64,000 nt of DNA. Origin: Candidatus Tectomicrobia bacterium (lineage in GTDB: Bacteria > UBA8248). The stretch spans positions 1-64,000 of the forward strand of contig JACPUR010000023.1 of assembly GCA_016192135.1 (NCBI GenBank). The letters are read 5' to 3'. The notes beneath the pieces are model-generated. The model did not search any database, was not told where the DNA came from, and saw only the letters and a program-made list of their open reading frames with translations. Position numbers and translations under genes: made by a program. This document shows positions 1 through 64,000 of this stretch, piece by piece; the first letter of the stretch is position 1, and the number at the start of each line of letters is the position of its first letter.

Positions 1-1167
1 CCCGGCGTCGATGGTGAGGATGGCGTCCCGGGGCAGCACCCGGGCGAGGGCGGCCTGGGCGCGGCGCGGGTCGATGGGCCTGCCGCCATACTCGAGGGCC
101 GCCTCGCGGTGGCGCTCCTGGGCGGCGCGCACCCCGGCCGCTCTTTCGCGCCAGGCGGGGCGGCTTCTCTTTTCCACGGCGCGCAGGAGGCCCTGGAGGA
201 CGAGCCCGGCGTCGGCGGCGAGGCCCACGTCGGCCCGGTAGGCCCGGCCGATTGAGCGGGGGTCGAGGGCGGCGTGGATGAGCTTGGCGCCCCCCGGGAG
301 AAAGCCGGGCTTCAAGAAGCTCGTGGTGTGGGCGAGGCGGGTGCCCACGGCGAGCACCACGTCGGCCGCCTCGAAGAGGGCGCGCGCCTCGGGGAGGGTG
401 CCCCGCCCGATGGAGCCGAGGTGCAGCGGGTGCTCCGCGCTCATCACGTCGTCGCGGCCGGTCGAGGTCATGACGGGGGCGGAGAGTGCCTCGGCGAGCT
501 TGGCCAGATCACCGGAAGCGCCGGACCACAGCACGCCCCCGCCCGCCACGATGAGGGGCCGCTCGGCCCGCTTCAGGAGATCGGCGGCGGCGGCCAGGGC
601 CTCGGGGTCGGGGGCGGGCCGGGGGGGACGGGGGGCGCCGCCGAGCGTGGGGGCGGGGGAAGCCTCGTTCATCACGTCGCGCGGGAGGTCCAGGTGCACC
701 GGGCCCGGCACCCCGGTGACGGCGGCATGGTAGGCCTCGCGGACGGCGTCGGCGGCGCGCTCGGGCTTGCGCACCTGGACGGACCACTTCACCACGGGCT
801 TGAAGAGGGCGATCTGATCGATCTCCTGGGCGGACTCCCGGAAGGTGTCCTTCATCATGGGCGCCCCGGTGATGACGAGGACGGGGCTCTGGGCCATCCA
901 GGCGTTGGCGACCCCGGTCAGGAGGTTGGTGGCGCCGGGGCCGTTCGTGGCCATGCAGACCCCGGGCCGGCCGGTCAGGCGCCCGTAGGCGTCGGCCATG
1001 AGGGCGGCGCTCTGCTCGTGGCGCACGGTGAGGAAGTGGAGGTCCTCGCGGCCGTACATGCCGTCCAGGATCTCGATCATGCATGAGCCGGCCATGCCGA
1101 CGACGTTCCGGCAGCCGAGCTGCGCCAGCGCCTCCGCCACGGCGTGGCCCGCGGTCATGGTGGCCAT
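1..1167 (-). CDS. Thiamine-pyrophosphate enzyme, acetolactate synthase large-subunit-like (3' truncated by window edge)
   Basis: The reverse frame stays open from the ATG at 1167 to the window edge, giving 389 codons without a stop; the C-terminal TPP-binding domain lies outside. The N-terminal PYR domain is recognisable: the proton-relay Glu is Glu51 in VRHEQSA, followed by ADAYGRLTGRPGVC and the NGPGATNL loop typical of the ALS/benzoylformate decarboxylase/oxalyl-CoA decarboxylase superfamily. The central domain (about residues 190-330) looks like the Rossmann-like domain III. A GGAGGAGG tract 4-6 nt upstream supports this start. The substrate is not clear: the segment around VGMAGSCMIEI differs from the usual FGIPGG of true AHAS, and no small regulatory subunit is nearby, so a catabolic or 2-hydroxyacyl-CoA-lyase-like role is as likely as branched-chain amino-acid synthesis. 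Confidence 0.85.
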   Translation of the reverse strand, partial: MATMTAGHAVAEALAQLGCRNVVGMAGSCMIEILDGMYGREDLHFLTVRHEQSAALMADAYGRLTGRPGVCMATNGPGATNLLTGVANAWMAQSPVLVITGAPMMKDTFRESAQEIDQIALFKPVVKWSVQVRKPERAADAVREAYHAAVTGVPGPVHLDLPRDVMNEASPAPTLGGAPRPPRPAPDPEALAAAADLLKRAERPLIVAGGGVLWSGASGDLAKLAEALSAPVMTSTGRDDVMSAEHPLHLGSIGRGTLPEARALFEAADVVLAVGTRLAHTTSFLKPGFLPGGAKLIHAALDPRSIGRAYRADVGLAADAGLVLQGLLRAVEKRSRPAWRERAAGVRAAQERHREAALEYGGRPIDPRRAQAALARVLPRDAILTIDAG

Positions 1168-1359
1168 CCGCCTCCTCCTCTCTGAAGGCCGAATCCTGCT
1201 GAAACGGCCGGAATCCGGCTCCGGGCGGGGCCCTCGGCCGCGATGGGTTCCGCTGCGGGATGAGGGGTGAATGTAGAACCCGCAAGGCGGGGGTGTCAAA
1301 ACCCCGGCCTTTTCAGGCGTTGTGGATCACCTGAGGAAAAAATCAGTGAAAATCCGGGC

Positions 1360-1391
1360 TTGCAAAAAAATTCGATTTTTGTTTGTATTAT
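1360..1391 (+). promoter_or_regulatory. Candidate promoter of rlmD-lexA-dinB
   Basis: An abrupt AT-rich patch in a GC-rich background. TTGCAA (1360-1365) and TATTAT (1386-1391) are separated by 20 nt, longer than ideal, so this is only a candidate. It lies just upstream of the ATG at 1434 and argues against using the TTG at 1383 as the rlmD start, because that codon would overlap the -10 element. I saw no clear inverted repeat that would serve as a LexA operator. Confidence 0.35.
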
Positions 1392-1433
1392 AGATGTGTT
1401 TTCTTCGTAGACACTTCGGGGGGTTCGCTGGGC

Positions 1434-2852
1434 ATGCTGGCCGCGGCCGGGCGCTCGGAAGCGCTGGATATTCAAGCCACTGCGCGCGTGGAGAGCATCG
1501 CCGCGGGCGGGGCCGGGGTGGTGCGCCTGGACCGGCGCGTGGTGTTCGTCCCCCGCGCCGTGCCCGGGGACCGGGTGCGCTTCAGGGTTATATCGGACAG
1601 GGGAAAGTTCCTCCTGGGCGAGCTCGAGGCGGTGGAGGAGGCGAGCCCTCACCGGCGCGAGCCTCCCTGCCCCCATTGGGAGGGCTGCGGCGGCTGCCCC
1701 CTCCAGATGGCGGCGCCCGAGGCCCAGCTCGAGGCCAAGCGGCGCATCTTCCTCGATGCCCTCCAGCGCATCGGAAAGCTGGAATTGCCCGTCCCCTTGC
1801 GGGAAATCCTGCCCGGGGGCCCCGAGTTCCACTACCGCGCCCGGGCGCGCTTCCAGGTGCGCGGGGAGGAGATCGGTTTCTTCGCCCCGGGCACCCGGCG
1901 CCTCCAGCCCATCGAGGACTGCCTCCTCGTCGAGCGGCCGGTGGCCCGGGCGCTGGCCGGGGTGCGGCGCTTCCTCAAGGCCGAGCCCGGGGCGCGGCGG
2001 GTGGATGCCGTTGAAATTACGTCCCTTGGGCCGGACCCGGAGGAAGGGGCGGGACTTCAGGTCTTTCCCCCCGGAAGCCGAGAAGGCTTTCCCGCGCGGG
2101 ATTTGCCTCGGGCCGTCCGTTCGCTTTGGGTTACTTTCGCACGAGACTCCGGTTTTCGGTTAAACTTCTGGGGAGAACGAAAGCCGGGGGAGCCTCCGGC
2201 CTGGACCGCGCGCCACCTCCCCGAGCCGGACGCCGCCTGCGTCCTGCGGATCTCGCCGGAGTCCTTCCTCCAGCCCAGCCGCGCCGCCAATCAGGCCCTC
2301 GTGAAAACCCTACTGGATGAAGCCCGGGTCCGGCCCGGCGGCAGGCTCGTCGATCTGTTCTGCGGGGCGGGGAACCTCACCCTGCCCTTCGCCCGCCGGG
2401 GCGTGCGCGCGGTGGGGGTGGAGAGCAACCCCTTCGCGGTGCAGGACGCCATCGCCAGCGCGCGGGACAACGCGCGGGAGGCGGCGGGCGGCGCGCCGCC
2501 CCTCTTCCTGCTCCGCGAGGCGGGGCGGGCGGAGGCCGGCGAGATCCGCGGCGCCCTCGGCGGCGGCCCCGAGGTACTCCTGCTCGATCCCCCGCGCAAG
2601 GGGGCGCTCGAGGCCGTCCCGCTCATCCTCGCCCTCGAGCCCCGCCAGATTCTCTACGTCTCCTGCAACCCCGCGACCTTCGCCCGGGACGCCCGCGCCC
2701 TCCACGAGGGAGGCTACCGCATCGACGGCGCCCACATCGTCCCCATGTTCCCCAACACCGCCCACGTCGAAACCTTGACCTCATGGTCGCGCGCCCCAGG
2801 GGCCGCGCCGGAGGGAGAAGATTCCAGTTGGCCGCCATCGGAGGGTTGTTGA
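1434..2852 (+). CDS. rlmD: 23S rRNA (uracil-5-)-methyltransferase, RlmD/RumA family
   Basis: SAM-dependent RNA m5U methyltransferase. Counting from the ATG at 1434, an N-terminal TRAM (OB-fold) domain spans about residues 13-70. It is followed by Fe-S cysteines Cys79, Cys85 and Cys88 (CPHWEGCGGC) with a fourth in IEDC. The catalytic domain contains VDLFCGAGNLTLP (SAM site), LLLDPPRKG and YVSCNPATFARD; the Cys of SCNP is the family nucleophile. Length (472 aa) fits the family. The frame extends upstream to a TTG at 1383, but that overlaps the likely promoter. The stop falls 1 nt before the lexA ATG, so the two are probably co-transcribed. RlmD, RlmC and TrmA are close relatives, so the exact target uridine is inferred from family resemblance. 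Confidence 0.88.
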   Translation: MLAAAGRSEALDIQATARVESIAAGGAGVVRLDRRVVFVPRAVPGDRVRFRVISDRGKFLLGELEAVEEASPHRREPPCPHWEGCGGCPLQMAAPEAQLEAKRRIFLDALQRIGKLELPVPLREILPGGPEFHYRARARFQVRGEEIGFFAPGTRRLQPIEDCLLVERPVARALAGVRRFLKAEPGARRVDAVEITSLGPDPEEGAGLQVFPPGSREGFPARDLPRAVRSLWVTFARDSGFRLNFWGERKPGEPPAWTARHLPEPDAACVLRISPESFLQPSRAANQALVKTLLDEARVRPGGRLVDLFCGAGNLTLPFARRGVRAVGVESNPFAVQDAIASARDNAREAAGGAPPLFLLREAGRAEAGEIRGALGGGPEVLLLDPPRKGALEAVPLILALEPRQILYVSCNPATFARDARALHEGGYRIDGAHIVPMFPNTAHVETLTSWSRAPGAAPEGEDSSWPPSEGC

Positions 2853-2853
2853 G

Positions 2854-3471
2854 ATGTTCCTGACCCGCAGGCAGCGCGAGATCTACGAGTTCATCCGGGA
2901 ATTCATCCAGGTCAAAGGCTACGCGCCGAGCATCGCCGAGATCGGCCAGAACTTCCGGCTGACCTCCCCCGCCACCGTCCACAAGCATCTCCAGAACCTG
3001 GCGCAGAAGGGCCTCATCAAGCGGAGCTGGAACCGCAGCCGGGCCATCGAGATGGTCTCGGGCGCGGACACCGTGGGGGCCGAGGCCGCCTACGCCTCGG
3101 GCGCCATCCCGCTCAAGGGCCTCATCGCCGCGGGCGCCCCGCTCGAGGCCGTCGAGGACAACGAGACCATCCCCCTCCCCTGGACGCCGGGCAAGAACAA
3201 CCTCTACGCCCTGAAGGTCAAGGGGACCTCGATGATCGAGGACCACATCCAGGAGGGCGACTACGTCATCGTCGAGCAGCGCGAGACGGCCCAGAACGGC
3301 GAAACCGTCGTGGCGCTGCTGAACGGCGAGAGCGCCACCCTCAAGCGCTTCTACCGCGAGGCGGACCACATCCGCCTCCAGCCGGCCAACGCGACGATGG
3401 AGCCCATCCGGGTGAAGGACTCGGACCTCCGCATCCAGGGCGTCGTGGTGGGGGTGCTGAGGAAGTACTAG
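2854..3471 (+). CDS. lexA: LexA repressor (SOS regulator)
   Basis: Transcriptional repressor of DNA-damage genes, inactivated by RecA-stimulated self-cleavage. The 205-aa product has the N-terminal winged helix-turn-helix (LTRRQREIYEFI at the start, then YAPSIAEI and SPATVHKHL) and a C-terminal S24 peptidase domain. The scissile bond is Ala93-Gly94 (IAAGAP). The catalytic dyad is Ser126 in KGTSMIEDHI and Lys164 in ATLKRF. The full set of residues is present, so it should be self-cleavable. It starts 1 nt after rlmD stops, with GGAGG upstream, and is followed after 33 nt by dinB, a classic LexA target in many bacteria. The recognition helix differs from the E. coli form, so the operator sequence probably differs too. 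Confidence 0.96.
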   Translation: MFLTRRQREIYEFIREFIQVKGYAPSIAEIGQNFRLTSPATVHKHLQNLAQKGLIKRSWNRSRAIEMVSGADTVGAEAAYASGAIPLKGLIAAGAPLEAVEDNETIPLPWTPGKNNLYALKVKGTSMIEDHIQEGDYVIVEQRETAQNGETVVALLNGESATLKRFYREADHIRLQPANATMEPIRVKDSDLRIQGVVVGVLRKY

Positions 3472-3504
3472 CCGGAAGGCCCCCTCTCCGGAAAGGCCGG
3501 GGCC

Positions 3505-4758
3505 ATGGATGAGACGAGCGGAAGCGCCGGGGAAGCCCCCCGCCCGCGGGAGCCCTCCCCCCGCCTCATCGCCCACGTGGACATGGACGCCTTCTTCGTG
3601 GCGGTGGAGCGGCGGGACGACCCCTCCCTCCTCGGCAAGCCCGTGCTGGTGGGCGGCGTGGGGGGGCGCGGGGTGGTGGCCGCCGCCTCCTACGAGGCCC
3701 GCAGGTTCGGCGTCCGCTCCGCCATGCCCATGGCCCAGGCGCGCCGCCTGTGCCCGGGCGCCCTCGTCCTCCCCGGCCGGCACGCCCGCTACTCCGCCGT
3801 CTCCCATGAAGTGATGGAGGCGCTGCGGGGCTTCACCCCCGTCCTCGAGATCGTCTCGGTGGACGAGGCCTACCTCGACCTCACCGGCACCGCCCGCCTG
3901 CACGGCCCGCCCTTCCTGGCGGCGGCCCGCATCCGCCGGGCCGTCCTGGACGCCACCGGCTGCCCGGCCTCGATCGGGGTGGCCTCGAACCGCATGATGT
4001 CCAAGGTGGCCTCTGAGCTCGCGAAGCCCGCGGGGGTCCTGGCCGTCCTCCCCGGGCGGGAGGCGGCCCTCCTCGCCCCCCTCAGGGTGGAGACCCTCCC
4101 CGGGGTGGGGCAGGTGACGGCCGCCCGGCTCAAGGGCTTCGGGGTGCGTACGGTGGCGGACCTGGCCGCTCTCCCCCTCTCCTTCCTCGAGGACCACTTC
4201 AAGAGCGCCGGGAGCTGGCTCCACCGGATGGCCCGGGGCGGGGACGACGCCCCCCTCGTCACCGAGAGCGCCCCCAAGAGCATCGGCCGGGAGACCACCT
4301 TCCGGGAGGACATCGGGGACCCCGCCCGGCTCGAGGCGGCCCTCTCGGAGCTGGCCGAGCAGGCCGCGGCGCGCGCCCGCAAGAAAGGCCTCTGCGGCCG
4401 GGGCGTGACCCTCAAGATCCGCTTCGCCGACTTCACCACACACACCCGCGCCTGCGTCCTCGATCCCCCCTCCAACCTGGACCGGGACGTGACGCGCGCC
4501 GCCCTGCGCCTCCTGCGCGGGGCGCTGGAGTCGCTCTCCCTCGGGCGGCGGGTGCGCCTCGTGGGGGCCTACCTCACCGGCCTCGAGCCGGCGGGCCTCC
4601 AGCCCTCCCTGCTGCCCGAGGCGTCGCGCGAGCGCGAGGAGCGCCTGACCGAGAGCGTGGACGCCGTCCGCGCCCGCTTCGGCTTCGGCGCCCTCGTGAC
4701 GCATAAGGCGATCGAGGGGATGGAGAGGGAGGATTCTCGCCCTCGCAAAGGACGATAA
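3505..4758 (+). CDS. dinB: DNA polymerase IV (Y-family translesion polymerase)
   Basis: Error-prone translesion polymerase. After about 20 extra N-terminal residues, the palm domain begins with the metal-binding HVDMDAFFVAVE motif. YEARRFGVRSAMP follows, then the second catalytic motif SVDEAYLDLTG, which supplies the Asp-Glu pair. Next are the SIGVASNRMMSKVASELAKP segment and the helix-hairpin-helix LPGVGQVTAARL. The little-finger domain follows from about residue 250. QPSLLPE near the C-terminus resembles a beta-clamp-binding peptide (inference). At 417 aa it is of usual size. It follows lexA by 33 nt on the same strand, so it is probably under LexA control together with it. Confidence 0.94.
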   Translation: MDETSGSAGEAPRPREPSPRLIAHVDMDAFFVAVERRDDPSLLGKPVLVGGVGGRGVVAAASYEARRFGVRSAMPMAQARRLCPGALVLPGRHARYSAVSHEVMEALRGFTPVLEIVSVDEAYLDLTGTARLHGPPFLAAARIRRAVLDATGCPASIGVASNRMMSKVASELAKPAGVLAVLPGREAALLAPLRVETLPGVGQVTAARLKGFGVRTVADLAALPLSFLEDHFKSAGSWLHRMARGGDDAPLVTESAPKSIGRETTFREDIGDPARLEAALSELAEQAAARARKKGLCGRGVTLKIRFADFTTHTRACVLDPPSNLDRDVTRAALRLLRGALESLSLGRRVRLVGAYLTGLEPAGLQPSLLPEASREREERLTESVDAVRARFGFGALVTHKAIEGMEREDSRPRKGR

Positions 4759-4818
4759 CCCTGTTAGACTTTTCTCGCGGTTCGGGAGCGCGGAGAAACA
4801 GAACGCTGGGGGGATAGG

Positions 4819-4884
4819 ATGGATGAAAGAAGATTCATGTGCCGTTTTGTCGCGTTCGTCCGTGAGAAACTTTTTCCTTCTTGA
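4819..4884 (+). CDS. Possible 21-codon leader ORF before the RES gene
   Basis: ATG at 4819 preceded by GGGGGGATAGG, and a stop (TGA) at 4882-4884 that abuts the ribosome-binding site of the next gene. The predicted peptide is 21 residues, basic and hydrophobic (MDERRFMCRF...). It sits in the same AT-richer DNA as the RES gene. It could be a translated leader, the remnant of a lost antitoxin gene, or chance; only position and the upstream purine tract support it. Confidence 0.2.
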   Translation: MDERRFMCRFVAFVREKLFPS

Positions 4885-4901
4885 TCTCTGGAGGAAAATC
4901 G

Positions 4902-5672
4902 ATGCCAAAATCTAAGTCTCTCCGGGGATTTTGGGAATTTGAACGCTTGATTTCGCACCAAACTCGATATGTGCATGGATCTGAAGTTAAAGAATTCCTC
5001 GATTGGATTTTGCGTACGAGCAAGAACCGCATTGAACTCCTTCCACAGCACAATAAACCCTGGCGAGCACGTCTCGGATATGATGATGACGGCGATCATC
5101 TAATTGGTCTTTCGCCAAAGGAGATGAAGCCACTCGCCAATCGAGCAAAGGAGGGGCGTGCTAATCCAAAAGGAATTCCTTGCCTTTATCTTTCCACCGA
5201 TCGAGACACCGCCATGGCGGAAATTCGCCCCTGGCTTGACTCACTCATTTCGGTGGCTCAGTTTACAACGCTTCGAGAGTTGCAAATCATAAACTGCACA
5301 TTACACAAAGAGAACAAGCGCCCTTGGACTATTGGCATGAAGGACAAACTCACTCCGGAGGAACGCGAAGAGGTACTCTGGTGGGATATTGATAAAGCAT
5401 TTTCTCGCCCGGTAACCTTGAGCGACGATACCGCCGATTACGTTCCCAGTCAGATCATCGCCGACCTTTTTAGGGTCAATGGGTACGACGGGATTGCCTA
5501 CAGAAGTTCTCTGGGCGAAGGACACAACATCGCGTTGTTTGATTTGAATTCAGCCGAACTGATCAATTGCCAGGTATTTGAACTGAAAAGTCTCTCTCAT
5601 GAATTCCGAGAGAGAAATAATCCCTATTTCGTCAAAGTACATCCCCAAAAAAAGGCAACTAGGAAACGTTGA
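4902..5672 (+). CDS. RES-domain protein (possible NAD-consuming toxin)
   Basis: A 256-aa protein starting at the ATG at 4902, with GGAGGA 8 nt upstream; an in-frame TTG at 4881 is less likely. The RES family is named for conserved Arg, Glu and Ser. Candidates here are the Arg of WRARLGYDD, the Glu of LSTDRDTAMAEIRPW and the Ser of YRSSLGEGHN. Known RES toxins are ADP-ribosyltransferase-fold enzymes that deplete NAD+ and are usually paired with an upstream Xre-type antitoxin. No Xre gene is present here; only the 21-codon ORF precedes it. Base composition is near 50% GC against about 70% around it, and the stop is followed by an AT-rich tail, so recent acquisition is likely. Some RES proteins are longer, non-toxin forms, so toxicity is inferred. 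Confidence 0.75.
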   Translation: MPKSKSLRGFWEFERLISHQTRYVHGSEVKEFLDWILRTSKNRIELLPQHNKPWRARLGYDDDGDHLIGLSPKEMKPLANRAKEGRANPKGIPCLYLSTDRDTAMAEIRPWLDSLISVAQFTTLRELQIINCTLHKENKRPWTIGMKDKLTPEEREEVLWWDIDKAFSRPVTLSDDTADYVPSQIIADLFRVNGYDGIAYRSSLGEGHNIALFDLNSAELINCQVFELKSLSHEFRERNNPYFVKVHPQKKATRKR

Positions 5673-5832
5673 CACCCCCGTGCTTTGATTTTTATTTCCC
5701 GCTTTCTGTTACCCGCCACTTCCAGTCTCATGACAACTCCCGCGTTATCTACTCGACGTAGCGCAGCACGTCCTCCTTCCGGAAGTGCAGGCTCCTGAGC
5801 GACGGGAAGTCCTCTGGGAAGAGCACCCCCGC

Positions 5833-5880
5833 AAAAAAGCGCCCCGCCCCGGGGATGAAGGATGAAGGGGGACGGGGCGC
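5833..5880 (-). terminator. Intrinsic terminator of the FBP aldolase/phosphatase gene
   Basis: On the reverse strand, just past the stop at 5900, a GC-rich hairpin with arms GCGCCCCG (5873-5880) and CGGGGCGC (5839-5846), extended by further G:C pairs with one bulge, is followed directly by six T residues (complement of A5833-5838). This is the standard Rho-independent layout. Confidence 0.6.
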
Positions 5881-5899
5881 CGGATGAACCGGGGCGCGC

Positions 5900-7027
5900 T
5901 CAGCCGGCCATCGCGGGCTCCCGCCCGCTGCGGCGGATGAGGAAGCGGGCGTCCAGCGCCCGCAGCTTCTCCACCACCCCGGTGTACTCGAGCTCCGACA
6001 TCGGCAGCATGGCGGCGCCGAAGAAGCCCTGCCGCCGCATCTCCATCGCCTTCTCGGAGACGCGGCCGCGCACCGTGTCCCAGAAGGGGTGGGCGAAGGT
6101 GTCCATCGGCTCGGTGAGCTTGCCCCCGTGCATGGCGAAGGCGGCGCAGCTCACGAGGGGCGGGCCGTCGAAGTAGCTCGTGGGGGTGTTCAGGGTGACG
6201 GGCATGAGGGGCATGTTGTGGGAGCCCCGCATGCCCCCCGCCACAAAGTGGCCGATGTGGAAGGGGGCGAGCACCTCGCCCGTGGCGGGGAAGCTCATCT
6301 GGGTGCGCACGAGCATGACCGGGTCGTCCTTGCCGGTGTAGGTGCCCGCGATGTTGTGGAGGCGCGAGGTGGCCACGGCGGCGGCCTGTTCGCCCGTGGC
6401 CCGCGCCCAGACGGACTCGACCACGAAGCGCTCGGGGTCCCGCAGCAGGGCGGCGATGTCGTAGATGTCCTCGGGGGCGTTCAGCTCGATGACCCGGTCG
6501 CCCTCGACGCAGTTCACGTCCATGATCACGAAGCGGAAGCCCTTGCTCATCTTGGGCGAGAGCATGAGGCCCGGGGTGTTCATCACGTCGGCGAAGGCGA
6601 GGAAGAGGGGGAGGTTGTAGGCCCCGGGGTCGGTCTTGTCGGCCGCGAAGAAGAGGAAAGGCTCGTTCGGGCGCTCCTCGAACTCCATCTCGGCGACGGC
6701 GGGCCCCAGGCCCTTCACGTTGCCCGAGAAGGCGTCCTTCAGCAGGTCCTGCCCCGCCCCGTAGAGCCCCTGCTCCTTGGCCACCACCGTCCCCCGCTCG
6801 AAGGCCTCCCAGGCCAGGCGGTGGACGGCCTCGTCGTTCTCCCCGCGCGCGTGGGCCATGAGGATGGAGATGTCGTCCCCGTTGAAGGCGACGTAGCTGT
6901 CGAGGAGGAGGCCCTTCCCCGCCCGGGCGACGTGGGCCCGGACGGCCTCCATGAGGCGGCTCGAGGGGGCGATGTGGCCGCCCACCGAGCCGATGTCGGC
7001 CTTGATGACGCTGAGGGTGATTTTCAT
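5900..7027 (-). CDS. Bifunctional fructose-1,6-bisphosphate aldolase/phosphatase (archaeal type V)
   Basis: Gluconeogenic enzyme that condenses triose phosphates to fructose-1,6-bisphosphate and hydrolyses it to fructose-6-phosphate. The 375-aa product begins MKITLSVIKADIGSVGGH, placing Asp11 and His18 as in the characterised Sulfolobus enzyme. Other signature segments are NGDDISILM (metal-binding Asp pair at 51-52), YGAGQDLLKD, DKTDPGAYN, and YTGKDDPVM, whose Tyr and Lys are three apart as expected for the Schiff-base lysine site. The ATG at 7027 was chosen because the family starts exactly at this Lys-Ile motif; the frame is open further upstream by chance. The family is typical of archaea and some deep or thermophilic bacterial lineages, so it is a useful lineage clue. 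A terminator follows. Confidence 0.95.
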   Translation of the reverse strand: MKITLSVIKADIGSVGGHIAPSSRLMEAVRAHVARAGKGLLLDSYVAFNGDDISILMAHARGENDEAVHRLAWEAFERGTVVAKEQGLYGAGQDLLKDAFSGNVKGLGPAVAEMEFEERPNEPFLFFAADKTDPGAYNLPLFLAFADVMNTPGLMLSPKMSKGFRFVIMDVNCVEGDRVIELNAPEDIYDIAALLRDPERFVVESVWARATGEQAAAVATSRLHNIAGTYTGKDDPVMLVRTQMSFPATGEVLAPFHIGHFVAGGMRGSHNMPLMPVTLNTPTSYFDGPPLVSCAAFAMHGGKLTEPMDTFAHPFWDTVRGRVSEKAMEMRRQGFFGAAMLPMSELEYTGVVEKLRALDARFLIRRSGREPAMAG

Positions 7028-7798
7028 CGGGCGCTCCTTGAAGGGCCGGGGAGGGGAATCCCCGGGAGGCTGGATGGGGAGGCGGGCGCACCGCGCCGTC
7101 GTGCGCTCACGATGCAAGCGGCGTTCCCGTCCATGCCAACGCCGGATGGGAAAACGGATTCTCGCTGGGCAAGATTTTCGGAGCGGTCTTTCGGATGCCC
7201 GAATCCGCTGGCGGGGCGCGGTCCCCCGGGGCCGGGCCGATGGGCGGCCGGAAAACCCGGCCCGAGGCCATTCCGCCCCCTTCCCCGGACGCTCCGGGGC
7301 GGATTGCGCGGCGGCCAAACCGGACCCGTGGCAATCCGCCACGCTGAAAAGATCCACAAACCTCCGGCGGAAGGACGAAGGTGCGCGAAATTGGGCGAAA
7401 TTGCGGTAGCGGGCGGCGCGGCGGCAGGGGGTATGTTCGAGCGGGGGCGCGGGTCCGGTTCCCCCCTCTCCCTCCGGGAGAGGGCAGGGTGAGGGGATGC
7501 CGCCGGCGGGACGGCCCTCACCCCAACCCTCTCCCAACGGGAGAGGGAGAAAATCCCGCCCTACAGATCGGGAGGAGACGGCACGACATGAAAACCCGTC
7601 GCGGGAAGTCTCGCGAATTGATGGGAATTGATGGGAAAAGCAACCAAAACGAAAAAGGAGGCCCGTCACGCGAAGTAACGGGAAATAACGGCGGAACAAA
7701 CCCTGCGGCCGGCCGCCGGCAGGGCGACTGCCGCGGATAGTCGCGGATATTGATGGATAAAGATCCCATGAATCACGGGGGCGCAAAAAAAGGGGCGC
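7028..7798. other. Long non-coding gap with repeats
   Basis: 771 nt between the FBP aldolase/phosphatase start and the DMT transporter stop. No frame here looks like a gene. It holds the 7381-7620 copy of a long dispersed repeat with a palindromic insertion. At 7610-7760 it has short imperfect reiterations (GAATTGATGG, AAGTAACGGG, TCGCGGATA) that look like decayed repeat DNA. The promoter of the FBP gene should lie in the right-hand neighbourhood of 7028 but I see no convincing -35/-10 pair. Confidence 0.6.
7381..7620 (+). repeat. Long dispersed repeat, copy 1 (with 62-bp insertion)
   Basis: This stretch matches, in inverted orientation, 33479-33645. Shared landmarks in order are GTGCGCGAAATT, GGGGGTATGTTCGA, GGGGGCGCGGGTCCGG, CCTCTCCCTCCGGGAGAGG, ATCCCGCCCTACAGATCGGG, AGGAGAC.GCACGAC, AAAACCCGTCGCGGGA and TCTCGCGAATTG. 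Copy 1 differs by a 62-bp insertion at 7484-7545, bounded by GGGAGAG repeats and itself containing the CCCTCACCCC palindrome family, and by a 10-bp tandem duplication near its left end. Confidence 0.85.
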
Positions 7799-8701
7799 CT
7801 AGAGCACCACCGTCAGTGTCCCCGAGACGGTCATGGCGGCCCCCAGCAGAAGGCGCCAGTTCACGTTCTCGGCCTCCCGGAGGAAGAGGCGGGCGAGGAG
7901 GATGACGAGGAGGGGCTGCATGGAGGTGATCGAGGAGACGTTCACGGCCAGGGTGTGGTTCATGGCCAGGCTGTAGGAGGGGATGGCCACGGTCTGGCAC
8001 ACGGCGGCCAGGAAGACCCACCGCCAGTTGCCCGGGGGGATCCGCGAGGGCGAGAGGCCCGGCTCGAACCTCCAGGCGATGAGCCAGGCCATGGGCGCCC
8101 CCAGCCAGATGGCCATGGCGGCCACGGCCATGGGGGGCATGTCCTTTCCCGCCGCCTTCATCATCACGCCGGTGGAGCTCCAGATGAAGGTCGTGGCGAT
8201 GGCGGAGAGGTAGCCCACGAGCAGGTCGCGCCGGGAGGCCGGGCCCGCGTGCGCGGGGGACTGCCCCGCCCGCACCACGGTGGTGACGCCGGCGACGAAG
8301 AGGGCCAGGCCGGTGAAGATGCGCGGGGAGAGGGGCTCCCCCAGGAACAGGGCGGCGAGCAGGCCCGTGACGACCGGGGTGCTGGCCGCGATGGGGACGG
8401 AGCGGCTGGGGCCGATCCGCCGGATGGCGAAGTAGTAGGTGAGCCGGGAGAGCGCGATCATGAAGAAGGCGATGAGGGCGAGGAGGAGGTAGGTCCCGGG
8501 GCGCGAGGGCCGGAAGGCCGAGGCGGGCAGCAGCAGCCACGCGGCCGGCAGCACCAGGATGGCGTTGCACAGCGTGGTCGTGGCGGTGGTCTGGAGGAGG
8601 GGGGCGTCCTTCAGGGCCGCCCGGATGAAGAAGGAGAGGCACGACCACGCCGCCAGGGCGGAGGCGGCGAACATGAGGCCGAGGGCGTGCGTCGAATCCA
8701 T
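7799..8701 (-). CDS. EamA/DMT-superfamily transporter
   Basis: A 300-aa integral membrane protein with about ten hydrophobic segments in two five-helix halves (EamA repeats), each carrying the small-residue-rich helices typical of drug/metabolite transporters. Examples are PIAASTPVVTGLLAALFLGEPLS in the first half and the matching SSITSMQPLLVILLARLFL in the second. The substrate cannot be read from sequence; relatives export amino acids, nucleosides or other metabolites. The ATG at 8701 begins a suitable first membrane segment. It is one of four DMT transporters in this window, and not one of the tandem pair. Downstream lies the long repeat-bearing gap. Confidence 0.85.
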   Translation of the reverse strand: MDSTHALGLMFAASALAAWSCLSFFIRAALKDAPLLQTTATTTLCNAILVLPAAWLLLPASAFRPSRPGTYLLLALIAFFMIALSRLTYYFAIRRIGPSRSVPIAASTPVVTGLLAALFLGEPLSPRIFTGLALFVAGVTTVVRAGQSPAHAGPASRRDLLVGYLSAIATTFIWSSTGVMMKAAGKDMPPMAVAAMAIWLGAPMAWLIAWRFEPGLSPSRIPPGNWRWVFLAAVCQTVAIPSYSLAMNHTLAVNVSSITSMQPLLVILLARLFLREAENVNWRLLLGAAMTVSGTLTVVL

Positions 8702-8857
8702 CAGGCGGCTCTCGCTCGATTCCGGCCGTTCGTTCCGGCGTCATTGGAAGCCAGGTGGGGCCTCCAGTATGTACCATCCCCGCCGTTGCGCGGCCAGCGC
8801 GGGAGGACTCATCCGCCTTCCATCGCGCCCGGGCATGGACGGCGAATTTTGAAACCG

Positions 8858-8886
8858 TTCCAAAACAAAAGGGATGCAGGTACAAT
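8858..8886 (+). promoter_or_regulatory. Candidate sigma70-type promoter of the nucleotidyltransferase gene
   Basis: TTCCAA (8858-8863) and TACAAT (8881-8886) are separated by exactly 17 nt, in a local AT-rich patch 31 nt before the ATG at 8918. The -10 element matches the consensus at 5 of 6 positions; the -35 element is weak (3 of 6). Confidence 0.5.
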
Positions 8887-8917
8887 TTCGAATCGAGGAT
8901 AGAAAGGGAGCGCCACG

Positions 8918-9259
8918 ATGTCCAGGCATTTCAACGGCGAGAAAGCCATCGCTCAAGCCGCGGATGCGATTGTCCGGCAAGCCGACCCGGAGCGGATTTA
9001 CCTGTTCGGTTCCCGGGCGCGGGGAGAGGCCACCGCCGAGTCCGACGTGGACTTGCTGGTCGTGGAACGCGAGCCCTTCGGTCCGCGCCGCAGCCGCCTC
9101 CAGGAGATCAACAGCCTCTACAGAGCGATTTCTCCCTACCGCATCGCAGCGGACATCCTCGTGTTCAGCAGCGAAGAGTTCGCCCGGTGGCGGAACTCCA
9201 TCAACCACGTGGTCGGCCGCTGCGAGCGCGAGGGGAAGCTCCTCTATGCGCGACCTTAA
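8918..9259 (+). CDS. Minimal nucleotidyltransferase (MNT/MntA-like)
   Basis: A 113-aa protein of the Pol-beta-like minimal nucleotidyltransferase family. The active-site motif is intact: YLFGSRARGEATAESDVDLLVVE, with the GSRARG loop and the Asp-x-Asp metal ligands. Members usually pair with a HEPN-domain RNase toxin encoded immediately downstream and neutralise it by AMPylating it. Here the downstream overlapping frame (ATG at 9247) stops after only 14 codons, so a normal HEPN partner is absent. GGGAG precedes the start, and a fair promoter lies upstream. The neighbouring small gene at 9290 may have replaced the partner. Confidence 0.85.
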   Translation: MSRHFNGEKAIAQAADAIVRQADPERIYLFGSRARGEATAESDVDLLVVEREPFGPRRSRLQEINSLYRAISPYRIAADILVFSSEEFARWRNSINHVVGRCEREGKLLYARP

Positions 9260-9291
9260 AGAAACAGAATCGCCCGTAGGAGCACCCTAGT
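9247..9291 (+). pseudogene. 14-codon frame at the place of a HEPN gene (possible remnant)
   Basis: An ATG at 9247 lies inside the 3' end of the nucleotidyltransferase gene in the +1 frame, the usual position of a coupled HEPN gene. It encodes MRDLKETESPVGAP and stops at 9289-9291. The length excludes a functional HEPN domain. It may be a truncated remnant or simply chance. Confidence 0.2.
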
Positions 9292-9526
9292 GGACTTTCC
9301 GCATCGCGAGGATAGCGAGTACAGGGGCTACAAGTACAGAGTCGTTGCCGTCGATCACTATCGAGGCCTCAAACCGAAGCAGTACAAATTCCACGCTACC
9401 ATTTTCAGGTACCGCCAAGACCCTCATGACCACCGAAGCGAAGAAGCCTTTGACTCCATGGATGAGGCCATGGAAAAGGGGCGGAACTACGTACACCGAT
9501 GGGTTGATTTGCACCCGCTATCCTGA
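9290..9526 (+). CDS. Small protein of unknown function (78 aa)
   Basis: Starts at GTG 9290, with TAGGAG about 8 nt upstream, and overlaps the stop of the preceding 14-codon frame. The product is charged and aromatic-rich (EYRGYKYRVVAVDHYRG, KFHATIFRYRQDP, NYVHRWVDLHPLS) and alternates as expected for a small alpha/beta fold rather than chance translation of GC-rich DNA. GC is lower than in the surrounding core genes. I do not recognise the family. Its position directly after the nucleotidyltransferase suggests the two form a unit. Confidence 0.55.
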   Translation: MDFPHREDSEYRGYKYRVVAVDHYRGLKPKQYKFHATIFRYRQDPHDHRSEEAFDSMDEAMEKGRNYVHRWVDLHPLS

Positions 9527-9556
9527 CTTAGGTTTGTCAGGTTCGTAATCGCCCCC

Positions 9557-10717
9557 TCAGTTCTTCTCCATCGCGCTCAAGGCCTCGGACAGAAACCCCA
9601 GGAGCTGGGCCGTCTCGCCGAGCTTCCGGACGGAGAAGGGCGTCTTGGAGGCGTCCACGTGGCCGAGGGCTTCCACGATGAGCAGCCGCACCTTCCTCCC
9701 CGGGACCTCCCGGGCCTCCCGCGCCAGGTGGACGCCCGCCGAGAAGGGGACCAGGGGGTCGCCCCGGCCGTGGATGAGGAAAAGCGGGTAGCCGCCCCGC
9801 CGCACGACGCCCTCCAGCGACCAGGCCTCGAGCCGCTGGCGCATGGCCGGGGGCTGGCTCCGGTAGATGGCGTCGAAGAGGGCGGCGTCGGTGTTCTCCA
9901 TGAGGGCGAGGACGCCCCGCCCCTCCTCGGGGAGGCGGGAGACGAGGGAGGCGATGTCCGCCTTCTCGTCCGCCAGCTTGCGCCGGACGATGGCCTCGAC
10001 CTCCGCCTCGTGGCCGTCCAGGCCGAGGAGGTCGGCGTTGTAGCGGAGGAAGAGCCACTTGCCCGTCCACAGGGGCGGCCCGCCCGGGAAGGCGGGCTCG
10101 TGGCCGCGCCCGCTCGTGGTCAGGTGGAGGAGCACCTCCCGCAGGTCGTAGTAGGCTCCGACGGCGATCATGTAGCCGACCCGCCCGGCGACCTCGGGCC
10201 GGGCCGCCGCCAGGAAAGCGGGTCCCGCCGAGAAGGAGAGGCCGAAGAGCCCGCAGCGGGGGACGGAGGGGGGTCGGCGGCCGTCCAGCCAGGCGAAGGT
10301 GGAGGCGAGCCGGGCCACGTCCCGGACGTCGGGCCGGAAGCGCCGCATGCCCGGAAGATCGGGCGCGGCCACGGCGAAGCCCAGCCGGGCGAGGGAGCGG
10401 GCGAAAGCGGCGAGCCGCGCGTCGCGGCGGCCGGCGTCCGTCATCCCGTGCGCGAGGAGGATGCACCCGCGCGGCGGCTCATCGCTCCCGCCGGGGATGT
10501 AGAAATCGAGCGGCACGTCCCCCGGGGTCTCCTCCCGCCGCTCGGGCGGAAGGGTCCAGCGGGCGAGCCAGCTCTTCTCTTCCTTCGCGAGGAGCGACTG
10601 GGCCAGGAGCAGGGCGTCCAGCGGGTGGCGCAGGGGCGGGTAGAGCGGCCGGAGAAGGGCGGACAGGACCAGCAGGAAGGCGGCCGCGGCGAGCACCCAG
10701 AGCCATTTACGGCGCAT
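9557..10717 (-). CDS. Membrane-anchored alpha/beta hydrolase
   Basis: A 386-aa protein with a basic N-terminus followed by a hydrophobic stretch (KWLWVLAAAAFLLVLSALL, about residues 4-22), a signal anchor or Sec signal. The rest is an alpha/beta hydrolase. The oxyanion region is ILLAHGMTD. The nucleophile elbow is GLFGLSFSAG (Ser of GLSFSAG). The acid Asp is in LIHGRGDPLVP and the catalytic His in EALGHVDAS. Substrate unknown; small ester or lipid hydrolysis at the membrane or in the periplasm is plausible. It begins 6 nt after the uvrA stop on the same strand with TAGGAT as ribosome-binding site, so it is transcribed with uvrA, though a functional link is not evident. Confidence 0.85.
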   Translation of the reverse strand: MRRKWLWVLAAAAFLLVLSALLRPLYPPLRHPLDALLLAQSLLAKEEKSWLARWTLPPERREETPGDVPLDFYIPGGSDEPPRGCILLAHGMTDAGRRDARLAAFARSLARLGFAVAAPDLPGMRRFRPDVRDVARLASTFAWLDGRRPPSVPRCGLFGLSFSAGPAFLAAARPEVAGRVGYMIAVGAYYDLREVLLHLTTSGRGHEPAFPGGPPLWTGKWLFLRYNADLLGLDGHEAEVEAIVRRKLADEKADIASLVSRLPEEGRGVLALMENTDAALFDAIYRSQPPAMRQRLEAWSLEGVVRRGGYPLFLIHGRGDPLVPFSAGVHLAREAREVPGRKVRLLIVEALGHVDASKTPFSVRKLGETAQLLGFLSEALSAMEKN

Positions 10718-10723
10718 GGGATC

Positions 10724-13579
10724 CTACGCCGCGGGATGCTTTTCGAAATAGGCCCGCAGGAAAACTCCCGTGCGGGAGCCCGGGTGCTGGGCCACCTTGG
10801 CCGGGGGGCCCTCGGCCACGATCCGGCCGCCCGCGCCCCCGCCCTCGGGCCCCAGGTCCACGATCCAGTCCGCCGCCCGGATGACGTCGAGGTTGTGCTC
10901 GATCACCACCACCGTGTTCCCGAGGGCCACCAGCCGCAGGAGCACCTCCAGGAGCCGCTCCACGTCCTGGAAATGGAGGCCGGTCGTGGGCTCGTCCATG
11001 AGGTAGAGCACGTCGCGCGGGGGCTTCGAGGCGAGGTGGCCGGCGATCTTGAGCCGCTGGGCCTCCCCGCCCGAGAGGGTGTTCACCGGCTGGCCGATGC
11101 GCAGGTAGCCCAGCCCCACGTCCCGGAGCACCAGGAGCCTTGAGACGATGGAGAGAACGTCGTCGAAGAAGAGAGAGGCCTCCTCCACCGTCAGGTTGAG
11201 CACCTCGTGGATGTTGAGCCCCTTGTAGCGGACCTCCAGCGCCTGGGGCTTGAAGCGCTTGCCCTCGCAGTCGGCGCAGCGGATGTAGAGATCGGCCATG
11301 AAGTGCATCTCGACCTTCTGGAATCCGCTCCCGGCGCAGGACTCGCACCGCCCGCCCGCCGCGTTGAAGGAGAAGTGCCCCGCCCCGTAGCCCAGGCCCC
11401 GCGCCGCGGCCGTCTCGGCGAAGAGGCGGCGGACGGAGTCGTAGCCCTTGAGGTAGGTGATGGGGTTGCTGCGCGGGCTCTTCCCGATGGGGCTCTGGTC
11501 CAGGAGCACCGCCGCGCTGATCTGCTCGAAGCCGTGGATCTCGCGGAAGCGGCCGATGGGGTCCTTGGCGTCGTGCAGGATGCGGGCGAGCGCCGGGAAG
11601 AGCGTGTCGTGGACGAGGGTGCTCTTCCCCGAGCCCGAGACGCCCGTGACGGCGACGAGCTTGCCGAGCGGCACGCGCAGGTCGACGTCCTTCAGGTTGT
11701 TCTCGCTCGCCCCGAGGAGGGTGAGCTCCCGGCCGTTCGCGCCCGCCCGCTCCCTCGGCCGCCGGGGGATCACCCGGCGGGCGCCGGTGAGGTACTTGGC
11801 GGTCGCCGAGGCGGGGCAGGAGGCCAGTTCCGCGCGCGGCCCGGCGAAGACGATCTCCCCCCCGCGCTCCCCGGCCCCCGGCCCCAGGTCCACGATGTGG
11901 TCGGCCTGCTCGATCACGTCGCGGTCGTGCTCGACGACGAGCAGGGTGTTCCCCCGCTCCACCAGCCCCTTGAGAATGTGGATGAGGCGCGCGTTGTCCC
12001 GGGGATGGAGGCCGATGGTGGGCTCGTCCAGGATGTAGAGCGTTCCGGTCAGGTGGGCTCCGAGCTGGTTCGCCAGGTTGATCCGCTGGTGCTCCCCCCC
12101 GCTCAGGGTGCGGGTCTCCCGGTCGAGGGTGAGGTAGTCGAGCCCCACCTCGTGGAGGAACTCCAGCCGGTCGCGGATCTGCTTGAGGATGTCCCTCGCG
12201 CGGCCGTCCTGCTCCGGGGTGAGGGGCGGCGCCTGGAAGTAGGCCCGCAGCCTCTCCACCGGCATGGCGCACAGCCCGGCGATGGTTTCCCCGCCCAGCT
12301 TCACCCACGTGGCCTCCGGACGGAGCCGGGCGCCCCCGCACACGGCGCACTGCTGGAGCGTCTGGTAGCGGCGGATGAACACCCGCACCCAGACCTTGTA
12401 CTTCTTCCGCTTCAGGCGCTCGAAGAAGGGGAACACCCCCAGCAGCGCCTCCGTGCCCTCCAGCACCATGGCCTTCTGCTTCTTGGGGAGGTCTTGCCAG
12501 GGGCGGTGGATGTCGAGCCCCTCCCGCTCCGCCGCTTCCTGGAGCTGCTTGCCGAAGTGGCGCCGGTAGCGGGGGCGCGTCCAGGGCTCCACCGCCCCCT
12601 GGGCGAGGGTCAGCTTGGGGTTCGGGATGATGAGCGACTCGTCGAGGTTGAGCGTGTTCCCGAAACCCCCGCACTCGGGGCAGGCGCCCTGGGGGTTGTT
12701 GAAGCTGAAGGTGAGGGGGGTGGGAGGCTCGAAGCTCCGGCCGCAGCACTCAAGGCGCTGGCTGAAGCGGAGCAGGGGGCCGTCTACCACCTGCACCTCG
12801 GCCACGCCCTCCCCCTCGCGGAAGGCGGTTTCGAGAGACTCGCCCAGCCGGGCCCGGTTCTCCTCCGAGAACACGAGCCGGTCGGCCACCACCTGGACGC
12901 CGCGCACGAGGGCGCCGGCGGGGGCGGACTTGGGGGGCCGGCCGCGCCCCCGCCTGGGGATGGCGGCGGGCGCCTCCCCGCCCCCCAGGAGACGGGCCGC
13001 CAGGGCCGGGAGGGGCGGCGCGATGTCGAGCACCTCCCCCCTCGCCATGAGGCGGATGAAGCCCTGGGCCTGGAGGGCGCCCAGGCGGGGCTCCAGCTCG
13101 TCCCTGGGGACGGGGGCCAGGGGAAACAGGACGAAGCCCCGCGCCCCCCCGAATCCCTCCAGGAGAAGGCTCACCGTGCTGTCCACGGTGGCGGGCCGCA
13201 CCGGCTTGCCGCACTCAGGGCAATGGATCTGCCCCGCCTTGGCGAAGAGGAGCCTGAGGTAGTCGTAGATTTCGGACGCCGTGCCCACCGTCGAGCGCGA
13301 GTGCTTGACGGGGTTGTACTGCTCGATGGCGATGGCCGGGCTGATGCCGTCGATGAAGTCCACGTCCGGCTTGTCCACCCGCTCGAGGAACTGGCGCGCG
13401 TAGGTGGAGAGGCTCTCCACGTAGCGCCGGTGCCCCTCGGCGTAGATGGTGTCGAAGGCCAGGGAGGATTTGCCCGAGCCGCTCGGGCCGGTCACCACGA
13501 TGAATCGCTCGCGGGGGAGGCGCAAGGAGATGTTCTTGAGGTTGTGCTCCCGCGCGCCCTCGATGACGATCTCGTCCAT
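10724..13579 (-). CDS. uvrA: Excinuclease ABC subunit A
   Basis: Damage-recognition ATPase of nucleotide excision repair. The 951-aa product starts [16 protein letters not shown], the invariant family start. Walker A of the first ATPase is GPSGSGKSS (31-39), followed by [20 protein letters not shown] and the LSGGEHQRI signature. The second half has GVSGSGKST, the zinc-finger cysteines CESC...CADC, and LSGGEAQRL, with [13 protein letters not shown] as Walker B. Around residues 196-224, in the region that binds UvrB in characterised enzymes, it carries a Pro/Ala-rich insertion with RRGRGRPPK, an AT-hook-like sequence. A sigma70-type promoter lies about 60-90 nt upstream. The frame is open far upstream by chance. 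Confidence 0.97.
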
Positions 13580-13639
13580 TCCGGAAAACCCGCCTCCATC
13601 CGTTAGGCGGTCGCCGCGCAAAAAAGACGGCAACACAGC

Positions 13640-13668
13640 AGTATGATATTCGGGCTGCGGAGTGTCAA
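13640..13668 (-). promoter_or_regulatory. sigma70-type promoter of uvrA
   Basis: On the reverse strand TTGACA (13668-13663) and CATACT (13645-13640) are spaced by exactly 17 nt, about 60 nt before the uvrA ATG. The -35 box is a perfect consensus. No clear LexA-type palindrome was found beside it. Confidence 0.55.
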
Positions 13669-13690
13669 CGAAGGAGCGTCTTGCTATACT
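13663..13690 (+). promoter_or_regulatory. Candidate divergent promoter of the 13722 lipoprotein gene
   Basis: TATACT (13685-13690) is a good -10 box 32 nt before the ATG at 13722. The only upstream match is TGTCAA (13663-13668), the reverse complement of the uvrA -35 box, at a 16-nt spacing. The two divergent promoters would therefore share that hexamer. Confidence 0.3.
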
Positions 13691-13721
13691 CGAAGGGCCC
13701 TGATTCTGAAGGAGATGCCCG

Positions 13722-14195
13722 ATGCGGCGATGGCTGGCGTGGACGGCCGCGGTCCTGCTGGGGGGGTGCGCGGCGCCCTCGACGGAGGTGCTGACCGCGA
13801 CCCAGCCCCAGGGCGGGCCGGCCATGGTCTTCCAGAAGCCCATCGAGATCGTCTTCCCGGCGGCCGTCCGGGTGGTCAACCTCGGAGGCGAGAAGATCAG
13901 CGAGGCCAGCCAGGAGAGGGGACGCATCGTCCTCGCCGGCATCCGGCCCATCGGAGCCATCTTCTTCCAGCGCCTGCCGAACGGGCGCACCCGCGTGGAG
14001 CTCTCCCCGGGCCTGGCCCCCGGGTTCCTCGGTGGCCTCTTCACCGGACCCGACGGCTTCTTCACATCGCTGCGGGAGCAGATCGTGGTCTACGAGAAGA
14101 AGGACGCCGCCGAGCGGGAGCGGCGGCGCGAGTCCGAGGCGCAGGACAATTCCCCGCCGCCGCTCGAACCCGCCGGAACCCGCGGCGGATACTGA
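13722..14195 (+). CDS. Small outer-membrane-type lipoprotein, unknown function
   Basis: A 157-aa protein with a lipoprotein signal: RRW, a hydrophobic core, then LLGGCAAP, giving Cys16 as the lipidated residue. The mature part has alternating beta-like segments (PIEIVFPAAVRVVNLGG, RIVLAGIRPIGAIFF, RTRVELSPGLAPGFLGG) and a charged C-terminal tail rich in Glu and Arg ending in a Pro-rich stretch. GAAGGAG lies 9 nt upstream of the ATG. It is transcribed away from uvrA and stops 5 nt before the end of the convergent SDR gene. I do not recognise a family beyond the lipoprotein signal. Confidence 0.75.
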   Translation: MRRWLAWTAAVLLGGCAAPSTEVLTATQPQGGPAMVFQKPIEIVFPAAVRVVNLGGEKISEASQERGRIVLAGIRPIGAIFFQRLPNGRTRVELSPGLAPGFLGGLFTGPDGFFTSLREQIVVYEKKDAAERERRRESEAQDNSPPPLEPAGTRGGY

Positions 14196-14199
14196 ATCA

Positions 14200-14991
14200 C
14201 TACAGCCCCCGGATGCGCCCGCCGTCCACGACGACGGTGGTGCCGGAGATATAGCTCCCCTCGGGCGACGCCAGGAAGGCTACCACCCGGCCGAACTCCT
14301 CGGGCTCCCCCAGGCGCTTGAGCGGGATGCCCGCCGCCGTCTGCTGGAGGAGCGACTCAACCGTCACGCCCTCCCGCTTCGCCCGGGCCGTCCGCGTCTC
14401 CATGACCCGGTCGGTGCGGATGGTTCCGGGCGCCACGACGTTCACCAGGATGTTCTCCGGGGCGAGCTCCCTGGAGAGGGACTTCGACAGGCCAGCGACC
14501 GCCGGCCGGAGCACGTTGGACAGCACCATGTCGTCGAGGGGCTCGCGGACCGAGCTCGACCCGAGGAACACGATGCGCCCCCCGCCGCGCCCCTTCATGA
14601 AGGGGAGGGCCTCCCGCACCAGGCGGACCGCGCTCATCAGGGTGAGGTCGACGGCGTGCCGCCAATCCTCGTCCGAGAAAAGAGCGAAGCCGCCCCCAGG
14701 CGGGCCTCCGGCGTTGCACACCAGCACGTCGATCCCGCCGAAGCGCCGCCCCGCTCCCTGCACGAACCTCTGAACGCCCTCGGCCCCCGCCATGTCGGCC
14801 GCGCAGGACCACGCCTCGACCCCGGCCTCCTCGGAAATGGCGCGGGCCGCCTCGGCCGCCTCCTCCTCGCGCCGGCCGCAGATGGCCACGCGGGCGCCCC
14901 GCAGGGCGATGGCGCGCGCCGAGGCGCGGCCCAGCCCGCGGCTCGCCGCGGCGACAACGGCCACCTTCCCCTCCATGTCCCTCGGCGGCAT
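14200..14991 (-). CDS. SDR-family oxidoreductase lacking the usual Tyr-x-x-x-Lys
   Basis: A 263-aa Rossmann-fold short-chain dehydrogenase/reductase, similar to FabG-like 3-oxoacyl reductases. The cofactor motif is AAASRGLGRASA (in place of TGxxxGxG), followed by CNAGGPP in the NNAG position and the C-terminal VAPGTIRTDR and YISGTTVVVDGG. Where catalysis normally uses Ser and Tyr-x-x-x-Lys, this protein reads SSVREPLDDMVLSNVLRPAV. Tyr and Lys are thus replaced by Ser and Arg (SNVLR), so it either uses different chemistry or belongs to an atypical SDR clade. GAGGGG supports the ATG at 14991; an internal ATG at 14976 is possible. It follows the CBS gene by 10 nt. Confidence 0.85.
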   Translation of the reverse strand: MPPRDMEGKVAVVAAASRGLGRASARAIALRGARVAICGRREEEAAEAARAISEEAGVEAWSCAADMAGAEGVQRFVQGAGRRFGGIDVLVCNAGGPPGGGFALFSDEDWRHAVDLTLMSAVRLVREALPFMKGRGGGRIVFLGSSSVREPLDDMVLSNVLRPAVAGLSKSLSRELAPENILVNVVAPGTIRTDRVMETRTARAKREGVTVESLLQQTAAGIPLKRLGEPEEFGRVVAFLASPEGSYISGTTVVVDGGRIRGL

Positions 14992-15001
14992 TCCCGCCCC
15001 T

Positions 15002-15418
15002 CTATTCCGAGGAGGTTTCGGCGAAGTGGCGCATCACGTCCGTCTCGGTGATGAGCCCCACCAGCTCGCCGTCCTTGTCCACGACGGGCAGGCACCCGAT
15101 CTTGTCTTCGAGCATCCGCTTGGCCGCGTGGACCACGGACTCGTTCGGGTCGGCGCACCGCACGTTCTTGGTCATCACCTTCGCCACGTCCACCGCCTGG
15201 AGGAACTCCTGGGCCTCGCGGCGGGAGTAGTCGCCGAGGGAGGAGAGCCTCGCGCGCAGCAAATCCCGCTGGCTGACGACGCCGACGACGCGGCCCCCCT
15301 TCGTGATCGGGATGTGCCGGATGTTCCCGTTCGTCATGATCTCGTCCACCAGGTCCAGCGTCTCGTCCAGGCTGATGGTGACGACGTTGGTGGTCATGAT
15401 ATCGCGCACTCGGGTCAT
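15002..15418 (-). CDS. Stand-alone CBS-pair protein
   Basis: A 138-aa protein made of two CBS motifs in tandem. The first covers about residues 8-60 (DIMTTNVVTISLDETL, RHIPITKGGRVVGVVSQRDLL). The second covers about residues 80-135 (VMTKNVRCADPNESV, CLPVVDKDGELVGLITETDVM). Such proteins bind adenosyl ligands (AMP, ATP, SAM) and often tune a partner enzyme or transporter. No catalytic domain is attached. Neighbours are the SDR gene 10 nt downstream and a phosphodiester glycosidase 21 nt upstream on the same strand; whether it regulates either cannot be told. Confidence 0.9.
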   Translation of the reverse strand: MTRVRDIMTTNVVTISLDETLDLVDEIMTNGNIRHIPITKGGRVVGVVSQRDLLRARLSSLGDYSRREAQEFLQAVDVAKVMTKNVRCADPNESVVHAAKRMLEDKIGCLPVVDKDGELVGLITETDVMRHFAETSSE

Positions 15419-15439
15419 GAATGGCCCCTCTTGGCGGCG

Positions 15440-16288
15440 CTACCGGCTCTCCCGCCGCGGGATCAAGACGAGAAAGGCGGGCACCGGCCTGCCGGGAACC
15501 CCACCCGTGAAACCGCCGGCCTGGACCAGGAGCTGCGAGCTCGATCCGCCGTCCAGGTTCATGGCCTCGGCCACCCCGAGCCCCCCCTGGGCCTCCGGCC
15601 GCGCCAGGAACGACTGAAGCTCGCACCAGGAGAGGCCCCGCCCCTCCGTCTCGCTCGCCAGGAGGAGCAGGCGGCCGTCCGGCTCGAAGGCCAGCACCGT
15701 CCGCCGCGCCGTCCGCCAGTACTCCCGGTAGCGCTCGATGCCCGGGACGGGGCGCCCCTCCCGCACGAGATAGGGGCCGGCCTGGAACGCCTCCCGCATC
15801 CCCTCGGGCTCGAAGGCCTCCCGAGAGGCGATGCCCAGCGCTCCGCCCTCCCGGACGAAGAAGATGGCCCCCAGGTGGAGCGCCTCCCCCCTCCCCCGGA
15901 AGAGGATGCGCCGGTTGTACACCTTCCCACCGGAGAGGAAGAAGCCCAGCGGGCGGCCATTCTCGTCGAAATAGCCGGCGTTCACCACGACCGCCGCCCC
16001 CGTGAGCCTCGCCACCTCCGCGGCGCTCTCCCCGGCCGGGCCCGCCTTGGGATTCCACCTAAGCTCGGCGCGGAACCGCCCGGGCTCCACCCGCACCGCC
16101 GAGAGCCGGGCGATGGAGTCGTCCTCGAAGCGCATCGCGATGCCCCGCGCCTCCAGGCCGGGACGCAGGACGCGCCACCCGCCCTCCCCGGACAGGCGGC
16201 CCGTGAAGAGGCAGTCGTCCTCGAAGGCGGCGAAGCCAGGAGTCGCCGCCGCCAGGAGAAGCGGCAGCGCGATCGCCCAGCGTTTCAT
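15440..16288 (-). CDS. Secreted phosphodiester glycosidase (NAGPA-like, DUF2233)
   Basis: A 282-aa protein with a clear Sec signal (MKRWAIALPLLLAAATPGFA). The mature part has the hallmarks of the NAGPA/YidC-like phosphodiester glycosidase family: VVVNAGYFDENGRPLGFFLSGG in the middle, the QAGPYLVREG segment, RRTVLAFEPDGRLLLLA, and near the C-terminus EAMNLDGGSSSQLLV. The conserved Asp/Asn and GGSS of that last motif lie at the active site in the human uncovering enzyme. In bacteria such proteins probably hydrolyse sugar-1-phosphodiesters in the periplasm or cell envelope (for example glycopolymer remnants). It lies between the CBS gene and the gamma-glutamyltransferase gene with short spacers. 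Confidence 0.85.
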   Translation of the reverse strand: MKRWAIALPLLLAAATPGFAAFEDDCLFTGRLSGEGGWRVLRPGLEARGIAMRFEDDSIARLSAVRVEPGRFRAELRWNPKAGPAGESAAEVARLTGAAVVVNAGYFDENGRPLGFFLSGGKVYNRRILFRGRGEALHLGAIFFVREGGALGIASREAFEPEGMREAFQAGPYLVREGRPVPGIERYREYWRTARRTVLAFEPDGRLLLLASETEGRGLSWCELQSFLARPEAQGGLGVAEAMNLDGGSSSQLLVQAGGFTGGVPGRPVPAFLVLIPRRESR

Positions 16289-16312
16289 GGCGCCCCCACC
16301 GGACCTCCGGCG

Positions 16313-17926
16313 CTAGAAACCGGCGGCGCAGCCGTCCCGCCGGTGATCGGACCCCGCCATGTAGACGCCGCCCGGCAGGCGCACGATGCCCTGCCCCCCG
16401 CCGAAGCCCTCGTAGCCGCCGGCCCGCTCCACCTCGTGGCCGCGGCGGCGCAGCTCGTCCAGGACGGCGTCCGGCACGCCGCCCTCGACGGCCACCTTCC
16501 GCCCGCCCAGCACGCGGAAGCGGGGCGCGTCGAGGGCCTCCTGGATGTCCATCCCGAAGTCCAGCATGTTCGAGAGCACCTGGACGTGGCCCTGCGGCTG
16601 CATGTCCCCGCCCATGACCCCGTAGCTCATCCAGGGCTCCCCGCCGCGCATGACGAAGCCGGGGATGATGGTGTGGAAGGGCCGCTTGCCTGGCGCGATG
16701 CAGTTGGGGTGCCCTTCCTCCAGGACGAAGCCCCAGCCCCGGTCCTGAAGCACGATGCCCGTCTCCCCTCCCGTGATGCCCGAGCCGAAGTGGGCGAACA
16801 GGCTGTTGATGAACGAGCACATGTTGCCCTCGGCGTCGGCCGTGGTGAGGTAGATGGTGTCGCTCCAGCCGTGGGGCGCGCCGGGCGCGGGGTCGCCCGC
16901 CCGGCCGGGGTCGATGAGCTTGCGCCGTTCCCTGGCGTAGCCCTTGGACAGGAGGCCCTGGACGGGCACCTCGGCCATCTCCGGGTCGGCGATGTAGCGG
17001 CTCCGGTCGGCGAAGGCCAGCTTCATCGCCTCGATCATCAGGTGGAGGTGATCCGCCGAGCCGTAGCTGAACTCGCCGACGGGATCGCCCTGGATCATGT
17101 TCAGGCACAGCAGCGCCGCCAGGCCCTGGCCGTTCGGCGGGATCTCGCAGAGCTCGTGGCCGCGGTAGCTCGTGCGGATGGGCTCGACCCAGGCGCAGCG
17201 CGTGGCGGCGAAGTCATCGAGCTCGAAGAGGCCTCCCAACTCCTTCGTGTAGCGGACGATCTCCTTCGCGATGGGGCCCTCGTAGAAGACCTCGCGGCCC
17301 CCGTCCCCGATCGCCCGCAGGGAGGCCGCGAGCTTGGGGTTGCGGAAGACCTCCCCCGCCCGGGGGGCCCGCCCCGCCGGGAGGTAGAGCTTGGCGGAGT
17401 GCGCGCACTTCGCGAGCTTGGCCTCCTGGTTCCGCCAGGCGTTCGCGATGATGGGCGAGAGGGGGTAGCCCTTCTCCGCGTAGTGGATGGCCGGGGCGAG
17501 GAGCCGCCTGAGAGGCATCTTGCCGCTTCCGCAGCGCTCGAGCGCCGCGCACCAGCCGTCCACGGCGCCCGGGACGGTGGCCGAGAAGACCCCGACGTCG
17601 GGCATCCTCTGGAACCCCGCCTCGCGGTAGCGGGCCAGGGTGGCCGCCCTGGGCGCCCGGCCGCTGCCGTTCAGGCCGAAGAGCTTCCGGTCCCTGGCGC
17701 TCCAGTAAAGCATGAACATGTCGCCGCCGGCGCCGGTGGACTGCGGCTCCACCACGTTCAGGGCGGCGGCCGTGGCGATGGCGGCGTCCACCGCGTTCCC
17801 GCCGTCCCGGAGGACCTGGAGCCCCGCCCCCGCCGCGAGCGGCTGGCTGGTGGCCACCACCCCGCCCTGCGCGAAGACCGGCGAGCGGCCCACCCGAAGC
17901 GAAGCGACCGCGGTGCGTTCCCGCAT
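16313..17926 (-). CDS. Gamma-glutamyltransferase/Ntn-hydrolase family protein
   Basis: A 537-aa member of the gamma-glutamyltranspeptidase family, Ntn hydrolases that cleave themselves into two subunits. The nucleophile is the Thr of GWSDTIYLTTADAEGN, aligned with the catalytic Thr391 of the E. coli enzyme. Other family features are VLRDGGNAVDAAIA near the N-terminus, PPNGQG, and the glycine-rich YGVMGGDMQPQGHVQVLSN. Unlike E. coli Ggt it has no signal peptide, so it resembles the cytoplasmic YwrD-like group, whose substrates are mostly unknown. AAAGGAGGAAAGG sits immediately before the ATG at 17926, which fixes the start. Confidence 0.9.
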   Translation of the reverse strand: MRERTAVASLRVGRSPVFAQGGVVATSQPLAAGAGLQVLRDGGNAVDAAIATAAALNVVEPQSTGAGGDMFMLYWSARDRKLFGLNGSGRAPRAATLARYREAGFQRMPDVGVFSATVPGAVDGWCAALERCGSGKMPLRRLLAPAIHYAEKGYPLSPIIANAWRNQEAKLAKCAHSAKLYLPAGRAPRAGEVFRNPKLAASLRAIGDGGREVFYEGPIAKEIVRYTKELGGLFELDDFAATRCAWVEPIRTSYRGHELCEIPPNGQGLAALLCLNMIQGDPVGEFSYGSADHLHLMIEAMKLAFADRSRYIADPEMAEVPVQGLLSKGYARERRKLIDPGRAGDPAPGAPHGWSDTIYLTTADAEGNMCSFINSLFAHFGSGITGGETGIVLQDRGWGFVLEEGHPNCIAPGKRPFHTIIPGFVMRGGEPWMSYGVMGGDMQPQGHVQVLSNMLDFGMDIQEALDAPRFRVLGGRKVAVEGGVPDAVLDELRRRGHEVERAGGYEGFGGGQGIVRLPGGVYMAGSDHRRDGCAAGF

Positions 17927-17976
17927 CCTTTCCTCCTTTGGGCCGCCCAGTGGCGGGGATGCCCCCCGTCCGGGCT

Positions 17977-19062
17977 TCAATCCTCGATAGGAACCGGCTC
18001 CGCCGCCCCCGCCAGGAACACCGACCGGCGGGCCCGCCCGCCCGGCGGGTCCGCCACGGCGCCCGGCCCCACGATGCACGCGTCCAGCCGCGCGCCCGGG
18101 GCCACCCGGGCCCCGGGGAACAGCACCGATCCCGACGCGCGCGCTTCCGCTTGCAGGGTAGCATCCCTCATCAGGACCGAGAAAGGCCCGGCGGCCGACC
18201 CTCTCTCCAGCCGCGCCCCCGCAGAGATCAGCGCGGGAGGCTCGACCCGCCCCCCGTCCCATCCGCCGCCCGGCCCCGCCGCCAGCACGTGGTCCTCCTC
18301 CGGCCACGGGAACTCGGGCACGAAGCGGCCCGAGAGGAGGTCCCCCTGCGCCTCCAGGTAGCGCGCGGGCGTCCCCAAGTCGGCCCAGTAGGCCGAGGAG
18401 AGGACAGCCCCGAGCGGGGCGCCCGATTCGAGGAGGGGAGGATAGATTTCTTCGGAGATCCCGCAGGGGCGCCCCGCGGGGATATGGTCCAGGAGGGCCG
18501 GGGAGAGGACGCTCAGGCCGGTGAACATCCCCTCCGTGACCCGGCCGTCCGGGGCGCCGGGGGCCTCGGCCCGCAGGAAGCGGCGGAGGCGGCCGGCCCC
18601 ATCCGCCGCGAGCAGCCCGTAGCGGGCGGCGTCGGGGGAGGGCCGGAGGATGAGGGTGGCGAGGAAGCCGCCCCGCTCATGCCGGGCCAGGGCCTCTTCG
18701 AGATCGGCCCCGCATGGGGCGTCGGCGTTCAGGACGAAGAAGGGGGCTCCCGTCTCCCACAGGAAGCCCTCCGCGTTCTTGAGGCCCCCCGCCGTCCCCA
18801 GGATCTCGGGCTCGAAAAAATAGCGCGCCTCGAGGCCCAGGGGGCGCTCCCCCACCGCGGCCCGGATGGCCTCGGCCCCGTGGTGGAGGTTGATCCCCAC
18901 CTCGCGGACCCCCGCCCGCTTGAGCTTGTGCAGCGCGAACCGGATGAGGGGGGTCCCCCCCAGCGGCCAGAGGGGCTTGGGGACGAGCTTCCCCAGGGGG
19001 CCCAGCCGGACGCCTCGCCCCGCCGCCAGGATGAACCCGCGCACTCCGCCCCGCCCGGCCAT
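17977..19062 (-). CDS. NDP-sugar pyrophosphorylase (mannose-1-phosphate guanylyltransferase-like)
   Basis: A nucleotidyltransferase that activates a sugar-1-phosphate. The signature GFILAAGRGVRLGPLGKLVPKPLWPLGG is close to the N-terminus, followed by LHHGAEAIRAAVGE, GTAGGLKNAE and the metal-binding FFVLNADAPC. Conserved TGLSVLSP and YWADLGTPARYLEA follow. The last 90 residues have hexapeptide-like repeats (ISAGARLERGSAAGPFSVL, VLFPGARVAPGARL), suggesting a left-handed beta-helix tail. The likely start is the ATG at 19062; a GTG at 19095 is an in-frame alternative. Base and sugar specificity cannot be read safely. galU at 54152 is a different family member. Confidence 0.85.
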   Translation of the reverse strand: MAGRGGVRGFILAAGRGVRLGPLGKLVPKPLWPLGGTPLIRFALHKLKRAGVREVGINLHHGAEAIRAAVGERPLGLEARYFFEPEILGTAGGLKNAEGFLWETGAPFFVLNADAPCGADLEEALARHERGGFLATLILRPSPDAARYGLLAADGAGRLRRFLRAEAPGAPDGRVTEGMFTGLSVLSPALLDHIPAGRPCGISEEIYPPLLESGAPLGAVLSSAYWADLGTPARYLEAQGDLLSGRFVPEFPWPEEDHVLAAGPGGGWDGGRVEPPALISAGARLERGSAAGPFSVLMRDATLQAEARASGSVLFPGARVAPGARLDACIVGPGAVADPPGGRARRSVFLAGAAEPVPIED

Positions 19063-19170
19063 CTCCGCTCGCTTTTTATCGAAGGAAGCCCGCACGGGCG
19101 CAATGATGTCCCCCAGCCACCGACCATTCCGCGGCGGCGCACCCAGGAGGAACTACAGAAAAAAGCCGGT

Positions 19171-20085
19171 CTAGTCCTTGTCGGACCCGTTCTTGCGGCG
19201 CCGCAGGAAGTCCTCGATCTCGTCGGCGATTTCGTCGGCGACCTGCTCCCCCGGGGGGAGCTCCTCGGCCGCCTCGCCGGATGAATGCTCCTCCTCCTCT
19301 TCCGGCTCGTCCTCGGCTTCGGACCCTTCCATCTGGGAGACGTAGCGGGCGAGCTTGGGATCCTCGCGGATGGCCTCTTCCACCTGCCGGTCGAAGTTCG
19401 CCGCCGAGCGCTCCAGGTCGCCAAGGTCCAGGGGGATGCGGCACACCGCCCGCAGCCGGTCGAGCAGGGCGAAGGAGGCCTTCGGGTTGGGCAGAGCGGC
19501 GATGTAGTGCGGCACGCTGGCCCACAGGCTGACGGAGGCGAGCCTCTCCTCCTGCATGAGGCTGTGGAGGACCCCCACGATGCCGGTGGGGCCTTCGTAG
19601 CGGGAGAGCTCCATGCCCAGGTTGCGGACGAGGGAGGGGTCGGTGGCCAGGCAGGTGACGGGGACGGGCTCGGTGTGGGACTCCCCGGCCAGGAAGGCCC
19701 CCATGGTCACGACGAGCCGGACGCCGCACCGGTTCACGATGTCGAGGACGCTCCGACTGAAGCGCCTCCACTGCAGGTGCGGCTCGACCCCCACCCCCAC
19801 CACGAAATCCCGCGGGAGGTGGCCCGCCCGGCAGACGAAAAAATCATTCGCGGGCCAGGAGATCTGCCGCTCCCCCTTCTCGTCGAGGCGCACGGTGGGC
19901 CGCTGGTCGGAGAACTGGAAGAAGTCGTCGGGCGGGATGGCGGCGAAACGCTCTCCGCCCAGGCGGTCCACCAGGTACCGGGCCGCGAGGGTGGCGGATT
20001 CGGCTGCGTCGTTCCACCCGGCGAAGGTCATGATCATGATGGGGTCGCGAAGCACGGAAGGATGCCGCAGGTAGACTGCGTCCAT
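19171..20085 (-). CDS. PAC2-family protein with acidic C-terminal tail
   Basis: A 304-aa protein starting at ATG 20085 behind AGGAGAGGCC. The PAC2 fold (proteasome assembly chaperone 2 family) shows as VLRDPIMIMTFAGWNDAAESAT near the start, VGVGVEPHLQWRRFSRSVL, LVVTMGAFLAGESHTEPV and SLWASVPHYIAALPNPKAS. The last 60 residues are strongly acidic and low-complexity (EDEPEEEEEHSS, DEIADEIEDFL), ending in basic RRRKNGSDKD. In archaea and Actinobacteria PAC2 proteins occur with proteasomes; in other bacteria their function is unknown. No proteasome, Pup or ARC gene lies in this window. Confidence 0.88.
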   Translation of the reverse strand: MDAVYLRHPSVLRDPIMIMTFAGWNDAAESATLAARYLVDRLGGERFAAIPPDDFFQFSDQRPTVRLDEKGERQISWPANDFFVCRAGHLPRDFVVGVGVEPHLQWRRFSRSVLDIVNRCGVRLVVTMGAFLAGESHTEPVPVTCLATDPSLVRNLGMELSRYEGPTGIVGVLHSLMQEERLASVSLWASVPHYIAALPNPKASFALLDRLRAVCRIPLDLGDLERSAANFDRQVEEAIREDPKLARYVSQMEGSEAEDEPEEEEEHSSGEAAEELPPGEQVADEIADEIEDFLRRRKNGSDKD

Positions 20086-20184
20086 GGCCTCTCCTGTCAG
20101 AGGAGGCGGGAATCTCCTCGCCGGGATCATACCGCCTCACCGCGTCCGGCCTCAAGGTATTCTTTCCGGGAAAAAAGAACCGAC

Positions 20185-20223
20185 AAAAATCCCCGCCCGG
20201 GCCGGTTTCCCCGGGCGGGGATT
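20185..20223 (-). terminator. Intrinsic terminator after the first DUF992 gene
   Basis: Reverse-strand hairpin with a perfect 14-bp stem: arms at 20188-20201 and 20210-20223, core CCCGGGCGGGG, loop 8 nt. It is followed by a T run (complement of A20185-20189) and lies about 35 nt past the stop at 20257. The T run is on the reverse side only, so it serves the DUF992 gene. Confidence 0.65.
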
Positions 20224-20256
20224 TCCACGGGGGCGGCGCCCCATGCCTTTGTCTGC

Positions 20257-20820
20257 CTACTTGCCCGCCTCCCGCACCGGCCGGCCCGGGGCCTGGGCCG
20301 CGCGGTCAGGCTCGAGGTACATACGCGTGCCGCCCACGATGAGGCCCTCGCCCTTGAAGGATTCGACCGAGGGGACGACGCTGATGCCCTTCTGGCTCCC
20401 GCCAACGAGCGCCGAGGAGCCATACCCCTGGCCGAACACGCCGGCGCCAAGCGTGGTCCCGTAGTAGTTCCCCTGGAGGGGGAACGCCTCGAGGGCGGCG
20501 CCGGTGCGGACGCCGAAGACGCCGAAGTACAGGGTCCTCTCTTCCCGCTGCCCCACGTCCACCCCCAAGAAGCCGATCTCGCCGCCGTACTTCTGCGGCT
20601 GGCCCTCGTTGGGCTGATAGGTGCAGTCCACCGAGACGGAGGATTGCAGGAAGTGCTTGGTTTGCGTTCCGGGTTTCGTCTTGCACGTCAGCTTGCCCAG
20701 GTTCACCCCTGTCTTGTTCTCTTCCTTGGGGGGTTCCGCGCCCGAGGCCGGGCCGGTTCCGGCCGCGGCCAGCAAGAAACTCATCGCGCACGCAAACATC
20801 AGGTTCCGGGCGTTCATCAA
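20257..20820 (-). CDS. DUF992 secreted protein (copy A)
   Basis: A 187-aa protein with a Sec signal (ending near GTGPASGA). The mature part shows the DUF992 pattern: GVNLGKLTCKTKPGT, SVDCTYQPNEGQPQKYGGEIGFLGVDVG, then glycine-rich GNYYGTTLGAGVFGQGYGSSALVGGSQKGISVVP and a final TRMYLEP. Such proteins are short periplasmic or secreted beta-rich proteins common in alphaproteobacteria; no function is established. Two Cys (LTCK, VDCTY) probably form a disulfide. It is paralogous to the gene at 21170 (same order of motifs) and ends at a strong terminator. Confidence 0.85.
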   Translation of the reverse strand: MMNARNLMFACAMSFLLAAAGTGPASGAEPPKEENKTGVNLGKLTCKTKPGTQTKHFLQSSVSVDCTYQPNEGQPQKYGGEIGFLGVDVGQREERTLYFGVFGVRTGAALEAFPLQGNYYGTTLGAGVFGQGYGSSALVGGSQKGISVVPSVESFKGEGLIVGGTRMYLEPDRAAQAPGRPVREAGK

Positions 20821-21169
20821 ATTCCCCTATCGGCGGCGGGATCCCCGGTGCTTCCATCCGGGATGCGGCCCCGCCCGGCGGGCGCAGGATGCCGGCGCCG
20901 GCCGGGAAAATTCCCCCTCATCGTCCATCGTCGCTCATGGGTTTATGCCGGCGGCACCCGACTTGGCACGCTGGGCGTCAAACGGCAGGCGAAAGAAGAG
21001 GGCTGACCGCCTCTCGCCCGTATTTCCCTATTTTTAAAATAGGCCCCGGCCGGGACGAGGTTCAATCGAAGAAAACACTGAGAAATGAAGGGAGGACGAA
21101 ACGCGCTCCCCGCCCGGAAAAATCCGGACGGGGAGAGGGTTTCGCCGGCGAAAAGGCGGGGGAGAGGGC

Positions 21170-21664
21170 CTACTTCTTCAGGGGCTGGAGGTTCATCCGG
21201 GTGGCGCCCGCGCTGATGCCCGCGCCCTTGAAGGTATCCGCCGAGGGGACGAGGTTGAAGCTCTTCCTCAGCCCTCCGACGAGGGCGGTGGAGCCCACGC
21301 CCTTCCCGCCCATGCCTGCGGCCACGGACGTGCCCAGGTAGTCTCCCTGGAGGGAATGGGCCCCCATCTTGATGTCGCGGGTGACGCCGAGGACGGTGAA
21401 GTTCAGGGTCTGCTCGTCCTTCCGGCTCAGGTCCACGCCGAGGAAGCCGAGCTCGCCCTTGTACATCTCCTCGCCCCCGGTGGTCTTGAAGGCGCACTCG
21501 ACCGCCACGGAGGACACGAGGAAGAGCTGCACACTCGTGCCCGGCTTGGTCTTGCACGTGAGGCTGCCGACGTTCACCCCTCCCTGCTCGGCCGCGCCGG
21601 CGGGGGCGGCTCCGATGAGGAAGGAAACCAAGAGAACGGACATCACCCTGCAGGCGGCTTTCAT
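21170..21664 (-). CDS. DUF992 secreted protein (copy B)
   Basis: A 164-aa paralogue of the 20257 gene. Signal peptide (VLLVSFLIGAAPAGA), then GVNVGSLTCKTKPGTSVQLFL, AVECAFKTTGGEEMYKGELGFLGVDLS, DYLGTSVAAGMGGKGVGSTALVGGLRKSFNLVPS and TRMNLQPLKK. Identical blocks (LTCKTKPGT, GFLGVD, ALVGG) align without gaps over most of the length, so the two arose by tandem duplication. The spacer between them is about 350 nt and contains a GC-rich hairpin (21106-21133 region) without a clear T run on the reverse strand. Function unknown. Confidence 0.85.
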   Translation of the reverse strand: MKAACRVMSVLLVSFLIGAAPAGAAEQGGVNVGSLTCKTKPGTSVQLFLVSSVAVECAFKTTGGEEMYKGELGFLGVDLSRKDEQTLNFTVLGVTRDIKMGAHSLQGDYLGTSVAAGMGGKGVGSTALVGGLRKSFNLVPSADTFKGAGISAGATRMNLQPLKK

Positions 21665-21723
21665 CTCATTTCTCCTTTTGGCTCCCAGGTTCGAAGGCCG
21701 TGAAGGCCTCCGTGAATCGCCTC

Positions 21724-22557
21724 CTAGCGCCGCTCCTCCAGCGCATCATATACGGCTCCCAAGCCCGCCGCCTCCAGCTCGAAGGCGCGGTCCCCCAGGA
21801 TGCGCGGGTAACCCTGCCCCGCCCGGTGGATATACTTCGCATCCTGCTGGACCTCCTGCCGGCTCTTCCCCATCCCCTTCAGGAGCCGGACCTGGGCCAC
21901 GACCGCCTCCATCTTCTCGCGCTGCCGGGCGATCTCCTCCTTCCGGCAGGGGTCGCCGTGACCGGGGATATACCAGTCCACATCCAGCGATTCGAGATAG
22001 TCGAGCGAGTCGAACCACGCCCATACCGAAGCGGAATGGAAGAAGGGATGGCCGCCGGGGGTGATGTTATCGCCGGTGAAGGCCACCCGGGTCCCGGCGG
22101 CGTGGACGGCGGTCTGCCCGCGCGTGTGCCCCGGGGAGTGGCGGAGGCGGAAGGTTTCCCCCCCGAGGCGGAGGGTGAAGCCGCCGTCGTACACGATCTC
22201 GGGGGTCCGCAGTCGGTAGCCCTCCAGGAGGCCGCCCGCGGTGGGGTCATACTTCCGCATCCGCTCCACGGCCACCTCGCTCGAGGGGACGGACTTGAAG
22301 AAATCCGCATCGGTCAGCCGGCTGGCCACGACGGTTCCGGGCATGAAGCCGTTGACGGCGATGTGGTCCTGGTGGTGCTCGGTGTGAATGATGTAGCGGA
22401 TGGGCCCCTTGGACTCCAGGAAGGCCCGCCACTCGGCCGCCTCCGTGGGCTTCATGGGGCCGTCCACCGCCACCACGCCCTCCCGTGTCACCACGCACCC
22501 GAAGGTCGGGTAGGTGTTTGCGTAGAACACGCCCGGGGCCAGCTGATTTATGTTCAT
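21724..22557 (-). CDS. MBL-fold metallo-hydrolase with Glu in the first metal position
   Basis: A 277-aa metallo-beta-lactamase-fold protein. The start at ATG 22557 has GGAGG at a 6-nt spacing. The metal motif normally written HxHxDH reads HTEHHQDHI here, i.e. Glu-His-His-x-Asp-His, with Glu at the first His position. Other ligands are present: HSPGHTRGQT, FTGDNITPGG and YIPGHGDP. The C-terminal half is helical and charged. The variant is reminiscent of the Glu-containing B3 metallo-beta-lactamase group, but there is no signal peptide, so a cytoplasmic esterase-, glyoxalase- or lactonase-like activity is more likely. Substrate unknown. Confidence 0.88.
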   Translation of the reverse strand: MNINQLAPGVFYANTYPTFGCVVTREGVVAVDGPMKPTEAAEWRAFLESKGPIRYIIHTEHHQDHIAVNGFMPGTVVASRLTDADFFKSVPSSEVAVERMRKYDPTAGGLLEGYRLRTPEIVYDGGFTLRLGGETFRLRHSPGHTRGQTAVHAAGTRVAFTGDNITPGGHPFFHSASVWAWFDSLDYLESLDVDWYIPGHGDPCRKEEIARQREKMEAVVAQVRLLKGMGKSRQEVQQDAKYIHRAGQGYPRILGDRAFELEAAGLGAVYDALEERR

Positions 22558-22733
22558 GCGCGCGCCTCCAGCCAGGGCTCCGCCGTCAAGGGAACGATAA
22601 GTTGCTCCTGCCGCCGCCCCCGCCGGGGGTTCGCCCGGCCCGGAACGGGCAGGGCGCCCGCCGCCCCGGCCGCCTGGGTCCGCGCCCACTCGTCCTCGAG
22701 GTCCCGCGTGTGGCCGCGGAAGTGGGGCATCAT
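22554..22733 (-). CDS. Possible small ORF overlapping the MBL-hydrolase start
   Basis: A 59-codon frame beginning MMPHFRGHTRDLEDEW and ending in ATGA overlap with the MBL-fold start at 22557, an arrangement typical of translational coupling. Against it: no ribosome-binding site precedes its ATG, composition is Ala/Arg/Gly-rich as in chance GC-rich frames, and I recognise no family. Confidence 0.2.
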   Translation of the reverse strand: MMPHFRGHTRDLEDEWARTQAAGAAGALPVPGRANPRRGRRQEQLIVPLTAEPWLEARA

Positions 22734-23129
22734 GAAAAAGGAGAATCTCAAGGGCGGCGCTCTCCCCCCCCGGGACGCGTGGACAGCCCGAAGCTTCCGC
22801 TGAAGAGGCCCCAGCCTAGCAAGTTCGGAGGCCGCGGGGAAACATCTCCGGCGGCCGGTAGCGGTCCAGTTTGCGCAGAGGCGCATATGATTTCGAGGTG
22901 GTCCTTTGCTTCGCGCCTCCGCCGCCGGCGCTCTTCCCTCACCCCAGCCCTCTCCCAGAGGGAGAGTGCCAATTCATCCAGGGCAACGGCGTTCAGAGAA
23001 TAGCCAAACCGACCACTCATCTCCGGCGGCCGCTTGCCCCGCCGCCCCGGTTCGTCCATTATCCTGCGCCTCGCGCCCCCGGCCCGCCGACGGCCGGGGG
23101 GTTGGACGCCGCCTCGGCCCAGGACCCCC
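22558..23129. other. Gap before typA with a palindromic repeat
   Basis: 572 nt in a divergent arrangement (MBL hydrolase to the left, typA to the right). Apart from the doubtful small reverse frame at 22554-22733 and a REP-like palindrome at 22935-22966, I see nothing in it. The typA start codon is not preceded by a strong Shine-Dalgarno sequence. Confidence 0.5.
22935..22966. repeat. REP-like palindrome, family A (single unit)
   Basis: Sequence of the form CCCTCACCCCAGCCCTCTCCC, a short loop, then GGGAGAG. The same core recurs at 7464-7549, 33549-33573, 41901-42016 and, degenerate, at 48891-48935, always between genes. Confidence 0.75.
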
Positions 23130-24929
23130 ATGACAAAGAGCCAGCGCCAGGACCTCCGGAACTTCGCCATCATCGCCCACGTGGACCACGGCAAGACCAC
23201 CCTCGTGGACGCCATGCTCTGGCAGAGCGGGATCTTCCGCCAGGGGCAGGAGGTGGCCGAGCGGGTGCTCGACTCCATGGACCTGGAGCGCGAGAAGGGC
23301 ATCACCATCATGGCCAAGAACTGCGCCGTCACCTGGGGCGGGGTGCGGCTCAACATCGTGGACACCCCGGGGCACGCCGACTTCGGGGGCGAGGTCGAGC
23401 GCGTCCTCTCGATGGTGGACGGCGTCATGCTCCTCGTGGACGCCTCCGAGGGCCCCCTGCCCCAGACCCGCTTCGTGGTGAGCAAGGCCCTGGCGCGCGC
23501 GCTGCCCTTCGTGGTGGTCATCAACAAGGTTGACCGCTCGGACGCCCGGCCGGCCGAGGTGCTGGACGAGGTCTACGACCTCTTCATCGACCTGGACGCC
23601 GCCGAGTCCCAGCTCGATTTCCCGGTCCTCTACGCCGTGGCCCGCGAGGGCCGGGCGGGGACGGCGCCGGACCGGCTCGCCGGGGACCTCGAGCCCCTCT
23701 TCCGCACCCTCATCGCCTCCATCCCCGCGCCCAGCTTCGAAGATGGAGCCCCCCTCCAGATGCTCGTCTCGCGCCTGGAGTACGACAACTACGTGGGCCG
23801 CCTCGCCATCGGCCGGGTGTGGAACGGCGCCATCCGGGCCAAGGGGGCCGCGGTGGTCCTCGGGCGGGACGGCAAGAACCAGCGGGGCGAGATCAGCCAT
23901 CTCTTCGGCTTCGAGGGCCTCCAGCGCGCGCCCATCGCCGAGGCGCGCGCGGGGGACATCGTCGCCGTGGCGGGCTTCGAGGAGCTGAACATCGGGGACA
24001 CCATCGGGGATCCCGAGAACCCCCGGGCGCTCCCCGTCATCGCGATCGACGAGCCCACCATCGCCATGACCTTCCGCATCAACGACTCGCCCCTGTCCGG
24101 CCGGAGCGGCAAGTTCCTCACCTCGCGTCAGGTGCGCGACCGCCTCTTCCGGGAGGCGCGCAACAACATGGCCATCCGGGTGGAGGAGACCGGCTCCCCG
24201 GACGCCTTCCGCGTCTCGGGCCGGGGCTCGCTCCAGCTCGCCGTGCTCATCGAGCAGCTCCGCCGCGAGGGATACGAGATGACGGTGGGCCGGCCCGAGG
24301 TCATCATCCGCAAGGACGGCGGCAAGGTGCTGGAGCCCTTCGAGGACGTGGTGATCGACGTCCCCGAGGACTACATCGGCGTCGTCACCCAGAAGATGGG
24401 CATCCGAAAGGGCCGCATGACCAAGATGGTGAACCACGGCAAGGGCCGGGCGCGGCTCGAGTTCCGCATCCCCAGCCGGGGACTCATCGGCTACCGCAGC
24501 GAGTTCCTCACCGACACCCGGGGGACGGGCATCCTCACCCACCTCTTCGCCGGGTGGGACGCCTGGGCGGGCGACCTGCCGGGCCGGATCACCGGCGCCC
24601 TCGTCGCCGACCGCGGGGGGAAGAGCACCCCCTATGCCATAGAGAACATCCAGGAGCGCGGCACCCTCTTCATCGGCCCCACGGAAGAGGTCTACGAGGG
24701 CATGATCGTCGGCGAGAACAGCCGCGAGAAGGACATGCACGTCAACATCACCAAGGAGAAGAAGCTCACCAACATGAGGGCCTCCGGGTCGGACATGACG
24801 GCCCAGCTCGTCCCCCCCAAGCGCTACAGTCTGGAGCAGGCCCTGGAGTTCCTCCGCGAGGGAGAGGCCCTCGAGGTGACCCCCGCCGCCTTCCGCTTCC
24901 GCAAGGCCCAGATCAAGGGCGGGAGGTAG
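23130..24929 (+). CDS. typA: Translational GTPase TypA/BipA
   Basis: A ribosome-binding GTPase of the EF-G family involved in 50S maturation and stress adaptation. The 599-aa product has G1 [12 protein letters not shown], switch region [12 protein letters not shown]3 [11 protein letters not shown] and G4 [10 protein letters not shown] in order, then the beta-barrel, EF-G-like III and V domains and the BipA-specific C-terminus. Characteristic pieces there are [37 protein letters not shown] and [11 protein letters not shown]. The ATG at 23130 was chosen because it begins the conserved [13 protein letters not shown] start; the open frame extends upstream by chance. The Sel1 gene follows after 8 nt. 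Confidence 0.96.
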
Positions 24930-24937
24930 GGAGCCCC

Positions 24938-25543
24938 GTGCGCCCGCCGATCCTCCGGCCCGCCCTCTTCCTCTTCCTCTTCCTGGCGACCTGTCCCGCC
25001 GATGCGGGCTTCAAGGAGGGCGTCACCGCCTTCCGGCTGGGGGACTACGCCGCCGCCCTGCGGGAGTTCCGGCCGCTCGCCGAGAAGGGAGTGGCGGAGG
25101 CGCAGTTCAACCTGGGCGTCATGTACCGGCAGGGGCTCGGGGTGAAGGAGGACCCAGCCGAGGCGCTCAGGTGGTACCGCAAGGCGGCCGAGCGGGGCCA
25201 CGCCAAGGCCCAGCTCAACCTGGGGACGCTCTACGCGAGGGGGCTCGGGGCGAAGGAGGACCCGGCCGAGGCCTTCAAGTGGCACCGCCGGGCCGCCGAG
25301 CAAGGGCTCGCCCCCGCCCAGCGCCTCGTGGGGGAGGCCTACGCCGCCGGGAAGGGCGCGCCGCGCGACCTGATCCTCGCCCACGCCTGGCTCAGCCTGG
25401 CCCAAAAGAAGGGGGAGCCCGGCGTCTCGGAGCTTCTGCGCGAGGTGGCCGCCCGCCTCAGCCCCAGCGAGCTCTGGGAGGCCCAGCGCCTGGCCGAGAG
25501 CTGGGAGCCCAAAAGGCCGGACGCCATCCCCGCACGGCCCTGA
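24938..25543 (+). CDS. Exported Sel1-repeat (TPR-like) protein
   Basis: A 201-aa protein starting at GTG 24938, 8 nt after the typA stop, with GGGAGGTAGGGAG as ribosome-binding site. A hydrophobic signal (ALFLFLFLATCPADA) suggests export; LATC is a poor lipobox, so signal peptidase I cleavage after ADA is more likely. The mature part is a run of Sel1-like repeats of about 36 residues: AEAQFNLGVMYRQGLGVKED, AKAQLNLGTLYARGLGAKED and APAQRLVGEAYAAGKGAPRD, preceded by a TPR-like first unit. It probably acts as a periplasmic protein-protein adaptor. Convergent with the cyclophilin gene. Confidence 0.85.
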   Translation: MRPPILRPALFLFLFLATCPADAGFKEGVTAFRLGDYAAALREFRPLAEKGVAEAQFNLGVMYRQGLGVKEDPAEALRWYRKAAERGHAKAQLNLGTLYARGLGAKEDPAEAFKWHRRAAEQGLAPAQRLVGEAYAAGKGAPRDLILAHAWLSLAQKKGEPGVSELLREVAARLSPSELWEAQRLAESWEPKRPDAIPARP

Positions 25544-25552
25544 CGCCGCCCC

Positions 25553-26050
25553 TCACTTGTCCAGGATGGCGTTCCACTTGTCGAGGTTGGCCTTCTGTGC
25601 CTGGAAGAGAGGCCCGGTGTCCCCCTCGATGGCGACCTTATCGAGCTTGTCTCCCGCCTTGATCGAATCCACCACCTCCTGGCCCGCGGTCACCTGGCCG
25701 AAGACGGTGTGCTTGCCGTTCAGCCAGGGGGTGGCCACGTGGGTGATGAAGAACTGGGAGCCGTTGGTGCCGGGGCCCGCGTTCGCCATGGAGAGCACGC
25801 CCGGGGCGTCGTGGGCGAGATCGCCGCGGAACTCATCCTCGAAGGTATAGCCGGGGCCGCCCCGGCCGTTCCCCTGCGGGCAGCCGCCCTGGATCATGAA
25901 GTCCGGGATGACCCGGTGGAAGGAGAGGCCGTCGTAGTAGCCCCGCTTGGCGAGGTTCGCGAAGTTGGCGACGGTCGCCGGGGTCTGCTTCTCGTGCAGC
26001 GAGATGCGGATCTCGCCGCGGCTGGTGGTGAGGACCGCCATGAGGGACAT
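25553..26050 (-). CDS. Peptidyl-prolyl cis-trans isomerase, cyclophilin type
   Basis: A 165-aa single-domain cyclophilin catalysing proline isomerisation. Signature residues are present: [13 protein letters not shown] (catalytic Arg in FHRVIPDF), [29 protein letters not shown] (Gln and Phe of the active site) and [11 protein letters not shown]. No signal peptide, so it is cytoplasmic (PpiB-like). The C-terminal 35 residues are an extra charged helix. It lies between the convergent Sel1 gene and, 69 nt upstream, the LLM oxidoreductase gene on the same strand. Confidence 0.94.
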
Positions 26051-26119
26051 TGAAAATCTCCTGTCGGATGGGCCGAATCAAGAAAATCGAATCCACTCTA
26101 CTCCGGAAACGCGCCGCTC

Positions 26120-27133
26120 TCACCCCCTCCCCTCCAGCCCGAAGGCTTGGGCCAGCAGTTCGTAGGACCTCACCCGCGCCTCGAAGCTGTGGCAGACGGT
26201 GACGACGACGAGCTCCTCCACCCCGTAGGCCCCGGCGAGCTGGAGCATCCCGGCCTTGCACTGGTCCGGGTCGCCCACGGTGGTGCGGCCCCAGACGTCC
26301 TCGGCGAAGGCGCGCTCGGCCCCGCTCCACGGGTAGGCCTTGGCCTCCTCGGGGGGCGGGACACCCTTCCGCTCCCCCCGGCGGTTGCGGAGCATCCAGA
26401 GGGGGCGGCTCGAGGCGTGGTGGATGGCCTCCTCCTCCGTCTCGGCGCACATGACGAAGACGCCGATGCTGCCCAGGGGCCCGGCGAGCTGCTTCGAGGG
26501 GCGGAAGTTCGCGCGGTACATCGCCATCACCTGGGGCCCGCCGTACTGGTTGATGAAGTGGGCGAAGGAGAAGGGCCGGCCGAAGTGGGCGGCCATCATG
26601 GCGCTCTCGTCGCTCGAGCCGAGCATCCACAGTTCGGGGACGGTGGGGCCGTCGGGCATGGCGCGCAGGCGGGCGAAGGGATGCTCCGGCGGGAGGCTGT
26701 CGGTGAGGTAGCCCATGAGGTCGGCCACCTTGCGCGGGTAGTCCTCGTAGCCGAAGCCGCTCTGGCCGGGGGCGAGGGCCGCCGCCGTGAGGCGGTCGCT
26801 GCCCGGGGCGCGGCCGATGCCGAGGTCGATCCGCCCCGGGTAGAGGGCCTCGAGCAGCCGGAAGTTCTCCGCCACCTTGTAGGCGCTGTAGTGGCTGAGC
26901 ATGACGCCTCCCGAGCCCACCCGCAGGGAGCGGGTGCGGGCGGCGATCTGGCCGACGAGGATCTCGGGCGAGGTCCCGGCGAGGCCGCCGCTGTTGTGGT
27001 GCTCGGCCACCCAGTAGCGGCGGTAGCCCAGCCGCTCCGCCGCCTGGGCGAGGAGCAGGGTTTCCTGCAGGGCCTGGGCGGCCGTGCCCCCGCTCCGGAT
27101 GGGGGACTGGTCCAACACGCTGAGACGGATCAT
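26120..27133 (-). CDS. LLM-class flavin-dependent oxidoreductase (luciferase-like)
   Basis: A 337-aa member of the bacterial luciferase-like monooxygenase superfamily, using FMN or F420. It starts MIRLSVLDQSPIRSGGTAAQAL, then YRRYWVAEHHNSGGLAGTSPEILVGQIAARTRSLRVGSGGVMLSHYSAYKVAE, the classic luciferase-like block, and RIDLGIGRAPGSD. PELWMLGSSDESAMMAA follows. This matches the MsnO8/YhbW subgroup, whose substrates are unknown. The ATG at 27133 is chosen because the family begins there; the frame is open upstream. The 27134-27394 gap to the divergent cassette holds the likely promoters but no box stands out. Confidence 0.9.
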   Translation of the reverse strand: MIRLSVLDQSPIRSGGTAAQALQETLLLAQAAERLGYRRYWVAEHHNSGGLAGTSPEILVGQIAARTRSLRVGSGGVMLSHYSAYKVAENFRLLEALYPGRIDLGIGRAPGSDRLTAAALAPGQSGFGYEDYPRKVADLMGYLTDSLPPEHPFARLRAMPDGPTVPELWMLGSSDESAMMAAHFGRPFSFAHFINQYGGPQVMAMYRANFRPSKQLAGPLGSIGVFVMCAETEEEAIHHASSRPLWMLRNRRGERKGVPPPEEAKAYPWSGAERAFAEDVWGRTTVGDPDQCKAGMLQLAGAYGVEELVVVTVCHSFEARVRSYELLAQAFGLEGRG

Positions 27134-27394
27134 TCGGACGACCCTGGATTGAGGAGCCGGCCGGAAGGCGCTTCCGCCGGGACCGGGGGATTTTGCGGCC
27201 CGGCACCCGATCCCGCAACCCCGCGGGCCCCGCCGCTCGGGCGGAGGGTCCTGAAAATCCCGCCCTTTTCGGCCCGATGGGCGTTGCGCCCCCCCCGGCG
27301 GCGGGGGTACATATAAAGCTGTGAGTTCGTGAACAGCCCCTCCTGAAGTTTCCGTCAACCCGCGCTCCGCTCTCAAAAGAAAGGGCTCGAATCC

Positions 27395-27595
27395 ATGCGC
27401 ATCCCCGACGAGGAGATGGCGCGGCTCTGCCGCTCGGCCCTGGGGGATTCTCTTTCCCCCGAGACCCGCGTCTCAATCGCCGCCGTGCTGGAGGGCATCG
27501 CCGAGATCCACGGGCGCCTGGTGTCCCGGCTCTCTCCCGAGGCCGAGCCCCAGGGCCACGCCGCGCTGCTTGGGAGGGCCCGCCGTGACGGCTGA
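27395..27595 (+). CDS. AtzG/GatC-like small protein coupled to the amidase
   Basis: A 66-aa protein (MRIPDEEMARLCRSALGDSL...) whose helical pattern, hydrophobic core (VSIAAVLEGIAEIHGRLVSRL) and position resemble AtzG/GatC-type companions of amidases (DUF4089-like). AtzG is the structural partner of the amidase AtzE in cyanuric acid catabolism; GatC plays the same role for GatA. The last codons overlap the GTG start of the amidase by 11 nt, indicating translational coupling. Family membership is inferred from size, order and pattern rather than from a diagnostic motif. Confidence 0.6.
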   Translation: MRIPDEEMARLCRSALGDSLSPETRVSIAAVLEGIAEIHGRLVSRLSPEAEPQGHAALLGRARRDG

Positions 27596-29009
27596 CCCCA
27601 CCCATCTCCCGGCGGCGGAGATCGCCCGCCGGGTCCGGAAAGGGGAGCTCTCCGCCGCCTCGGCCGCCGAGGCGTTCCTCGCCCGGGCCGGGTGCCTCGG
27701 CCCCAAGCTCAACACCTGGATACGGCTCGACCCCGAGGGCGCCCGCCGCGCCGCCCGGGCCGTGGACGAGGCCGTGGCCGCGAAAAAGGACCCAGGGCCG
27801 CTCGCCGGGGTCCCCGTCGGGATCAAGGACCTCGTGGACATGGCCGGCCTGCCCACCACCGCCGGGAGCCGGATCGATCGGGACCGCATCGCGAAAGAGG
27901 ACGCCACGCTCGTGCGCCGGCTGCGCGGAGCGGGGGCCGTCATCCTGGGCAAGCTCAACCTCCACGAGTACGCTTACGGCCCCACCGGCCACAATATCCA
28001 CTACGGGGACATGAAGAATCCCTGGGACCCCTCCCGCGTCACGGGCGGCTCGAGCGGGGGCTCGGGCAACGCCGTCGCCACCGGCCAGGCGGCCTTCGCC
28101 ATCGGCTCGGACACGGGGGGCTCCATCCGCATCCCCGCCTCGCTGTGCGGGGTGGTGGGCCACAAGCCCACCTTCGGGCTCGTGAGCAAGGCGGGCTGCG
28201 TGCCCCTCTCCTGGTCGCTCGACACCGTGGGGCCCCTCGCCCGCACGGCGGAGGACTGCGCCCTGGCGATGAGCGTCCTCGCCGGCCACGATCCGGCGGA
28301 CCCGTGCTCGATGGACGGGAAACCCCTCCGCTTCCTGGAAGGCCTGGGCGAGCCGCTCAAGGGATTGCGGATCGGGCACGCGCGCCGGTACTACGCGGAC
28401 TCCGACCCCGAGGTGGCGGAGGCGGTGGAGCGGCTGGCGGAGGCGCTGGCGGAGGCGGGGGCCCGGGTGGAGGAGGTGGAGATCCCGGACCAGGAGCCGG
28501 CCAAGGACGCCACCGCGATAGTCTTGATGTGCGAGGCGGCCGCCTACCACGAGAAGAACATCCGGGATCGGCCCGGGGACTACGACCCGCGCGTGGTCGA
28601 GCGGCTGCGGCCGGGGCTCCTGGTGAGGGCGGCCGAGTACCTGCAGGCCCAGCGCTTCCGGGGGGAGTGGGCCGCCCGGGTGATGCGCGAGGCGTTCGGG
28701 CGGTCGGATTTCCTGCTCGCGGCGTCCACGCCCATCCCCGCGCCCCCCATCGCGGAGGACACGGTTACGCTCCGCGGCGGGAAGCAGGCGGTGCGGGGCC
28801 TGCTCACCTCGCTCACCCGCATGTGGAATTTCTTCGGAGGGCCCGCGGTCTCCTTCCCCGCCGGCTTCAGCCGCGGGGGCCTTCCCATCGGGGCGCAGCT
28901 CATGGGCGCCCCGTTCAGCGACGCGCGCCTGCTCGCCGTACTCCACCAGCTCGAGCGGATGGGTGTGGCCGAAACGAAACGGGCGCCATTCGAGGGTGAA
29001 CGGCGATGA
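27585..29009 (+). CDS. Amidase signature family hydrolase
   Basis: A 474-aa amidase of the Ser-cisSer-Lys class. From the GTG at 27585 (GGGAGGG 7 nt upstream) the catalytic triad is Lys81 (VGIKDLVD), cis-Ser156 (TGGSSGGSG) and nucleophile Ser180 (GSDTGGSIRIP), with the 24-residue cis-Ser to Ser spacing seen in characterised members. It would hydrolyse an amide to acid plus ammonia. An upstream AtzG/GatC-like partner and no GatB make a tRNA amidotransferase unlikely and AtzE-like or aliphatic amidase activity more likely. The stop overlaps the next ATG (ATGA), coupling it to a CoA-transferase. Confidence 0.92.
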   Translation: MTADPTHLPAAEIARRVRKGELSAASAAEAFLARAGCLGPKLNTWIRLDPEGARRAARAVDEAVAAKKDPGPLAGVPVGIKDLVDMAGLPTTAGSRIDRDRIAKEDATLVRRLRGAGAVILGKLNLHEYAYGPTGHNIHYGDMKNPWDPSRVTGGSSGGSGNAVATGQAAFAIGSDTGGSIRIPASLCGVVGHKPTFGLVSKAGCVPLSWSLDTVGPLARTAEDCALAMSVLAGHDPADPCSMDGKPLRFLEGLGEPLKGLRIGHARRYYADSDPEVAEAVERLAEALAEAGARVEEVEIPDQEPAKDATAIVLMCEAAAYHEKNIRDRPGDYDPRVVERLRPGLLVRAAEYLQAQRFRGEWAARVMREAFGRSDFLLAASTPIPAPPIAEDTVTLRGGKQAVRGLLTSLTRMWNFFGGPAVSFPAGFSRGGLPIGAQLMGAPFSDARLLAVLHQLERMGVAETKRAPFEGERR

Positions 29010-30301
29010 CCTGGCAAAAGGACTACCAGGGGAAGCTGACGACCCCGACCGACGCCGCCTCCGTGGTGAGAAGCGGCGACCGGATCTACATCTCCGGGAA
29101 CGCCTCCTCGCCCGTCGCCATCCTGCACGCGCTCGCGGACCGGAAGTCGGAGCTCCGGGACGTGGTCGTCCACCACGTCCTCCTGGTCGGGAAGGACCCC
29201 CTCTCCCTCCAGGGCATGGAGAAGCACTTCCGCCACGAGTCGCTCTTCGTGGGCCCGAGCGACCGGCAGGCGGTCAACGAGGGGCGCGCGGCCTACATCC
29301 CGGTCTTCCTCTACGAGATCCCGAAGCTCTTCCGCGACCGCTACCTCCCACTGGACGTCGCCTACCTCTCCGTCTCCCCGCCGGACATCCACGGCTTCTG
29401 CTCCCTCGGGGCCGAGGTCATCGCCAGCAAGGCGGCGGCGGAGGCGGCCAAGATCCTGGTGCTCGAGGTCAACGATCAGATGCCGCGCGTGCTGGGGGAC
29501 ACCTTCATCCACGTCTCCCAGGCGCACAAGGTCGTGGAGGTGTCGGACCCCCTGCCCCAGCTCCAGGCGGAGCCCCCGGACGAGGTCGACCTCAAGATCG
29601 GGCGGGTCATCGCCGGCCTCATCGAGGACGGCTCCACCCTCCAGATGGGCATCGGCCGCATCCCGGACGCGGTCTGGATGTCCCTGGAGGGGAAGCGCGA
29701 CCTCGGCATCCACACCGAGATGATCTCGGACGGGATGATGAACGCCATCGAGAAGGGCATCGTGACCGGGGCCTGCAAGAGCATCCACATGCGGAAGGTG
29801 ATCGGCACCTTCATCTACGGAACCGGGACGCTCTACGAGTACGCGAACGACAACCCCTTCTTCGAGCTCCACCCCGTCGACTACACGAACGACCCCTACG
29901 TCATCGCCCGGAACGACAAGATGGTGGCGGTGAACTCCGCCCTCCAGATCGACCTGACCGGGCAGGTATGCGCGGACTCCATCGGCACCCGCATCTACTC
30001 CGGCTTCGGCGGGCAGGTGGACTTCATCCGGGGGGCGGCGCGGTCCAAGGCCGGCAAGCCCATCATCGCCGTCCGATCCACCGCGCTGGGAGGGAAGGTA
30101 TCCCGCATCGTGCCCATGCTCGACCAGGGAGCCGGGGTCGTCACGACGCGGGCGCACGTGCACTACGTCGTCACGGAGTACGGGCACGTCCAGCTCTTCG
30201 GCCTGAACATCCGCGAGCGGGCGAAGCGGCTCATCCAGCTCGCCCACCCCGACTTCCGCGAGGACCTGGCGAGGCAGGCGAAGGAGTGCCTGAGGCTCTA
30301 G
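29006..30301 (+). CDS. Acetyl-CoA hydrolase/CoA-transferase family protein (4-hydroxybutyrate CoA-transferase-like)
   Basis: A 431-aa family I CoA-transferase of the Cat1/AbfT type, moving CoA from acetyl-CoA to a carboxylic acid through a glutamyl thioester. Hallmarks are DRIYISGNASSP, ADRKSELRDVVVHH, VSPPDIHGFCSLG and LQMGIGRIPDAV. GIHTEMISDGMMN supplies the expected nucleophilic Glu, and YSGFGGQVDFIRGAARSKAGKPIIA the CoA-binding end. Its ATG overlaps the amidase stop by 4 nt. The simplest reading is that the amidase releases an acid which this enzyme activates as the CoA ester. The particular acid is unknown. Confidence 0.92.
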   Translation: MTWQKDYQGKLTTPTDAASVVRSGDRIYISGNASSPVAILHALADRKSELRDVVVHHVLLVGKDPLSLQGMEKHFRHESLFVGPSDRQAVNEGRAAYIPVFLYEIPKLFRDRYLPLDVAYLSVSPPDIHGFCSLGAEVIASKAAAEAAKILVLEVNDQMPRVLGDTFIHVSQAHKVVEVSDPLPQLQAEPPDEVDLKIGRVIAGLIEDGSTLQMGIGRIPDAVWMSLEGKRDLGIHTEMISDGMMNAIEKGIVTGACKSIHMRKVIGTFIYGTGTLYEYANDNPFFELHPVDYTNDPYVIARNDKMVAVNSALQIDLTGQVCADSIGTRIYSGFGGQVDFIRGAARSKAGKPIIAVRSTALGGKVSRIVPMLDQGAGVVTTRAHVHYVVTEYGHVQLFGLNIRERAKRLIQLAHPDFREDLARQAKECLRL

Positions 30302-30333
30302 GCCGCCAGGAGCGCGGGGGTGGTGCAGTAACC

Positions 30334-31590
30334 CTACTCGGGCCGGGCGCCCCCGGGGCCCATCGGGAAGCGGGCGCACAGCTCGCGCACGTCCCGGCGG
30401 ATGGAGGCGAGCTTCTCCTCGTTCTCCACGCCGGCGAGGGCGTCGGCGATCCAGCCGCCGATGACCTCCATCTCCCCTTCCCTCATCTTGCGCGAGGTCA
30501 GGGCCGGCGTCCCGATGCGGAGGCCGCTGGTGAGCATGGGCTTGCGCGTGTCGTAGGGGACGGCGTTCTTGTTCACGGTGATCCCGGCCTTGCCGAGCGC
30601 CCCCTCGGCCTTCTTCCCGCTGAAGCCCGCCTCGCGCAGGTCGACGAGCATCAGGTGGTTGTCCGTCCCGCCCGAGACGAGCCGCAGCCCGCGCCTCATG
30701 AGCGCCGCGGCGAGGGCCTTGGCGTTCTTCACGATCTGGGCGGCGTAGCGGCGGAACTCCTCGCCGGCGGCTTCCTGCAGGGCCACCGCCTTGGCCGCGA
30801 TCACGTGCATGAGGGGGCCGCCCTGGAGGCCGGGGAAGATGGCCTTGTCCATCTTCTCGGCGTAGTCCGCGTCGCAGAGCACCAAGCCGCCCCGGGGCCC
30901 GCGCAGGGTCTTGTGGGTGGTGGTGGTCACGATCTGGCAGTGCCCGGCGGGGCTCGGGTGGACGCCCCCGGCGATGAGCCCCGCCACGTGCGCGATGTCG
31001 GCCATGACCACGGCCCCCACCTCGTCCGCGACGGTGCGGAAGCGCGCGTAGTCGATGTGGCGCGGGTAGGCGCTCGCGCCGACGACGATGATCTTCGGGC
31101 GGTGCTCCCTCGCCTGGCGCTCGACCTCCCCGAAGTCGATGACCTGGTTCTCCGGGTCCACCCCGTAGGCCACCACCTTGAACCAGCGCCCCGAGAAGGT
31201 GACGGGGTGGCCGTGGGTGAGGTGGCCGCCGTGGGAGAGGTTCATGCCGAGGATGGTGTCGCCCGGCTCGAGCAGCCCGTAGTAGACGGCGGCGTTGGCC
31301 TGGGCGCCGCTGTGGGGCTGGACGCAGGCGTGGTCCATCTTGAAGAGCGCCTTGGCCCGCTCGATGGCGAGGGCCTCGGCCACGTCCACGTACTCGCATC
31401 CGCCGTAATAGCGCTTCCCGGGCAGGCCTTCGGCGTACTTGTTGGTCATCACGCCCCCGGCCGCCTCCATCACCGCCGCGCTCACGTAGTTCTCCGAGGC
31501 GATGAGCTCGAGCTCGTCCGCCTGGCGGCGCTTCTCGTTCTCCATCGCGGCGTACACCTGGGGATCGGCCTGGGCGAGCGCGGATGCCAT
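30334..31590 (-). CDS. glyA: Serine hydroxymethyltransferase
   Basis: PLP enzyme interconverting serine and glycine with tetrahydrofolate. The 418-aa product has the family landmarks [52 protein letters not shown] and the PLP-lysine motif [14 protein letters not shown] (Lys in HKT). [15 protein letters not shown] and NKNAVPYD follow. The ATG at 31590 has GGAGG about 9 nt upstream. It is a single transcription unit here, convergent with the amidase/CoA-transferase cassette and divergent from otsA. Confidence 0.97.
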
Positions 31591-31919
31591 CGAACGAGAC
31601 CTCCGAAGGGCTGAGGCGGGACCGGAGGGCGCTCCGGTGCGGGGACGCTAACAAAGAGCCTCCGCCCCGTCAAACCACCGCCCCCCCCGCGCCCTCCGGG
31701 CCGGCGGCGGCTTGGCAGGGGACGGCGCCTGTGCCAGAATGCCCCCGTGACGCCTGCAAAACCCTGAACGCCGGAACCACAGCCTATCCAGGTTTCCAGC
31801 CCGCAGGCACGTCCGTCGGCGCCCTTCCGCCGGCGCCGCCACCCGAACACGGAGAAGGAGATCGCCCGGCCCCAGGCCCTCTTTCGCGGCCGCGCCGCCC
31901 GTCCCACGGGGGATTCCCA
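31591..31919. other. Divergent glyA-otsA intergenic region
   Basis: 329 nt between the start of glyA and the start of otsA. I see no gene, repeat, riboswitch-like fold or convincing promoter pair in it. The otsA side has a purine-rich GGGGGAT before its TTG start. Confidence 0.4.
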
Positions 31920-33308
<1,389 letters not shown>

Positions 33309-33743
33309 AAAGCCGGAATTCCCCGGAATTTCCCGGAAGCCGCCGGAACCGCCCCTTTCCCGGCCCATACGGCCTCCGGTAAGACCAGAGAAAAAACGGG
33401 GCTTTATCCCCTCTTTATCCCTCAATAAGCGTTACTAACCGTTACTTGCCTCCCGCCGGCGAAAAGGGGTTTTCCCCTCAATTCGCGAGACCTCCCGCGA
33501 CGGGTTTTCGTGTCGTGCTGTCTCCTCCCGATCTGTAGGGCGGGATTTTCTCCCTCTCCCGGAGGGAGAGGGGGGAACCGGACCCGCGCCCCCGATCGAA
33601 CATACCCCCGCCCGGGCCGGGGCCAGTTACCGCAATTTCGCGCACGTTCGTGCTCGCGCATTTTTTTGCAAAAAAGAGCGATTTCCGATCAAAAACGGGG
33701 GATTTTGACCAAAAACTGGATGGAAGGAGACGCCAGGGGAAGC
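33309..33743. other. Gap after otsA with inverted repeat copy and AT-rich patch
   Basis: 435 nt between the otsA stop and the LpdD-like stop (convergent genes). It contains the second copy of the long repeat (33479-33645), then an AT-rich patch at 33655-33720 with runs such as TTTTTTTGCAAAAAA and two ATCAAAAAC/ACCAAAAAC blocks. No gene or canonical terminator is apparent, although the palindromic A/T patch just downstream of the reverse operon could help end its transcripts. Confidence 0.5.
33479..33645 (-). repeat. Long dispersed repeat, copy 2
   Basis: Inverted copy of 7381-7620, matching it nearly base for base over the core from the TATGTTCGA block through the TCTCGCGAATTG end. It lacks the 62-bp insertion and the 10-bp duplication present in copy 1, so it is probably closer to the original form. 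It includes one family-A palindrome at 33549-33573. Confidence 0.85.
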
Positions 33744-34130
33744 TCAGCCCCCCGCACCCCCCAGCTGGGCGAGGAGCTCCTCGCCCAGCTCCGCGCAGAG
33801 GGCCTCGATCCGCTCGATGGCGGGGGCGTCCAGATCGTCGTAGTGGATGCCGCAGGCCAGGGCCACGTGGCAGCCCAGCGCCGCCGCCAGCCGCTCGGCC
33901 AGGGCCCGGCCCGGGCGCTCGTCCATGTGGCCGGGGCGGTTCAGGACGCTCGAGGTGGCGGAGGTGCGGGAGGGATCATCCAGGCTCGGGCGCGGTGAGG
34001 CCAGGATAACCGAGCCCACGTGGGGCCGCGCGCCCCCCGCGAGGAGGACCCAGAGGTCCTCCCCGGCCCAGCGGGCGCCCGCCTCGATGGGGGCGCCCCG
34101 GAACTCCCGCTCGGCGCGGACGAAGTCCAA
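33744..34130 (-). CDS. LpdD-like protein at the end of the aldehyde oxidoreductase operon
   Basis: A 128-aa protein starting at TTG 34130, 7 nt after the MoaD-like stop. The pattern matches the LpdD-like/gallate decarboxylase subunit D family: LWVLLAGGARPHVGSVILASPRPS, then TSATSSVLNRPGHMDERPGRALAERLAAALG, then HVALACGIHYDDLDAPAIERIEALC, with the conserved GGxxPHxG, PGHxD and GIHxDD elements. LpdD members are small proteins found with prenylated-FMN decarboxylases and also alone; their biochemical role is not settled. Here it is the fifth gene of a tungsten aldehyde oxidoreductase operon, suggesting a role in cofactor or substrate handling of that enzyme (inference). Confidence 0.75.
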   Translation of the reverse strand: MDFVRAEREFRGAPIEAGARWAGEDLWVLLAGGARPHVGSVILASPRPSLDDPSRTSATSSVLNRPGHMDERPGRALAERLAAALGCHVALACGIHYDDLDAPAIERIEALCAELGEELLAQLGGAGG

Positions 34131-34137
34131 GCCCGCC

Positions 34138-34461
34138 TCACCCCCCCATGAACTGGCCCATGAGGAGGATCTCGTCGCCCGCCTTCACGGGGGTGTCGAG
34201 GGTGTGGTGGATGCCGAGGAGGGCGTCGTTGACGGCCACCTCGATGTGCTCGCCCAGGTCGGCGGAGCCCCGGTCCCACAGGGCGTCGTTTAGGGCCGGG
34301 AAGCGGGCGCTGAAGCGCTTGAGGACGCTCCGCACGCTGTCGCCGGGGGCGGCCTCGACCTCGAAGCTCTTGCGGTCGCTCCCGTCCCCGCCCACGAAGG
34401 TGGTGGCCCAGGCCATCACCTCCACCTTGACCGGGAAGCGCCCGTCCGCCGCTTCGCTCAC
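34138..34461 (-). CDS. MoaD/ThiS-like sulfur carrier protein
   Basis: A 107-aa ubiquitin-fold protein ending in the diagnostic GQFMGG; the C-terminal Gly-Gly is the site of thiocarboxylate formation. The N-terminal strand VKVEVMAWATTFVGG, the middle VLKRFSARFPAL and VAVNDALLG fit MoaD. The GTG start at 34461 overlaps the W-subunit stop (GTGA), so it is made with it. A dedicated MoaD-like protein is a usual part of AOR-family operons, where it probably supplies sulfur for the metal-binding pterin. No partner MoaE or MoeB gene lies in the window. Confidence 0.88.
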   Translation of the reverse strand: MSEAADGRFPVKVEVMAWATTFVGGDGSDRKSFEVEAAPGDSVRSVLKRFSARFPALNDALWDRGSADLGEHIEVAVNDALLGIHHTLDTPVKAGDEILLMGQFMGG

Positions 34462-36365
34462 GCCTTGACCCCGGCCCCCCAGAGGGGCTCGATGACGTGC
34501 TCGAGCCCGAGGTCGCGCAGCGTCCCGGGGAGGGGCCGGCCCGTGGCGCGGTCGTAGCCCGCGGTCTGGTACCAGGTGTCCATCAGGGTGTCCCAGTGGT
34601 CTAGGATGGAGACGCCGGCGATGGGGCCGTCCACGGGGGTGGAGGCGTAGCGCTTCGAGGGCTTCTCCAGCTCGGGGCCGATGCCGCAGCGCAGGTTGAA
34701 GGCCCGCATGAGGGCGGCGGCGCGCCGGCCGGCCCGCATGGCCTCGTCGCGGCGGATGTCCCAGCCGGTGGCGGCGGCGACCGAGCGGCACAGCGTCTCC
34801 ATGTAGACCCGGGTGGTGAAGACGCAGGCCCCGAGCGAGTCCTCGAAGTGCTTGCGGCCGCGCATGGTGGCCACCTGGCGGGCGACGGGCACCGGGTCCT
34901 GGGGCGCGATGCGCGCCGGGAGCCCGAACTCGCTCGGGAAGGTCGGGGGGCCGGTGTCCTTGGTGCCCCCGCTGCCGGTGCAGGTGTCCAGGAGCTCCTC
35001 CCAGCGGGAGCGGTGGTCGTGCCCCCGGGGGCTGTTGCCCACCTCGGTGTAGATGGCGCACTCGGCGGCGGGGCCCCCGATCTTCCCGGAGGCGCGCTTC
35101 ACGCCCTCGGCCAGAATGTCGCCCATGCCCTCGCGCTTGCAGATCATGTCGAGCAGGCGGGCGGCGCCCTCGACGTCCCCCCACTCGAGGCGGAAGCCCA
35201 GGTCCTTGTCGCTGAGGTAGCCCTTCTGCTGGCACTCCATCACCCATCCGCACAGCCAGCCGAACTCGTTCACGTCCACGCAGGCCCGGTCGATCCGGGT
35301 GTTGAGCCAGGAGACCTCCTGCGGGTCGGTGGCGCCGATGGCCCACCCGGCCCCGGACCAGCCCTCGTACTCGGGCTCGTCCACCACCTCGCCCTTGTGG
35401 GCACCCGAGCGGATGACCTGCATGTGGCAGTGGTGCATCCCGCAGGCGCTGCACTGGTGGCCCCGGTGGTCGAAGCCCGCGCGCAGGGCCGGGGCCTCCC
35501 AGAGCTTGGTGTCCACCCCCTCGGGCCAGACGTTGGTGGTGTAGTTGCGGATGGGGAGCGCCCCCATGCCGTGCAGGTTCCGCACCCCGCCGAGGGTGCC
35601 GTACATGTAGAGCCCCTTGGTGGAGGGGTCGGTCTTGAGGTCGTGGGCGATCTCCTCGGCGGCGGCCAGGAGCGCGTGGGGATGGGCCGCGGCCACGCCC
35701 CGGGAGCCGCGCTCGATGGCCACGGCCTTGAGCCTCTTCTTGCCCATGACGGCGCCGCAGCCGTTCTTGCTGGCCACGTGGCCGTAGTCGCCCTGGATGG
35801 CGGCGAAGCGCACGAGGCTCTCCCCGGCGGGGCCGATGGAGTAGACGCTCAAGCGGTGGCCCGAGAGCCTGAGCTCGGCCTCGAGCGCCTGCTGGGTCTG
35901 CCAGGTGTCCTTGCCCAGGAGGGAGGAGGCGTCGCGGAGCTCGGCCTTCTCGTCCGTGATGTGGAGGTAGACCCACCGGGGCGACTGGCCCTGGACGACG
36001 ATGGCGTCGTAGCCGCAGGTCTTGATGTTGGCCCCGAAGAAGCCGTTGGCCTGGGTGTTGGTGGCGCCGTTCGTCAGGGCGCCGCGGGTGACGACGGTGA
36101 GCCCGCCCGTCCCCCACACCGGGAGCCCGGCGAGGGGCCCGGTAGCCATGACGAGGCGGTTCTCCGGGTGGTCCCAGTTCACCTCGGGGGGGACCTCCTC
36201 CCAGAGGATCTTGGCCCCGAGGCCCGCCCCGCCGATCCACTTGCGGCGGTCACCGCCCGTGAAGGGCTCGGAGGTGACCTTCCCGCTCGTGAGGTCCACC
36301 CGCAGGATGCGCCCCGCGTATGCGTAGATGGTGTCCGCCAAGATTCCGCCTCCCGTGGCCGTCAT
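34458..36365 (-). CDS. Tungsten-containing aldehyde:ferredoxin oxidoreductase family subunit (AorB-like)
   Basis: A 635-aa catalytic subunit that would oxidise aldehydes to acids (or run in reverse) at a tungsto-bispterin site. It begins ILADTIYAYAGRILRVDLTSGKV, the typical AOR start. The pterin-binding N-domain follows (WIGGAGLGAKIL, ATNTQANGFFGANIKTCGYDAIVVQG), then GPAGESLVRFAAIQGDYGHVASKNGCGAVMGKKRLKAVAIE. The 4Fe-4S ligands appear as CSACGMHHC, i.e. Cx2Cx4C, slightly wider than the Cx2Cx3C of the Pyrococcus enzyme, plus a distal Cys in SLGACVFTT. EVGNSPRGHDHRSRWEE lies in the substrate domain. Its ATG overlaps the FAD gene stop (ATGA). Confidence 0.93.
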   Translation of the reverse strand: MTATGGGILADTIYAYAGRILRVDLTSGKVTSEPFTGGDRRKWIGGAGLGAKILWEEVPPEVNWDHPENRLVMATGPLAGLPVWGTGGLTVVTRGALTNGATNTQANGFFGANIKTCGYDAIVVQGQSPRWVYLHITDEKAELRDASSLLGKDTWQTQQALEAELRLSGHRLSVYSIGPAGESLVRFAAIQGDYGHVASKNGCGAVMGKKRLKAVAIERGSRGVAAAHPHALLAAAEEIAHDLKTDPSTKGLYMYGTLGGVRNLHGMGALPIRNYTTNVWPEGVDTKLWEAPALRAGFDHRGHQCSACGMHHCHMQVIRSGAHKGEVVDEPEYEGWSGAGWAIGATDPQEVSWLNTRIDRACVDVNEFGWLCGWVMECQQKGYLSDKDLGFRLEWGDVEGAARLLDMICKREGMGDILAEGVKRASGKIGGPAAECAIYTEVGNSPRGHDHRSRWEELLDTCTGSGGTKDTGPPTFPSEFGLPARIAPQDPVPVARQVATMRGRKHFEDSLGACVFTTRVYMETLCRSVAAATGWDIRRDEAMRAGRRAAALMRAFNLRCGIGPELEKPSKRYASTPVDGPIAGVSILDHWDTLMDTWYQTAGYDRATGRPLPGTLRDLGLEHVIEPLWGAGVKA

Positions 36366-37687
36366 GCGTTCACCCTCACTTCGCGCTCCGGCACCGAGGG
36401 CCGGCCCAGCAGGGTCTGGGGCAGGAGCTCCTTCGTGGTCCCCGTGGAGAGGAACGCGAGCCGCACGTCCTGGGGCCGGGCCTTCAGGCGCGCCTTCCAG
36501 GCCGAGAGGTCCCGGCCCGTGTAGACCAGCCCCTTGAGCATGCCCACGTCGTTCGTGGCCCAGATCTCGCGCGTGCGGCCGAGGACGATGGCGCCGGCCA
36601 GCCGCCCTCCCCGGAAGAGGAGCTTCCGGTAGGCGGGCCGGTCGGGCCGCAGGTCCTCGCAGGCCTCGGCCCCGGCGTCGTCCCAGGCGCCGAAGCTGGC
36701 GATCTCGAGGTCCATCACGTCCACGATGTTCATCAGCAGGCTGCCGGGATAGGCCACCTCCCGCCCGGCCATGTTGGCCCCCGCCACCCGGCCGTGCTGC
36801 ATGGCGGTGGGCTCGATGGCGTGGACGGCCCGGCCCCCGCCGATGACGGGGCCCTCGGCCACGTCCCCCGCGGCATAGACGTTGGGGACGCTCGAGCGCA
36901 GGCGCTCGTCCACGACCACCCCGGCCTTCACCTCGACGCCCGAGCCCTTGAGCCACTCCAGGTTGGGCCGGATGCCCGTGGCCATGATGACGAGGTCGGC
37001 CTCGACATCGCCGCCGTCTTTGAGCTTGATGCGCTTGGCCTTGCCCGCGTCCTCGATGGCCGTCACCTGGACCCCGGGCCTGACCGTGACGCCCCGCTCC
37101 TCGAGCCAGGCCTGGACGATGCGGGCCGCCGCCTCGTCCACCATGCGGGGGAGGATGCGCGGGGCGATCTCCAGCACGGTGAGCCTGGCACCCCGGCTTA
37201 CAAGGGCGTTCAGGATGGTGAAGGCGATGAAGCCCGCCCCGATCATGGCGACCCGGGAGCCGGGCTTGATGCCCTCGGCCACCCCGCGCGCGTGGAGGAG
37301 GGTCCAGAAGCTGTGGACGTTCGCCCCCTCCGCCCCCGGGATGGGGGGGCGGACGGCCGAGGAGCCGGTGGCGATGAGGAGGTTGTCGTAGGGGATCTCG
37401 TCCCCGTTCGCGAGGATGAGCTTGCCCGCCTTGGCGTCCACCTTGGCGGCCCGGGCCCCGATGCGGGCCTGCACCTTGAGGGCGGCGAGGCGGTGGGGCC
37501 CGGCCGTCGTGCAGTGGCTCTCCCCGATCTGGCCGGCCAGGTAGTAGGGGAGCACCATCCGCGAGTAGGGCGCCTCGTCCGAGACCAGGATGATCTCGGA
37601 GGCCCCCTTGTCGATCTCCCGGATGGCGGTGATGGCGTTCCAGCCGGCGGTCCCGGCCCCGACGATGACGTTCCGCTGGGCGGCCAT
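36362..37687 (-). CDS. FAD-dependent NAD(P)H oxidoreductase subunit (AorC-like)
   Basis: A 441-aa pyridine-nucleotide-disulfide-type flavoprotein without the redox disulfide. FAD-binding motif NVIVGAGTAGWNA at the N-terminus, YDNLLIATGSSAVRPPIPG, the NAD-binding VAMIGAGFIAFTILNALVSRGARLTVLE, then ADLVIMATGIRPN and VYAAGDVAEGP. In the Aromatoleum-type aldehyde oxidoreductase, the FAD subunit AorC passes electrons between NAD+ and the polyferredoxin AorA; the same set of subunits is encoded here. It starts 2 nt after the ferredoxin stop and overlaps the W subunit. Confidence 0.9.
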   Translation of the reverse strand: MAAQRNVIVGAGTAGWNAITAIREIDKGASEIILVSDEAPYSRMVLPYYLAGQIGESHCTTAGPHRLAALKVQARIGARAAKVDAKAGKLILANGDEIPYDNLLIATGSSAVRPPIPGAEGANVHSFWTLLHARGVAEGIKPGSRVAMIGAGFIAFTILNALVSRGARLTVLEIAPRILPRMVDEAAARIVQAWLEERGVTVRPGVQVTAIEDAGKAKRIKLKDGGDVEADLVIMATGIRPNLEWLKGSGVEVKAGVVVDERLRSSVPNVYAAGDVAEGPVIGGGRAVHAIEPTAMQHGRVAGANMAGREVAYPGSLLMNIVDVMDLEIASFGAWDDAGAEACEDLRPDRPAYRKLLFRGGRLAGAIVLGRTREIWATNDVGMLKGLVYTGRDLSAWKARLKARPQDVRLAFLSTGTTKELLPQTLLGRPSVPEREVRVNA

Positions 37688-37689
37688 GG

Positions 37690-38154
37690 CTAGCGCGCCC
37701 CCGCGAGCGCGGCCCGCTCGGCGGCGAAGGGCCCGAGCCAGTCCTCGGTCTCGGCCTCCGTATAGAGGATGGCCTGGGTCGGGCAGACCTGGGCGCAGGC
37801 GGGAGCGCCGCCGCAGAGGTCGCACTTGAAGGCCTTGTGGGTGTCGGGGTCGTAGAAGACGGTGCCGTAGGGGCAGGCGATGGTGCAGAGCTTGCACCCG
37901 ACGCAGATGCCGTCCACCACGTCCTTGGCCCCGGCCGGGGAGATGACGATGGCCTCGACCGGGCAGGCGGTCAGGCACCAGGCCTCGGCGCACTGGGGGC
38001 AGGTGTAGGGGGCGTAGCTGGTGTGCCCCTCGAAGGCCGAGACCCGGATGACGGACTTCGAGGGCTGGAAGGTCCCGGTCTGCTCGTAGGAGCAGGCCAG
38101 CTCGCACCGCATGCAGCCGGTGCAGCGCTCGGGGATGATCTTGAGTACCCGCAT
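37690..38154 (-). CDS. Polyferredoxin subunit with four [4Fe-4S] sites (AorA-like)
   Basis: A 154-aa electron-transfer protein. Cysteine groups in order are CTGCMRCELAC (12-22 region), CPQCAEAWCLTACP, CVGCKLCTIACP and CDLCGGAPACAQVCP, enough for four [4Fe-4S] clusters, as in HycB/DmsB-like subunits and in AorA of Aromatoleum AOR. No signal peptide, so the complex is cytoplasmic. The ATG at 38154 has GGAGGATTCG upstream. It is the first gene of the operon ferredoxin-FAD-W subunit-MoaD-LpdD, with junctions from a 4-nt overlap to 7 nt. Confidence 0.93.
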   Translation of the reverse strand: MRVLKIIPERCTGCMRCELACSYEQTGTFQPSKSVIRVSAFEGHTSYAPYTCPQCAEAWCLTACPVEAIVISPAGAKDVVDGICVGCKLCTIACPYGTVFYDPDTHKAFKCDLCGGAPACAQVCPTQAILYTEAETEDWLGPFAAERAALAGAR

Positions 38155-38244
38155 CGAATCCTCCTCGATCGGCCGGACCCCGTGACGACACTGCCGCGCG
38201 GATTTTCTCGGGAAGCACTTCCGGAGCTGCCGTTAGCGGAGGCG

Positions 38245-38273
38245 ATTTTGTCAGATGGGGCGCGGGCGGTCAA
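38245..38273 (-). promoter_or_regulatory. Candidate promoter of the aldehyde oxidoreductase operon
   Basis: On the reverse strand TTGACC (38273-38268) and CAAAAT (38250-38245) are spaced by 17 nt, about 90 nt before the polyferredoxin ATG and just after the nitroreductase-fusion stop at 38287. The -10 box has 4 of 6 consensus bases. Confidence 0.45.
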
Positions 38274-38286
38274 TCGGCGGGAGGGC

Positions 38287-39648
38287 TCAGCCCTTCCCGG
38301 CCTCCTCCTGGAGGATCTCGGGCCCCGCGATGCCCCGGCGCTCGAGGAGGGGGATGAGCTTCCTGGGGTCGGCCCGGGCCACGCGCACGGTGTAGTGGAC
38401 GTGCCCGGCGGGGTCGGCCGGGTCGGGCTCGCTCACCACGGAGAGCACCTCCGCCCCCTCATCCTCCAGCGCCTTGAGGAGGGGCACGATCCCGCCCTCG
38501 CCGGGCCGGCGGGAGGCCTTGAGGGAGAAGCGCAGCGCGCCCCGGCCCTTGCCCACCGCGTCCAAGAAGCCGCCCAGCACGTCCCCCCGGGTGATGATGC
38601 CCGCGAGCCAGCCTCCCTCCACGACGGGGATGGCCCCCAGCTTGTTCGCGCGCAGGAGGTCGGCGGCCTGCTCGAGGGAGGCGTCCGGGCCGATGGTGAT
38701 GGGCTCGCGCGTCATCACGTCCTTCACGCGGCGGACGAGGAGGAGGTCGAAGCGGTCCTTGAGCCCCTTGGGCACGTCCGGGGGCAGGAGCACGCCCCGG
38801 ACGTCGCGGTCCGAGATGATCCCCACGAGGCGGCCCTCCTCCACCACGGGAAGGCGGCCGAAGCCCCCCTCGCGCATCATCGCCTGGGCGTCGTAGACGA
38901 GGGTGTCGGGGGAGCAGGTGACGGGGTTGCGGGTCATGCGGTCCGCGACGCGGAGGATGCCCCGGCCCGGCTCGTAGCTCGCGGCGAGGGAGGCGTCCCA
39001 GCCGTCGAGGTGGGTGCGGTCGGAGGCGGGGACGCGGCGTGTCTCCCCGTACCTCGCCTTGGGATGCCCCACCGGGATGAGGCAGGCCGTGCGCACGCAG
39101 GCGGGGATGCCCAGGGCGCGCTTCACCTCGTCCTCGTAGCGGCAGTGCAGGGTGGTGAGGACGGCCCCCAGCCCCCGGGCGCGGGCGGTGAGCAGGAGGT
39201 TCTGCACCGCCGGGTAGATGGAGGCGTAGACGCTGTTGAGCGTCATGACGGAGGGCGCCCCGGGGTCGTCCCCGAAGGAGAGCACCCGCATGTCCAGGCA
39301 GGGGAGGATGAGGACCGGCACCTTGTCCAGGTTGGCCGCGAAGTGGTCGCCCGCCGGGTGCTTCTTCCAGCGCTCGAGGGTGGCCGCCGCCTCGGGCTGG
39401 GTCTTGGCCATCTCGGCCACCTTCTCCTTGTAGGCGTTCCAGGAGCGGTGGTAGAGATCGCGCACCCGGGCCTTGAGCTCCGGGTCGCGCAGCACCACGA
39501 AGTGCCAGGGCTGGCGGTTGCCCCCGCTGGGGGCGCGGACGGCCGCGTCGAGCAGCGCCCGCACGTCCTCCTCCGAAACCGGCTCCTCGGTGAACTGCCG
39601 GATCGCCCGCTGGGTATGGATCGCCTCGTGCAGCGACATCTCGCTCAT
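38287..39648 (-). CDS. Nitroreductase-CBS-CBS-ACT-like fusion protein
   Basis: A 453-aa three-part protein. Residues about 1-220 are an FMN nitroreductase (HTQRAIRQFTEEPVSEEDV, AVRAPSGGNRQPWHFVVLRD, GLGAVLTTLHCRYEDEVKRALGIP). Residues about 235-370 are a CBS pair (DRMTRNPVTCSPDTLVYDA, GRLPVVEEGRLVGIISDRDVRG, DVMTREPITIGPDASLEQA, AIPVVEGGWLAGIITRGDVLG). The C-terminal 75 residues resemble an ACT-like ligand-binding fold (LRFSLKASRRPGEGG, HYTVRVARADPRKLIPLLERRG). The plan suggests a reductase, or former reductase, gated by an adenosyl ligand. It precedes the aldehyde oxidoreductase operon by 130 nt on the same strand. The ACT assignment is tentative. Confidence 0.85.
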   Translation of the reverse strand: MSEMSLHEAIHTQRAIRQFTEEPVSEEDVRALLDAAVRAPSGGNRQPWHFVVLRDPELKARVRDLYHRSWNAYKEKVAEMAKTQPEAAATLERWKKHPAGDHFAANLDKVPVLILPCLDMRVLSFGDDPGAPSVMTLNSVYASIYPAVQNLLLTARARGLGAVLTTLHCRYEDEVKRALGIPACVRTACLIPVGHPKARYGETRRVPASDRTHLDGWDASLAASYEPGRGILRVADRMTRNPVTCSPDTLVYDAQAMMREGGFGRLPVVEEGRLVGIISDRDVRGVLLPPDVPKGLKDRFDLLLVRRVKDVMTREPITIGPDASLEQAADLLRANKLGAIPVVEGGWLAGIITRGDVLGGFLDAVGKGRGALRFSLKASRRPGEGGIVPLLKALEDEGAEVLSVVSEPDPADPAGHVHYTVRVARADPRKLIPLLERRGIAGPEILQEEAGKG

Positions 39649-39747
39649 GGCCGCTCCCCCGGACCGGATGCCCCGAAACCCGCAGCGAACTCTAGCAGAG
39701 GGGGCGAATCCCTCCAATCCTCCCTCGCCCCGGGTTTTCCCTCGTTT

Positions 39748-39813
39748 GTAGGGGCGAACCTCGTGTTCGCCCCCGCGGGATTCGAAGAGGGCGATGACAA
39801 ACATCGCCCCTAC
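39748..39813 (+). repeat. Composite palindromic element, family C (forward orientation)
   Basis: A 66-bp unit made of two hairpins: GTAGGGGCGAACCTCGTGTT with CGCCCC, a short spacer, then GGGCGATGACAAACATCGCCC ending CTAC (described here by its parts). The outer ends GTAGGGGCG and CGCCCCTAC are inverted repeats. The same two-hairpin order occurs in reverse at 46719-46785. Confidence 0.8.
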
Positions 39814-39854
39814 GTATCTCCTTGAATCCCACCCCCTCAATCCGCCCCCCGCCC

Positions 39855-40733
39855 CTACCTCCCCGACGTGACCAACGCCGCCCCGGCCACGACGACCACG
39901 GTGGAGACCACCACCCGCCGGGTGATGACCTCCCGGCCCCGGAGGAACAGGAACGAGAGCAGGAGCACGAAGATGGGCCCCAGGCGGATGAGGGGCGCGA
40001 TGACGGAGAGGGAGCCGTCCCGGAGCGCCGTCCAGTAGTTCACGGCGGCGAGGATGGCCAGGAGGCCCGAGGGGAAGGCGCCCCACATCACCTCCGCGTC
40101 CCAGCGGAAGCGCTGCGAGCTCTCCATGAAGCGCGAGGTGCCGAGGAGCATGAGGTTCGCCATGAAGGCCGAGATCGCGATGCCCAGGAAGGGCGCGTCC
40201 ATCGAGAGGAGCCCCATCTTGCGCAGGTAGGGGGTGACGGCGAAGGCCGCCGTGCTCATGAAGGCGAAGGTGTACTTGGCGAGGGGCCGGCGCTCGCCCC
40301 CCCGCTCGCTCGTGAGGAGGACCATCCCCCCCACCACCAGCGCCACTCCCAGCCAGACCCCGGGCGAGGGCCGCTCCCCCAGCAGCGCCATGCCGATGAT
40401 CACCGCCCCGATGGGGGAGGCCGCCACCAGGGCGTTCGTGCGGCCCACCCCGACCTCCATGTGGGAGCGGTAGGAGGAGTAGCGCGCCACGGCGTTCCCC
40501 ACGAGCCCGACCGCGAGGAACATCCCGACGGCCAGCCAGGGGCTCCCGGCGTAGGAGTCGACGAAGGGGGAGAGGGCGAGGGCGGCCACCCCCATCCAGG
40601 CGTTCACCCAGAGGGTGGCCGTCATGGCCGAGGAGCGGTCCATCAGCCGCCGGACGGTGATCTGGTTGCAGGCGAAGAAGAAGCTCCCCAGCACGGCACG
40701 GACTTCCGCGGGAGGGATCGGGAGATCGCCCAT
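39855..40733 (-). CDS. EamA/DMT-superfamily transporter (tandem copy 1)
   Basis: A 292-aa ten-helix drug/metabolite transporter starting MGDLPIPPAEVRAVLGSFFFACNQITVRRLMDRSSAMTA. It is closely paralogous to the next gene at 40888: both share ACNQI.VRRLMDR, the WVN.WMGV segment, GVGRTNALVAASPIGAV versus GVSRTNAMIAASPLGAV, and an almost identical C-terminus (IFVLLLSFLFLRGREVI...RVV...VVAGA.LVTSGR). The duplication includes the 5' flank: similar sequence around GCCCATCGGGCCTCC and TATGGCACGGCCC precedes both starts. Substrate unknown. The family-C repeat lies just after its stop. Confidence 0.88.
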   Translation of the reverse strand: MGDLPIPPAEVRAVLGSFFFACNQITVRRLMDRSSAMTATLWVNAWMGVAALALSPFVDSYAGSPWLAVGMFLAVGLVGNAVARYSSYRSHMEVGVGRTNALVAASPIGAVIIGMALLGERPSPGVWLGVALVVGGMVLLTSERGGERRPLAKYTFAFMSTAAFAVTPYLRKMGLLSMDAPFLGIAISAFMANLMLLGTSRFMESSQRFRWDAEVMWGAFPSGLLAILAAVNYWTALRDGSLSVIAPLIRLGPIFVLLLSFLFLRGREVITRRVVVSTVVVVAGAALVTSGR

Positions 40734-40887
40734 CGGGCCTCCGGCGGGGGATTGGAGGTGACGCCCGAGTATGGCACGGCCCCTGCCGCGCGGCCATGGG
40801 TGGGCTGGCGGCGGCGCGCCGGGCGGGGTTGCCCATCGGCGGCTGCGTGCGCAGGCCCCGGAGAGGGAAACGCGAGGCCTTGCCCGC

Positions 40888-41766
40888 TCACCTCCCCGAC
40901 GTGACCAATACCGCGCCGGCCACGACGATCAGGGTCGCGATCACCACCCGCTTGGTGATGACCTCCCGGCCCCGGAGGAACAGGAACGAGAGCAGGAGCA
41001 CGAAGATGGGCCCCGTCCGCATGAGAGGGGCGATGACGGAGAGGGAGCCGTCCCTGAGGGCGGTCCAGAAGTTGATGGCCTGGCCGATGGCCAGCGCGCC
41101 GGCCGGGAGGGCCGCCCACATCGCCGCCGCGTCCCAGCGGAAGCGCTGGGGCTTCGCCATGAAGCCCGACGACGTCATGAGGGAGATGTTCGCCATGGAA
41201 GTGGAAAGCAGGATGCCCATCCAGGGGGCGTTCATCGCCAGCAGCCCCGCCTTGCGCAGGTAGGGGGTGATCGCGAAGGACACCAGGGACATGAAGGCGA
41301 AGGCGTACCTCCCCATCGCCCGCCGCCGCCCGTCTCCTTCGCTGGTGAGCAGGATCATCCCCGCGACCACCAGCCCGACCCCCAGCCAGAGGACGGGGCC
41401 GGGGCGTTCCCCGAGGAGCACGATGCCGGCGACCACCGCCCCGAGGGGCGAGGCCGCGATCATGGCGTTCGTGCGGCTCACCCCCACCTCGTAGTTCGAG
41501 CGGTAGGAGCAATAGCGCGCCATCCCCTGGCCCACCATCCCGACCCCTAGGAACATGAGAATGGCGAAGAGGGGCCTGCCCTCGTAGGAGTCCACGAAGG
41601 GCGAGAGCGCGATGGCGAAGACGCCCATCCAGCCGTTCACCCAGAAGGTGACGGTCATGGCCGAATCCCGGTCCATGAGGCGGCGGACCACGATCTGGTT
41701 GCAGGCGAAGAGAAAGCTGCCGATGAGGGCGCGGACTTCCGGGGACGGGAGGGAAAGATCGCCCAT
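40888..41766 (-). CDS. EamA/DMT-superfamily transporter (tandem copy 2)
   Basis: A 292-aa paralogue of the 39855 gene with the same length and the same ten-helix pattern (MGDLSLPSPEVRALIGSFLFACNQIVVRRLMDRDSAMTV). It diverges mainly in helices 6-8 (FMSLVSFAITPYLRKAGLLAMNAPWMGILLSTSMANISLM). It is separated from copy 1 by about 155 nt. Retention of two similar exporters suggests they have separated in substrate or expression. The region upstream contains family-A palindromes and runs divergently to the DinB-like gene. Confidence 0.88.
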   Translation of the reverse strand: MGDLSLPSPEVRALIGSFLFACNQIVVRRLMDRDSAMTVTFWVNGWMGVFAIALSPFVDSYEGRPLFAILMFLGVGMVGQGMARYCSYRSNYEVGVSRTNAMIAASPLGAVVAGIVLLGERPGPVLWLGVGLVVAGMILLTSEGDGRRRAMGRYAFAFMSLVSFAITPYLRKAGLLAMNAPWMGILLSTSMANISLMTSSGFMAKPQRFRWDAAAMWAALPAGALAIGQAINFWTALRDGSLSVIAPLMRTGPIFVLLLSFLFLRGREVITKRVVIATLIVVAGAVLVTSGR

Positions 41767-41900
41767 CGGGCCTCCGCCGGGGAATTGGAGAGATGACGCG
41801 CGCGATTATGGCACGGCCCATGCGGCGCGGCCATCGGGTGGGCTATACTCAAAAGGCGGCGTATGGCCTGAAGGTTGATTGGCCGCATGACTCCGATTTC

Positions 41901-42016
41901 TCCCTCACCCCCGGCCCCTCTCCCAAGAGGAGAGGGGTGCGGTGTACGTGAAAGCATCACCTCTGACGAGACAAGTCACGCTCCCTCTCCCTCCGGGAGA
42001 GGGCTGGGGTGAGGGA
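41901..42016. repeat. Paired family-A palindromes in inverted orientation
   Basis: Left unit CCCTCACCCCCGGCCCCTCTC with GAGGAGAGGGG, right unit CCCTCTCCCTCCGGGAGAGGG followed by CTGGGGTGAGGG. The right end is the reverse complement of the left end, so the whole 116-bp block is a large inverted repeat enclosing about 45 bp of unique sequence. It resembles a small MITE-like or BIME-like unit. Confidence 0.75.
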
Positions 42017-42057
42017 TTACTTCCGGGCTCGACTCCATCTCCAGGAGACCCACCGGC

Positions 42058-42735
42058 ATGGCGGACGACCTCTCCACCTCCGCGCGGGACATCTTCCCCG
42101 AATATCCCGCCCTCCCCGGCATGTACGCCCGCGAGGTGGAGGGGCTCACCGAGGCCCAGCTCGGCCGCCGGCGCCCCGGGAAGAGCTGGGGCAAGTGGTC
42201 CATCCGGGAGCAGGTGAGCCACATGGCCTGCGTGAGCTACCGCTGGTTCCTCGGCAACTGGGGCCCCATCCTCTTCGGGGACCGCCCGCCCCGGGACATG
42301 CGCCTGGCGGACACGGGAGGCACCGACCGGATGATGGACCCCCGGCTCAACCTCGACCTGGCGGGCCTCCTCGCCGCCATCCGGGACGGCTGCGATCTCG
42401 CCTGGGAGATCCTCGGGAACGAGACCCTGGGCGGCATGCGGGAAAAAGTCTTCACCCGCCGCCTCCCCCCGGACGCCCCCGACTGGCCCTCCGGCGACAG
42501 CCCCCGGGCCTGGCTCGAGAACACCATGCTGAAGGCCCACCCGCGCGGGGTGTGGTTCGACGAGCGCGACCCCGCCCTCGTCCACTACGACCTCGAGTGC
42601 ACCTTCCGGCACGTCCTTTGGGAGGGCCACGCCCACCTGCGCACCATCCAGGCCCACAAGCAGGAGGAGGGGCTCAAGATCGAAGTGCCGCTGGACATGA
42701 GCGTGGGGTATTTGAAGTGGCTGAGGTGGGAGTGA
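42058..42735 (+). CDS. DinB-like (DinB/YfiT) four-helix-bundle protein
   Basis: A 225-aa protein of the DinB/YfiT putative metalloenzyme superfamily, unrelated to the DinB polymerase at 3505. It has the expected helices and the His residues that bind metal in characterised relatives: WSIREQVSHMACVSYRWF near residue 55 and, near the C-terminus, FRHVLWEGHAHLRTIQAH. Relatives include thiol-dependent S-transferases and maleylpyruvate isomerase-like enzymes; the activity here is unknown. It is preceded by the inverted palindrome pair and followed by a lower-GC gene cluster. Confidence 0.75.
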   Translation: MADDLSTSARDIFPEYPALPGMYAREVEGLTEAQLGRRRPGKSWGKWSIREQVSHMACVSYRWFLGNWGPILFGDRPPRDMRLADTGGTDRMMDPRLNLDLAGLLAAIRDGCDLAWEILGNETLGGMREKVFTRRLPPDAPDWPSGDSPRAWLENTMLKAHPRGVWFDERDPALVHYDLECTFRHVLWEGHAHLRTIQAHKQEEGLKIEVPLDMSVGYLKWLRWE

Positions 42736-42762
42736 GGGGGCATACAGGAGGTTTTCAAAACC

Positions 42763-43347
42763 ATGATCAACGCGTCATCGAGCAAGATACACTGGAACTA
42801 CTTCATCGCGCTCGAACGCGATCTGGAGGTAGCCTCCCGGTACGTCGAATTCTGTCAGCAGAACTTCAACGTCTACTCAATTGAGTTCGCGCATCTACTT
42901 TTCGCGGCTGCATCCGAGGTTGATGTAGTAGCAAAGTTGCTTTGCCAGCGGCTCCAGCCGGATGCGCGCCGGCACAACATCGATGATTACAAGGCTGTCC
43001 TGCTGGCTGGATTTCCGAATCTTCCGGCGACCCAGGTATTCGTTCCTCGATACAGCCTTGACCTCAAACCATGGGACAACTGGGCGGGGCAAGATAATCC
43101 GCTGTGGTGGCGTAGCTACAACAATGTAAAACACGAGAGACAGAAGTATTTTGGCGAAGCAACATTTAAGAATGCCCTCAATGCGCTTGGCGCTCTCTTG
43201 ATCCTCGTCTTCTACTATTACAGCTACGCCTTGGCGCCGCAGGGAAATCCACCGTTGTCGCCGAAGGACACGACACGGCAGTTGCAGCCGGAATCAACGC
43301 TGCTCCGGTTAGATGACGATTATTACTATTTCAACCTCATTGGCTGA
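42763..43347 (+). CDS. Unknown protein with an R-x6-H motif (possible HEPN-like)
   Basis: A 194-aa protein, GC near 50% and richer in Tyr, Phe and Asn than its neighbours, so it is probably acquired. AGGAGG lies upstream of the ATG at 42763. It is predominantly helical (YFIALERDLEVASRYVEFC, FAHLLFAAASEVDVVAKLLCQRL). The segment WWRSYNNVKHERQKYF contains Arg117-x6-His124, the spacing of HEPN RNase active sites, in a W..YN.VKH.R context often seen in defence-associated proteins of unknown family. A hydrophobic helix (LNALGALLILVFYYYSY) follows. I do not recognise a named family; the HEPN reading is a hypothesis. Confidence 0.65.
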   Translation: MINASSSKIHWNYFIALERDLEVASRYVEFCQQNFNVYSIEFAHLLFAAASEVDVVAKLLCQRLQPDARRHNIDDYKAVLLAGFPNLPATQVFVPRYSLDLKPWDNWAGQDNPLWWRSYNNVKHERQKYFGEATFKNALNALGALLILVFYYYSYALAPQGNPPLSPKDTTRQLQPESTLLRLDDDYYYFNLIG

Positions 43348-43425
43348 TGGTTTTTACAATGTTACGGATTACTCCCCTTGACGGTCCCGGATCGGCTGAA
43401 GCTCGTCCCGGGAGGAAAGGAAACG

Positions 43426-43632
43426 ATGAAGTCGCACATCTTCAATGTCGTCATCGAGGAGGACCGCTTCGAGGACGGCCGGAAGGCCTACCACGCTTCC
43501 TGCCCCGCGCTGCGGGGATGCCACACCTGGGGCCACACGGCCGAGGAGGCCCTGGCCAACATCCGGGAGGCCGTGGAGCTTTACGTCGAGGACCTGCGCG
43601 AGGCCGGCGAGCCCATCCCTCTCACGCCATGA
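43426..43632 (+). CDS. HicB-family antitoxin-like protein
   Basis: A 68-aa protein with the partial RNase H-like fold of HicB/UPF0150: HIFNVVIEEDRFEDGRKAYHASCPALRGCHTWGHTAEEALANIREAVELYVEDL. The CPALxGCxTxGxTxEEAxxNIxEAV signature is intact. AGGAAAGGAAACG precedes the ATG at 43426. HicB normally neutralises an mRNA interferase HicA encoded next to it and often carries a C-terminal DNA-binding domain; here the DNA-binding part and HicA are both missing. Solitary HicB-like genes are common and may serve another partner. The stop overlaps an ATG at 43629. Confidence 0.85.
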   Translation: MKSHIFNVVIEEDRFEDGRKAYHASCPALRGCHTWGHTAEEALANIREAVELYVEDLREAGEPIPLTP

Positions 43633-43742
43633 CGGCTGTCTTCCGCCGCCCTTCCGGCGCAAATTTGACAGACTGTGGCACCGCCCCAATACTGGTCCGA
43701 GTTGGCGGGCTGTCTTCCCACTCCCGCGCGGGAGCGATGGAA

Positions 43743-44096
43743 ATGGGCCTCGTGTTCGTCGAAGGCACGGTCTCCGGCCCGGCGGGGCGGCAGGCGGCCC
43801 TGCGGTTCCTGGTGGACGGCGGCGCGACCTATACGCTGCTTCCTCATGATGCCTGGCGCTCAATCGGACTCGCGCCGAAGCGCCCCATCCGGTGCACGCT
43901 GGCGGACGGCACGGCCATCGAGCGCCAGGTCTCGGAGTGCCACATCGCCCTGCCCCAAGGGGAGGGGCACACCCCGGTGATCCTCGGGGAGCCCGGCGAC
44001 GAGGCCTTGCTCGGCACCGTGACGCTCGAAGTCCTCGGCCTCGTCCTCAACCCCTTCAACCGTACCCTCCAGCCCATGCGGATGCTGCTGGCATAA
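43743..44096 (+). CDS. Retropepsin-like aspartic protease domain protein
   Basis: A 117-aa protein from ATG 43743 (GGAG 8 nt upstream; the frame is open back to an ATG at 43629 overlapping the HicB stop). The pattern is clan AA: GLVFVEGTVSGPAGRQAALRFLVDGGATYTLLP, with the catalytic-type Asp25 in VDGGA where Asp-Ser/Thr-Gly is usual, then CTLADGT, and the second signature ILGEPGDEALLGTVTLEVLGLVLNPFNRTLQPM. One motif per chain implies a homodimer if active. The Gly in place of Ser/Thr may weaken catalysis. Such small proteins occur in clusters with toxin-antitoxin genes in many genomes; their role is unknown. Confidence 0.8.
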   Translation: MGLVFVEGTVSGPAGRQAALRFLVDGGATYTLLPHDAWRSIGLAPKRPIRCTLADGTAIERQVSECHIALPQGEGHTPVILGEPGDEALLGTVTLEVLGLVLNPFNRTLQPMRMLLA

Positions 44097-44210
44097 CCGC
44101 AGCGGATGGCGGAGAAGCGGAGCGGCCGAGCTCATGCCGCTGGCCGCGCCGCATGAATTCCTTTCCGGCCGCCTTTGCTGGTAGCATTGGGAACGAGGAG
44201 GCACGGAGCC

Positions 44211-44495
44211 ATGAGAAGGGTTTCCAAGGTCAGGACATTGCCAGGGTACCGCCTGGAGCTTGAATTCGACGACGGGGTGTCCGGAACGGCGGACCTCTCC
44301 GAGGCCGCCGGCAAGGGCGTGTTCGCCTATTGGCGCGAACCGGGCGCCTTCGGGCAGGTCCGCATCGGCCCGTCCGGCGAACTGGCCTGGGGCGAGCGGG
44401 TCGATCTGTGCCCCGACGCGCTCTACCTCAAGGTGACGGGCAAGAAACCGGAGGACCTTTTCCCCGCGCTGCGCGATCAGCCCCTCCGTGCCTGA
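44211..44495 (+). CDS. DUF2442 protein
   Basis: A 94-aa protein (MRRVSKVRTLPGYRLELEFDDGVSGTADLSEAAGKGVFAYWREPGAFGQVRIGP...). The pattern of beta strands with LELEFDDGV..TADLS and the C-terminal GELAWGERVDLCPDALYLKVTGK is typical of DUF2442. The family is commonly encoded next to DUF4160, as here, with an 8-nt overlap. The pair behaves like a small mobile module and is often suspected to be a toxin-antitoxin system, but no activity is established. GAGGCACGGAGCC precedes the ATG at 44211. Confidence 0.85.
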   Translation: MRRVSKVRTLPGYRLELEFDDGVSGTADLSEAAGKGVFAYWREPGAFGQVRIGPSGELAWGERVDLCPDALYLKVTGKKPEDLFPALRDQPLRA

Positions 44496-44748
44496 GATCA
44501 GCCGGTTCTACGGCATCGTCATCAAGATGTTCTTCGACGACCACAACCCGCCGCACTTTCACGCGGAATACGGCGGCGGCCTCGCGCTGGTCGATATCCG
44601 CACGTTGGCCATGTTTTCGGGCAGATTGCCGCCCCGCGCGACAGGCCTTGTGATCGAGTGGGCGGCGCTCCATCAGCAGGAGCTGCTCGCCGACTGGGAG
44701 AGGGCACGCACGAGAGAGGAACTCCGGAAGATTCCGCCCTTGGAATAA
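44488..44748 (+). CDS. DUF4160 protein
   Basis: An 86-aa protein from GTG 44488, overlapping the DUF2442 gene. It has the hallmark FYGIVIKMFFDDHNPPHFHAEYGGGLALVDIRTL, with the DDHNPPHFHAEY signature, and ends in a helical segment (LVIEWAALHQQELLADWERAR). The His-rich motif could bind metal. Partner of DUF2442; see that entry for context. It ends a run of small accessory genes that began at 42763. Confidence 0.88.
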   Translation: MPEISRFYGIVIKMFFDDHNPPHFHAEYGGGLALVDIRTLAMFSGRLPPRATGLVIEWAALHQQELLADWERARTREELRKIPPLE

Positions 44749-44805
44749 TGAGAACAGCCAAATCGGGAAGATGACCGGCAACGCCCCGGGGAAGCCGGTT
44801 GCCCC

Positions 44806-45390
44806 CTACGTCTCCTCGATGTCCCGCTGGTCGCTGACGTGGGGCGGGGGCGAGTAGTTCACGAGCGCCTCGAGGAGGGCGGCGGGGGTGGACTCGACCC
44901 GGAAGAGCTCGAGGTTCTCGGGCCGGACGAAGCCCTCCTCCGTGGCGTGGCGCAGGAAGGCGATGAGGCCGTCGAAGTAGCCCTCCACGTTCAGGAGGCC
45001 GATGGGCTTCTTATGGAAGCAGAGCTGGGCCCAGGTGAGGATCTCCATCGTCTCCTCGATGGTCCCCAGGCCGCCCGGCAGGGCGATGAAGCCGTCCGAT
45101 AAATTCGCCATGACCGCCTTGCGGGCGTGCATGGACTTGACGATGCGCAGGCTGGTGAGCCCCTCGTGCGGGGGCTCGGCGCCCATCAGCCGGTCCGGGA
45201 TGACCCCGATGACCTCGCCCCCGGCGGCGAGGGCGGCGTCCGCCAGCCCGCCCATCATGCCGTTCTGGCCGGCCCCGTAGACCACCCCGATGCCCTTGCC
45301 CGCCAAGAGCCCGCCCAGCAGGGCGGCGGCCTCCCGGTAGGCGGGGCGCTTGCCCGGCTTGGAGCCGGCGAAGACGCATATCCGCTTCAA
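44806..45390 (-). CDS. LOG-family protein (cytokinin riboside 5'-monophosphate phosphoribohydrolase-like)
   Basis: A 194-aa Rossmann-fold protein of the TIGR00730/LOG family, hydrolysing nucleoside 5'-monophosphates to free base and ribose phosphate. TTG start at 45390 with GGGAGGAAC upstream; it begins LKRICVFAGSKPG. Signature motifs are GIGVVYGAGQNGMMGGLADAAL, the catalytic SMHARKAVM (Arg) and LPGGLGTIEETMEIL (PGGxGTxxE). In bacteria such enzymes may serve nucleotide salvage (PpnN-like) rather than plant hormone making. It is divergent from the CoA-transferase gene at 45519. Confidence 0.92.
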   Translation of the reverse strand: MKRICVFAGSKPGKRPAYREAAALLGGLLAGKGIGVVYGAGQNGMMGGLADAALAAGGEVIGVIPDRLMGAEPPHEGLTSLRIVKSMHARKAVMANLSDGFIALPGGLGTIEETMEILTWAQLCFHKKPIGLLNVEGYFDGLIAFLRHATEEGFVRPENLELFRVESTPAALLEALVNYSPPPHVSDQRDIEET

Positions 45391-45518
45391 TCGGGTTCCT
45401 CCCGGCGGCGATCCGGCGAAGGCGGCGCGTTCCCGCCCGCTCCGCTCCCGGCTACAATACCGGAACGCACCGGAGTGGCGAAACGGAGGGAACACAGGAG
45501 ACGCGGGAGGAGGATTCC

Positions 45519-46694
45519 GTGCCGGGGCCGCTCGACGGGGTGAGGGTGCTCGATCTGACCCGGCTGGTCTCGGGCGGGCTCTTCGGGATGCTCCTCGCCG
45601 ACGCCGGGGCCGAGGTGGCGAAGGTGGAGGCCCCCGGCCGGGGGGACACCCTGCGCGCCTGGAGCCCGGCCTGGTGGAAGGTGTACGGGCGGGGGAAGAA
45701 GTCCCTCACCCTCGACCTCGGCCGCCCCGCCGGGCGGGAGGCGTTGCGCGCCCTGGCCGCGAAGGCCGACCTCCTGGCCGAGAACTTCTTCGCCGGGAAG
45801 CTCGAGTCCTGGGGCCTCGGGCCCGGGGCGCTCCTGGCGATCAACCCGCGCCTCGTCATCCTCCGCATCTCGGGCTGGGGGCAGGAGGGCCCCTACCGGG
45901 ACCGCCCGGGCTTCGGCACCATGGTGGAGGGGATGAGCGGCTTCGCCTCGATGAACGGCTTCCCGGATTCGCCCCCCCTGCTGCCCCCTTTCCCCTTGGC
46001 CGACATGACGGCCGCCCTCTACGGGGTGGCCGCCGCCATGTTCGCGCTCTACCATCGGGACGCGCGCGGGGGCGGGGGACAGGTGATCGACCTGGCCCTG
46101 CACGAGCCCCTGTTCAGCATCCTGGGCCCCCTCGCGGCGGACTTCCTCCTGCACGGCAAGAAGCGCGCCCGCACCGGCAACCGTTCCCTCACCTCCGCCC
46201 CGCGCAACCTCTACCCCGCCCGGGACGGCCGCTGGATCGCCCTCGCCGCCTCCACCCAGCCCATGGCGGAGCGCCTCTTCCGCGCCATCGGGCGCGAGGA
46301 CCTGATCGCGGACCCCCGCTTCGCGGACAACGCGGCCCGCGTCGCCCACGCCGGGGAGCTGGACGCCATCCTCGCCGGGGAGATCGCCCGGCGCACCTGC
46401 GCGGAGAACCTGGCCCGCTTCGAGGCGGGGGGCGTCACGGCGAGCCCCGTCTACGACATCGAGGACGTCCTGGCCGACCCCCACTTCCAGGCCCGCGAGC
46501 TCGTCCGCCACGTCCCGGACCCGGACTACGGCGCGGTCCCGATGCAGGGGGCCTTCCCCCGGATGTCCGGGACGCCCCTCGGCATCCGCTGGACCGGGCC
46601 CGCCCTCGGGGCCCACACCGGCGAGGTGCTCTCCTCCTGGCTCGGCTGGGACGCGGAGCGGGTGGAGGCGCTGCGGCGGGAGGGGGCGATTTAG
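45519..46694 (+). CDS. CaiB/BaiF family CoA-transferase
   Basis: A 391-aa family III CoA-transferase. GTG start at 45519 with GGGAGGAGG upstream. It begins GPLDGVRVLDLTRLVSGGLFGMLLADAGAEVAKVE and continues with GKKSLTLDLGRPAGREALRAL and NFFAGKLESWGLG. PFPLADMTAALYGVAAAMFALYHRD contains the Asp expected to form the acyl-CoA/aspartyl anhydride. The C-terminal part holds VYDIEDVLADPHFQARELV. Substrate cannot be read; relatives act on carnitine, formyl/oxalyl-CoA, aromatic acids and others. A second, unrelated CoA-transferase lies at 29006. Repeats fill the space after it. Confidence 0.93.
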   Translation: MPGPLDGVRVLDLTRLVSGGLFGMLLADAGAEVAKVEAPGRGDTLRAWSPAWWKVYGRGKKSLTLDLGRPAGREALRALAAKADLLAENFFAGKLESWGLGPGALLAINPRLVILRISGWGQEGPYRDRPGFGTMVEGMSGFASMNGFPDSPPLLPPFPLADMTAALYGVAAAMFALYHRDARGGGGQVIDLALHEPLFSILGPLAADFLLHGKKRARTGNRSLTSAPRNLYPARDGRWIALAASTQPMAERLFRAIGREDLIADPRFADNAARVAHAGELDAILAGEIARRTCAENLARFEAGGVTASPVYDIEDVLADPHFQARELVRHVPDPDYGAVPMQGAFPRMSGTPLGIRWTGPALGAHTGEVLSSWLGWDAERVEALRREGAI

Positions 46695-46718
46695 AGATAC
46701 GCGCGAAAGGCAATGTCC

Positions 46719-46785
46719 GCAGGGGCGATTTTTGTCATCGCCCGCCGTCACCAGTGAAGGGGGCGAACACAAGGTTCGCCCCTAC
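46719..46785 (-). repeat. Composite palindromic element, family C (reverse orientation)
   Basis: Reverse complement of the 39748-39813 unit: GTAGGGGCGAACCTTGTGTT-CGCCC arm, spacer, GGGCGATGACAAAAATCGCCC arm. A further single hairpin of the same kind (GTAGGGGCGGG, TTTGAAA, CCCGCCTGC) follows at 46807-46834. Confidence 0.8.
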
Positions 46786-46857
46786 AGATACGTTTGGACA
46801 TTCGTCTGTAGGGGCGGGTTTGAAACCCGCCTGCAGACGGATCGTCAGCAGTGTTGG

Positions 46858-46963
46858 GTTTCCCCCTCCCCCCGGGAGGTCGGGCCCGCATGGGCCCGAT
46901 GGGGGAGGGAATCGGTCAGGAAGACGTTCCCCCACCCCACCCTCCCCCGGAGGGGGAGGGAAA
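46858..46963. repeat. Intergenic repeat, family B copy 1
   Basis: Block beginning CCCTCCCCCCGGGAGGTCGG, then GGCCCGCATGGGCCCGA, GGGGGAGGGAA, and after about 25 nt CCCCCACCC.ACCCTCCCCC with GGAGGGGGAGGG. The same block recurs in the same orientation at 51284-51394. Confidence 0.8.
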
Positions 46964-46981
46964 GGTATCGCCCGATCCCCC

Positions 46982-47824
46982 CTACCCCCGCGCGAAGAGC
47001 GCCACCGCCAGCGCCGCGAAGAGGACGCCCGCCGCCTTCCGCGGGGTGAGGCGCTCCCCCAGGAAGAGGACCGCCAGCAGCCCCGTCAGCACGAAGCTGA
47101 GCTGGGCGATGGGGGCGACCACCACGGCCTCCCCGTGGGTGAAGGCCACCGCGAGCGCGACGTAGCTCGAGGAGGTGAGCACCCCGCAGAGGAGGGGCAG
47201 CCAGAGCGGGGGCCCCCGCCGGGGGAGGGGGTCGCGCCGCCACAGGGCGAAGGGGACGGCGGCCAGGGTCACGCCCATCCCCTGGGCCGCGGTGATGGCG
47301 GCGGGCGGGGCGCCGTGGCGCAGGGCCAGCTTGTAGAAGAGCCCGATGAGGCCGAACAGGCACATGGCCGAGAGGGCGAGGAGGAGGGAGCGGCGGTCCC
47401 CCCCGGCGGCGGCCATCCCGCTCCCCCCGGCCAGGACGGCCAGGGCGGCGAGGGCGAGCGCCCCGCCCTTGGCCCAGGTGAAGCTCTCCCCCAGGAGGGC
47501 GACGGTCAGGGCCGCCGTCACGGCGAAGTTGAGCCGCACGATGGGGACGAGGGCCACCGCCTCCCCCCGGCGCATGGCCAGGAGCAGGAACAAGAAGGCG
47601 GTGAAGGCGAGGAGGCCGTTCCCCAGCCCGAAGAGGAGGCCGGGGGCCCAGGCGAGGTCCCCGCGCCACCCGGCGAGGGCCAGGGCGCTCGGGACATAGG
47701 CCGCGTTCTGGATGAGCATGAAGGGGGCCGCGCGGAGCTCCCAGCGCTGGCCCCACTTGTAGAGAAAGTCGCTCACCCCGAGGAGGCCGAGCGAGACGAG
47801 CGCGAAAAGCACCTCGGGCGGCAC
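46982..47824 (-). CDS. EamA/DMT-superfamily transporter
   Basis: A 280-aa ten-helix transporter, more distant from the three other DMT genes of this window. It begins with VLFALVSLGLLGVSDFLYKWGQ and shows the two-fold EamA repeat: FLLLAMRRGEAVALVPIVRLNFAVTAALTVALLGESFTW in the first half and [40 protein letters not shown] in the second, nearly the same phrase. The VxxxxRxxF/QLSF pattern resembles transporters of the RarD/YdcZ/SMR-like end of the superfamily. Substrate unknown. Family B and C repeats lie just past its 3' end. Confidence 0.85.
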   Translation of the reverse strand: MPPEVLFALVSLGLLGVSDFLYKWGQRWELRAAPFMLIQNAAYVPSALALAGWRGDLAWAPGLLFGLGNGLLAFTAFLFLLLAMRRGEAVALVPIVRLNFAVTAALTVALLGESFTWAKGGALALAALAVLAGGSGMAAAGGDRRSLLLALSAMCLFGLIGLFYKLALRHGAPPAAITAAQGMGVTLAAVPFALWRRDPLPRRGPPLWLPLLCGVLTSSSYVALAVAFTHGEAVVVAPIAQLSFVLTGLLAVLFLGERLTPRKAAGVLFAALAVALFARG

Positions 47825-47897
47825 GGGCCCTCCGGGGGGAGCGCGGCCGGCGGGCCGCGCCCGCCACTTCCGGGGCGGCGGGAAGGGAGGCCGGACC

Positions 47898-48176
47898 TCA
47901 GGAGCCCGAGATGGAGCTCTTCAGTTCCTTGCCGGGGGTGAACTTCGGGACGGCCTTGGCCGAGATGTGAATCGTCTCGCCGGTCTTGGGGTTCCGCCCC
48001 GTGCGGGCCTTCGACTCGCGCACGGAGAAGGTGCCGAAGCCTGAAATCACGACCCGCTCCCGGGACTTAAGGGCGTCGGTGACCCGATCGAGCATGGCGT
48101 TGAACATTTGCTCGGCCTTCGCCCGGGGGATCTCCCCTGTCGCCGCCATCGCTGCAACGAGATCGCTCTTGGTCAC
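47898..48176 (-). CDS. HU/IHF-family nucleoid DNA-binding protein
   Basis: A 92-aa histone-like protein. MTKSDLVAAMAATGEIPRAKAEQMFNAMLDRVTDAL forms the helical dimer body. VVISGFGTFSVRESKARTGRNPKTGETIHISAKAVPKFTPGKELK contains the DNA-binding arm with the GRNPKTGE signature, where the conserved Pro intercalates. It bends and compacts DNA as a homodimer. GAAGGAG lies 8 nt before the ATG. The upstream region 48177-48240 is AT-rich and is shared with the divergent NUDIX gene, so it probably contains the promoters of both. Confidence 0.94.
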   Translation of the reverse strand: MTKSDLVAAMAATGEIPRAKAEQMFNAMLDRVTDALKSRERVVISGFGTFSVRESKARTGRNPKTGETIHISAKAVPKFTPGKELKSSISGS

Positions 48177-48290
48177 GGTTTTTCTCCTTCGGGCAAGGGG
48201 TTGCCAATTTCAATTTTCAATAAATGCATAAAAATGATACGTTTGGCCGTTCTGGCCTGTCAATGCCCGATTTTACGGGATTTTTTCAGG

Positions 48291-48752
48291 GTGGGCCGCT
48301 TCGTGGGCCGCGAGTACCCGCTCCGCCCCATCGTGGGCGTCGGAGCCATAATTCTCAAAGAATCAGACGTTTTGGTGGTCCGGAGGGGGCGCCCCCCGCG
48401 CCAGGGGGAGTGGAGCGTGCCCGGGGGGGCGGTCAAGCTGGGGGAGACCCTGGAGGAAGCCCTGAGGCGAGAGATTCTCGAGGAGACGGGCCTGATCATC
48501 GAAATTCTCGGCCGCTGCGCCGTGATCGACCGGGTCACGCGCGACTCCTGGGAGCGCGTCCGTTACCATTATGTGATCGTCGATTTCGTCTGCCGCCCTC
48601 TCGGCGGGGAGCTCAAGGCCGGGAGCGACATCTCCGAGGCCATGTGGCACCCGCTGGCGGACCTCCCGAGCCTCGCCCCCATGACGCCGGGCACCGCCCA
48701 GATCATCCTCGACTCCGCCGAGCGCTTCCGGCGGGGCGCGCTGGCCGGCTGA
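48291..48752 (+). CDS. NUDIX hydrolase (ADP-ribose pyrophosphatase-like)
   Basis: A 153-aa NUDIX protein hydrolysing a nucleoside diphosphate linked to another moiety. The NUDIX box GX5EX7REUXEEXGU is complete: GAVKLGETLEEALRREILEETGL. The N-terminal strand is RPIVGVGAIILKESDVLVVRRGRPPRQGEWSVPGG. The GTG at 48291 is taken as start because conserved sequence begins there; a GTG at 48303 and an ATG at 48234 are in frame, and none has an ideal ribosome-binding site. The GRPPRQGEWSVPGG stretch fits ADP-ribose pyrophosphatase-like proteins, but substrate is uncertain. Confidence 0.85.
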   Translation: MGRFVGREYPLRPIVGVGAIILKESDVLVVRRGRPPRQGEWSVPGGAVKLGETLEEALRREILEETGLIIEILGRCAVIDRVTRDSWERVRYHYVIVDFVCRPLGGELKAGSDISEAMWHPLADLPSLAPMTPGTAQIILDSAERFRRGALAG

Positions 48753-49082
48753 GCGGCCGCCCGCCTTCATTCGCCCACAGAAGAAATCGATCCCATTGAA
48801 TTGACGGCCGGAGCGGAGAAATGCGCTTGCGCCGCGCGGCAAAAACACGCCGCGGGGGAAGGGGTGAGGGAAGCCGCCCGGCTGTTGAATTCTCCCCCGC
48901 CCCGCCCCTCTCCCCCAAAGGGCCAGGGGGGAAAGATCCTCAACGAAGAACACCGCGAGATTGCAGGAGTCCCGATGCCGGCGCGTCGGCTTCCCCGTTT
49001 TTGACATTCCCCCGGCCCTTCGCGCAGAATCGCCGCGTTCCGCTGCCGATTTCTCCTCCCCACGAGCGCCGGGGCCACCGCG
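48753..49082. other. Gap with a degenerate family-A palindrome
   Basis: 330 nt between the NUDIX stop and the kinase-like start. At 48891-48935 a decayed copy of the palindrome family is visible (CCCGCCCCTCTCCCCCAAAG then GGGCCAGGGGGGAAAG). No gene, promoter pair or terminator stands out otherwise. Confidence 0.45.
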
Positions 49083-49931
49083 ATGGACGCGAACGAGGAC
49101 ATCCTGCGCCGCCTCGAATCCCTCGGCCTGGGCGAGGGGGCCTACGCCCGCCTGAAGTCCCTGGTCGAGCTGATGGAGCAGGCGGCCGGGGGCGCCACGG
49201 GCGACCTCGCGGCCCAGGTCCAGCGCGCCGCCGAGAGCAGCCGGCTCAAGACCCTCTTCCTCCAGCTCGTGAGCCGGGAGCTGGGGGGGCCGTTCGGGGA
49301 GCTGCGAAAGCGGGTCGAGGAGATGGCGCAGGAGCCCGACCCCTGGAAGCTGCGGGAGGGGCTCAAGGAGCTCTCCGAGTCCCTCGACCGGCTGGGGGGC
49401 ACGGTGCGGAACCTGATCGACACCTCCTCCATGGAGTCGGGCGCGGTGCGGCTCCGCCGGGAGGGGGTGGATCTCTCGATGATCGTGAGCGACCGCATCA
49501 GCCGCCGCCTCCGGCGGCTGCGGGGCTACCGCATCCAGCCCGAGCTGCCCCCGGGGGCGCTGCGCGCCCTGGCCGACCGCGAGCGCCTCACCCTCCTCAT
49601 CGACGATCTCCTGGACACCGCCATCCACCTCTCCCCCGGGGGGGGCAACATCCTCGTGCGCCTCGCGCGCAAGGAGGACGAGATCGTCCTCTCCACCGAG
49701 TGCCGCTCGGCCCAGCTCCCCGAGAGCCGCCCGGCCTCCATCCTCGAGTGGCTGGAGGAGGACATCGAGGAGGCGGGGGCCTTGGTGGGCACCGGCCTCA
49801 GCCTCTACCGCGCCCACCTCACCGCGGGGATGCTGGGCGGCCGGATGGACGTGGCCTCCCTGGAGGAGGACGGAGGCGTCTCCTTCATCGTCCGCATCCC
49901 CTTCCTCGAGGAGCCGGCCGTCCGTGCCTGA
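49083..49931 (+). CDS. Degenerate histidine-kinase-like protein (no phospho-acceptor His)
   Basis: A 282-aa protein with the layout of a histidine kinase core but missing key residues. In the HisKA-like helix the usual SHELRxP reads VSRELGGPF, so the phospho-acceptor His is Arg65. In the HATPase part, the N-box normally NLLxNA reads DDLLDTAIH (residues 174-182), replacing both Asn. The G2 box GTGLSLYRAH (236-245) and the C-terminal GVSFIVRIPF strand are intact, so it is recognisably HATPase_c. No sensor or membrane segment; the N-terminal 50 residues are helical. It probably acts as a non-catalytic signalling or anti-sigma-type binding module. The stop overlaps the next gene by 8 nt. Confidence 0.75.
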   Translation: MDANEDILRRLESLGLGEGAYARLKSLVELMEQAAGGATGDLAAQVQRAAESSRLKTLFLQLVSRELGGPFGELRKRVEEMAQEPDPWKLREGLKELSESLDRLGGTVRNLIDTSSMESGAVRLRREGVDLSMIVSDRISRRLRRLRGYRIQPELPPGALRALADRERLTLLIDDLLDTAIHLSPGGGNILVRLARKEDEIVLSTECRSAQLPESRPASILEWLEEDIEEAGALVGTGLSLYRAHLTAGMLGGRMDVASLEEDGGVSFIVRIPFLEEPAVRA

Positions 49932-50997
49932 GCGCCGCCGCGTCGCCGCCTCCGCCCTGGCCGACTTCGCCGCCCGGGCCATCCGCACCCTGGGCGCGCC
50001 CGGGGACATGGCGCGCACGGCGGCCGAGGTCCTGGCCGCCGCCGACCTGCGGGGCATCTTCAGCCACGGCGTGGCGGGGGGGACGGGCCTCATGGAGCTG
50101 GTCGAGCGCACGCGGGCCAAGGCCATCGACCCGGCCGCCCGGCCCGAGGTGAAGCGCCGGGAGGACCAGGCCGCCGCCTCGATGGACGGCCGGGGAGGCA
50201 TGGGGCCCGTCGCCGCCATGCAGGCCGCCCACTTGGCGGGGGACCTGGCCGAGCGCTACGGGGTGGGCCGGGTGCACGTCCGCAACGCCAACCACTTCGG
50301 GGCCGCCTGCGTCTACGTCGAGGCCCTGGCCGCCCGGGGCCTCGCCGCCCGGGCCACCTGCACCTCGGGGGCCTGGCTCGTGCCCTACGGGGGGGAGCGC
50401 GTCCGCCTGGGCACCAATCCCATCGCCTGGGTGATGCCCCTCGGGGAGGGCGAGGAGCCCATCGTCATCGACATCGCCACCACCCAGCGGGCGGTGAGCC
50501 CGGCCATCCGCGCCGCCCGGGCGGGGGACCCCCTCCCGCCGGACTACATGGTGGACGAGCGCGGCGCCCCGCTCGAGGGCGTGGTCCCCTACGAGAGGCT
50601 CCTCAAGGGCTCGGTGCGCCCCCTGGGCGGGGAGCGCTTCGGCTACAAGGGCTCGGGCCTGAACATCCTGGTGGAGCTCGACAACGTGATGGGCGGGGGC
50701 TCGACGGAGCGCATCCCCAACATGCGCGAAACCCCGCACAGCCGGGTCTCCCAGACCTTCGAGGCCTGGCGGGTCGACGTGCTCTATCCCGAGGCCGAGG
50801 CCCGCCGCCGCCTGGCCGAGACGGTGGCCGACATCCGGCGCTACGGCGGCCCCGGGATGCTCATGCCGGGGGAGCGCGAGGCGCGTCACAAGGCCGACGC
50901 CCTCCGGAACGGAATCCCCTACGAGCCCTCCCAATGGGAGACCCTGCGCCGGCTGGGGGAGGAGACGGGGGTCGAGCCGCCGGGGCCGGTGGGATGA
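49924..50997 (+). CDS. Ldh-family (malate/L-lactate/ureidoglycolate type 2) dehydrogenase
   Basis: A 357-aa NAD(P)-dependent oxidoreductase of the Ldh_2 family, unrelated to Rossmann lactate dehydrogenases. Landmarks: VLAAADLRGIFSHGVAGGTGLMELVER near the N-terminus, GMGPVAAMQAAHLAGDLAERYGVGRVHVRNANHFGAACVY (with the NSNHFG-like motif as NANHFG), LGTNPIAWVMPLG, IDIATTQRAVSPAIRAA and FGYKGSGLNILVELDNVMGGG. Substrate within the family (malate, sulfolactate, ureidoglycolate, 2,3-diketogulonate) is undetermined. GTG start at 49924 overlaps the kinase-like stop, with GAGGAGCCGG upstream, so the two are translated together. Confidence 0.9.
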   Translation: MPERRRVAASALADFAARAIRTLGAPGDMARTAAEVLAAADLRGIFSHGVAGGTGLMELVERTRAKAIDPAARPEVKRREDQAAASMDGRGGMGPVAAMQAAHLAGDLAERYGVGRVHVRNANHFGAACVYVEALAARGLAARATCTSGAWLVPYGGERVRLGTNPIAWVMPLGEGEEPIVIDIATTQRAVSPAIRAARAGDPLPPDYMVDERGAPLEGVVPYERLLKGSVRPLGGERFGYKGSGLNILVELDNVMGGGSTERIPNMRETPHSRVSQTFEAWRVDVLYPEAEARRRLAETVADIRRYGGPGMLMPGEREARHKADALRNGIPYEPSQWETLRRLGEETGVEPPGPVG

Positions 50998-51020
50998 GGC
51001 GAGGGGACCGAACGCGCCCG

Positions 51021-51238
51021 TAGGGGCGAGGCATGCCTCGCCCCTGCAATCGCCTCGTCGGCGGATGTGTCTGTAGGGGCGACCCCCCGTGGCCGCCCCG
51101 CCAGGGCAGGCGCGGGGGCCTGCCCCTACGAGCGCCCGAGAGGGAAAGCCAGAACAGGTATCCGTAGGGGCGGTTCGCGAACCGCCCCTACATCATCCAT
51201 AGCGAACACGTCCGTAGGGGCGAACCTCGTGTTCGCCC
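51021..51238. repeat. Cluster of family-C GTAGGGGCG hairpins
   Basis: Successive palindromes: 51023-51044 (GGGGCGAGGCA and its complement, perfect 22 nt); 51075-51129 (GTAGGGGCGACCCCCC ... GGGGGCCTGCCCCTAC, looser); 51164-51191 (GTAGGGGCGGTTCG with its exact complement, 28 nt); and 51214-51238 (GTAGGGGCGAACCTCGTGTT then CGCCC), the last identical to the left arm at 39748. Confidence 0.8.
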
Positions 51239-51283
51239 TCTGTCGTCATGGCGGGGACTCTGCGGCGCCCGTGACCATCTAGC

Positions 51284-51394
51284 CTCTCTCCTCCTCCCAC
51301 CGGGAGGTCGGGCCCGCATGGGCCCGAGGGGGGAGGGAAACGCATCGGCGGAGGCCCTCTCCCCCACCCTACCCTCCCCCGGAGGGGGAGGGGA
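51284..51394. repeat. Intergenic repeat, family B copy 2
   Basis: Same-orientation copy of 46858-46963: CCACCGGGAGGTCGGGC, CCGCATGGGCCCGA, GGGGGAGGGAAA, then CCCCCACCCTACCCTCCCCC and GGAGGGGGAGGGG. The middle 25 nt differ between copies while both ends are conserved. Confidence 0.8.
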
Positions 51395-51485
51395 AAAGCA
51401 TTGCGGCCAGTGCGCCTCCCTCCGTAGGTGCGCACGACCGCATACCACTCGGATTGTTTGATCGGGTGGGTGAACGCGCCGCCCC

Positions 51486-52772
51486 CTACGCCCGATCCTC
51501 GGGCCCGGGGGCGTTCGCGTCCTCAGGGACGGGCTCGAGCCGGACGCTCTCGATCTGGCGCTCGGTGGCGGCCTCGATGGTGAAGATCCAGCCCTCCACC
51601 ACGATCTGCTCGCCCGCCTTGGGGATGCGGCCGAACCTCTCGAGGAGGAACCCCCCGAGGGTGTTGTAGTCGCCGTCGGGGACCGGGACGGAGAGCTCGT
51701 CGCGCACCGCCTCGATCTCCATCCGGGCGTCCACCATGTACTTCCGGTCGCCCACCCGGCGGAAGAGGCGCACCTCGTCCACGTCGTACTCGTCGCTGAT
51801 CTCGCCGACGATCTCCTCGACCAGGTCCTCGACGGTCACCACGCCGACGCAGCCGCCGTACTCGTCCACCACGATGGCCAGCTTGTGCTTCTCCCGCTGG
51901 AGGTCGGCGAGGAGGTCGTCGGCGGGCTTCGAGTCGGGGACGTAGTACACCTCCCGCACGAGGCCGGGCTTCGAGAGGAGAGGCCCCGCCGCCTCGGGCC
52001 CCAGCGCCAGGATGTCGCGCGCGTACACCACGCCCACGATGTGGTTGATGTTCTCCCGGTAGACGGGGATGCGGGAGTGGCCGTCCTTCTCGATCCGCTC
52101 GATGGCGTCCTCGACCGTCCCCTGCTCGTCCACGGCCGAGACGTCCACCAGGGGCACCATCACGTCGTCCGCGCGCAGGTCGCCGAAGGAGAAGATGCGG
52201 CCGATCATCTTCCGCTCGACCGGGTGGACGTCCCCCTCGCTCGGCTCCTCGACGAGGGCCTCGAGCTCGCGGCGGGTGATGAAGGTGGAGCTCTCCTCGC
52301 GGGCGGTCTTCCCGCCGGTCACCAGGCCGATCAGCAGGCTGACCGCCCAGACGGCCGGGTAGGCCCCGACCCGCGCCGCCCAGACGATCGGTGCGATGCG
52401 GGGGGCGATGACGTCGGCGCGCTCCTGGAAATAGCTCTTCGGCATCACCTCGCCGAAGATCACCAGGAAGGGGATGACCACCAGGATCGAGAGCAGCTCG
52501 CCGTAGCGCGGGCCCGCGACCTGGATGGCCGCCAGGGTGGCGATCGAGACGTTCGTCACGAAGGAGGCGTTGTGCCAGGTGAGGATGGTGCCGTGGAGCC
52601 ACTCGGGCCGGGCGAGAAGGTCGAGGGCGAGCCCGGCCCCGCGGTGGCCCTCGTCCGCCATCGCCCGCAGGCGGTTCCGGTTCGCCGAGACGATGGCGAT
52701 CTCGGCCCCGGCGAAGAACGCCTCGAAGAGGAGCAGGACGAAGCCGGCGGCGAGGACGAGGGAGAGGGGCAT
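51486..52772 (-). CDS. CNNM/CorC (HlyC) family membrane protein, copy 2
   Basis: A 428-aa protein with an N-terminal DUF21 domain of about four helices ([53 protein letters not shown]). Then comes a CBS pair ([69 protein letters not shown]) and a C-terminal CorC_HlyC transporter-associated domain ([23 protein letters not shown]). Family members export Mg2+ or Co2+ or modulate such transport (CorC, YfjD, MpfA). Its ATG at 52772 overlaps the stop of the upstream paralogue (TGATG), so the pair is made together and may form a heteromer. Confidence 0.92.
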
Positions 52773-54043
52773 CAGGCGCCCTCCTCCAGCCGCTTCGCCC
52801 GGATGCGGACGGCGCCGGTGGGCCGGGCCTCGACCACCATGAGCTCCACCCCTCCCCAGGCCACCCGCTCGCCGGCCCGGGGGATGCGGCCCAGCAGGGT
52901 GAACACCACGCCGCCCAGGGTCTGGGCCTCCGGGTGCCCGGGGACCTTCCAGCCGGTCGCGGCGGAGAAGTCCTCGAGGGTGGTGCGGGCGCGGCAGAGG
53001 TAGGCGTCCTCCGCCTCGGCCTGGATCCAGTCCTCCGTGGCCTGATCGAACTCGTCCTGGAGCTTCCCGAAGATCTCCTCCAGCAGGTCCTTCATCGTCA
53101 CCAGGCCCTCCACTCCCCCAAACTCGTCCAGGACCACGGCGAGGTGGGTCCGCCGCTGGCGGAAGACACGGAAGAGGGCGTCGAGCTTCATGCCCGAGGG
53201 GACATAGATCGGCCGGCGGAGCATGGCAGGCGCGAGCCGCTCGCCGGGCCCGGAGGCGCGGCGGAGGTGCCGCAGGAAATCCTTGACGTAGAGGATGCCG
53301 ATGATGTTGTCGCGGTCCCCGCCGTAGATGGGGATGCGGGAGTGAGGGGCGTTGCGGACGCGCTCCATCACCTCGGTCAGGGGCAGGTCCGCCTCCCAGC
53401 ACACCATCTCGGTGCGGGGAATGGCCACCTCGCCGGCCGTCGAGTCGTGGAACTCGAAGACGTTCTGGATGTAGGTGCGCTCGGCGGCGTCGAGCGCGCC
53501 CCCGGCGTGGCCCGCCTCCACCCAGTCGAGGAACTCGCCCTCCATGAGGACGTTCCGCCGGACCCGGGGCGGGGCGCCCAGGAGCGTCAGCACCCGGTTC
53601 ACGATCTGCAGCACGGCCCAGCGGAGAGGGGTGGCTATCCAGGAGAAGGCCGCGAGCGGGGGCGCCGCGAGGCGGGCCGCGGGCTCGGTGAAGCGCGACG
53701 CGAGGCACTTGGGGGTGATCTCGCCGGCGACCATCAGGATGGGCGTCATCAGGATGGGCGCGAGCCAGGAGCGCTCCGGGCCGAGCACGAGGACCAGCCC
53801 GCCCGCGAACAGGGCCGAGGCCGCGATGTTCACGATCTCGTTCCCGATGAGAATCGAGGTGATCAGGCGCCGGGGGCGGTCCAGGAGGTCGGCGACCAGG
53901 CGCCCCACCCCTCCCTCCTGGCGCATCGTCTGCACCCGGGGACGGGGGAGGGAGAACAGGGCCACCTCGCTGGCCGAGAAGACCGCCGAGAAGGCGAGGA
54001 GGAGGACGAACAGCAGGACGCGGAAGAGCAGCTCCCCTTCCAT
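52772..54043 (-). CDS. CNNM/CorC (HlyC) family membrane protein, copy 1
   Basis: A 423-aa paralogue of the 51486 gene with the same order: DUF21 membrane domain (VLLFVLLLAFSAVFSASEVALFSLPRPR, MTPILMVAGEITPKCLASRF), CBS pair (AEVAIPRTEMVCWEADLPLTE split over 190-260, NIIGILYVKDFLRHL, LAVVLDEFGGVEGLVTMKDLLEEIFGKLQDE), and CorC_HlyC end (EAQTLGGVVFTLLGRIPRAGERV). Adjacent paralogous pairs of this family recur in several bacterial phyla. It is separated from galU by 108 nt on the same strand. Confidence 0.92.
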   Translation of the reverse strand: MEGELLFRVLLFVLLLAFSAVFSASEVALFSLPRPRVQTMRQEGGVGRLVADLLDRPRRLITSILIGNEIVNIAASALFAGGLVLVLGPERSWLAPILMTPILMVAGEITPKCLASRFTEPAARLAAPPLAAFSWIATPLRWAVLQIVNRVLTLLGAPPRVRRNVLMEGEFLDWVEAGHAGGALDAAERTYIQNVFEFHDSTAGEVAIPRTEMVCWEADLPLTEVMERVRNAPHSRIPIYGGDRDNIIGILYVKDFLRHLRRASGPGERLAPAMLRRPIYVPSGMKLDALFRVFRQRRTHLAVVLDEFGGVEGLVTMKDLLEEIFGKLQDEFDQATEDWIQAEAEDAYLCRARTTLEDFSAATGWKVPGHPEAQTLGGVVFTLLGRIPRAGERVAWGGVELMVVEARPTGAVRIRAKRLEEGA

Positions 54044-54151
54044 ATCCCTACCCCCTCCCCGGGCGGCGCGGACGCTCCCCGCGCGGCCGGGGGGCGGCCG
54101 GACGGCGCCTGGATGCCGGGGGCTCGGGTTCCGGCGGGCCTGGGTCGGCGA

Positions 54152-55027
54152 TCAAAGGGAGAGGTTCCTCAGATAGGCGCGGAAGGAGGGCCCCAGGTCC
54201 TCGCGGGCGAGGGCATACTCCACCGTGGCCTGCAGGAATCCCAGCTTGTCGCCCGCGTCATAGCGCTTGCCCTCGAACTCGTAGGCGTACACCGGCTGGC
54301 TCCCGAGGAGGAGGCGGATGCCGTCGGTGAGCTGGACCTCGCCCTTCGGGTCCTTCGGGGTGCGCTCCAGGACGCCGAATATCTCGGACGGCAGGATGTA
54401 GCGCCCGATGATGGCGAGGTCGGAGGGGGCCTTCTCCGGCGAGGGCTTCTCCACCATCCCCTTGAGCGAGGTGAGCCGCAGGCCCGGCGCGGGGCTCCCG
54501 TCCGGGACGACCACGCCGTATTTCGATACCTGATCCCTGGCCACCCGCATCGCCGCGACCACCGCGCCGCCGCGCGCCTCCTGGACATCGGCGAGCTGGC
54601 GGATGGCGGGGACCTCGCTGCGAATCAAGTCGTCGCTCAGGATGACGGCGAAGGGCTCGTCGCCCACCACGTCCTTGGCGCAGAGGACGGCGTGGCCCAG
54701 CCCGCCCGGCACCTTCTGCCGGATGGAGGAGATGTGCGCCTTCCGCGAGATCTCCTGGACGATCTCGAGGTGGCTCTCCTGCCCCCGCTTGCGCAGGTGG
54801 TCCTCCAGCTCGTAGGCCACGTCGAAATGGTCCACCATCGAAACCTTCCCGCGCCCCGTGATGAACACGATCTGGTCGATCCCCGCGTCCAGCGCCTCCT
54901 GGACCCCGATCTGGATCTGCGGGGTGTCCACGATGGGGAGCATTTCCTTCGGGATCACCTTCGTGGCGGGAAGAAACCGCGTGCCGAGGCCGGCGACCGG
55001 AAAAACGGCTTTTCGCACTTTGCTCAA
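54152..55027 (-). CDS. galU: UTP-glucose-1-phosphate uridylyltransferase
   Basis: Makes UDP-glucose from UTP and glucose-1-phosphate, feeding envelope polysaccharide and trehalose synthesis (see otsA). The 291-aa product starts at TTG 55027 (LSKVRKAVFPVAGLGTRFLPATKVIPKEMLPIVD, the defining signature). VEYALAREDLGPSFRAYL is at the C-terminus. Other conserved parts are VFITGRGKVSMVDHFD, GLGHAVLCAKDVVGDEPFAVILSDD (metal-binding Asp pair) and GVVVPDG. The TTG start is supported by family alignment; the ribosome-binding site (GGGATAGCC) is weak. ligA lies about 100 nt upstream on the same strand. Confidence 0.96.
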   Translation of the reverse strand: MSKVRKAVFPVAGLGTRFLPATKVIPKEMLPIVDTPQIQIGVQEALDAGIDQIVFITGRGKVSMVDHFDVAYELEDHLRKRGQESHLEIVQEISRKAHISSIRQKVPGGLGHAVLCAKDVVGDEPFAVILSDDLIRSEVPAIRQLADVQEARGGAVVAAMRVARDQVSKYGVVVPDGSPAPGLRLTSLKGMVEKPSPEKAPSDLAIIGRYILPSEIFGVLERTPKDPKGEVQLTDGIRLLLGSQPVYAYEFEGKRYDAGDKLGFLQATVEYALAREDLGPSFRAYLRNLSL

Positions 55028-55124
55028 TGGCTATCCCAATGGAAAAGGAAGAATAATCCGGAGGCGAGCCGCGCGGGTGAGCCTGACGCTGCTTCCGGGA
55101 TCATAGGGAAGCCCCGCCCCCCCG

Positions 55125-57194
<2,070 letters not shown>

Positions 57195-57230
57195 TCATGG
57201 CTGGCGGGGAGGGCTCGGCGGGCGCTTCCC

Positions 57231-58148
57231 TCACTGCAAGTTCTTCAGGCGCTCCGCCGCGGTACGGGCGGCCTCGGAGTTGGGGTACCTCTGCTGCAGC
57301 CGCATCAGCAGCTCCCGGGCGCTCGCGCGGTCCCCCAGGTTGAGGAAGGACAGGCCCTCCTGCAAGAGGGCGTCGGGCGCCTTGTCGCCGTTGGCGTAGT
57401 CCACCTGCACCTTGTTGAAGGCCAAGATGGCCCGCTCGTAGTTGCGCTCCTCGAAGTAGGTCTGCCCGATCCAGTACTGGGCGTCGTCGGCCAGCTCGTG
57501 GCCCGGATGCTTGGCGAGGAAGGCGCCTAGCAGGCTCCGCGCGCGGGGATAGCTCCGGTCCTCCTGCAATGCCTTGAGGGCCTGGTTGAACTCCTCCTCG
57601 GGCCCGGAGAGCCTGGCCTCGGCGGGAGGCGCCTGGGGCGCCTCGGACGGCTGCGGCGCGCGTGCCGCGGGCGGAGCGCCCGGGACGGCGGCCGGCGGGG
57701 CGCCTTCCCCGGCGGGGGGAGCGCCCGGCCTGGCCTCGGCGGGGGGGCCCGGCTGCGCCGGGGCGCCGGAGCGGCCGGAGCGCGCCAGGGCGAGCTCGTT
57801 CTCCAGCGATTCCACCCGGCCCCGCATCTCCTCGAGCTGCTGCCCTAGCTTCTGGACCGAGGCTTCGCCGTCGCGGCGGCCGCGCTCGAGGCTGTCCACC
57901 AGGCCCTGCATGGCCCGGCGAATCTCCTCGATCCGTTCCTCCTGGTTCGACAGGCCGCGCCGGAGGCCCACGAGGCTCTCGCGCACGTCCGGGGACGCCC
58001 CGGGGGCCGCCCCCGGGGGGGGCGGCGGCGAGGCGGGCTCCGGGAGGCCGCCGAGCCTTCCCTCGCCCGGGGCCGCGCACCCGCCCAGCAGGAGGGCGAG
58101 GACCCAGGGGGCGAGCCGGACGAAAGCGGGAGCGAGATTCATGCGCAT
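57231..58148 (-). CDS. cpoB: Tol-Pal coordinator CpoB/YbgF
   Basis: A 305-aa periplasmic protein that links peptidoglycan synthesis to the Tol-Pal constriction machinery. It has a lipoprotein signal (WVLALLLGGCAAP, Cys at about 24), unlike E. coli CpoB, which is soluble. A coiled coil follows (SLVGLRRGLSNQEERIEEIRRAMQ to VESLENELALARS, about 55-125), then a Pro/Ala-rich linker (about 125-185) and C-terminal TPR repeats (EEEFNQALKALQEDRSYPRARSLLGAFLAKHPGHELADDAQYWIGQTYFEERNYERAILAF). A strong terminator stands between pal and this gene, its T run 3 nt before the start codon, so expression is probably attenuated relative to pal. Confidence 0.92.
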   Translation of the reverse strand: MRMNLAPAFVRLAPWVLALLLGGCAAPGEGRLGGLPEPASPPPPPGAAPGASPDVRESLVGLRRGLSNQEERIEEIRRAMQGLVDSLERGRRDGEASVQKLGQQLEEMRGRVESLENELALARSGRSGAPAQPGPPAEARPGAPPAGEGAPPAAVPGAPPAARAPQPSEAPQAPPAEARLSGPEEEFNQALKALQEDRSYPRARSLLGAFLAKHPGHELADDAQYWIGQTYFEERNYERAILAFNKVQVDYANGDKAPDALLQEGLSFLNLGDRASARELLMRLQQRYPNSEAARTAAERLKNLQ

Positions 58149-58151
58149 GAG

Positions 58152-58188
58152 AAAAAAACTCCTCGGCGGGGCTCGCCCGCCGAGGAGT
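58152..58188 (-). terminator. Intrinsic terminator/attenuator between pal and cpoB
   Basis: Reverse-strand hairpin with a perfect 13-bp stem: ACTCCTCGGCGGG (complement of 58176-58188) and CCCGCCGAGGAGT (complement of 58158-58170), loop 5 nt, followed at once by seven T residues (58158-58152). It lies about 30 nt past the pal stop, and the T run ends 3 nt from the cpoB ATG at 58148. Read-through would be needed to express cpoB from the upstream promoters. Confidence 0.75.
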
Positions 58189-58217
58189 CCTTCCTTCGGA
58201 AAAAACCGGGCAAGCGC

Positions 58218-58784
58218 TTAGTTCATCCCCGCCGGAATCCCTCCGGTCACGTTGAACTTCGCGCGGCGGTTCTTGGCCCAGGCCAGCTCGTTGCGGCGCG
58301 GATCCAGGGGGCGCTCCTTGCCGAAGCTCACCGTCTCGATCCGCGAGGCGTCCACGCCCAGGGAAACCAGATAGTCCTTGGCGGCCTGGGAGCGGCGATG
58401 TCCGAGGGCGATGTTGTACTGCACCGTGCCGCGCTCGTCGGCGTGGCCCTCGATCTGGATCTTGATCGTCGGGTTATCGGCCAGGAACTTGCCCTTCGCA
58501 TCCATGATGGGACGCATGTCGGGCCGGATTTCAGACTTATCGAAATCGAAATGAACGAGGTCGTTCTCGAAGCTCGCCAAGCCCGACTTGAACGCCTCCC
58601 GGCGGCGCTGGCGCTCGGCCTCGGTCATGCTTCCAGCCTCTTGCTGGCCGGCACGGGCACCGGGAGCGGAGGTCACCGCCTCGTCGCTCTTCACCGTCTG
58701 TTGAGCGCAGCCGGTCGTGACTGCCAACAGGGCCACGCCCAACATGGCCAGTCCCACCCGCTTCCAACTCGCCGCTTGCGACAT
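58218..58784 (-). CDS. pal: Peptidoglycan-associated lipoprotein Pal
   Basis: A 188-aa outer-membrane lipoprotein anchoring the envelope to peptidoglycan. Signal and lipobox: KRVGLAMLGVALLAVTTGCAQQ (Cys at about 26). The C-terminal OmpA-like domain is clear: VHFDFDKSEIRPDMRPIMDAKGKFLADNPTIKIQIEGHADERGTVQYNIALGHRRSQAAKDYLVSLGVD, with the diaminopimelate-binding Asp and Arg residues (HADERG...NIALGxRR), ending KNRRAKFNVTG. GGAGGAAG precedes the ATG. It follows tolB after a 213-nt gap with an AT-rich patch and palindrome, so it may have its own promoter. Confidence 0.96.
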   Translation of the reverse strand: MSQAASWKRVGLAMLGVALLAVTTGCAQQTVKSDEAVTSAPGARAGQQEAGSMTEAERQRRREAFKSGLASFENDLVHFDFDKSEIRPDMRPIMDAKGKFLADNPTIKIQIEGHADERGTVQYNIALGHRRSQAAKDYLVSLGVDASRIETVSFGKERPLDPRRNELAWAKNRRAKFNVTGGIPAGMN

Positions 58785-58844
58785 TCAGACTTCCTCCTCG
58801 ATTCCCGAAAAGGCGCTCGGGTCGCGCGTAAAACTTAATTTTAC

Positions 58845-58864
58845 AAGAGGTTACACAACCTCTT
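58845..58864. promoter_or_regulatory. Operator-like palindrome upstream of pal
   Basis: Perfect inverted repeat AAGAGGTT-ACAC-AACCTCTT (8-bp arms, 4-nt centre) in the AT-rich tolB-pal intergenic region, about 60-80 nt before the pal ATG. There is no T run after it, so it fits a dimeric regulator's binding site better than a terminator. TAAAAT-like and TTGTGT-like hexamers surround it, but no well-spaced pair is certain. Confidence 0.4.
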
Positions 58865-58997
58865 TCCTTCGGGTCCCGGGCATGCGCAAGTAGAAAGTTA
58901 CCCAATTTCGAAACAGCCATTAAGTATAAGTCGGCGCCCCCGGCGGAGCAAGGGGGGTTTTTAGGAAATTTTAACCTGTTTCAGAATCGCCGGCCCA

Positions 58998-60350
58998 TCA
59001 CGGCAGGGCGGGCGACCACGCCGGCTCCTGGCCGAGCTGAAGGCGCTTGAGTTCGGTTCCGGCCGAGGTCATGACGTAAATCTCCTTCCGGCCCGAGCGA
59101 TCCGACGAAAAGGTGAGGTGCCGGCCATCGGGCGACCAGCTGGGCGACTCGTTCTTTCCCTGGGCGCCCGTCAGGCGGCGCAGGTCGGAGCCGTCGGGAT
59201 TGACCGTGACGATATCGATCGAGACGTGGTCGCTGACCCGGGTGGAGTAGGCGATGCGGTCCCCGCGCGGGCTCCACCGGGGCTCGGTGTTGTAGGTGCC
59301 CTGGAAGCTGATCCGCCGGGGGTCGCTCCCGTCCGCGTTCATCACGTAGATCTGGGGACCGCCCGATCGCCCCGAAGCGAACACGATGCGCCTGCCGTCC
59401 GGGGAGAACGAGGGCGTGACGTCGATCCCGAAGCTGCGGCTGAGGCGGGACCTCACGCGGGTGGCCATCTCGTAAAGGACGAGCTGATAGGTGCGGCCCG
59501 TCCGCTCGGCGTAGGCGAAGAAGCGGCTGTCGGGGGAGAAGTTCCCGCCGATGCCCTGGGCGGCGGGCGCGTTGACGCGGAACTCGGCCCCTCCGTTGGT
59601 GGGGAGGATGAACACCCCCGGCGGGCTCGACTTGAACGAGGAGTAGGCGAGCCACCGGCCGTCGGGGGACCAGGCGGGTGCGTTGTTGCCCATGCCGTTG
59701 CGCGTCACCCGCCGGAGGTCGGCGCCGTCCCAGTCCATGATGTAGATCTCGCCGCGCTCGGCGGGCGAGCTGCGCGAGACGAAGGCGATCTGCGTGTCGA
59801 AGATGCCCTTCTCGCCGGTGTAGCGCTCGAGGACGGCGTTGGCGAAGCGGTGGGCCATCAGCCGCCAGCTCGAGCGCGGGTACTGGAAGCGCTTGCCGAG
59901 CTCCTGCGCCCCGCGTGCGGTGTCGTAGAGGAAGATCTCGGCCGTGATGGAATTCCCGCCGACCGTGTAGCCGCCCTTGACCAGGCCCTCGGCCTTCACC
60001 ACGTTCAGCCACTCGGGGAACTTCTGCTCCTCGAGGCGTATGCCCGCCTGGAGGGGGTTCTCCGGGTAGCTCCGCCGGTCCTGGACGTAGAAGAGCCCCG
60101 TGCGCGAGAGGTCCTCCTCGATCACCTGGGCGATCTGGAGGCCGAGCGGGTCGCGGGGCCCGTCGAGCGGCCGGAGCTCCGGGATCGCGAGCCGGATCTT
60201 GCGCGCGGCGGGGGAATAGATGTCGATGAAGGTCCGGGACGCCGCGAGCGCCCCGGGAGCCGGCGGCCCGGCGGCGAACCCCGCGAGGAGAAGAAAAAGG
60301 AAGAGGCGCAGCCGGCCCCGGAGGCGCGGCCGGGCCCCGGGCTCATTCAC
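58998..60350 (-). CDS. tolB: Tol-Pal system beta-propeller protein TolB
   Basis: A 450-aa periplasmic protein with a signal peptide (LRLFLFLLLAGFAAG...GALAA), a TolB N-terminal domain (KIRLAIPELRPLDGPRDPLGLQIAQVIEEDLSRTGLFYVQDRRS) and a six-bladed propeller of WD40-like PD40 repeats, visible as repeated WSPDGRWLAYSS, FSPDSRFFAYA, FSPDGRRIVFAS, WSPRGDRIAYST and WSPDGRHLTFSS. GTG at 60350, 22 nt after the tolA stop, is taken as start because the signal peptide begins there. It follows tolQRA in the standard order. Confidence 0.95.
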   Translation of the reverse strand: MNEPGARPRLRGRLRLFLFLLLAGFAAGPPAPGALAASRTFIDIYSPAARKIRLAIPELRPLDGPRDPLGLQIAQVIEEDLSRTGLFYVQDRRSYPENPLQAGIRLEEQKFPEWLNVVKAEGLVKGGYTVGGNSITAEIFLYDTARGAQELGKRFQYPRSSWRLMAHRFANAVLERYTGEKGIFDTQIAFVSRSSPAERGEIYIMDWDGADLRRVTRNGMGNNAPAWSPDGRWLAYSSFKSSPPGVFILPTNGGAEFRVNAPAAQGIGGNFSPDSRFFAYAERTGRTYQLVLYEMATRVRSRLSRSFGIDVTPSFSPDGRRIVFASGRSGGPQIYVMNADGSDPRRISFQGTYNTEPRWSPRGDRIAYSTRVSDHVSIDIVTVNPDGSDLRRLTGAQGKNESPSWSPDGRHLTFSSDRSGRKEIYVMTSAGTELKRLQLGQEPAWSPALP

Positions 60351-60372
60351 CGTACCGGCCCACCCTCGAGCG

Positions 60373-61365
60373 TCAGCGGCAGAAGCTCGCGCCGCAGAAA
60401 CGGAATCCCAAAGCAAGCACACTCTCCTTCACCGAATTGGGCGGCACGGGGAACGCGGGCGTCGCGGCCCGCTCCACGGCCCGCAAGGCGGCCTCGTCGT
60501 AGACCTTGTTGCCGCTCGACTTCTCGATTTTCAGGCCGCGGACGCCCCCGCCGCGGTCGACATCCACCGCGATCGTGACGCTCAGCCTGTCCAGGTCCGT
60601 CAGATTGAGGGGAATCGTCCAGAAGCTGCGAACCCGCTCGCCCAGGAGGCCGTAGTAGCGCTCGAGCTCGGTGCGGGCGACGCCCCCGCCGCCCCCTCCG
60701 ATGCTGCCGCCGCCCTGGCCGTCCCCGCCGCCCTCGCCCGGATGCCCCGCGGGCGGGGTCTGGGCGCGCGCCGCCTGGGACGCCTCCTTCTGCCGGCGGT
60801 CGGCCTCGCGCTTGAGGTTCGCCTCGTACTGGCGGCGCCAGCGGTCCTCGCGCTCCCGCCGCTCGCGGATCTCCTTGAGGCGCGCGTCGCGCTCGCGCTG
60901 CTTGCGCTCCCGCTCGTCCCTCTCCTTCCGCTCCCTCGCGGCCTTCTCGGCCTGCTCCGCCTGGAGCTGCCTGATCCGGCGGATGTTCTCGATCTCCTCC
61001 TTGCTGGGCGCGGGCGGCTTCTTCGCCTCGGGCGCCTTGGGCGCCGCGGGGACGGGAACCGCCTTCTCCTTCAGGTCCTCGGGGCGGTCCCCGGACTTCC
61101 CCTTCTGGGAGCCGCCCGGGATCTGGTCCGCGCCCACCAGGCTCACGGCGGTGCCGCTGCCGTAGAACCTGGCCTTGGTCTCGGAGGGATGGTAGAGGGT
61201 CCAGCCGAACAGCAGGACGTGGAGCGCGACCGACCCGGCCCAGGCGCGGCGGAAGCGCGGGTCCTGGATGAGGGGCCGCGAGGGCCCGGCGCCGTGCGGG
61301 GCCTCGGGCGCGGCATCCTCCGCCAGCGCCGCCAGGCGGTCCTTCCCGTTCGGCGGGGTTCTCAT
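60373..61365 (-). CDS. tolA: TolA/TonB-like envelope-spanning protein
   Basis: A 330-aa protein with an N-terminal cytoplasmic tail, one membrane anchor (AWAGSVALHVLLFGWTLY, about 41-58), and a long highly charged helical domain (about 115-200, Arg/Glu/Lys-rich: RKERDERERKQRERDARLKEIRERRERED) where E. coli TolA has its Ala/Lys/Glu helix. A glycine-rich hinge (GGGDGQGGGSIGGGGGG) precedes a TonB_C-like C-terminal domain (LSVTIAVDVDRGGGVRGLKIEKSSGNKVYDEAALRAVERA). Context between tolR and tolB fixes it as TolA. It couples the proton motive force, through TolQR, to Pal-TolB. Confidence 0.92.
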   Translation of the reverse strand: MRTPPNGKDRLAALAEDAAPEAPHGAGPSRPLIQDPRFRRAWAGSVALHVLLFGWTLYHPSETKARFYGSGTAVSLVGADQIPGGSQKGKSGDRPEDLKEKAVPVPAAPKAPEAKKPPAPSKEEIENIRRIRQLQAEQAEKAARERKERDERERKQRERDARLKEIRERREREDRWRRQYEANLKREADRRQKEASQAARAQTPPAGHPGEGGGDGQGGGSIGGGGGGVARTELERYYGLLGERVRSFWTIPLNLTDLDRLSVTIAVDVDRGGGVRGLKIEKSSGNKVYDEAALRAVERAATPAFPVPPNSVKESVLALGFRFCGASFCR

Positions 61366-61372
61366 GCGAGCC

Positions 61373-61813
61373 TCACCGCCGGCGCCGGCTCGCGCTCTCG
61401 GGCTCGAGAGGGTCCGTCACCATGTTGAGCTTCGTGATTCCCGCCGCGCGGATGACGGCCATCGTCTCGACCACCCGGCCGTAGGGGACCGTCCGGTCGG
61501 CGCGCAGGAAGATCTCCTTGTTCGCCCGCGACCGGAACAGCGCGGCGATCTTCGGCTGGAGCTCCGCGAGCTCGTGCGGGTGATCGTTCAGGTAGACCTT
61601 CTGCCCGCGGTCCACGGTGACGACCACCGCGTCCTCGGCGACGCGGGACCTCTCCGCGGTCACCTTGGGGAGATCCACGTTGACGGCCTGGTTCTGCGTC
61701 TCGAGGAGCGGGGCCGTCACCATGAAGATCACCAGCAGCACCAGCATCACGTCCACGAGGGGCGTGACGTTGATCTCCGACATCGCACTGCCGCGCGTGA
61801 TTTTTACAGCCAT
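61373..61813 (-). CDS. tolR: Biopolymer transport protein TolR
   Basis: A 146-aa ExbD/TolR family protein. The single membrane segment includes the proton-channel aspartate: SEINVTPLVDVMLVLLVIFMVTAPLL (Asp in PLVDVML). The periplasmic domain follows (VTVDRGQKVYLNDHPHELAELQPKIAALFRSRANKEIFLRADRTVPYGRVVETMAVIRAAG), matching the TolR/ExbD plug and dimerisation region. It lies 14 nt downstream of tolQ and 7 nt upstream of tolA. Confidence 0.95.
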   Translation of the reverse strand: MAVKITRGSAMSEINVTPLVDVMLVLLVIFMVTAPLLETQNQAVNVDLPKVTAERSRVAEDAVVVTVDRGQKVYLNDHPHELAELQPKIAALFRSRANKEIFLRADRTVPYGRVVETMAVIRAAGITKLNMVTDPLEPESASRRRR

Positions 61814-61827
61814 GGCGCCCTCTCCCC

Positions 61828-62598
61828 CTACATCCGCATGAAGTGCCGGCCCACGAGGTTGAGGAAGTCGGCGGTGAAGTTCTCGATGTCGTTCGCGATG
61901 ACCTTCACGCGGTTCTGGTAATGGTTGTAGGCGATGACGGCCGGGATGGCGGCCGCGAGGCCCAGGGCGGTGGCGATGAGGGCCTCGCTGATGCCCGGCG
62001 CCACCACCGCCAGGCCGGCCGAGCCGCGCGAGCCGATCTCCCGGAAGGAGTTCATGATGCCCCACACCGTCCCGAACAGCCCGATGAAGGGAGTGGCGCT
62101 GCCGGTCGTCGCCAGGAAGGTCAGCAGGCGCTCGAGCTTGCCCACCTCCTGGTTGGCCGCGCGCCGGAGCGCCCGCTCCACGGTCTCGACGCCGGTTGAC
62201 TCCGTCGTGGTGAGGACGGAGGCCTCCTCGGCCCCTCCTCCCTTGGCGGAGCGCGCCTTGACCACCTGCTCCACCTCCTGGTAGCCCGCCGCGAACACCT
62301 GGCCGATCGGGCTGTCGCCGAACTCGCCCGTCTCGTTGTAGAGGTGGTCGAGCCGCTTCGCCTTCCAGAACACCGCGAGGAAGTCGTCCGAGCGATGCCT
62401 CGCGCGCCGCAGCTCGAAGTATTTCCAGATGATGATCGCCCAGGACGAGAGCGAGAAGGCGATGAGCATGAGCAGGACGAAGAACACAACGCCGCTCGAC
62501 CGGAACGCCAGGCCCCACAGATCCATCTCGGAGGCGATGGGGCCGTTGGCGGGCGGAATGGGAGCGGCAGTGGCGGCGAAAATGGACAGAGAAACCAC
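61828..62598 (-). CDS. tolQ: Proton-channel subunit TolQ
   Basis: A 256-aa MotA/TolQ/ExbB protein. The first helix is VVFFVLLMLIAFSLSSWAIIIWKYFEL. The cytoplasmic loop includes NQEVGKLERLLTFLATTGSATPFIGLFGTVWGIMNSFREIG, the family signature (TxxxxPFIGLFGTVWGIM). Helix 3 is ISEALIATALGLAAAIPAVIAYNHY, with the Thr/Ala proton-path residues. The GTG at 62598, with GGAGG upstream, is the start. It heads the Tol-Pal operon and is preceded by the best promoter in this window. ExbB is the alternative, but gene order (Q-R-A-B-pal-cpoB) settles it. Confidence 0.96.
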   Translation of the reverse strand: MVSLSIFAATAAPIPPANGPIASEMDLWGLAFRSSGVVFFVLLMLIAFSLSSWAIIIWKYFELRRARHRSDDFLAVFWKAKRLDHLYNETGEFGDSPIGQVFAAGYQEVEQVVKARSAKGGGAEEASVLTTTESTGVETVERALRRAANQEVGKLERLLTFLATTGSATPFIGLFGTVWGIMNSFREIGSRGSAGLAVVAPGISEALIATALGLAAAIPAVIAYNHYQNRVKVIANDIENFTADFLNLVGRHFMRM

Positions 62599-62630
62599 CG
62601 GATGGATCCTCCAGGCCAGGCGGGCAGCAA

Positions 62631-62659
62631 AGTATCGCGCTTTTGCAAAAGGCAGTCAA
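62631..62659 (-). promoter_or_regulatory. sigma70-type promoter of the tolQRAB operon
   Basis: On the reverse strand TTGACT (62659-62654) and GATACT (62636-62631) are spaced by exactly 17 nt. The predicted transcription start is near 62625, about 27 nt before the GTG of tolQ. The TTTTGCAAAA palindrome lies within the spacer (62641-62650), which could be a regulatory site. Confidence 0.65.
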
Positions 62660-62743
62660 TACAGCGGTTTTTCGGGAAACATTGACACGGATTCTCGGGC
62701 TTTTCATAATCCCCCGGCACCCGCCCGCCACGGAGGTTTGCGC

Positions 62744-63934
62744 GTGGACGCCCTGGAGCGCGCAAAGAAAAACGCCGTCGACTGCGTGGACAGCCTCGCG
62801 GGCGACCTCTGGACGCTCTCCCGGGAGATCCACCGGGACCCGGAACCGAGCCTCCAGGAGCACCGCGCCTGCCGCCGCCTCTGCGCCTTCCTCGAGGGCC
62901 AGGGCTTCGAGGTCCGAAAAGGGGTGGGCCGGCTTCCGACCGCCTTCGAGGCCCGCCGCCCCGCCCGGCGCGGGCGCCCGGCCGTCTCCTTCCTCTCGGA
63001 ATACGACGCCCTGCCGGGCCTGGGCCACGCCTGCGGGCACAACGTCATCGGAGTGGCGAGCGCCGGGGCGGGGGCCGCGCTGGCCCGGGCCGTGGGGCCG
63101 GAGGCGGGGGCGGTGGTGGTGACCGGCACCCCGGCCGAGGAGGCGGGCGGAGGTAAGGTTTTCCTCGCGAAACAAGGCCTTTTCCGGGGGCTGGACGCCG
63201 TGATGATGTTCCACCCGGCGGGAGAAACCCGGGCGGAGGTGAACTTCCTGGCCTTGAACGAGCTGCGCTTCCACTTCACCGGGCGGGCCGCGCACGCCTC
63301 GGCCTCCCCGGAAAGAGGCATCAACGCCCTGGACGCCGTCCTGGCCACCTTCCAGGCCGTCGCCGCCCTGCGCCAGCACATCCCCCCGGAGGACCGCGTG
63401 CACGGCGTCATCACCGAGGGAGGGGAGGCCCCGAACATCGTCCCGGCCCGCGCCTCGGCCTGGTTCTACGTCCGGAGCACGACCCCCGGGGGGGTGAAGG
63501 CCCTCGCCCGGCGGGTGGAGGACTGCGCCCGGGGGGCCGCCCGGGCCACCGGCGCCCGGCTGCGCATCTGGCGCAATCCCGTCGCCTACGCCCCGATGCG
63601 CGTCAACCGCTCCCTCGCCTCTCTCTTCCGCGAGAACCTCCGCCGGCTCGGGGTGCGCGAGCCCGACCCGCTGCCGCCCCTGGCCATGGGCTCATCCGAC
63701 GTGGGCAACGTGAGCCAGGCGGCGCCCACCATCCATCCCGAGATCCAGATGGTGCCGGCCGGCGTCTCGGCCCACACCCCGGCCTTCGCCCGCGCGGCCG
63801 GGGGAGCGCCCGGCCGCAAGGCCCTCCTCCTGGGCGCCAAGGCGCTCGCCATGACGGGCGCCGACATCCTCCTGAACGCGAAGGCCCGCTCCCGGGTGCA
63901 GGCCGAGTTCCAGGCCGCCGGGAGGAGGCGATGA
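62744..63934 (+). CDS. M20-family amidohydrolase (aminobenzoyl-glutamate utilisation B-like)
   Basis: A 396-aa zinc-dependent aminoacylase/amidohydrolase. GTG 62744 with CGGAGG upstream. Landmarks: LSREIHRDPEPSLQEHRACRRL, AVSFLSEYDALPGLGHACGHNVIG (metal-binding Asp and His in GHACGHN), VVVTGTPAEEAGGGKVFLAKQG (Glu pair), and the dimerisation domain with FTGRAAHASASPERGINALDAV. GVITEGGEAPNIVPARASAWFYVRS follows, and AMGSSDVGNVSQAAPTIHPE near the end. This is the AbgB/p-aminobenzoyl-glutamate hydrolase-like subgroup, cleaving an amide between an amino acid and an acyl or aromatic group. Its stop overlaps the next ATG (ATGA). Confidence 0.92.
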   Translation: MDALERAKKNAVDCVDSLAGDLWTLSREIHRDPEPSLQEHRACRRLCAFLEGQGFEVRKGVGRLPTAFEARRPARRGRPAVSFLSEYDALPGLGHACGHNVIGVASAGAGAALARAVGPEAGAVVVTGTPAEEAGGGKVFLAKQGLFRGLDAVMMFHPAGETRAEVNFLALNELRFHFTGRAAHASASPERGINALDAVLATFQAVAALRQHIPPEDRVHGVITEGGEAPNIVPARASAWFYVRSTTPGGVKALARRVEDCARGAARATGARLRIWRNPVAYAPMRVNRSLASLFRENLRRLGVREPDPLPPLAMGSSDVGNVSQAAPTIHPEIQMVPAGVSAHTPAFARAAGGAPGRKALLLGAKALAMTGADILLNAKARSRVQAEFQAAGRRR

Positions 63935-64000
63935 GGCGCCCCGCCCTCCTCCTCGCGGGGCTGCTCCTGGCCGCCGGCCCGGCGCTCGCCGCCCCTTCCA
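63931..64000 (+). CDS. Start of a secreted protein (truncated by window edge)
   Basis: ATG 63931 overlaps the amidohydrolase stop and has GGAGGAGG upstream. The 23 visible codons encode a textbook Sec signal (MRRPALLLAGLLLAAGPALAAP), with cleavage likely after ALA. The remainder is outside the window; coupling to the amidohydrolase suggests a periplasmic partner such as a solute-binding protein, but nothing more can be seen. Confidence 0.7.
   Translation, partial: MRRPALLLAGLLLAAGPALAAPS

Follow-up and report, generated by a model that had tools for sequence, protein, structure and literature searches.

A Class III tungsten oxidoreductase operon of Candidatus Tectomicrobia that carries an LpdD-like gene in one genus

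The window, i.e. the whole 64,000-nucleotide stretch of Candidatus Tectomicrobia DNA that was analysed, contains five tightly packed ORFs on the minus strand between positions 38154 and 33744. In the order A-C-B-D-E, A and C are separated by 2 nt, C and B as well as B and D overlap by 4 nt each, and D and E are separated by 7 nt; a promoter-like site precedes the first gene:

38245..38273, minus strand: promoter-like site TTGACC-N17-CAAAAT upstream of gene A (consensus match only)
37690..38154, minus strand: gene A, WorS/AorA-like polyferredoxin, 154 aa (Pfam, Cys pattern, best solved match AorA)
36362..37687, minus strand: gene C, WorN/AorC-like FAD/NAD subunit, 441 aa (Pfam, best solved match AorC)
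34458..36365, minus strand: gene B, WorL, putative tungsten-bis-pterin subunit, 635 aa (Pfam, motifs, tree)
34138..34461, minus strand: gene D, MoaD/ThiS-like (WorX) protein with a C-terminal GG, 107 aa (Pfam)
33744..34130, minus strand: gene E, LpdD-like protein (PF21758, PAC_bac), 128 aa, TTG start (Pfam, model, residues)

The Pfam assignments of the operon proteins all exceed the family cut-offs, and both the five-gene extent and the order of polyferredoxin, FAD/NAD subunit, tungsten subunit, MoaD-like protein and LpdD-like protein given in the initial annotation agree with the ORFs and their domains. One promoter-like site was found before gene A, compared with 0.1 expected in shuffled sequences, both figures referring to consensus matches only. 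The TTG start of gene E is credible, since both congeners show a GTG at the equivalent spot just past the MoaD stop codon. Directly upstream of the operon, an ORF at 38287-40836 on the minus strand combines a nitroreductase domain with a CBS pair (Pfam matches at residues 409-591 and 630-683, respectively) and apparently encodes a fusion protein. Two adjacent EamA transporter genes on the minus strand (39855-40733 and 40888-41766), both of 292 aa, apparently arose by tandem duplication.

The subunit make-up encoded by the operon is that of a tungsten oxidoreductase (WOR) of Class III (WorL+WorS+WorN) in the classification scheme of PMC13328260, in that a WorL with AFOR N- and C-terminal domains occurs together with a WorS with four predicted [4Fe-4S] clusters and a WorN-type FAD/NAD subunit. 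Gene A has 16 Cys in four groups, from which the four clusters are predicted, and its best solved match is AorA of Aromatoleum (8c0z_C, 172.6 bits; next 107.9), a protein for which a filament helix has been described (PMC10413684). Gene C (Pyr_redox_2, 189 bits) is likewise closest to AorC (8c0z_E, 252 bits; next 140), and gene D matches ThiS with 26 bits. The proposed likeness to the NAD-reducing multi-subunit aldehyde oxidoreductase (AOR) of Aromatoleum holds for the three-subunit make-up of NAD type and the MoaD-like carrier, and NAD+ is predicted from this make-up to be the electron acceptor. Aromatoleum aromaticum AorABC(DE) (Class III WOR, clade 87; 8c0z) shares the four-cluster polyferredoxin, the tungsten subunit, the FAD/NAD subunit and the MoaD-like gene with the window operon; however, its genes are ordered A-B-C-D rather than A-C-B-D, its tungsten subunit belongs to another clade, and it does not have the extra LpdD-like gene carried by the genus of the window. 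The YdhV-type Class V WORs also combine WorL with a polyferredoxin, but use membrane partners where the window operon has the NAD-type FAD subunit.

Gene B matches both AFOR_N (PF02730, 216 bits) and AFOR_C (PF01314, 258 bits), and among solved structures scores 279 bits against PfAOR, 275 against 9mqx (annotated as aldehyde:ferredoxin oxidoreductase) and 240 against AorB. Loss of pterin-binding residues, which the initial annotation had named as the result that would speak against a W-bis-pterin subunit, was looked for and not seen: the DxxGxC and Dx4D motifs and the three Cys of the cluster motif are intact. The predicted cluster ligands are C305, C308 and C313 together with C514, and the spacing is CX2CX4C instead of CX2CX3C. 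In the tree of tungsten subunits, gene B falls into a clade of 21 sequences with support of 100/100, separate from the likewise fully supported (100/100) clade of PfAOR, 9mqx and AorB, and it does not group with AmWOR. The conserved second shell of AORs consists of Thr243, Glu313, Tyr427 and His448 (PfAOR numbering), of which Glu313 and His448 form a proposed proton relay (PMC12096430). T257 and E334 of gene B correspond to Thr243 and Glu313 and are kept across the clade, as are, in gene B, the equivalents of Glu311 and Tyr312, while Tyr427 is replaced by His within the clade (H449 in gene B). His448 is lost in all 21 members, which show K, M, L or I at this position of the alignment (D or E if it is off by one); in gene B the position is taken by K469, and the whole segment of the window protein is devoid of His.

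An assignment of gene B as an AorB-type AOR, i.e. an AOR sensu stricto of clade 87, was rejected, given its position outside the AOR clade and the loss of His448. Thus, the label of an AorABC-type AOR operon stands for the subunit make-up and for the kinship of A and C with AorA and AorC, but not for gene B. Since His448 is missing, classical aldehyde oxidation by the window WOR is uncertain, and 'aldehyde oxidoreductase' is a tentative label for gene B, whose tungsten content is predicted from the sequence. That gene B is nevertheless an ordinary aldehyde oxidoreductase, independently of any role of gene E, is a serious possibility, to which we give somewhat less than even chances. The retained equivalents of Thr243, Glu311, Tyr312 and Glu313 argue for it, and the exchange of Tyr427 for His also occurs in the characterised AOR Cf and ASOR (PMC12096430), whereas the substitution of the relay His in a segment without any His, the separate clade and the altered cluster spacing argue against it. 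BamB of class II benzoyl-CoA reductase is another member of the AOR/WOR family that departs from the second-shell residues of AOR. By contrast to BamB, the window subunit keeps the Glu313 and Thr243 equivalents, and the operon is without Bam-type bifurcation subunits. Furthermore, no Cys is present within the EPEYEGWSGAGWAIG stretch of the window subunit, although this comparison is indirect, as the match to the solved BamB spans only the N-terminal domain and leaves Cys322 unaligned. Besides gene B, the window genome carries two AFOR genes, one of them far closer to PfAOR (423 bits). A sister lineage with the same departures (CX2CX4C, His at the Tyr427 site, loss of His448) is seen in another family, where a locus (L102:8085-10755) encodes a polyferredoxin and a WOR with a tungsten subunit 40% identical to gene B; no AorC-like gene was found beside these two genes.

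Orthologues of gene B are present with 75-88% identity in 17 of the 18 host-family genomes examined, the remaining genome yielding none, and the operon is conserved in these 17, with two copies cut by contig ends. Four genomes of two other families have orthologues with 64-70% identity. The order A-C-B-D is kept across the three families (B 64-88% identical), often with an adjoining SHMT gene, while in the third family, represented by one genome, no gene D was identified. A search of viral contigs gave weak relatives only. What emerges is a predicted NAD-linked tungsten oxidoreductase module that has become fixed in at least three families of bacteria and whose tungsten subunit departs from the AOR active site, which makes its substrate a good target.

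The description of the fifth protein as LpdD-like is borne out by family, fold and residues. Gene E scores 103.3 bits against PAC_bac (PF21758; family cut-off 27), although in a pairwise comparison it matches Lactobacillus LpdD only weakly (E 0.003). Among the PDB matches of its AlphaFold model (pLDDT 94.6), LpdD structures take the first six places (E 1e-8 to 5e-7, TM about 0.8), with proteasome assembly chaperones next. In the alignments, H37, H68 and D70 correspond to H35, H61 and D63, which bind Mn in LpdD (PMC10865409); neither H37 nor H68 varies in a family alignment of 14 sequences, and GG32-33, G94 and H96 are invariant in the family as well. LpdD of Lactobacillus plantarum (8po5, 8pzh, 8p4w) is a chaperone that binds reduced prenylated flavin (prFMNH2) and activates UbiD (PMC10865409). 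It has the PF21758 family, the fold and the metal-site His-His-Asp in common with gene E, but the two proteins are only about 20% identical, and LpdD is encoded beside UbiX while gene E follows the WOR operon.

The distribution of gene E differs markedly from that of genes A to D. A PF21758 gene follows gene D of the WOR operon in all three genomes of the genus of the window, the two congeners being named as Candidatus Tectomicrobia MAGs, whereas the 15 further host-family genomes have no such gene. The initial annotation had suggested the LpdD-like gene as a new component of AOR operons, to be sought beside the MoaD-like gene in other such operons, and had named its absence next to AOR genes of related genomes as the result that would speak against this. 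This adjacency was restricted to the genus of the window: among the 16 orthologous operons outside the genus for which the downstream flank is assembled (13 host-family genomes that continue past gene D and three genomes of the second family), none has an LpdD-like gene, and other genes or short spacers come after gene D instead. A contig search with an alignment of three LpdD sequences returned only the two congeners and two Lachnospiraceae loci, the diverse alignments of 14 and five sequences being too divergent for such a scan. Within the genus, gene E is 80-84% identical and under purifying selection, with dN/dS values of 0.24-0.38, compared with 0.23-0.44 for genes A, B, C and D. Gene E is therefore a real, selected gene that was gained, or lost elsewhere, at the level of the genus.

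One way to read this selection is that gene E serves as a genus-specific assembly or cofactor-insertion factor of the WOR, for instance for FAD into C or W-pterin into B. The shared operon, a junction with gene D that the three species have in common and the similar selection would fit such a role, as would the resemblance of the LpdD fold to proteasome assembly chaperones and the binding of reduced flavin by a relative (PMC10865409). We consider it unlikely, since orthologous operons in other genera and families, with B 64-79% identical, do without gene E, and the family shows no tie to WORs elsewhere: a PF21758 gene occurs in 17 of 368 genomes outside the host family, and at none of these 17 loci is it part of a WOR operon, although at one of them an AFOR gene lies on the opposite strand at a distance of about 5 kb. 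Instead, at seven of the 17 loci UbiX, ribBA, UbiD or a CTP-dependent riboflavin kinase lies within about 2 kb. The LpdD-like gene, restricted to one genus, is probably an add-on that serves another enzyme and not a missing part of the WOR. The other 10 loci have no UbiX, UbiD or riboflavin gene nearby, and on this basis gene E could be an operon passenger with some other PAC_bac function, unrelated to both prFMN and the WOR. Such a function appears improbable, because the window copy keeps the metal-site residues and belongs to a subfamily with UbiX-linked members, the tree placing it (91/92) together with one homologue that adjoins UbiX and one from Lachnospiraceae. All seven genomes with UbiX-, ribBA- or UbiD-linked LpdD carry AFOR genes somewhere, against a base rate of 123/368 outside the family; three of the seven come from a single phylum, and since anaerobic life would account for the co-occurrence, it is not counted as evidence.

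The window genome encodes one UbiX and four UbiDs, all on other contigs, so that neither is found near gene E. Inspected by eye, UbiA- and UbiE-like genes lie beside one UbiD, and a transporter-like gene and a LysR-like gene lie near one. Both UbiD and UbiX are likewise present in sister genera without LpdD, indicating that LpdD is dispensable for UbiD. The reading that we favour, by a little over even chances, takes A-C-B-D as a Class III WOR with its maturation gene, and gene E as an LpdD-family prFMNH2 chaperone that acts for UbiD in trans and is co-expressed with the WOR in one genus. It is suggested by the fact that the WORs of sister lineages do without gene E, and that the LpdD family usually accompanies prenylated-flavin supply. 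The W-bis-pterin of B would oxidise (or reduce) a substrate, and electrons would pass from the single [4Fe-4S] cluster of B via the four clusters of A and the FAD on C to NAD+, while gene D, judged by its family, may serve pterin or cofactor maturation. Gene E would collect reduced prenylated flavin at UbiX and deliver it to a UbiD decarboxylase of the genome. Its placement at the end of the WOR operon would date to the ancestor of the genus and would have been kept by selection, so that gene E would be co-expressed with the WOR without being physically involved in it. The location of UbiX and the UbiDs away from gene E and the dispensability of LpdD for UbiD speak against this reading to some extent, as does the retention of gene E at the same place after gene D in all three species, which hints that co-expression with the WOR matters.

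A further reading is a metabolic coupling: the WOR would make an aromatic acid from an aldehyde, and a UbiD activated by gene E would decarboxylate the acid. LpdD does activate UbiD decarboxylation of hydroxybenzoates (PMC10865409), and the genome has four UbiD genes, one of them near the transporter-like and LysR-like genes. However, the operon contains no UbiD, the combination of this WOR with UbiDs exists in sister genera without any LpdD, and aldehyde oxidation is itself uncertain for a WOR without His448, so that we regard this coupling as rather doubtful. The physiological oxidant of prFMNH2 in strict anaerobes has been stated to be unclear (PMC13040415). As a speculation to which we give very little credence, the WOR with its NAD-linked polyferredoxin chain might be the anaerobic oxidant that matures LpdD-held prFMNH2 to prFMN-iminium for UbiD; if true, the operon would bring together a chaperone for prFMN and a dedicated redox complex linked to NAD.

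The literature search found no paper that joins LpdD with aldehyde oxidoreductase, or Tectomicrobia with aldehyde ferredoxin oxidoreductase. The present distribution corrects the idea of LpdD as a part of the WOR, and the pairing of the two in one genus offers a simple test case for prenylated-flavin handling in anaerobes. Several of the other LpdD loci merit mention in their own right. In two related genomes (L077:1662-2231 and L078:7497-8066, the latter by eye), a gene for an NADPH-dependent FMN-reductase-like protein directly adjoins LpdD and is a candidate partner in prenylated-flavin handling. One cluster (L081:4192-7042) unites LpdD, ribBA, UbiX and a CTP-dependent riboflavin kinase, and thus much of the supply route from flavin to prFMN. 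Finally, an LpdD homologue annotated as hypothetical is located on a plasmid of Desulfobaculum bizertense (L108:5977-6366), with NapC/NirT and multiheme cytochrome genes beside it.
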